Numbered from the stretch's first letter, positions 1-21,353 are shown. The stretch: DNA of 21,353 bases from a virus (IMGVR_UViG_3300010392_000027:1-21353), one strand, 5' to 3'. Made by a program: numbers and translations. The notes: a model not told the origin generated them from the sequence alone.

Positions 1-1396
1 CTAGAACTACATCACATAATTGTGATAATTCAGGGTCAATAAGAGGGAAGATTTTATTATTTAAAAAGTTTTCCCAGTGATTAATTAATGGTCTAATACC
101 AGTATCTCTTGCAGCAGTAAGTTTCCATTCATTGTTTGCTTCAGATAAACCTTGTTGGTTAGTACCACGAGATAAGTGGGTAAACCCTGGCAATTCATCA
201 GGAGACATGTTAAATGCAGACAAGATATTTCTAGTAGTTTGGTCAAATAAGTACTCAAACTCACCATCTTTCTTTTGTGCTACAGTCGAAACCCACTCAA
301 CATTATCTTCTTTAGATACACCAAAGATAGGTACTCTAAACGAGTTTTCAACATTATTAATAGATGCATTAAATTGTTGTTTAACATCATCAATTACAGC
401 TTGGTCGATTTCATCAGACTGAATTACAAGCATACCTTTAGCGGCTCTACCGTTTTGGAAGTAAAGCTTATTGTAAACTTCAATAGATGTGTGAGTCGTT
501 ACAGCATTAATCACTGTATCTAATGGAGTTACTGGAAAACCATTGTGCTCAACATCGGTTGATGGATACATATCGTAAACAACCAATTCTTCTGGGGTAA
601 AAGCTTGTCTAGGGAAACCTTCAACAACTTGTACCCAATCGTATTTATCTTTCTTAAGAATATCAGTGTCAATCTTAACACCTGTCATATCTTCAATCAA
701 CCTAATTGAACTAGCTCTAACTGGCTCAGCAGCTTCACCTTCTTTAATAGAAGGGTAAATTGTACCAGCATCAACAGGTCTAAATCTATGAAATTCTTTA
801 TTTTCATCGTCAGAGTAAATAATCTCTGTCGCAAACCTACCAAAAGACAGACCGTTCCGAGTTTGAACGTCCATAAATTCTGGAAGGGTTGTTTTTTCTT
901 TTTCTTCAAGGTCTTCTGTATAACCACAATTAATTAAGATTTTCAATGTACGGTCAATTCTTTCTTGAATTTTAACCATTTGTTCTGGCTCAATTACTTG
1001 CTTAAATTCTTCTTTTAATACTAAGTCAATACCAAGGTCGTGTCTGTCTTTTTGGATATGTCCAAACATCGACATTGAGTTACCACGAGCACGAAGAATC
1101 GCAGCAACAAGTAGATTACCTACTCTAATTTGCTTAATTACACTATCTGGTAATAACTTTCTTTTAATCTTATAAATACCAGCATAGTGGTCTTTATGAA
1201 GTGGGTTTTCAGTAAGTGCTAATCTTGGAACTTTACGGTTCTTATTAGCAGACCCCATAGCGTGTTTAATCAGTTCGGAAACATGATTACCACCAGCAGC
1301 CATAGTATTCTTCAGAATTGCTTCATTAAACTCAGCTTGCTTGTCTTGGATATTATCAACTATAATACCCTTCTTTTCTTTAGTATCATCACTCAT
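1..1396 (-). CDS. Portal protein (partial, C-terminus beyond left edge)
   Basis: Forms the dodecameric ring at the capsid vertex through which DNA is packaged and ejected. My reverse-strand translation is open for 465 codons to the window edge. It begins MSDDTKEKKGIIVDN, with an AGGAT ribosome site overlapping the stop of the upstream gene. Portal-type features include an N-terminal helical region with RARGNSMSMFG near residue 105, a central region with FMDVQTRNGLSFGRFATEI near 165-185, and the late segment LSEANNEWKLTAARDTGIRP near residue 430, which matches the portal clip/stem region of SPP1- and HK97-like families. The gene follows the duplicated-domain structural gene (8-base gap) and lies in the same transcriptional direction as TerL, the usual packaging-gene order. 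The family call rests on motif memory, not a search. The missing C-terminus lies left of base 1. Confidence 0.85.
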   Translation of the reverse strand, partial: MSDDTKEKKGIIVDNIQDKQAEFNEAILKNTMAAGGNHVSELIKHAMGSANKNRKVPRLALTENPLHKDHYAGIYKIKRKLLPDSVIKQIRVGNLLVAAILRARGNSMSMFGHIQKDRHDLGIDLVLKEEFKQVIEPEQMVKIQERIDRTLKILINCGYTEDLEEKEKTTLPEFMDVQTRNGLSFGRFATEIIYSDDENKEFHRFRPVDAGTIYPSIKEGEAAEPVRASSIRLIEDMTGVKIDTDILKKDKYDWVQVVEGFPRQAFTPEELVVYDMYPSTDVEHNGFPVTPLDTVINAVTTHTSIEVYNKLYFQNGRAAKGMLVIQSDEIDQAVIDDVKQQFNASINNVENSFRVPIFGVSKEDNVEWVSTVAQKKDGEFEYLFDQTTRNILSAFNMSPDELPGFTHLSRGTNQQGLSEANNEWKLTAARDTGIRPLINHWENFLNNKIFPLIDPELSQLCDVVL

Positions 1397-1404
1397 AGTT
1401 TATC

Positions 1405-2352
1405 CTATTCAGCCGTAACGTAGAATACAGAAGCTTCATCGGAAGATTCATTAGTAATCGAGGCTTGGTATGCTTCTCCACTTTTCATGAAGAGACCTTT
1501 TTTAAGTTCTGTACCAGCTCTCAATTGAGATATTTCTCCTACTTTTACGCCATCAATATTAATAGATAGGGTCTTATCTGCTTCTACATATATAAATTGT
1601 TTTGAATTGTTATAAATTTTCAATTGAGTGTTTACAGCAGTTTCTTCTGGGAGACTCTTAATACTGTAAATTTCAATATAATCAGGGTTTACATCAGTAA
1701 TTTCGTAAGTCCCTAAAGTAACCGAAGAGAAGCCAGAACCTAGTTCTACTTTATCTCCAATTTGTACTCCGTCAGCAGAAAAGATTTGTAATACTTCAGC
1801 AAAAGAAGTACCCAACACAATTGGACCTTCAGCTTGTCCAGCTTCATTTTCTACTTGAAAACTAGTAGCTGTTACAGCCAATAGTTTGTATTTACCTTGG
1901 TTAGCTTCATTAAAGCCTTCACCAATTCTAACTTCATCACCAACTTGAGCACCACCAACAATCAAGTCTAAAGCAGTACCACCTGTTGAAGCAAACGTCA
2001 AAAGAGGACCGTTTTTCGTTACAGTCACTTCAGTAGTAGCGTCAGCACCAGTAGCTCTTGCAGCTCTAAAATCTGGGGCAGTACCACCATTATGACTTAT
2101 TTTATATGTGTTTGAAGTTCCAGCCTTCAAAGCAATATCGTATGTAGTTGTTCCATCGTCAGAAATACTAATTAAACCAGAAAAAAGCTCTAAAGTCTGT
2201 CCAGCTTGTAATTTCACTGATTTAGACTCAGGTTCGTTTAAATCAACGCCTTGCTCATCTAATGTCCATTTAACATTATTCATAGTAGGGTTATTTGTAG
2301 GGTTTTTATCTTCGTAAATGGATAGATGGGTTAGTAGGTTCATTTTAGACAT
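1405..2352 (-). CDS. Virion structural protein with tandemly duplicated beta domain
   Basis: A 315-residue protein rich in Gly, Thr, Val and Ser, probably mostly beta strand, with no membrane segment or enzyme motif. Two consecutive units, residues about 115-175 and 176-238, are recognisably related: both start GP, carry VGDEVRIGEGF or IGDKVELGSGF, then GKYKLLAV or GTYEITDV, and end in a strand near QVENE or IEIYS. The C-terminus (about 245-315) looks like a third beta module. It sits between TerL and portal and has its own promoter of the class seen before other structural operons, which argues for a late virion component such as a decoration, vertex or fibre-like protein. The start is supported by GGAG eight bases upstream of ATG. 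The exact role is not recognised. Confidence 0.75.
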   Translation of the reverse strand: MSKMNLLTHLSIYEDKNPTNNPTMNNVKWTLDEQGVDLNEPESKSVKLQAGQTLELFSGLISISDDGTTTYDIALKAGTSNTYKISHNGGTAPDFRAARATGADATTEVTVTKNGPLLTFASTGGTALDLIVGGAQVGDEVRIGEGFNEANQGKYKLLAVTATSFQVENEAGQAEGPIVLGTSFAEVLQIFSADGVQIGDKVELGSGFSSVTLGTYEITDVNPDYIEIYSIKSLPEETAVNTQLKIYNNSKQFIYVEADKTLSINIDGVKVGEISQLRAGTELKKGLFMKSGEAYQASITNESSDEASVFYVTAE

Positions 2353-2380
2353 ATTGTTTCTCCAATTAGATTCGGTACTT

Positions 2381-2394
2381 CTTTAAAGATTGTT
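2381..2394 (-). promoter_or_regulatory. Candidate late promoter element, copy 1
   Basis: The minus strand reads AACAATCTTTAAAG, 28 bases upstream of the ATG of the duplicated-domain structural gene. It matches 11 to 12 of 14 positions with three elements upstream of plus-strand structural genes (13114-13127, 15256-15269, 16735-16748). No good sigma70 -10 box stands at a sensible distance, so a phage-directed polymerase or sigma factor is inferred. Confidence 0.55.
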
Positions 2395-2396
2395 GT

Positions 2397-2439
2397 TTTT
2401 TCGCAAGATTGACGGTCATATGTCATTTTTTGCGAAAAA
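2397..2439 (-). other. Hairpin directly after terL stop codon
   Basis: Ten-base arms TTTTTCGCAA (2397-2406) and TTGCGAAAAA (2430-2439) are perfectly complementary, and a shorter TGAC/GTCA pairing lies inside. The structure abuts the terL stop codon (2440-2442) and precedes the next gene's promoter. Neither strand has a clean U-tract after a GC-rich stem, so it is not a textbook terminator. It could be a transcript 3' end or RNase processing site separating the chaperonin-terL message from the structural-portal message. Confidence 0.45.
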
Positions 2440-4311
2440 TCACCATAAAATCTTCTTTTTGCTAGTTCTTTTCGCAGGGGTCTTAGGTGAATTAGGTGCT
2501 AAGTGCCCGATTGTCTGCTTCATAAGGTCTGCATTTACGTTTTTGGCGACAGCAGCTAGGTCTTGAGCGTTATTTACGAGCTTTTTCTGCTTATCCTGAC
2601 TAGCGTTTCCAGCTACTCCAAAGGCAGGTTTAGCACCCTTAGAGAATAGGTTCTGAAATGGATATCTAAGTCCGTCCATATGGTCAGAAACACCGTCTTT
2701 ATCGTGATATGGCTTACCTTCAATAATTTCACCTTTACCATCAGTAGCCCAGCGATACTCACCAAAAGCATCAATCATTGTTTTATTATTAGGTGCATCA
2801 ATAACGTAAAATCTACGCACATTTAGTGAATCTACAATTTTACCTTGTAATGCTGAAATACCAGCAGCTACATCTTTGGTAAATTTTGGACATTTCATGC
2901 CAGCTTTTCTTTTCAGTGTTTTAAGATAAGAAGGGTAGTTTTGGTCAACATACCACTTATCGACATACCACATATCTTGAAGTTCTTTACCATATTTGGC
3001 AATATCATCAATTTCAAGACCTTGCATAGCAAAATTATCCATCATCCAGACTTCACCACCTGGAAGTAAGGCAAGTACTGGTAATACGGTAAAATCGGTA
3101 AAACCCCAATCCCCTCCACCAATAAATGTGATACCTAAATCTATTAAATATTGTCTTAAGTTGTTTAAATCACAAGGAGTATCTAGTCCAGATATCTTTT
3201 CCCAAGCATCCTGAACAGATAGTACGTTTTTCACCTCATCGAATCTAGGATAAACTAGACCACTTGAAGACGGTTTATTACACAATAGCTGTGCATTAGC
3301 CATATCTGGTTCAATTTGTCTAAAATTGTTCAAAGTAGCTGATAGTTTCTTAAATAGACCACCAACATCCTCTTGGTCCCTATCAACTAAGTAATTTCTC
3401 ATTACTGGCAATAGTGGGTGGTCTGCAATTCCAGCATATGCTTCTAATCTCTCATATTTATGTTTCTTTTCATCGGGCAGTATTTTCCACTCATCTTCCA
3501 ATAAATTTTCCATAGGAAGGTCTGTAGAAATATACCTGATTTGTCTTGGTTCGTCAACTTTAGCCACATCATGTGGAATACGCTCAGTTACATCTAAAAT
3601 ATTCCATCTAAGAATCTCACCACCAGCTTGGATAGTCTGTTTTAGTGTTTTCTCCATCAATCCACCAGCAAACTTACGAGTAGAGAGATAGACCGTTAAT
3701 GGAAAATAGTCTCCAAATGTGGAGGGAATCATCTTCGCTTCTTTTAAAGCACGAGGGTCTTGAACAACGTCAACCTCATCAATAAAAAGCATAGGAACGT
3801 GCTCCGAGTTAGCACCAGCGATTGTGGCGATAACGATACGAATATAAACTTCTTGAAGCTCATCAGTAAGCCAAGCTACCATTTTCTTGTTATCTGATGA
3901 CTGTTTCCAGCCATTCGCTTCCAAATAAGGTCTTAATTTACGAAAAAATGATGTAACATATTGAATTGCTTTATCTGATTGTGAAGAAATCGCAGCCATG
4001 TGAGCTACAGAAATACGAAAATGCAGCATACAAAGGATTTCCAATGCTGCTGCTCCTAGAGTTTTGAATGAGTCACGAGATGCTAACATACAAGCTTGAG
4101 GAACGTGTTCGTTTTCCCCAGTTTTCATTAGCTCATAAATACGCCACATCGCCTCTACTGGACCATGAGTAGATGTTGGGTAAACAGTACCCTTTGGAAA
4201 ATATAAGTCCAAATAAACATGCATCCAATCTCTCAACTCCTCAGCAGAATTTAGAGGGGTTAAGAGATAATCACATTTATGTTGAAATTCTTGGTCTGTT
4301 TCTTGTTGCAT
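2440..4311 (-). CDS. terL: Terminase large subunit (DNA-packaging ATPase and nuclease)
   Basis: Motor that cuts concatemeric DNA and pumps it into the prohead through the portal. In 623 residues both expected domains are visible. The N-terminal ATPase has a divergent Walker A, ASRDSFKT (77-84, Lys83), Walker B MLFIDEVD (174-181) and a coupling-type motif LSTRKFAGG (209-217). The C-terminal RNase H-like nuclease has Asp401 in GGGDWGF, Asp456 in YVDQNYPS, and Asp543/Asp546 in VSDHMDGLRY. The tail after about residue 555 is Lys/Ala/Pro rich and probably flexible. ATG at 4311 overlaps the preceding stop as TAATG, so translation is coupled to the coiled-coil gene and, through it, to the chaperonin. 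The length is normal for the family, although the Walker A lacks the usual glycine pattern. Confidence 0.93.
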   Translation of the reverse strand: MQQETDQEFQHKCDYLLTPLNSAEELRDWMHVYLDLYFPKGTVYPTSTHGPVEAMWRIYELMKTGENEHVPQACMLASRDSFKTLGAAALEILCMLHFRISVAHMAAISSQSDKAIQYVTSFFRKLRPYLEANGWKQSSDNKKMVAWLTDELQEVYIRIVIATIAGANSEHVPMLFIDEVDVVQDPRALKEAKMIPSTFGDYFPLTVYLSTRKFAGGLMEKTLKQTIQAGGEILRWNILDVTERIPHDVAKVDEPRQIRYISTDLPMENLLEDEWKILPDEKKHKYERLEAYAGIADHPLLPVMRNYLVDRDQEDVGGLFKKLSATLNNFRQIEPDMANAQLLCNKPSSSGLVYPRFDEVKNVLSVQDAWEKISGLDTPCDLNNLRQYLIDLGITFIGGGDWGFTDFTVLPVLALLPGGEVWMMDNFAMQGLEIDDIAKYGKELQDMWYVDKWYVDQNYPSYLKTLKRKAGMKCPKFTKDVAAGISALQGKIVDSLNVRRFYVIDAPNNKTMIDAFGEYRWATDGKGEIIEGKPYHDKDGVSDHMDGLRYPFQNLFSKGAKPAFGVAGNASQDKQKKLVNNAQDLAAVAKNVNADLMKQTIGHLAPNSPKTPAKRTSKKKILW

Positions 4312-4826
4312 TACGCCTTTTTAAGCCCCAAAAATCCCAATAGTTTCTTCACTAAGTAAGAAAATTTAGGGATTCTGTAATACTTTGTTTGTTGGTCAAT
4401 ATTAACCTGTAATAGCTTAGTAGTTACTTCATTTAAAAGAGTAACTCTGCTATCCAAAGTTTTTGTAATTCTTGAAAAACCTCTGATTTCTTGCTCAAAG
4501 TGCTCCACCATTCTCTTATTTTTAAGCTCTCTTTCTTCAATACCTTGAACTCTTGGGGCTACGGTTCTAACAGCCATCATCATTCTATTGACCTTTTCTG
4601 TAAGAGACTCGATAGTTTCTGGCTTCTTAGTAGGGGCTGGTAAAATTTCTTTTAGAGCTAATGTAGCTGTTTTGACATTAATACCAAGGTCTTTAGCATA
4701 TGCTTCAGCAGCATCTTTAATGATGTTTGCTTCAATTTTTTGCTGTTCTTCCCAATCAATCTTGTCTAGTCTTACTTTAGCAATTTTAGTTTTTAATTCT
4801 TCAATTCTTTGTTCTGCTGCACCCAT
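4311..4826 (-). CDS. Coiled-coil protein between chaperonin and TerL, unknown
   Basis: 171 residues, strongly helical and charged. Residues 1-35 (MGAAEQRIEELKTKIAKVRL onward) and about 70-140 have heptad-like patterns, and the C-terminus is basic with a short hydrophobic run (SYLVKKLLGFLGLKKA) that could be an amphipathic helix. The gene is joined to both neighbours by four-base stop/start overlaps, with GAGAGGG as ribosome site. Its position just before terL makes a terminase small subunit conceivable. I see no convincing helix-turn-helix, although residues 38-62 are a weak possibility. A cofactor or substrate of the upstream chaperonin is another reading. No family was recognised. Confidence 0.75.
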   Translation of the reverse strand: MGAAEQRIEELKTKIAKVRLDKIDWEEQQKIEANIIKDAAEAYAKDLGINVKTATLALKEILPAPTKKPETIESLTEKVNRMMMAVRTVAPRVQGIEERELKNKRMVEHFEQEIRGFSRITKTLDSRVTLLNEVTTKLLQVNIDQQTKYYRIPKFSYLVKKLLGFLGLKKA

Positions 4827-6592
4827 TATGCCCTCTCATTTGCTTCATTAACGAAATTATTTGCATTATCTAGTGTTCTTTGGAAATCTCTTTCAGTTTT
4901 AGCCTCAGCACGTTCCAGCTCACCATCTCTTGGAAAAGCCACGATACCACCTAAAGTACCCATAACTGATGATATTGATACGGCATTTACTAGAGCTTGT
5001 TTTACTGCCAAAGCAGCATCGAAGATACCTAGTTTTTTAGGGTCTCCAAACTTAGCATTTTCAATATCATAGACCTTTTTAGGGTCAGTAATCATCATAT
5101 TTAGCACTTCTTCCATTTCATCTTCATTATATCCAGCATTATTTAGCAGTCTATAAAAAGGAGCAAACAAAGAAGGTACAATTACTTGTTGAACAATCTC
5201 ATCTTCAGTTTCGTTTAATTTTAAACCAAGATTAACTAGGACACGACAACCACCTGGCAAGCAGCCGTGGTTAATTGACGCTCTAACAGCACAAACAGCA
5301 TCTTCAGCCCTATCAGCCTTTTCTTTAAGTTCACCAGTAGATGACCCATAAAGCTTAAGCTGAGCAATACCGCTAGTTAGTTTACCAAGTCTTTCTTCCA
5401 GAAGAATCTTCTCGATTTTAGACTCGGATTGTTCCATTTGAGTTTTAATCTCATCAGCTCTAACTTCAATATTTGTTTCGTCAGGATTACCAACAATAGT
5501 GGTTCTAAACCTGTAAATTTCAATTTTTTCAACACCCTCACCCCAATCATCTTCAGTAAATTCATCCAAAGGATTCTGCATATCGAAGATTTTAGCTCCA
5601 GTAAAAGCAGATAAGTCCATTAGAAAATGAAGCTCACTATTAGCAAGTTGTGAAAAAGGAGCCTTTAAAGGCACGATATTAATAGTTCCAGGGTTTGGAA
5701 AGTTAAATGATAAAATATTTAGAACTTGTTCTGAGAATCCATGTGCCACAATTACGACATTTTTGAACTCTGAACGCCCTTCAACATACGCTCCACCAAT
5801 CGCTTGAAGCATTCCATTTACTTGGGCATAGTCATTAATCTTACCGTCAAATAGGATAAATAGTGGTTTTTCAAGCACACATCTTTGGTTAGCTTGGTCA
5901 TTAACGAATGCAGGGTGGAATTTACCGATAGATTCCTCATATCCCTTATCAATTGGAAAACCTTCCACTAGACTTACATCATATTTACCACTAGGTCCAG
6001 ATAATTCTTGGATTGTAACGTGAGAAGATGATGAAAATCCTGTAATTTCAAAAGCTTCCATAACAGACTTAGCCATATCAGTATCACCATTGGCAGATAC
6101 GGTAGCTACTTTCTCTAACAATCCCTTGTTTTTGCCATTAATTTTAATAGCAGAACCTTCAATAAAAGGAACCATAGTGTCTGTCATATGCTTATTGATA
6201 ATTCTAGCCACTTTTTGTGGGCTAACTTTTTTATTATCTTTACAGAATCCAAATAGATTTTTAATTAGAGCTGAAGCAATAATTGTCGCAGTAGTTGTTC
6301 CATCCCCAGCTTCATTAACTGTACGAACAGCAACGTCACGAATTTGTTCAATGATTAGGTGCTCATATGCATTTTCTGAACCTAAAGCTCTAAAGATTGA
6401 TACGCCATCTTTTGTATTTTTATTAGGAATACCAGCCAAATCTGACTCGATAATGATATTTCTACCGTGTGGACCTAAAGATTTGCCAACAATACCTGCC
6501 ACTCTATCGACAGTATTAACAATAATAGGCTCTAACTTATCTAAATCACTAGTAAACATCTTCGATGGGGTCTTAACCTTGCGAACACTCAT
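4826..6592 (-). CDS. groEL-like: Phage-encoded GroEL-type (group I) chaperonin
   Basis: ATP-driven ring chaperonin that probably folds phage virion or packaging proteins. The equatorial ATP-site signatures are intact: SLGPHGRN (38-45), TKDGVSIFRAL with Asp62 (E. coli Asp52 equivalent), EAGDGTTTATIIA with Asp97 (Asp87 equivalent), and RAEDAVCAVRASINHGCLPG with Asp431 (Asp398 equivalent). The segment EERLGKLTSGIAQLKLYG (399-416) matches the conserved return into the equatorial domain. At 588 residues it is about 40 longer than bacterial GroEL. The apical region (about 190-395) is divergent and holds the extra length. The C-terminus ends NEANERA without the Gly-Gly-Met tail. No groES-like gene is in the window, so it may use the host co-chaperonin or none. 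Start: ATG with AAGGAG five bases upstream. Confidence 0.92.
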   Translation of the reverse strand: MSVRKVKTPSKMFTSDLDKLEPIIVNTVDRVAGIVGKSLGPHGRNIIIESDLAGIPNKNTKDGVSIFRALGSENAYEHLIIEQIRDVAVRTVNEAGDGTTTATIIASALIKNLFGFCKDNKKVSPQKVARIINKHMTDTMVPFIEGSAIKINGKNKGLLEKVATVSANGDTDMAKSVMEAFEITGFSSSSHVTIQELSGPSGKYDVSLVEGFPIDKGYEESIGKFHPAFVNDQANQRCVLEKPLFILFDGKINDYAQVNGMLQAIGGAYVEGRSEFKNVVIVAHGFSEQVLNILSFNFPNPGTINIVPLKAPFSQLANSELHFLMDLSAFTGAKIFDMQNPLDEFTEDDWGEGVEKIEIYRFRTTIVGNPDETNIEVRADEIKTQMEQSESKIEKILLEERLGKLTSGIAQLKLYGSSTGELKEKADRAEDAVCAVRASINHGCLPGGCRVLVNLGLKLNETEDEIVQQVIVPSLFAPFYRLLNNAGYNEDEMEEVLNMMITDPKKVYDIENAKFGDPKKLGIFDAALAVKQALVNAVSISSVMGTLGGIVAFPRDGELERAEAKTERDFQRTLDNANNFVNEANERA

Positions 6593-6622
6593 TATTTCTC
6601 CTTGGAATCATCTATTTACAGT

Positions 6623-6633
6623 ATAATACCATA
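6623..6633 (-). promoter_or_regulatory. Extended -10 promoter for chaperonin-terL operon
   Basis: The minus strand reads TATGGTATTAT, an extended -10 (TGG plus TATTAT), about 31 bases upstream of the chaperonin ATG. The leader is then roughly 24 bases and contains AAGGAG. The same 11-mer occurs at 10338-10348 and 16719-16729 before other minus-strand genes, and again at 6672-6682. No convincing -35 box was found. Confidence 0.5.
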
Positions 6634-6647
6634 CTTTATTAAAGTAC

Positions 6648-6676
6648 TTGACTTCAATTGGCTTACCCTCTATAAT
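6648..6676 (+). promoter_or_regulatory. Sigma70-type promoter for small-gene operon
   Basis: TTGACT (6648-6653) and TATAAT (6671-6676) are separated by exactly 17 bases, close to the ideal bacterial housekeeping promoter. Transcription should begin near 6684, just before the GGAGG ribosome site. The -10 overlaps a copy of the 11-mer (6672-6682) that acts as an extended -10 in the opposite direction elsewhere, so divergent transcription or a shared operator is possible. Confidence 0.75.
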
Positions 6677-6696
6677 ACCATAAGATGGAGGTTTTA

Positions 6697-6903
6697 ATGG
6701 AAACACATTACGATACATTATGGGCATTATTTGACGCTGTAAGTATTACTTACAATATCGAAGTACCTATGATTACAGGTGGTATTGGATATGGAGAATA
6801 TCGTAAATTCCACTTTGATGTGGGTCATAAAACCAAACAACTTCATGTTCAAGTATACAGATTAGATTCTGGTAGATATGAATACAATGGATATGTTCTT
6901 TAG
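6697..6903 (+). CDS. Small protein, unknown (68 aa)
   Basis: First gene of a plus-strand cluster behind a near-consensus sigma70 promoter. I take the ATG at 6697, not the one at 6685, because GGAGG (6687-6691) lies inside the first start and is correctly spaced for the second; the longer reading would also leave almost no leader. The product METHYDTLWALFDAVSITYN and onward is aromatic-rich (nine Tyr) with no Cys and no membrane segment, and looks like a small alpha/beta fold. The promoter type suggests early expression. No family was recognised. Confidence 0.65.
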   Translation: METHYDTLWALFDAVSITYNIEVPMITGGIGYGEYRKFHFDVGHKTKQLHVQVYRLDSGRYEYNGYVL

Positions 6904-6911
6904 GAGGAAAT

Positions 6912-7049
6912 GTGACTTATAAACAATACGAAATAAAATTTGTAAAAACTGGATATCATGTTTTTAAGGGCAAAGAGCAAATAAGCCCAAAAGGTATTGG
7001 TTTTGAATTTGAAGAAGATGCAATTAGATGGCTTAAAAGGAGCAAATAA
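6912..7049 (+). CDS. Small protein with GTG start, unknown (45 aa)
   Basis: An optimally placed GGAGG (6903-6907), overlapping the previous stop, precedes a GTG at 6912. The ATG two bases earlier is followed directly by a stop codon, so GTG is the only sensible start. The product begins MTYKQYEIKFVKTGYHVFKG and ends DAIRWLKRSK. It is compact and basic at the C-terminus, with a pattern (GFEFEEDAIRWL) seen in small single-domain phage proteins. Its stop shares a base with the next ATG (TAATG), so it is coupled to the membrane protein downstream. Function is unknown. Confidence 0.65.
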   Translation: MTYKQYEIKFVKTGYHVFKGKEQISPKGIGFEFEEDAIRWLKRSK

Positions 7050-7651
7050 TGAATAAAAGAATATTAGTTTATATTATGTCAGTTGGGTTAGCGTTTTATG
7101 GCGGTATGAAGCTCAAACAACTTCAAAGATTACACACAGTTAAGGTAGGTAAATTAATTGTGGAGTTTCAAGATAATTCTTGTGGTTTTAAAAAGCCTAC
7201 TATTGTAAAGCCAGTAGTAAAGCCTACGCCTAAACCAAATCCACCTATTATCAAGGTTCCACCAAAAACTGATGTTGAGAAGGTGCTTGAGCCAGAAAAA
7301 GTTAAAGAGAAAGAACCTACCTTAGAAGTTGGTTCATACGATGAAATTCAAAAAATAGATAAATGTTTTGAGGACTTAAGAAAGATTGATTCCAAAGAGA
7401 AGCAATGGGACCATGTAAAGAAGTTCAAAGAATGTAAAATTATGGAGCTTATATCTGAGAATTGTGCCTATATTGACGAAAAAGAAGAACAAAAGAAATG
7501 TGCTGAAGAGCAAAAAGAGCCAGCTAGTGTGGCTACTAGAGCTTATGACGCAGCTTTAGATAAAGAATATGGAAACAAAGGCTTCTATGGAAACATCAAA
7601 GAAAAAGTAAAAGAAGCCATTGAGGAGACAAATGATGGATATACTGAATAA
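7049..7651 (+). CDS. Membrane-anchored Pro/Lys-rich protein with C-terminal helical Cys domain
   Basis: 200 residues in three parts. First comes a short basic N-terminus and a membrane segment (about 5-20, ILVYIMSVGLAFYGG), consistent with an uncleaved anchor leaving the rest outside the cytoplasm. Residues about 50-95 are Pro/Lys/Glu-rich (KPVVKPTPKPNPP), of the kind that spans a periplasm or wall. Residues 100-195 are charged and helical, with four Cys at about 111, 129, 139 and 151 that could form disulfides. The ribosome site AAGGAG lies upstream, and the gene's 3' end overlaps a 31-residue membrane ORF. The topology resembles inner spanins or TonB-like stalks, but no family is recognised and no endolysin or holin is adjacent, so a lysis role is only a possibility. 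Confidence 0.75.
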   Translation: MNKRILVYIMSVGLAFYGGMKLKQLQRLHTVKVGKLIVEFQDNSCGFKKPTIVKPVVKPTPKPNPPIIKVPPKTDVEKVLEPEKVKEKEPTLEVGSYDEIQKIDKCFEDLRKIDSKEKQWDHVKKFKECKIMELISENCAYIDEKEEQKKCAEEQKEPASVATRAYDAALDKEYGNKGFYGNIKEKVKEAIEETNDGYTE

Positions 7652-7727
7652 ACACCCAGTACTTCTGATAGTATTATGCTTTATTTTACTAGCAGTTAAC
7701 CACCTAAATGATTTATTGTTGGGCTAG
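7632..7727 (+). CDS. 31-residue single-span membrane microprotein
   Basis: Too short for ordinary gene calling. GAGGAG (7622-7627) stands just upstream of tandem ATG codons at 7632 and 7635, inside the 3' end of the preceding gene in another frame. The product MMDILNKHPVLLIVLCFILL and onward has one hydrophobic helix (about residues 9-23) followed by a polar end. It ends at 7727, overlapping the convergent gene's stop by 15 bases. A good ribosome site, overlap coupling and a membrane span argue that it is real. Possible roles are a holin-like or regulatory membrane peptide or a partner of the adjacent anchored protein; none is proven. Confidence 0.55.
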   Translation: MMDILNKHPVLLIVLCFILLAVNHLNDLLLG

Positions 7728-7904
7728 TTTTTCATCTAGCTCAGCATCTTTCTTATCAAAATGCTCTTTACATCGGTCATTGCCTTGTAAGCCATCTTCT
7801 CTTTTAAAAGGGTTGTCACCATAGGGACCAAAACTATGAAGTTCCTCGTGCTTATGGGCTTTATATTTAGGACAATCGCAGCATTTCCAATCTTCTTTAC
7901 TCAT
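7713..7904 (-). CDS. Small Cys/His-rich protein, possible zinc binder (63 aa)
   Basis: Last gene of the minus-strand accessory operon. I choose ATG at 7904 (MSKEDWKCCDCPKYKAHKHE) because GGAG sits six bases before it, within the end of the phosphoesterase gene; the two coding regions overlap by eight bases. The N-terminal CCDC cluster with following His residues (KAHKHEELH) and a later Cys-His pair (RCKEH) could bind a metal. The C-terminus is an acidic helix. Family and function are not recognised. It converges on the plus-strand microprotein with overlapping 3' ends and no visible terminator between them. Confidence 0.65.
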   Translation of the reverse strand: MSKEDWKCCDCPKYKAHKHEELHSFGPYGDNPFKREDGLQGNDRCKEHFDKKDAELDEKLAQQ

Positions 7905-8643
7905 AGTCATCTCCATTAGATTCAGCTTTTTTGAGCTTTTCTAGGTCAAATCTGAAAGTTTTACTTAAATATGGTACATATCTTAGCGTTAAAGAACAAG
8001 TATTGCAGAAGGTAATCTTCTCGGTATGGTGAAAAAATACACCTCTATCTTCATGAATATGTCCAGCAACGTGTAGAAATGGCTTAACTTCTTCTAATTT
8101 TTCAAGTAAATCCTCACAACCAACATGGTCATCTCCACTCATAAAACCACTATATGTTCTATCTCCATACATATAGGCTGGTCCATGAGTAACTACAATA
8201 TCAGCATCTTTTGGTATTTTATCCCAATGAGCTTTAATCGCACTTCCACGATTTCTGTTCCAAGCCCAGTTATATCCAAATGTTGGCGATACTGGTGAAC
8301 CCCAAATCTTAATAATATTACCTTCATTGTCCCAAACATCACAAGAATCATCATTTAAGATAATAATATCGTGAATAGCACATAATTTTTTGAAATATTC
8401 AGGAACGCCTTGGTAGCATTGTTCTTTTCTGTCTGGGTCAGTACCTTTATCGTGGTTACCAGCGATTAAAATTCTCCATTGATGAGGTTTTGAACCAAAC
8501 CAATCTAGGAAGTCTTCAATCTCGTGCTTTTGTCCTGTATTTGAGAAGTCTCCAGCATGAATAAGAATATCACCTTCTGGTACATCAATTTCCCTATGCC
8601 GACCGTGAGTGTCTGAAATTGTAACAATATGAGTTTTAGCCAT
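7897..8643 (-). CDS. Metallophosphoesterase (calcineurin-like, MPPED type)
   Basis: Predicted di-metal phosphodiesterase or phosphatase of 248 residues. All canonical motifs are present in order: SDTHG (Asp11, His13), GDFS (Asp32), GNHD (Asn63, His64), THGP (His153) and GHIHE (His195, His197). Spacing and the WGSPVSPTFGYNWAWNR segment (114-130) resemble the class III MPPED/239FB branch, whose members cleave 2',3'-cyclic nucleotides in vitro; the phage substrate is unknown. ATG overlaps the AAA+ stop as TAATG, so synthesis is coupled to the ATPase. Roles in nucleotide or RNA-end metabolism, or in removing cyclic-nucleotide defence signals, are inference only. Confidence 0.88.
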   Translation of the reverse strand: MAKTHIVTISDTHGRHREIDVPEGDILIHAGDFSNTGQKHEIEDFLDWFGSKPHQWRILIAGNHDKGTDPDRKEQCYQGVPEYFKKLCAIHDIIILNDDSCDVWDNEGNIIKIWGSPVSPTFGYNWAWNRNRGSAIKAHWDKIPKDADIVVTHGPAYMYGDRTYSGFMSGDDHVGCEDLLEKLEEVKPFLHVAGHIHEDRGVFFHHTEKITFCNTCSLTLRYVPYLSKTFRFDLEKLKKAESNGDDYE

Positions 8644-9650
8644 TATCCTAGTCCTAATCTACCTTTTGGTTTTTTAGCGAATGCTTCTTTAAATCTTTTC
8701 TTGTGTTCTACTAATTGTTTTACAGCATCTAATACGGAAATATCATCCAGCATAGACCTTACCACGGATTCTTGTAGGTGAGCAATAGAAAATTCATTTT
8801 TAGCCGATAACTCAGCAGCTTCATTAAGACCTTTTTCAGCCTTAATCCTATCTTTGTCACCAATGATAAACTCTAACAATTCACCACACTCTTTAGCATT
8901 TGGAGTTTTCATTTCGATAACTTTATCGAAACACCCTGGTCTGTCGATTAATGCACCCACAGAACGCTCAGGATTGTTTGTAGTGGCGATAATGAAGGTA
9001 GGTATACCTTTGAATGGGTTACCAACTCCATCGAGGAAATTAAGCAATGAGGAGTTAATACCCTTGGAAGAATAGTCGTCCTCAGAAGTTCCACCCTCAA
9101 TATCTTCAATAATTAAAATTAATCTTTTTACATCTTTGTGAAATTTAGACCTACTTAAGAAAAACTTATTTACACTACTAGCTCTAATTTCAGAAGTATC
9201 CCAAATAACAGCAGCCGTTCCGTCATCTTTTAACGATGATTTAATCACATCATTTATTGATGCGGTTTTCCCAACACCTGGAGGTGAGCACAATAATATT
9301 GCACGTTTAGGGTCTCTTTTTAGTTTCTTATAAACGTCAAGTTTATTAAAAAACCTATCTCTTTCGTTTAAAATCATAGTAGTATTGTCAATAGTTTTAA
9401 GTAAATTATACTCTCTAAGCTCAAACTTCTCTAAAATAACACCAATACTAGTATCGGTCATAGAGAAACAACCAGATTTAATTATAAATTTCTTTCTTTC
9501 ACGTTCTTTTTCGTTGTACTCCATCTGGATAATATGGGTATTTGACTGAATAGTAAGGTCAGATTCGGGTATTTCTTTAGTGCCGCCAGCTATTAAGTCT
9601 TCTATAGGAGTTACTTTGATTACTTTAAATTTACCAGTTTCATCGCTCAT
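8643..9650 (-). CDS. AAA+ ATPase
   Basis: 335 residues with one classical AAA module. Walker A is CSPPGVGKT (121-129), Walker B LILIIEDIE (177-185), and sensor 1 IATTNN (221-226), followed by DRPGCFD (236-242) with Arg237 where BCS1/FtsH-like proteins have their RPGR-type arginine. The N-terminal about 90 residues form an accessory domain with many charged residues and no membrane segment. The architecture suggests a substrate-remodelling hexamer rather than a replication clamp loader or helicase. GGAGG eight bases upstream supports the ATG. It is flanked in a coupled operon by an unknown 88-residue protein and the metallophosphoesterase. Target unknown. Confidence 0.85.
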   Translation of the reverse strand: MSDETGKFKVIKVTPIEDLIAGGTKEIPESDLTIQSNTHIIQMEYNEKERERKKFIIKSGCFSMTDTSIGVILEKFELREYNLLKTIDNTTMILNERDRFFNKLDVYKKLKRDPKRAILLCSPPGVGKTASINDVIKSSLKDDGTAAVIWDTSEIRASSVNKFFLSRSKFHKDVKRLILIIEDIEGGTSEDDYSSKGINSSLLNFLDGVGNPFKGIPTFIIATTNNPERSVGALIDRPGCFDKVIEMKTPNAKECGELLEFIIGDKDRIKAEKGLNEAAELSAKNEFSIAHLQESVVRSMLDDISVLDAVKQLVEHKKRFKEAFAKKPKGRLGLG

Positions 9651-9652
9651 TA

Positions 9653-9919
9653 TTACCTCCTATTTCCATCTTTACATTCGTCATTATAATCGAAATCACT
9701 AAACTTCCATCGGTCTTTATTGATACCAAACTCTATATCAATCTCTTCTAGTTTGGTCTCCATAACTACCCACATCACATCGTTATCAAAATGCTCTTGT
9801 TTTCTATTAAGCCTACGGTGGGCTGGTCTGTAATGCTTTTTGGAAGGGTGAGTGTATTTAGCACCATCAGCAATAGCGACATTATCCATATGTATTGATT
9901 TACCTTTAAATGACGACAT
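9653..9919 (-). CDS. Small basic protein, unknown (88 aa)
   Basis: The likely start is ATG at 9919 (MSSFKGKSIHMDNVAIADGA), sharing a base with the preceding stop (TAATG) and served by GGAG five bases upstream; a GTG six bases earlier is possible but lacks a site. The central part KKHYRPAHRRLNRKQEH is strongly basic and could bind nucleic acid, while the C-terminal third is acidic with aromatic residues (DRWKFSDFDYNDEC). The gene lies between the HNH-like gene and the AAA+ gene. Function is not recognised. Confidence 0.65.
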   Translation of the reverse strand: MSSFKGKSIHMDNVAIADGAKYTHPSKKHYRPAHRRLNRKQEHFDNDVMWVVMETKLEEIDIEFGINKDRWKFSDFDYNDECKDGNRR

Positions 9920-10332
9920 TACCACTCCACTTTTTTCTTCTTAATTACTTCATCAAAGTTAGTTTCTTTGATTGCTTTTTCTGTATGTGCGATTTCTATT
10001 TCTTTCTCTTTATTCGACTTTAGGACTTTTTTGGTCCCTGAAGTGTCATTTTTTGACACTTTTGGAAGGGTTTTTGCTATTTCAGCCTGAATACGACCCA
10101 GCTCCTTTTCATATAATACCACATCCAACTTAGCTAATTCTAGTTTTTTGAATATTTTATTAGCTTCTAGTTCTAATTCAGTAGGTAAACGAAGACCTTT
10201 GAAGTCTTTATACTCCTTACTACAAGGTACAGAATTGGACCAATTATGGTTCTCATCTCCACCTTCCTTTGGTATGACCTTATCGGTAGTATTTGCGTTC
10301 TTACCAGTATATATGCACTTACGACTACTCAT
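9919..10332 (-). CDS. Degenerate HNH-like protein with basic coiled-coil tail (137 aa)
   Basis: I take ATG at 10332 (MSSRKCIYTGKNANTTDKVI), not 10347, because the upstream codons coincide with the promoter -10. Residues 6-50 follow the spacing of HNH endonucleases (CxxC, DHxxP, NxxPxCxxCN, KG), but with CIYT, TDKVIPK, NSVPCSKE and KG: two of four zinc Cys and the general-base His are replaced. The rest is a charged helix (about 50-90) and a Lys-rich tail ending KKKKVEW. A nuclease-dead DNA- or protein-binding derivative is plausible. It is the first gene of the operon that also encodes the AAA+ ATPase and phosphoesterase. The HNH resemblance is by eye and moderate. Confidence 0.6.
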   Translation of the reverse strand: MSSRKCIYTGKNANTTDKVIPKEGGDENHNWSNSVPCSKEYKDFKGLRLPTELELEANKIFKKLELAKLDVVLYEKELGRIQAEIAKTLPKVSKNDTSGTKKVLKSNKEKEIEIAHTEKAIKETNFDEVIKKKKVEW

Positions 10333-10337
10333 ACCAT

Positions 10338-10365
10338 ATAATACCATACTTTAAATTTTGGACAA
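10338..10365 (-). promoter_or_regulatory. Extended -10 promoter giving a leaderless start
   Basis: The minus strand shows TTGTCC (10365-10360), a 16-base spacer, and TATTAT (10343-10338) preceded by TGG. Only five bases separate the -10 from the ATG at 10332, so transcription should start at or beside the start codon. There is no Shine-Dalgarno sequence. The promoter immediately follows the capsid terminator and overlaps its U-tract. Confidence 0.6.
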
Positions 10366-10394
10366 AAAAAAGCCCCGATAAAAATCAGGGCTTT
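10364..10394 (-). terminator. Rho-independent terminator of capsid operon
   Basis: The minus strand forms AAAGCCCTGAT-TTTT-ATCGGGGCTTT, an 11-base stem (10394-10384 with 10379-10369, one G-T pair) and a four-base loop, followed by a T run to 10364. It lies 28 bases after the major capsid stop. The plus strand lacks a comparable T run, so it is directional. Confidence 0.9.
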
Positions 10395-10421
10395 CGTTAT
10401 AAAGAATTTTAAATCGTTAGA

Positions 10422-11804
10422 TTATAGTTGTCCTGAGATGTTCTCAAGTAACACGTTCTTTCTTGGCTGCTTAACCGCAAGACATAAGAATCTGAAGTGT
10501 GCTTCAGGTAAGCTTAAGTCGTTGATAGCAAGTTTTAGCTTACTATAAGCAGACAATTGGTGAAGACCCATTGTATTTGACTGAAGTAGGAATCCAGTAA
10601 TTGAGCCAGGCTCTCTGTTTCCAAGGTCAGTAAAAGTAGTAGTAGCAGCACCGCTATCAGCAACTCTACCGATAAACTTTGCAGTCGCAGCAGAACCACC
10701 ATCTTCAGAACGATATACGTTATGGTATTTCGCTCCACCAGCAGGTGTGATAACAATTTGTCCAGAGTCACCAGCAGAAACCGTTACAGCTTCATCGGCA
10801 GACTTAACAGACTCGCCTCTTTCGTTTACTGATGTTACATAGTAAACATAGTCTCCAGCTTCAAGAACAGAAGCAGCATTTACTGGTGAAGTACCAGCCA
10901 ATGTTGGAGCAGCAATAGCTCCAGCTCTAGCTCTTGCAGGTCTAGTTTTTCCAGATAGGAAACGTGATGCTTCCATAGAAACTAGAGCAGAAGAAGTCCA
11001 TTGTGTACGAAGGTTCGCACCTGAAGCTTCTTGAGCAGAACCAGCAAGCATGATTCTTTCTTTTGCGTGAGCAATCTTGTTATATTGACTCAAAGAAATT
11101 GGGTCAAGTAAAAGCTTGTCAGCAGAACCGTGTTGCATTGCAGACTTAACAGCAGCATCTTCAATGAAGGACTGTGTAAGCGTACCGTTTACGGATACAA
11201 TAACCGATTGGTCAGAACCGTACTCAGCAAACATTAAGTCTTGAGTATTTGAAAGAGCATCAGACTCACGAATTTGAGCGTCAACCCCTCTCATGTTAGG
11301 GATAGCAGCAGAAGCCAATGGGTTACCATCGAATACACCTGCGTTTGAGAAATCAGAAGCTCCTCTAAAAGAGTCAAACTCGATATCTCCAGCTAGTTTC
11401 ATAGCAGCGTCATCAGAGGCTCTATCTTCGGCTTTTTTACCATCGAAAGCACCAATCATGTTAGCGGCTACAGTTACACGTCTTACAGTAGAGTAATATG
11501 CCATTGGCACGATTGCTCTTGCGAAATTAGACGTATCTTCTTCACCAATTCCACCTTCCATTTGGGCAGAACCACCGAATACACCGTAGTCTAATTGTCT
11601 GTTGAATTGAATCAACGTGGATTTTGCATCTTCGATGCGTAACATTTTTTGTAGTTTGATGTGTGAGTCATCAAAAGTTACATTTTCCATCACAGGAGAT
11701 AAGTCTTCTACCTGTAATGCCGAACCTTGGACTAGTGACTCTGGTGCAGCGTTGTACTGACCTGCTTCAAGAGCTTTCATCAAGTCATTTAATTGTTCAA
11801 CCAT
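10422..11804 (-). CDS. Major capsid protein with inserted Ig/FN3-like domain
   Basis: 460 residues, probably the HK97-fold shell protein. It sits directly after the scaffold gene, has an excellent GGAGG ribosome site and is followed by a strong terminator, all as expected for the most abundant late product. The segment about 75-120 (EEDTSNFARAIVPMAYYSTV then RRVTVAANMIG) resembles the E-loop/N-arm region of phage capsid proteins. Residues about 296-398 look like a fibronectin-III/Ig-type insertion: EAGDYVYYVTSVNERGES, then YHNVYRSEDGG and TTTFTDLG. Such domains are commonly displayed on capsid surfaces. The N-terminal 40 residues (with ALQVED and PVMEN) could be a propeptide removed by the prohead protease. 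Remote homology was judged by eye only. Confidence 0.85.
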   Translation of the reverse strand: MVEQLNDLMKALEAGQYNAAPESLVQGSALQVEDLSPVMENVTFDDSHIKLQKMLRIEDAKSTLIQFNRQLDYGVFGGSAQMEGGIGEEDTSNFARAIVPMAYYSTVRRVTVAANMIGAFDGKKAEDRASDDAAMKLAGDIEFDSFRGASDFSNAGVFDGNPLASAAIPNMRGVDAQIRESDALSNTQDLMFAEYGSDQSVIVSVNGTLTQSFIEDAAVKSAMQHGSADKLLLDPISLSQYNKIAHAKERIMLAGSAQEASGANLRTQWTSSALVSMEASRFLSGKTRPARARAGAIAAPTLAGTSPVNAASVLEAGDYVYYVTSVNERGESVKSADEAVTVSAGDSGQIVITPAGGAKYHNVYRSEDGGSAATAKFIGRVADSGAATTTFTDLGNREPGSITGFLLQSNTMGLHQLSAYSKLKLAINDLSLPEAHFRFLCLAVKQPRKNVLLENISGQL

Positions 11805-11813
11805 TATTTCCTC

Positions 11814-12515
11814 CTATAATAGATATTTGATTTTTTCTAGGTTAATTTGACCGTAGCAATATTTGTTAATATTTTCTTTGTCTTCGTTTTTAGTAATCTC
11901 ACCACTTCTAATTTTACTAGAAAGGATGTTATTAATTTCTTTCTTAGAAAGCTTCTCAACGTCAACTTTAGTTTCGTCTTTTTCAACTTTTTCCTCAGAC
12001 TTCTTAATGTACTCAATTCCATTAACCTGAGTTACAGCTTTACGAGCAGGTGCTCTTTTAACGATTTTGGAAACAATTCCAGTTAGCGTTTCGATATTCT
12101 TTTTAAGCTCTGCATTTGCTTCTTCCGATTTCTTAAGGTCACCCTTAATACTTTCGATTTCTTCAGATTTTGCAATAACTTCTTCAGAATTGTCTTCTTC
12201 CGATTTATTCAAATCTTCAGCAGATTCGTTTGATTCCTCAGATTCACCAAAAAGAGTTTTCTTAATTGCAGAGTAGTGGGCTTTAGCCTCAGCTTTACTC
12301 ATTGAACCGTACATTTCATTCATTTCAGAAATGTCTTGTTCATCATAATCAAACTCTTCAGATTTTTCCAAAGAACCTTCTTCAGCAGCAGCTTCTACTT
12401 CTGGAGTAGCTTCTACTTCTACTTCTTCATTTTGCTCAGCTTTAGTTAGGTAGTCTTTGAACTCAGTTTCAACCTCACTAATAAGCTTCGCCATGTCTTG
12501 TTCATTATATTTCAT
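11814..12515 (-). CDS. Capsid scaffold / prohead core protein
   Basis: 233 residues, extremely rich in Glu, Lys and Ser, with coiled-coil stretches (about 115-155) and no globular or catalytic motif. It lies immediately before the major capsid gene, the standard place for a scaffold. Five copies of a short motif stand out: LEKSEE (49-54), LNKSEE (102-107), IAKSEE (114-119), LKKSEE (127-132) and IKKSEE (170-175), with weaker LTKAE (23-27) and MSKAE (72-76). The same motif occurs in the protease and in an adjacent virion-gene product, which suggests prohead-protease cleavage sites that break up the scaffold before packaging. AAGGA six bases upstream supports the ATG. Confidence 0.75.
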   Translation of the reverse strand: MKYNEQDMAKLISEVETEFKDYLTKAEQNEEVEVEATPEVEAAAEEGSLEKSEEFDYDEQDISEMNEMYGSMSKAEAKAHYSAIKKTLFGESEESNESAEDLNKSEEDNSEEVIAKSEEIESIKGDLKKSEEANAELKKNIETLTGIVSKIVKRAPARKAVTQVNGIEYIKKSEEKVEKDETKVDVEKLSKKEINNILSSKIRSGEITKNEDKENINKYCYGQINLEKIKYLL

Positions 12516-12542
12516 GGTTATTCCTTTTTTAGTTGGGGTTAA

Positions 12543-12938
12543 TTAGATACCTTTAGTTTTCCATCTATCGCTATACTCGATAGCTTCACCAGCAGCCGCT
12601 TCAGCAGTAGCTAGAACAGTAGCGTGAGTTTTAACGATAACTTTCATACCAATCTTAAAGATTTCAGCATTGATTTTTGAAACTTTCAAAGAATCCATAG
12701 CGTCATCACGAGATGCGAATGATAGTTTGTGTGGTGTAAAAGCCAATAGGTCATTTCCAAAAACGTCCTTAGATACAGCGTCTTCTTGTTCAATAAGAAT
12801 AGAAGCTTCGTTAGTATTAAGTGTTAGTTTTGGATAGCCTTCAGCAGATTTTGATTCAGTTACAGCGAATCCTCGTCTTTCTAGCTTGTCTTTAAGCTCA
12901 CGAGCTTGTGCTTCACTTACAGCAGTTGATTTAGCCAT
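12543..12938 (-). CDS. Head-operon protein, unknown (131 aa)
   Basis: First gene of the capsid operon, with GGAGG eight bases before ATG. The product MAKSTAVSEAQARELKDKLE and onward starts with a charged helix, has a beta-rich centre (YPKLTLNTNEASILIEQED) and a hydrophobic segment IGMKVIVKTHATVLATAEAA (about 97-116) that looks buried rather than membrane-spanning. Size and placement before scaffold and capsid fit a head accessory protein such as a decoration or minor core protein. No family was recognised. Confidence 0.7.
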   Translation of the reverse strand: MAKSTAVSEAQARELKDKLERRGFAVTESKSAEGYPKLTLNTNEASILIEQEDAVSKDVFGNDLLAFTPHKLSFASRDDAMDSLKVSKINAEIFKIGMKVIVKTHATVLATAEAAAGEAIEYSDRWKTKGI

Positions 12939-13159
12939 AATTTTCCTCCAATTATTTTGTTACTAGTAACCATTTATTTGGTTGTTTTTCATTCCGTATA
13001 ATATAAATGATTAGTATTCTGTATATTAATTAAATAATATCATATACTTACAAGCCGTTTTTCTCCCAACTTATTTTGTCAATTCCAATACTTACGGTAA
13101 ATTAAGCATAAATAACAATCTTTAATACAAACACGGTCTTCAATTTGGGATATATTTCA
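12939..13159. promoter_or_regulatory. Divergent control region between capsid and protease operons
   Basis: About 220 bases, very AT-rich, with no gene. It contains a perfect 12-base palindrome GTTACTAGTAAC (12959-12970) in the capsid-operon leader, a possible operator. It also holds an AT-rich stretch with TATTAT-like sequences facing the capsid genes, a weak plus-strand TTGTCA (13076-13081) with TAAATT (13098-13103), and the late-type element at 13114-13127 facing the protease. No copy of that late element faces the capsid operon. Confidence 0.5.
13114..13127 (+). promoter_or_regulatory. Candidate late promoter element, copy 2
   Basis: AACAATCTTTAATA, the best representative of the four related elements, lies 32 bases upstream of the protease ATG at 13160. 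Confidence 0.6.
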
Positions 13160-14380
13160 ATGTCTAAAAACATAAAAAACGGCACATTTATTCATGGTAT
13201 AGCAGCATCAGAACATATTGATAGTTCAGGTGAGCGTATCCTTATAAAAGGTGTAGATATTACAAGCCTTACTAAGGATGGTGTTTTTAATTTCGAGCAC
13301 CAATCAAAGGAAGCTGGGCATATTGTAGGTAAAATCCTAGAAGCCAAGAAAATCCTTAAGAAAGAGGACTGTGAAAATGAAGCTCATAAATATTTTTGGA
13401 ACAAAGTTAAAATGCCGTTTGTCTATGTGGCAGGTGAATTGTTTGACCAAGTTGGTCATGGTTCGGCTCAAGATGTGGCAGCTATGCTACGCTATGACAA
13501 GGGACTCAATAAAGACGAGACAAAAGCTCTTGTTAATTTTTCAATTGAAGGCTCTAGGCTTGGTAGGGAAGGTTCTAATATTACAAAGTGTATTGCTAGA
13601 AAAGTTTCAATCACCATAACCCCTTGTAATAAGATGGCTCATGCCGAACATATGGAGGCTCCATCCAAAGATACTAAGAAATCTGGTGGAATCGACATTT
13701 CCAAGGAAATCCTATCTAAATTCAAGAAAAGTGAAGGTACTGAAATCGAAATGATTAAGGCTGAAGGTAAATACTACACTAATCTTTATAATAAGAAAAC
13801 AAGTAAATTCAATCAAGAGAAAAATCCTAAAAGTAAGGCTAATTATAAGCCTCAAACTCCTAGTTCAATGGAGCCTAAAAAACCTGCTTCACCACTTCCA
13901 AAGCCTAAAAGAGAGTTTTCTCAAACTAGTGCTCCTGATAAATTGAGGGTAGGTGATAGAATTAAGCACAAAAACAAAGGTAAAGCTAGAACTGGACATG
14001 ACATATATAATGACCCAAAAACTTGGGAGAAGTCCGAAAAGAAAACTACCGAAAAGATGAAAATCGACCTTAAGAAGAAAAAGAAGAAAAAGAACTTCTA
14101 TACTTCTAATGTTAGAAAAGCTATCACAGCCAGTATTGGTGTTGGTGCTCCTAGCACAAGAACAGGTGGAGCCGCCCTTCAAAAAGAATCTCTTTGTAAG
14201 AAAAAAGTATATAAAAATCTTTCAGAGGAAGCTTGGAAAAACTACCCAAATAAGACTGAACTAGTTGAATTTATTAGTGAAAAAGAACCAAATATGACTA
14301 AATCGGAAGTTCTAGCCGTTGCTAAGACCTATTCCTACCTTGAACAACTCAAAACTGAAAAGAAATTGGAAGACCTGTGA
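13160..14380 (+). CDS. Prohead protease (XkdF-like serine protease) with long C-terminal tail
   Basis: 406 residues from the ATG at 13160; a TTG at 13145 in frame is less likely because GGGA lies between the two. Residues 1-165 match the XkdF/HK97-type prohead protease pattern: GIAASEHIDSSGERI, then FNFEHQ with probable catalytic His47, HIVGKILEAKKI, and VNFSIEG with probable nucleophile Ser128. The enzyme would cut scaffold and capsid N-termini during maturation. The tail is unusual: a Lys/Pro-rich linker (about 170-315) with hydrophobic-x-Lys-Ser/Ala-Glu motifs at FKKSE (188-192), MIKAE (198-202), WEKSE (289-293) and MTKSE (379-383), and a helical C-terminus with GAPSTRTGGAAL. These may be self-processing sites. 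It diverges from the capsid operon and overlaps the Nudix gene. Confidence 0.82.
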   Translation: MSKNIKNGTFIHGIAASEHIDSSGERILIKGVDITSLTKDGVFNFEHQSKEAGHIVGKILEAKKILKKEDCENEAHKYFWNKVKMPFVYVAGELFDQVGHGSAQDVAAMLRYDKGLNKDETKALVNFSIEGSRLGREGSNITKCIARKVSITITPCNKMAHAEHMEAPSKDTKKSGGIDISKEILSKFKKSEGTEIEMIKAEGKYYTNLYNKKTSKFNQEKNPKSKANYKPQTPSSMEPKKPASPLPKPKREFSQTSAPDKLRVGDRIKHKNKGKARTGHDIYNDPKTWEKSEKKTTEKMKIDLKKKKKKKNFYTSNVRKAITASIGVGAPSTRTGGAALQKESLCKKKVYKNLSEEAWKNYPNKTELVEFISEKEPNMTKSEVLAVAKTYSYLEQLKTEKKLEDL

Positions 14381-14769
14381 AAGAAAGAACTAAACGAGTA
14401 GCTTGCTGTATGATTCGAGATTGGAAGGACGACCTTCTAATGGGTAAACGTAACGATAATAAGAAGTGGACACAACCTGGCGGTCATTTGGATAAGGGTG
14501 AATGTCCTTACGCTGGAGCAATTCGTGAGCTTAAGGAAGAAACTGGGCTAGATGCTACAGATACTAAATTAGTAAAGGTCTGTAAAAACGGTCCTATAAT
14601 GATATACGTCTTTGAAATGAAAGTGGATTGTGACCAAGAAATTGATGTGTCGCTTGACCCAGATAAAGAATGTGATGCTTGGGAATACACAGACCCTAAT
14701 GAAGTTCGAGAAGAGCTGCATGTTCCTCTCGAAGACAATGCTGTTTTAAAGTATTGGTTAGATAACTAG
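14377..14769 (+). CDS. Nudix hydrolase
   Basis: 130 residues with a perfect Nudix box, GX5EX7REUXEEXGU, at 36-58 (Gly36, Glu42, Arg50, Glu51, Glu54, Glu55, Gly57, Leu58). It hydrolyses a nucleoside diphosphate linked to another group; the substrate cannot be read from the sequence, and candidates include damaged dNTPs, ADP-ribose-type compounds or RNA caps. It starts with GTG at 14377, overlapping the protease stop (GTGA) with GGAAG just upstream, so it is co-translated with the protease. That is an odd partner for a metabolic enzyme and implies late expression. The 3' end overlaps the convergent small gene by four bases around CTAG. Confidence 0.92.
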   Translation: MKERTKRVACCMIRDWKDDLLMGKRNDNKKWTQPGGHLDKGECPYAGAIRELKEETGLDATDTKLVKVCKNGPIMIYVFEMKVDCDQEIDVSLDPDKECDAWEYTDPNEVREELHVPLEDNAVLKYWLDN

Positions 14770-14990
14770 GCAGCTTTCTTGGAAAACAAGAAACAACCGT
14801 TTATTCCAAACTCAGCTATTGTATCTTTATTGGTATTCATAGTCTTATAGGCAAAAGCCAATTCTTCAACAATAATACCCATTTCTAATGCTTTATCGGT
14901 AATTTGAGTTAAAGTACCCTCAAACGCACCAAATCGAGATGAATGAATCTGATATTTTCTTTTCTCGGCTATATATTTAATTCTGAACAT
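14766..14990 (-). CDS. Small protein, unknown (74 aa)
   Basis: Second gene of a two-gene minus-strand unit inserted between plus-strand late operons. AGGAG lies seven bases before the ATG. The product MFRIKYIAEKRKYQIHSSRF and onward is basic at the N-terminus, with a helical middle (ITDKALEMGIIVEELAFAYK) and no membrane span or Cys pair. It ends in a CTAG that is also the Nudix stop. Function is not recognised. Confidence 0.6.
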   Translation of the reverse strand: MFRIKYIAEKRKYQIHSSRFGAFEGTLTQITDKALEMGIIVEELAFAYKTMNTNKDTIAEFGINGCFLFSKKAA

Positions 14991-14998
14991 TTTATCTC

Positions 14999-15214
14999 CT
15001 AGTGTTTGGTTGATTTTTCGTTATAAATATCACCAATTGCTGAATTTAACATGGCTAAAGCTCTAATAATAGCTTTATATGCATGAGCAAGCTTGGCATA
15101 ATATGTTTCTGGATGGATACTAGGTCTTTTCGCCTTCTTATTATTGGCAAAATCCTCTAACTCTATCTCAAGTAGTTGTTTTTGCTTGCGTAAATTCCTA
15201 ATCATCTCTTCCAT
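14999..15214 (-). CDS. Small helical protein, unknown (71 aa), apparently leaderless
   Basis: First gene of the minus-strand pair. The product MEEMIRNLRKQKQLLEIELE and onward is an amphipathic helix followed by a second helix (YYAKLAHAYKAIIRALAMLN), suggesting a small helical-hairpin protein. No Shine-Dalgarno precedes the ATG at 15214. A sigma70-like -10 ends six bases before it, so the mRNA probably begins at the start codon. An internal ATG at residue 4 is an alternative. Function is unknown. Confidence 0.6.
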   Translation of the reverse strand: MEEMIRNLRKQKQLLEIELEDFANNKKAKRPSIHPETYYAKLAHAYKAIIRALAMLNSAIGDIYNEKSTKH

Positions 15215-15220
15215 AGTAAG

Positions 15221-15249
15221 ATTTTAACATATGACCCTAGAAAAAACAA
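15221..15249 (-). promoter_or_regulatory. Sigma70-like promoter giving a leaderless start
   Basis: Minus strand TTGTTT (15249-15244), a 17-base spacer, and TAAAAT (15226-15221) with an upstream TGT. Six bases separate the -10 from the ATG at 15214. It is the third case in the window where the predicted transcription start falls on the start codon. Confidence 0.55.
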
Positions 15250-15255
15250 CAAAAT

Positions 15256-15269
15256 AATAATCTTTAACA
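15256..15269 (+). promoter_or_regulatory. Candidate late promoter element, copy 3
   Basis: AATAATCTTTAACA, 57 bases upstream of the ATG at 15327. It differs from copy 2 at two positions and shares the AATCTTTAA core. The longer leader may carry additional control. Confidence 0.5.
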
Positions 15270-15326
15270 TATCAACCAATAGTACGCTTATGCGTTACGG
15301 ATTAAACCGTTCTAAAGGAGAAAAAA

Positions 15327-15767
15327 ATGATTAGTAAAAGTGAAGAAGTCATCCTGACTGTAATGCTAACAAACGAAAGAATTGCCAGCGAAATTGTAGC
15401 TAGAGTAATTGACGCTACACCAGCCGATGATGCTGCTGCTCAAGCTATTTTAGATGTAATTAAGCCATCTAAAAAAGAATCAAAAGAAATTGAAGAGTAT
15501 CTAACTGTAGGTCTAACTAACCGAAAATACGGCAAAGAAATTGCTGAGCAATTAGACCTTGTAGTTGAATGTCTTGAATACCAAGCTGCTAATAGTGCTG
15601 CTAATAACGCTGCTCTAAACGCTGCTCAAGCTAAAATTAAGGCTCTAAGCAAAGAAGCTAAGGAATACTTGGTTGTAGCTATGGCTAATAGAGCTGTTGC
15701 TTCAAGTGTTGCTAGTAAAATTGATGCTTCTGGTCAAGCTGCTGCTGCCATTGCCGATGCTATTTAA
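15327..15767 (+). CDS. Ala-rich protein of three helical repeats (virion-associated candidate)
   Basis: 146 residues, acidic and Ala-rich, all predicted helix. Three related units can be aligned by eye: LTVMLTNERIASEIVARVID (10-29), LTVGLTNRKYGKEIAEQLDL (59-78) and LVVAMANRAVASSVASKIDA (115-134), each preceded by a Lys/Ser/Glu segment (SKSEE, KESKEIEE, LSKEAKE) and followed by an Ala-rich stretch. AAAGGAG precedes the ATG, and a late-type promoter element lies upstream. Repetition, composition and a strong ribosome site suggest an abundant structural protein of head or tail. No enzymatic motif was found. The N-terminal ISKSE also matches the motif in scaffold and protease, but here it belongs to the repeat. 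Confidence 0.75.
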   Translation: MISKSEEVILTVMLTNERIASEIVARVIDATPADDAAAQAILDVIKPSKKESKEIEEYLTVGLTNRKYGKEIAEQLDLVVECLEYQAANSAANNAALNAAQAKIKALSKEAKEYLVVAMANRAVASSVASKIDASGQAAAAIADAI

Positions 15768-15787
15768 TAACTAATTAGGAGAAGATA

Positions 15788-16051
15788 ATGAAAAAATCTG
15801 ACAAAATGCGTAAATTAGCCGTTGCTCTTGCTTCCAAAGAACCGAAGAAAGACGACAAAGCTGCTAAAGATGCTGAAAAAGCTGCTAAGGCTGCTGAAGC
15901 TAAAGCCGCAAAAGAAAAGAAAGAAGCTGATGAAGCTGCTAAAAAGGCTGAAAAAGAAAAGAAAGAAGCTGAAAAGGCTGAAAAAGCTGCTGAAAAGGCT
16001 AGAAAAAAGGCTGAAAAAGAAGCTGCTAAGAAAGCAAAAGAAGACAAGTAA
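15788..16051 (+). CDS. Lys/Ala/Glu-rich single-helix protein (87 aa)
   Basis: Almost pure Lys, Ala and Glu after the first 20 residues (KKDDKAAKDAEKAAKAAEAK and onward), predicted to be one long, stable, solvent-exposed alpha helix like the TolA central domain. AGGAG stands six bases before the ATG. The gene follows the three-repeat protein by 20 bases and precedes a terminator, so both are one late message. Such low-complexity helices can be stalks, spacers or DNA-compacting internal proteins. A reverse-strand ORF across the same bases is a composition artefact. Confidence 0.7.
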   Translation: MKKSDKMRKLAVALASKEPKKDDKAAKDAEKAAKAAEAKAAKEKKEADEAAKKAEKEKKEAEKAEKAAEKARKKAEKEAAKKAKEDK

Positions 16052-16075
16052 GCGAAAACATTACATTTTTAATAC

Positions 16076-16103
16076 AAAAGCCCCTTTTATAGGGGCTTTT
16101 TTT
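16076..16103 (+). terminator. Rho-independent terminator, overlaps kinase 3' end
   Basis: AAAAGCCCC (16076-16084), a seven-base loop, and GGGGCTTTT (16092-16100), with seven T from 16097. It ends the plus-strand two-gene operon. The convergent kinase-like gene stops inside the hairpin (16087-16089), and the structure can also work weakly in its direction. Confidence 0.9.
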
Positions 16104-16713
16104 GTTTTTCTCGTGTATACAATTGATATCGTTGTTTTATTATTTCCAATATCTGATTATGTATATCGGTAATATTCTCATCACCATCTAAATCTATATT
16201 ATTGAAAGTGATATTACTGGTTAATGTGTTGTTGTTGAAATCTCTCAGACCCTTAGCAGTTACCATTAAGTGTTGTTTATTTTCCAATTCCACCTTACTT
16301 TCACCACTCATTTCTGCCTTTTTTCGCAATCTTCTGTCACATAATTCCAGATTGGTAGGAGTTAAGAGAATATTGACAAAGTTGAATTGACTGTTGAGTG
16401 ATTCATATATTTGCAGATTATCCTTGTGTTTGGTCCATAAATCTTTACTATGCATGTGATTTGCGATATCCTCAACAATATCTGTTGCAATCGAGCCATC
16501 ACAGATTATTACACCCATCGGCTCTTCTTTGAAGTAGTCAATAATACTTACAAGTTGGTTTTTGGTGTACTCAGTACCCTCAACCTCTTTAAATGATAGG
16601 ATTTTGTGTGGTATATTGAGTGATTTTAAAAGGTTACGAAAAACAACTACTTGCGTAGTCTTTCCCACTCCAATAATTCCATCAATACAAATAACGTCTA
16701 GTTTATTCCTCAT
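16087..16713 (-). CDS. P-loop nucleoside/nucleotide kinase-like protein
   Basis: 208 residues from ATG at 16713. The in-frame ATG at 16728 lies upstream of the promoter -10 and is unlikely. The Walker A GIIGVGKTT (12-20), preceded by VICID, is typical of thymidylate kinase and deoxynucleoside kinases. CDGSIATDIVED (71-82) fits the substrate-contact region, and CDRRLRKKAEM (125-135) fits the Arg-rich lid. Likely function is phosphorylating a (d)NMP or deoxynucleoside to supply phage DNA synthesis; which substrate cannot be told. It is a lone minus-strand gene facing the terminator shared with the Lys-rich gene. No ribosome site is visible, consistent with a leaderless start. Confidence 0.78.
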   Translation of the reverse strand: MRNKLDVICIDGIIGVGKTTQVVVFRNLLKSLNIPHKILSFKEVEGTEYTKNQLVSIIDYFKEEPMGVIICDGSIATDIVEDIANHMHSKDLWTKHKDNLQIYESLNSQFNFVNILLTPTNLELCDRRLRKKAEMSGESKVELENKQHLMVTAKGLRDFNNNTLTSNITFNNIDLDGDENITDIHNQILEIIKQRYQLYTREKQKKPL

Positions 16714-16718
16714 ATCAC

Positions 16719-16729
16719 ATAATACCATA
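16719..16729 (-). promoter_or_regulatory. Extended -10 element giving a leaderless start
   Basis: The minus strand reads TATGGTATTAT, identical to the elements at 6623-6633 and 10338-10348. Five bases separate TATTAT (16724-16719) from the ATG at 16713, exactly as in the HNH-like operon. No good -35 box was found. Confidence 0.55.
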
Positions 16730-16734
16730 AAAAC

Positions 16735-16748
16735 GACAATCTTTAATA
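16735..16748 (+). promoter_or_regulatory. Candidate late promoter element, copy 4
   Basis: GACAATCTTTAATA, 27 bases upstream of the ATG at 16776 and back to back with the kinase extended -10. It differs from copy 2 at one position. Confidence 0.6.
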
Positions 16749-16775
16749 TAGAATACAGTCAATTCAGGAGATACA

Positions 16776-17204
16776 ATGAGATTAGGTGCAAAAATATTAA
16801 GAAACATAATAGATGTTAATCATTGGCAACATGCTGACCAAGCCCACGTTTCTGAGGGTCAGTCTAATTATATTTATATTCAACTAGTTGACCTAGATTG
16901 GAGTACTAAATCTAGCCCTGAAAAATCAGGTCATTATAATGAGTATCCAATTAGATATTTGTCACAAGCTACTGCAATTACAGTAAAAGCTAAATTTTTG
17001 TCTATTGATGACGACCAAGAGTTTGAAATTACTGGAACTCAGCCTTTTGCTGACGATAAAAGTATCTACAAATTCACCCTATCATCTTCACAAATCCCTA
17101 ATGCTGGAAATCTGGTTATTTCAGTTGATGAAGACGGTACTGAGAAAACCTTTGTTATTAAACAAGCAATCGAAGTTGACTTGATAAATGCTGGGAGCTG
17201 TTAA
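16776..17204 (+). CDS. Probable head/neck structural protein (142 aa)
   Basis: First gene of a late plus-strand operon, with AGGAG before the ATG. The N-terminus MRLGAKILRNIIDVNHWQHA is followed by a mostly beta pattern (SNYIYIQLVDLDW, ITVKAKFLSI, NLVISVDEDGTEKTFVIKQA), with no signal or membrane segment. The stop shares a base with the next start (TAATG), coupling it to the connector-like protein. The length, beta character and placement suggest a head-completion, stopper or neck component, but no family is identified with certainty. Confidence 0.65.
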   Translation: MRLGAKILRNIIDVNHWQHADQAHVSEGQSNYIYIQLVDLDWSTKSSPEKSGHYNEYPIRYLSQATAITVKAKFLSIDDDQEFEITGTQPFADDKSIYKFTLSSSQIPNAGNLVISVDEDGTEKTFVIKQAIEVDLINAGSC

Positions 17205-18022
17205 TGGCTAATTACGATGACGCAAAAAGAAGAAGTCAAAAAGCATATCCAGTAGAAGCTAAAGAAACTTCTGGATTGATGACTCGTATTGAATCACTTC
17301 TTACACCAGAAATTTTAAAATCAAGATATCTTAAAGGTATTGATGTTAGTGACTATACCGTTGATGAGCTAAAAGACGAAATTATGTTAGCTGTTAATGA
17401 GGTGGAGCTATTATCTGGACTTACTGTAAACCCAGTACAGTTTAGTGAACGTGTGCCTTACGATGCAAATCTTTATAAGAACTTCCTACATTGGAAAATG
17501 AATCACAAACCTGTTCAAAGTATTGAGCTGTTTGCGGTTGAAAGTTCAAATGGTGAAAACATCTATAAGTTACCGCCTGATTGGATTGAAATGGGATTTG
17601 CCCATAAAGGTCAAATTAACCTACTTCCAATTTTGACTGTATTTGGTACTTCTGGAACTATTGCTACATCATCTCCTGATGGTGCTTTAATTTTCTTACA
17701 ATCTCTTAGTAATTATAAATGGTTACCTGCATTTTGGACTATAGAATATACTGCTGGTATTTGTAAGGAAGAAGGTAAAATGCCTGTTGTTATGAACCAA
17801 GTGATTGGAATGACTGCTGCTATCGAAATCTTAAGTGCTAAGCAAAACCAAACTGTACATACATCTCAATCTCTAAGTCAAGATAGTATTAGTCAATCTA
17901 GTTCTGGAGCTGGTACTCAAACATATCAACCTAGAATTGAGGCTTTAGAAGCAAAAAGAGATAAGCTATTGGCTAGAATTAGAGCTATTTATCATAGCAA
18001 ATATTTCCTAACCAATATTTAA
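17204..18022 (+). CDS. Putative head-tail connector / adaptor protein (272 aa)
   Basis: Helix-rich at both ends with a beta-containing middle. FWTIEYTAGICKEEGKMPVV (about 184-203) followed by MNQVIGMTAAIEILSAKQN resembles the conserved segment of gp6/gp15-type connectors, where a Tyr-Thr-Ala-Gly stretch precedes a helical bundle. The N-terminal DELKDEIMLAVNEVELLSGL also fits helical packing near the portal. Residues about 222-245 (SQSLSQDSISQSSSGAG) form a Ser/Gln linker before a terminal coiled coil. The start is coupled to the previous gene. The assignment is by pattern and position, not by search. Confidence 0.6.
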   Translation: MANYDDAKRRSQKAYPVEAKETSGLMTRIESLLTPEILKSRYLKGIDVSDYTVDELKDEIMLAVNEVELLSGLTVNPVQFSERVPYDANLYKNFLHWKMNHKPVQSIELFAVESSNGENIYKLPPDWIEMGFAHKGQINLLPILTVFGTSGTIATSSPDGALIFLQSLSNYKWLPAFWTIEYTAGICKEEGKMPVVMNQVIGMTAAIEILSAKQNQTVHTSQSLSQDSISQSSSGAGTQTYQPRIEALEAKRDKLLARIRAIYHSKYFLTNI

Positions 18023-18024
18023 TT

Positions 18025-18089
18025 CCTTTTATTTTAGCAGCTTTTCTGCTAAAATGATACAGTTAGCAGCTTTTCTGCTAAAAAAAGGA
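18025..18089 (+). repeat. Tandem identical hairpins that may mask a ribosome site
   Basis: An identical 21-base unit occurs at 18034-18054 and 18063-18083. Each folds as TTAGCAG-CTTTT-CTGCTAA; the first extends to a 10-base stem (18031-18055). CCTTTT at 18025-18030 is complementary to AAAAGG at 18083-18088, which includes the ribosome site of the next gene (ATG at 18095), so an outer stem could close around both hairpins. There is no T run, so termination is not indicated on the plus strand. Confidence 0.65.
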
Positions 18090-18094
18090 TTACC

Positions 18095-19312
18095 ATGTAT
18101 AAAAACATACTCAAGAGTATAAAAACAGATATAAAGAAAAAAGAAGGTCTTGTAATAGATTTATGGAAAAATGTGGACAAAAAACACGCAATCCACGATA
18201 AACTCCCTCACTTTATATTTTCTGCTCAAAATCCCATGCATGAATCTAAGTTACAAATGACTCACGAAGAGGCAATAGAATTTCTTACGTCCAAAGGCTA
18301 CAACGTAGAAAGTATGGATGGTATGTACGGTAGTGCAGAAAAGAGTATTCTTGTGCATAATCCACCAAAAGGTTCTTGGAGACATCTAAATAACTTTGCT
18401 TCATCTTTGGGGCAAGATTCGTCTATCATCTCTGATGGATACAAACATGAAATGCATTATCTAAATGGTCCTAGAAAGGGTCGTCACCATAAAGGTGAGA
18501 GTACTGTGTTTCATAAAGATACTCCAGCAGACTTCTTCTCAACATTAGAGGATGGAAGTCATTTTACTCATGGTTTTGATTTTGAAAAAACACATAAGGA
18601 TTCTGAGTTTATCAAAGATAGCGAAGAAAATCTAAATAAATCTGAGCGTTTTGTGCGTAATGGTAAATTCAACCTAAGAAAGGCTGAAGATGGACCTAGA
18701 CATAAACTAGCTACTGCTGGACCAGACACTAAATTAATTCATTTTTCACCAAAACAAGGACTTAAAGAAATCACAAACGAGCATCACGGTGTTCGCAAGA
18801 TTGGTTCTGAGGCTAAACAAGGTGCTCCAGAACATAAGATGTCATTTCACTATGCTGAAGGCGTAGAGCCAGAATCAATTGTAACTACTGGTGCTAAATC
18901 TAAATACGTTTCCTCTCTTGGAGATAAAAAATTGTACGATATTGCAAAAGACAAACATGGTCTTTGGGATAAGGCTATGGGTAAGCTACAAGAAGACTCT
19001 CACAATAAAGAATACAATAAAGGCGTAGTTATGCCTCATGAAAAAATGCCAGCTTTCCATCAAGCAATAAAAGACGCAGGTTTTCATGGAATCTATAATT
19101 CTGGTCTCGAAGGTACGATGGGTCACGCTGTTGGTATGTTTGAAGCTATGACTCCTGACTCTGAACATCCAATGCACCAAAATGACTATAAAAAGACTTC
19201 TGCTAAGAATCACCATGCCGATGACGAAGCTAAAAAAGAAGCTAAAAATTGGGCTAATGATAATGGTCACCACAACCACGAATTTTTACACAACCTGAAG
19301 GAAAGTAAATAA
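18095..19312 (+). CDS. Two-domain candidate effector: DUF3293-like plus polyvalent-protein ART-like region
   Basis: 405 residues in a late virion operon. Residues about 36-170 resemble DUF3293: HFIFSAQNPMHESKL, a GxYG-type GMYGSAEKSILVHNP, then LNNFASSLGQDSSII and GSHFTHGFDF. Residues about 203-352 resemble a region common in large phage polyvalent proteins that I associate with an ADP-ribosyltransferase-like fold: LIHFSPKQGLKEI, SFHYAEGVEPES, LYDIAKDKHGLW, and AIKDAGFHGIYNSG followed by GHAVGMFEAM. Between them lie LNKSE (180-184) and LRKAE (194-198), the motif repeated in scaffold and protease, so the halves might be separated by the prohead protease and packaged. The C-terminus is His-rich. 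Translation may be limited by the upstream hairpins. Both family calls are from memory of patterns and remain tentative. Confidence 0.6.
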   Translation: MYKNILKSIKTDIKKKEGLVIDLWKNVDKKHAIHDKLPHFIFSAQNPMHESKLQMTHEEAIEFLTSKGYNVESMDGMYGSAEKSILVHNPPKGSWRHLNNFASSLGQDSSIISDGYKHEMHYLNGPRKGRHHKGESTVFHKDTPADFFSTLEDGSHFTHGFDFEKTHKDSEFIKDSEENLNKSERFVRNGKFNLRKAEDGPRHKLATAGPDTKLIHFSPKQGLKEITNEHHGVRKIGSEAKQGAPEHKMSFHYAEGVEPESIVTTGAKSKYVSSLGDKKLYDIAKDKHGLWDKAMGKLQEDSHNKEYNKGVVMPHEKMPAFHQAIKDAGFHGIYNSGLEGTMGHAVGMFEAMTPDSEHPMHQNDYKKTSAKNHHADDEAKKEAKNWANDNGHHNHEFLHNLKESK

Positions 19313-21353
19313 TGTCAAGACATCTTGGTAAAATTATCGACCTTTTAAAAGGTGCTAAACAATTAGATATGCTTGATTCAAGTAAGGATATTGAATACCC
19401 TGAACCAGAGAAGCCTGTAGTTATCGACAAAAACGCTCAAGATTGGGATAAAGTAGAAGACGACTATGATTTGCGTAGATTTCTTAAAGAACACAAAAAC
19501 TTAACTGAAAATCAATATATCGAAATTATTGCTGGTAAAATTGATGATGATTGGCATAGATATTCAAAAGATATGGCTGAAAATTGGGCTAAAGAACACA
19601 ACAATCCAGCTACTAACGATAAAGCCTATAAAGCTTTAACCGATGCTTTTTATGCTAATGACGCAAAGGCTGGTTCTGACGATTATGACAGTAGAAAAGC
19701 TCAAGAACTAGGCGACAGTATTGATAATTTCTACCAAAGATTTAACTTATCTTCAAAAACATTTATGGAAGCGGTTGATGCTGGTAATGTTAATATCACT
19801 AAAAACCCTCGCTTTGCGAAAAATCACTTATATAGAATGATTGAAAAAGCTCCAGAAAATATGGAAGCTTATATGGACCATAAGCATTTTGACGAAAGAG
19901 CGTCAGAAATGGTCTTTAGTTCTGAAGAAAAAATCAAAAATACTCCAGCACATGCTCTTAATAGATTAATCCATAATAAATCTGATGGATATGGTAGTGA
20001 TGGTAGTTATAGACCCCAAGATGGTGAGCCTAGAACTAAATTATCTCCTAGAGTAATGCGTTCAATACTAGAACACGCACCAGAAAAAATTCAATCTGGG
20101 ACATTAAATATCCTACTAGACCATATTGACCCGACATTCAAAAAACAATATACCGATAAGGTTCTTGGAATTGCTGAGGGTGAACACGAACACTCTCACC
20201 CTGAAGATTATGATAATGAAGAAGATTTTCAAGCAGATAATTGGAATAACTGGTCTGAACATGGATTTCAACCTGAATATAATAGAATTGCCAATATGCT
20301 GGCTGGTAGTAGACATTTAGATGACGACCAAGCTGAACACATCAAAAGACATGGTGAGTTTGAAGAAAAATACGAATTATATCACAACAAACATGTTGAC
20401 CCTAGACATGGTACTGAAATGTTTCAAAAATGGCATGACGATGACCACGAACACGGATATGATTCTGATGCGTTAGTTGAAAAATACAAAGAAGAAAAAG
20501 ACGATACCTTAACAGTTGATGATTTACACGAAGATATAAAAGAAGAAATCAGACAAGAAGGTTATGAGGACGGAACTATTGATGAATGGGCTGGCGAGTC
20601 TTCTCAGTATGGTGATTGGCTATATCATTTAGATGATGATAGAGTACATGAAATCATGGGTGATAAGTACGATGATATTGATAAAATATATGAGGAAATG
20701 CACAATCAAGGTCATGATTGGACAGAAGAAAATAAAGACTCTAAACAAAACGTAGGAAATCCAGTATTTGATGCTTTAAATAAATTACATGAAGAGTTTG
20801 AGGGTCAAATGATTGAACCTGACGAACTGAAGCAACATACAAATTTATCTGCTGAAGAATTAGGACTTGAGGTAGATGACGATGGTGATATTGATGGCGA
20901 TACTGTAAAGGATGAGCTAGATAAATTTGGTGGTCCTCTTATGATTGACTATAATGATAGTGAAGACCATACTATTGACGAACATCCCGAATATGAAGAT
21001 AGATTTGAAGAAGCAGCCAAGTCTTGGAGAATAGACCATTGGAATGAAAATAGATATGAAATTGGTGATGATAACTATCTTTACGAAGAACACCGTGAAT
21101 CTGACGAATATCAAGAAGCTATGGAAGAAGCCACAAAAGAATATATTGAACAAAATGCAGCAGACCATATTGCTGAACTATACGACTCTTCACATCAAGA
21201 TACTAGATTTATTCCAGACCATTTACACGCTCACATTCCAAACTTTGCGGAGCTTCATGAAGCCAACAAAAGAGTGGCTACTGATGGTGGACACGGACCT
21301 TTCTTTGATAAATCTATTAAAAATAGAGAATATAACCACGCATATGGTGAAAA
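19312..21353 (+). CDS. Giant acidic, His-rich protein (partial, 680+ residues)
   Basis: ATG at 19312 shares a base with the previous stop (TAATG), and the frame stays open for 680 codons to the right edge, so the protein is larger than what is seen. It begins MSRHLGKIIDLLKGAKQLDM. Asp, Glu, His, Tyr and Asn dominate throughout, for example HEHSHPEDYDNEEDF and WHDDDHEHGYDSD; Cys is absent from my translation. The N-terminal 270 residues look helical, with weakly repeated units (LYRMIEKAPENMEAYMDH near 185, VMRSILEHAPEKI near 260). No enzyme motif, membrane span or protease-type KSE motif was seen. Coupling to the two-domain candidate effector suggests an internal or injected virion protein. 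Function is unknown. Confidence 0.8.
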   Translation, partial: MSRHLGKIIDLLKGAKQLDMLDSSKDIEYPEPEKPVVIDKNAQDWDKVEDDYDLRRFLKEHKNLTENQYIEIIAGKIDDDWHRYSKDMAENWAKEHNNPATNDKAYKALTDAFYANDAKAGSDDYDSRKAQELGDSIDNFYQRFNLSSKTFMEAVDAGNVNITKNPRFAKNHLYRMIEKAPENMEAYMDHKHFDERASEMVFSSEEKIKNTPAHALNRLIHNKSDGYGSDGSYRPQDGEPRTKLSPRVMRSILEHAPEKIQSGTLNILLDHIDPTFKKQYTDKVLGIAEGEHEHSHPEDYDNEEDFQADNWNNWSEHGFQPEYNRIANMLAGSRHLDDDQAEHIKRHGEFEEKYELYHNKHVDPRHGTEMFQKWHDDDHEHGYDSDALVEKYKEEKDDTLTVDDLHEDIKEEIRQEGYEDGTIDEWAGESSQYGDWLYHLDDDRVHEIMGDKYDDIDKIYEEMHNQGHDWTEENKDSKQNVGNPVFDALNKLHEEFEGQMIEPDELKQHTNLSAEELGLEVDDDGDIDGDTVKDELDKFGGPLMIDYNDSEDHTIDEHPEYEDRFEEAAKSWRIDHWNENRYEIGDDNYLYEEHRESDEYQEAMEEATKEYIEQNAADHIAELYDSSHQDTRFIPDHLHAHIPNFAELHEANKRVATDGGHGPFFDKSIKNREYNHAYGE

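Follow-up and report, generated by a model that had tools for sequence, protein, structure and literature searches.

A lineage-wide group I-like phage chaperonin encoded beside terL and its probable late structural clients

The chaperonin encoded in the viral DNA analysed here (the window, an entire IMG/VR record of 21,353 bases that is itself a genome fragment) is best explained as a lineage-wide phage group I-like chaperonin for late structural proteins, most likely the capsid protein, without a recognisable lid of its own. We give this reading a probability of roughly two in three. The evidence comes from the chaperonin itself, from the co-chaperonin searches and from the position of its gene in related phages.

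A group I-like chaperonin in the head module

The chaperonin matches PHROG 5725 'chaperonin groEL' over residues 18-553 (E 2.4e-90), scores 120.2 bits against the Cpn60_TCP1 domain PF00118 (Pfam cut-off 34.3) and is matched by bacterial GroEL structures at E 1e-55. When 41 non-identical family members were aligned with E. coli GroEL, Asp62, Asp97 and Asp431, corresponding to GroEL Asp52, Asp87 and Asp398, were invariant in 41/41, as was the P-loop Thr100 (GroEL Thr90). Homology and alignment hence confirm the initial annotation of a group I chaperonin with these three catalytic residues and, judged by its sequence, the protein is a complete group I chaperonin with homology far beyond chance. 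It reaches 254 bits on the canonical GroEL equivalog TIGR02348 (NCBIfam), below the cut-off of 582 bits, and only 20-42 bits on the group II NCBIfam models; it is closer to GroEL (168 bits) than to the chaperonin of phage EL (70 bits). Identity to E. coli GroEL is 26-29% across the domains. The apical region had been described as enlarged and divergent, which is overstated because it is only ~14 residues longer than that of GroEL (main inserts of +6 and +7 residues) and, at 29% identity, no more divergent than the equatorial domain at 26%.

An AlphaFold2 model of the chaperonin, built with 34 relatives and reaching a pLDDT of 84.9, can be superposed on GroEL over 513 residues (3.5 Å) and predicts equatorial, intermediate and apical domains without a built-in lid. 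Among the 50 matches listed the predicted fold is closest to GroEL/mtHsp60 (Z ~35 over 513 residues). The list contains one group III chain and otherwise no EL or group II structure, an absence to which no weight is given. The helical apical protrusion of group II chaperonins and thermosomes is absent from both the alignment and the model.

IMG/VR scans returned 50 and then 80 loci of the lineage, which consists of mostly uncultured tailed phages akin to Myxococcus phage Mx1, with larger records of 120-177 kb. On a tree the window family forms a separate clade (support 100/99), and the joins of this family to PBS1/AH12 are flagged as a long-branch effect. A relative at 44% identity, from an uncultured phage, already carries a GroEL annotation. 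We take the family as a new clade of a chaperonin kind already known from the named PHROG, from Mx1 and from a soil viral group. In two relatives (L201:6063-7600 and L261:2600-4000) an in-frame intein-like insertion of ~310 residues lies exactly at the GDGTTT ATP-binding loop of the chaperonin; it begins with a non-Cys residue and ends in THN-T, and truncated copies occur in L043 and L051.

Table 1. Features of the window (coordinates counted from its first base).
Feature	Coordinates	Strand	Remarks
Portal protein	2..1396	-	Cut by the window end
ORF of 315 aa (orf315)	1405..2352	-	Conserved; almost all relatives have it between terL and portal
terL, terminase large subunit, 623 aa	2440..4311	-	PHROGs E 2.5e-10
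Coil ORF, 171 aa	4311..4826	-	Predicted long coiled coil, basic C terminus
Group I-like phage chaperonin, 588 aa	4826..6592	-	ATG start, AAGGAG just upstream
DNA of the chaperonin C-terminal tail	4829..4924	-	~residues 557-588
Calcineurin-like phosphoesterase	7897..8643	-	1-nt overlap with AAA gene
AAA ATPase	8643..9650	-	In the subclade of the window, mostly upstream of the chaperonin
Major capsid protein (MCP)	10422..11804	-	PHROG 752, E 3.9e-36; 3.8 kb upstream of the chaperonin
Head maturation protease	13145..14380	+	N-terminal part matches PHROG 1028, E 1.5e-9

The genes of the head module follow the order MCP, AAA ATPase, phosphoesterase, chaperonin, terL, orf315 and portal (Table 1), and the head module in general is the setting of the chaperonin in most loci. 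The identity of terL is backed by its PHROGs match, by the TerL of Mx1 (33% identity) and by the adjoining portal gene. The TAATG overlaps initially reported from the chaperonin through the coil ORF to terL are present at both junctions, each reading TA-A-TG with the central A common to the two genes. A scan for sigma-70 promoters around the chaperonin gave fewer matches than shuffled sequences and is uninformative.

Two of the neighbouring genes show features of their own. The MCP carries an inserted domain at about residues 295-401 which resembles an Ig-like decoration domain and has a match in PHROG 19622, an esterase/lipase by annotation (E 1.9e-12). The AAA ATPase, whose synteny with the chaperonin is a feature of the window's subclade, is weakly similar to CDC48/proteasome-activating ATPases and might be a second protein-remodelling factor.

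Ring contacts, C-terminal tail and co-chaperonin

Positions R452, E461, S463 and V464 of GroEL, those mutated in the single-ring variant SR1, read Tyr, Asn, Asp and Glu in the window chaperonin. Throughout the aligned family V464 is replaced by Glu (41/41), E434 is missing in 40/41 and R452, E461 and S463 are mostly changed, a pattern which suggests that ring stacking is altered or absent.

The C terminus differs from that of GroEL as well. Indeed, the Gly-Gly-Met tail is missing, as had been noted at the outset, and a predicted helix (residues 557-575) is followed by a terminal NEANERA, residues 576-588 being modelled with low confidence. The ending NEA[ND]xR was found in 66 of the 73 relatives checked and is carried also by some relatives whose chaperonin lies away from terL. 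As a possible common tag, NEANxR was looked for among the ORFs from six large relatives and was present only at chaperonin C termini. Since GGM-rich tails are important to how GroEL functions (PMC11978752), the conserved tail that replaces them is probably functional.

Co-chaperonin genes were sought in relatives of the window, whose own genome is known only as a 21-kb fragment, and no groES-like gene was recognisable: PF00166 (Cpn10) had no match in 20 related virus records of at least 120 kb, including complete Mx1, whereas it did match in the three bacterial bins searched alongside. Nothing above noise came from a six-frame search of six large records with the Cpn10 HMM, or from phmmer run with six divergent GroES-like proteins of phages, T4 gp31 among them; control phage GroES proteins were recovered. 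With hhalign, the best of 173 conserved small-ORF clusters reached a probability of 4%, compared to 26-63% for the crAss, elemo30 and MaF61 controls. T4 gp31 is weak as a control (E 4 against the Cpn10 profile, 0.8% in hhalign); a gp31-like lid would escape detection, and a very divergent lid is possible since gp31 itself escaped these searches. Small ORFs were also inspected by eye as GroES candidates and rejected: those flanking the Mx1 chaperonin appear to encode winged-helix-like and zinc-ribbon-like proteins, while those between chaperonin and terL are mostly predicted coils or homing-endonuclease-like, none of them resembling GroES.

The use of a host GroES by the window chaperonin would be possible, because part of the GroES/substrate groove is retained (equivalents of Tyr199, Phe204, Leu237 and Leu259). 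Several residues linked to the GroEL-GroES interaction are changed (Y203A, V263A/S and V264F, with R197 and E386 lost). The chaperonins of EL and AR9 need no co-chaperonin for their function and remain open (PMC7185714, PMC9598537) and, by analogy with them, a lidless open ring is the likeliest mode of action here.

Among known systems, the nearest cultured relative is the GroEL-like protein WNM70305.1 of Mx1 (40% identity), a phage in which no GroES was found and which is the sole isolate found with a related TerL; however, its chaperonin gene (167113-168885 of the Mx1 record) lies on the opposite strand, ~6.3 kb from terL, and its product has no NEAN tail. With EL gp146, OBP gp246 and AR9 gp228 the window protein shares phage origin and PHROG 5725; in published assays these phage chaperonins needed no co-chaperonin, a property which the window protein may have by analogy (PMC7185714, PMC9598537). 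The EL protein also lacks a GGM tail and has altered ring contacts, but at 23% identity it is much more distant in sequence and its gene, like that of the PBS1 relative, is not beside terL. The likeness to E. coli GroEL covers the ATPase residues, the domain order and the predicted fold; the differences are the low identity, the tail, the ring contacts and, in relatives of the window, the lack of a partner groES. Flavobacterium, Cellulophaga and crAss-like phages have chaperonins too, but they encode GroES and their GroEL itself is not coupled to terL. In separate cases a co-chaperonin gene lies at the terminase: crAss cr111_1 has a GroES-like/10 kDa chaperonin gene near terL (L069:8816-9226), and elemoF has a gene with a GroES annotation next to terL (L070:267-809). 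Finally, Wu et al. 2021 (PMC8390657) report a divergent set of group I chaperonins from soil viruses, with transcripts and metaproteome peptides detected; this set is likened to the window family by description and not by sequence.

Position beside terL in related phages

Chaperonin-based and terL-based IMG/VR scans together gave 92 non-identical terL loci, 83 of them with enough upstream sequence, in a sample that favours the window's kin because it was seeded with the window's own proteins. The chaperonin lies upstream of terL on the same strand in 71 of these 83 loci. The gap between the two genes is at most 9 nt in 28 of the 71, eight of which have a 1-nt overlap; in the others the interval holds a poorly conserved coil ORF, a homing-endonuclease-like ORF (as in L010, L036 and L039) or another small ORF. 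Such a placement was seen in none of 14 other inspected records with chaperonin matches, one of which is evidently a bacterial contig. Hence the adjacency of chaperonin and terL, initially judged unusual, is real, conserved and specific to this clade. No description of this synteny or of the NEANxR tail was found in the open-licence literature. Two entries with GroEL matches in the phage collection resemble contigs of bacterial chromosomes: CAKLQH020000021.1 (L074, 'Acinetobacter phage MD-2021a'), which carries glpD, pckG, dgkA and a host groSL, and AGRM01000005.1, which is 501 kb long and bears the name of a Salmonella strain.

The adjacency is not universal. Nine of the 11 non-adjacent records tested (G015-G025) keep a chaperonin elsewhere, and the remaining two are fragments (41 and 13 kb); the displaced genes lie 0.3-18 kb from terL in either orientation. 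Basal relatives including Mx1, and at least two nested branches, retain the chaperonin at a distance from terL. When adjacency was labelled on a chaperonin tree of 43 rows, three changes were counted, as would fit one gain followed by two separations.

The coil ORF of the window is matched by comparable small helical ORFs at terL in some relatives and is missing or replaced in most. As a candidate terminase small subunit it matched no PHROG, and nothing in Pfam above the cut-off; its model is all-helical with low pTM. The coil ORFs (that of the window, L003:4423-4872, L014:11758-12183, L018:5935-6207, L019:11764-11985, L031 and L037) differ greatly in sequence. The last residues of several are basic and aromatic (LPWYKKL or FYQKVLNK, for example) and may form a tail that binds a membrane or a partner.

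In many relatives intein-like insertions interrupt terL, at several different sites (L143, L163, L166, L167, L171, L172, L176, L178, L024, L048 and L049), in L143:9758-11300 at the Walker A-like RDSYK-T and in others near positions 158-168. Four contigs with the same chaperonin and terL/portal set (L203, L204, L205 and L206) come from MAG bins labelled Deltaproteobacteria (two), Saprospiraceae and Saccharibacteria. Together with Mx1 these bins hint at hosts among the Myxococcota or Bacteroidota, the binning of phage contigs being unreliable.

Probable clients of the chaperonin

The initial annotation took the coupling to terL, instead of to a groES or capsid gene, as a sign that TerL, the portal or another packaging component is the client. 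As evidence for a TerL client, however, the overlap carries little weight, because relatives separate the chaperonin from terL and because one-base overlaps are common in the window, where they occur at 5 of 18 same-strand junctions. Mx1 and the G015-G025 records are such relatives, with an uncoupled chaperonin placed elsewhere, an arrangement which the initial annotation had itself named as refuting its reading, and the two separations nested inside the adjacent clade count equally against coupling as a pointer to the client, as does the absence or replacement of the coil ORF in most relatives. The contrast drawn with a capsid gene does not hold either: the MCP gene lies on the same strand (Table 1), so capsid genes are not set apart from the chaperonin.

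Among phage proteins the classic client of GroEL is the capsid protein, as for T4 gp23, folded with gp31, and for the lambda head proteins; the role of T4 gp31 is also given in its database annotation. Under the preferred reading, a chaperonin for late structural proteins, the gene would be expressed together with the late head and packaging genes and its product would assemble into an ATPase ring of seven subunits that is probably single or readily comes apart. As with the chaperonins of EL and AR9, late phage proteins that are not in their native state would be bound in the open cavity of this ring; alternatively, the ring might borrow the host's GroES. The main client would, by precedent, most probably be the MCP, with TerL and portal as possible clients to which nothing points specially. 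The position beside terL would be an inherited gene order, probably balancing late expression, and not a label for the client.

A chaperonin dedicated to packaging, whose coupling matches its level to that of a TerL or portal client, appears distinctly unlikely to us. The persistence of the adjacency, often with a 1-nt overlap or a gap of few nucleotides, would fit it, as would the fact that terL and portal remain together downstream, and so lasting an adjacency could reflect a functional tie to packaging. Against this, overlaps are common in the window, the adjacency is absent in basal lineages and was lost at least twice inside the clade with the chaperonin kept, capsid and protease genes are neighbours as well, and known systems need no coupling of chaperonin and client. 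Further specialisation, in which the helix and NEANxR tail at the cavity floor dock a phage client or partner in an open cycle without GroES, and in which a dependence of TerL or portal assembly keeps the pairing with terL, must be regarded as improbable.

Two other explanations, both doubtful, leave packaging aside. The protein could be an ordinary GroEL substitute which uses the host GroES as lid and raises the folding capacity of the infected cell; its closeness to GroEL in bits, the partly kept hydrophobic groove and the presence of GroES in the bacterial bins that hold such phage contigs would agree with this, but the GroES-linked residues differ and several unrelated GroEL-carrying phages have groES beside or near the gene whereas none is recognisable in the window lineage. 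Alternatively, the chaperonin could serve mainly another late protein, for tail or lysis, and have come to neighbour terL through the history of gene order only. Endolysin was indeed the in vitro test substrate for the EL and AR9 chaperonins (PMC9598537), and the chaperonin gene of Vibrio phage pv27 sits between those of tail sheath and tail tube; in most relatives of the window, however, the neighbours are head genes.

A more general caution is that translational overlap is poor evidence for the client of a chaperone. The window lineage represents a coherent and probably common clade of phage chaperonins in which the gene is universal but mobile, the ring contacts are changed, the tail is conserved but not of the GGM type and no GroES can be recognised. 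Since Mx1, an old laboratory phage of Myxococcus xanthus, belongs to this lineage, the client, the ring state and the dependence on a lid can be tested in culture.
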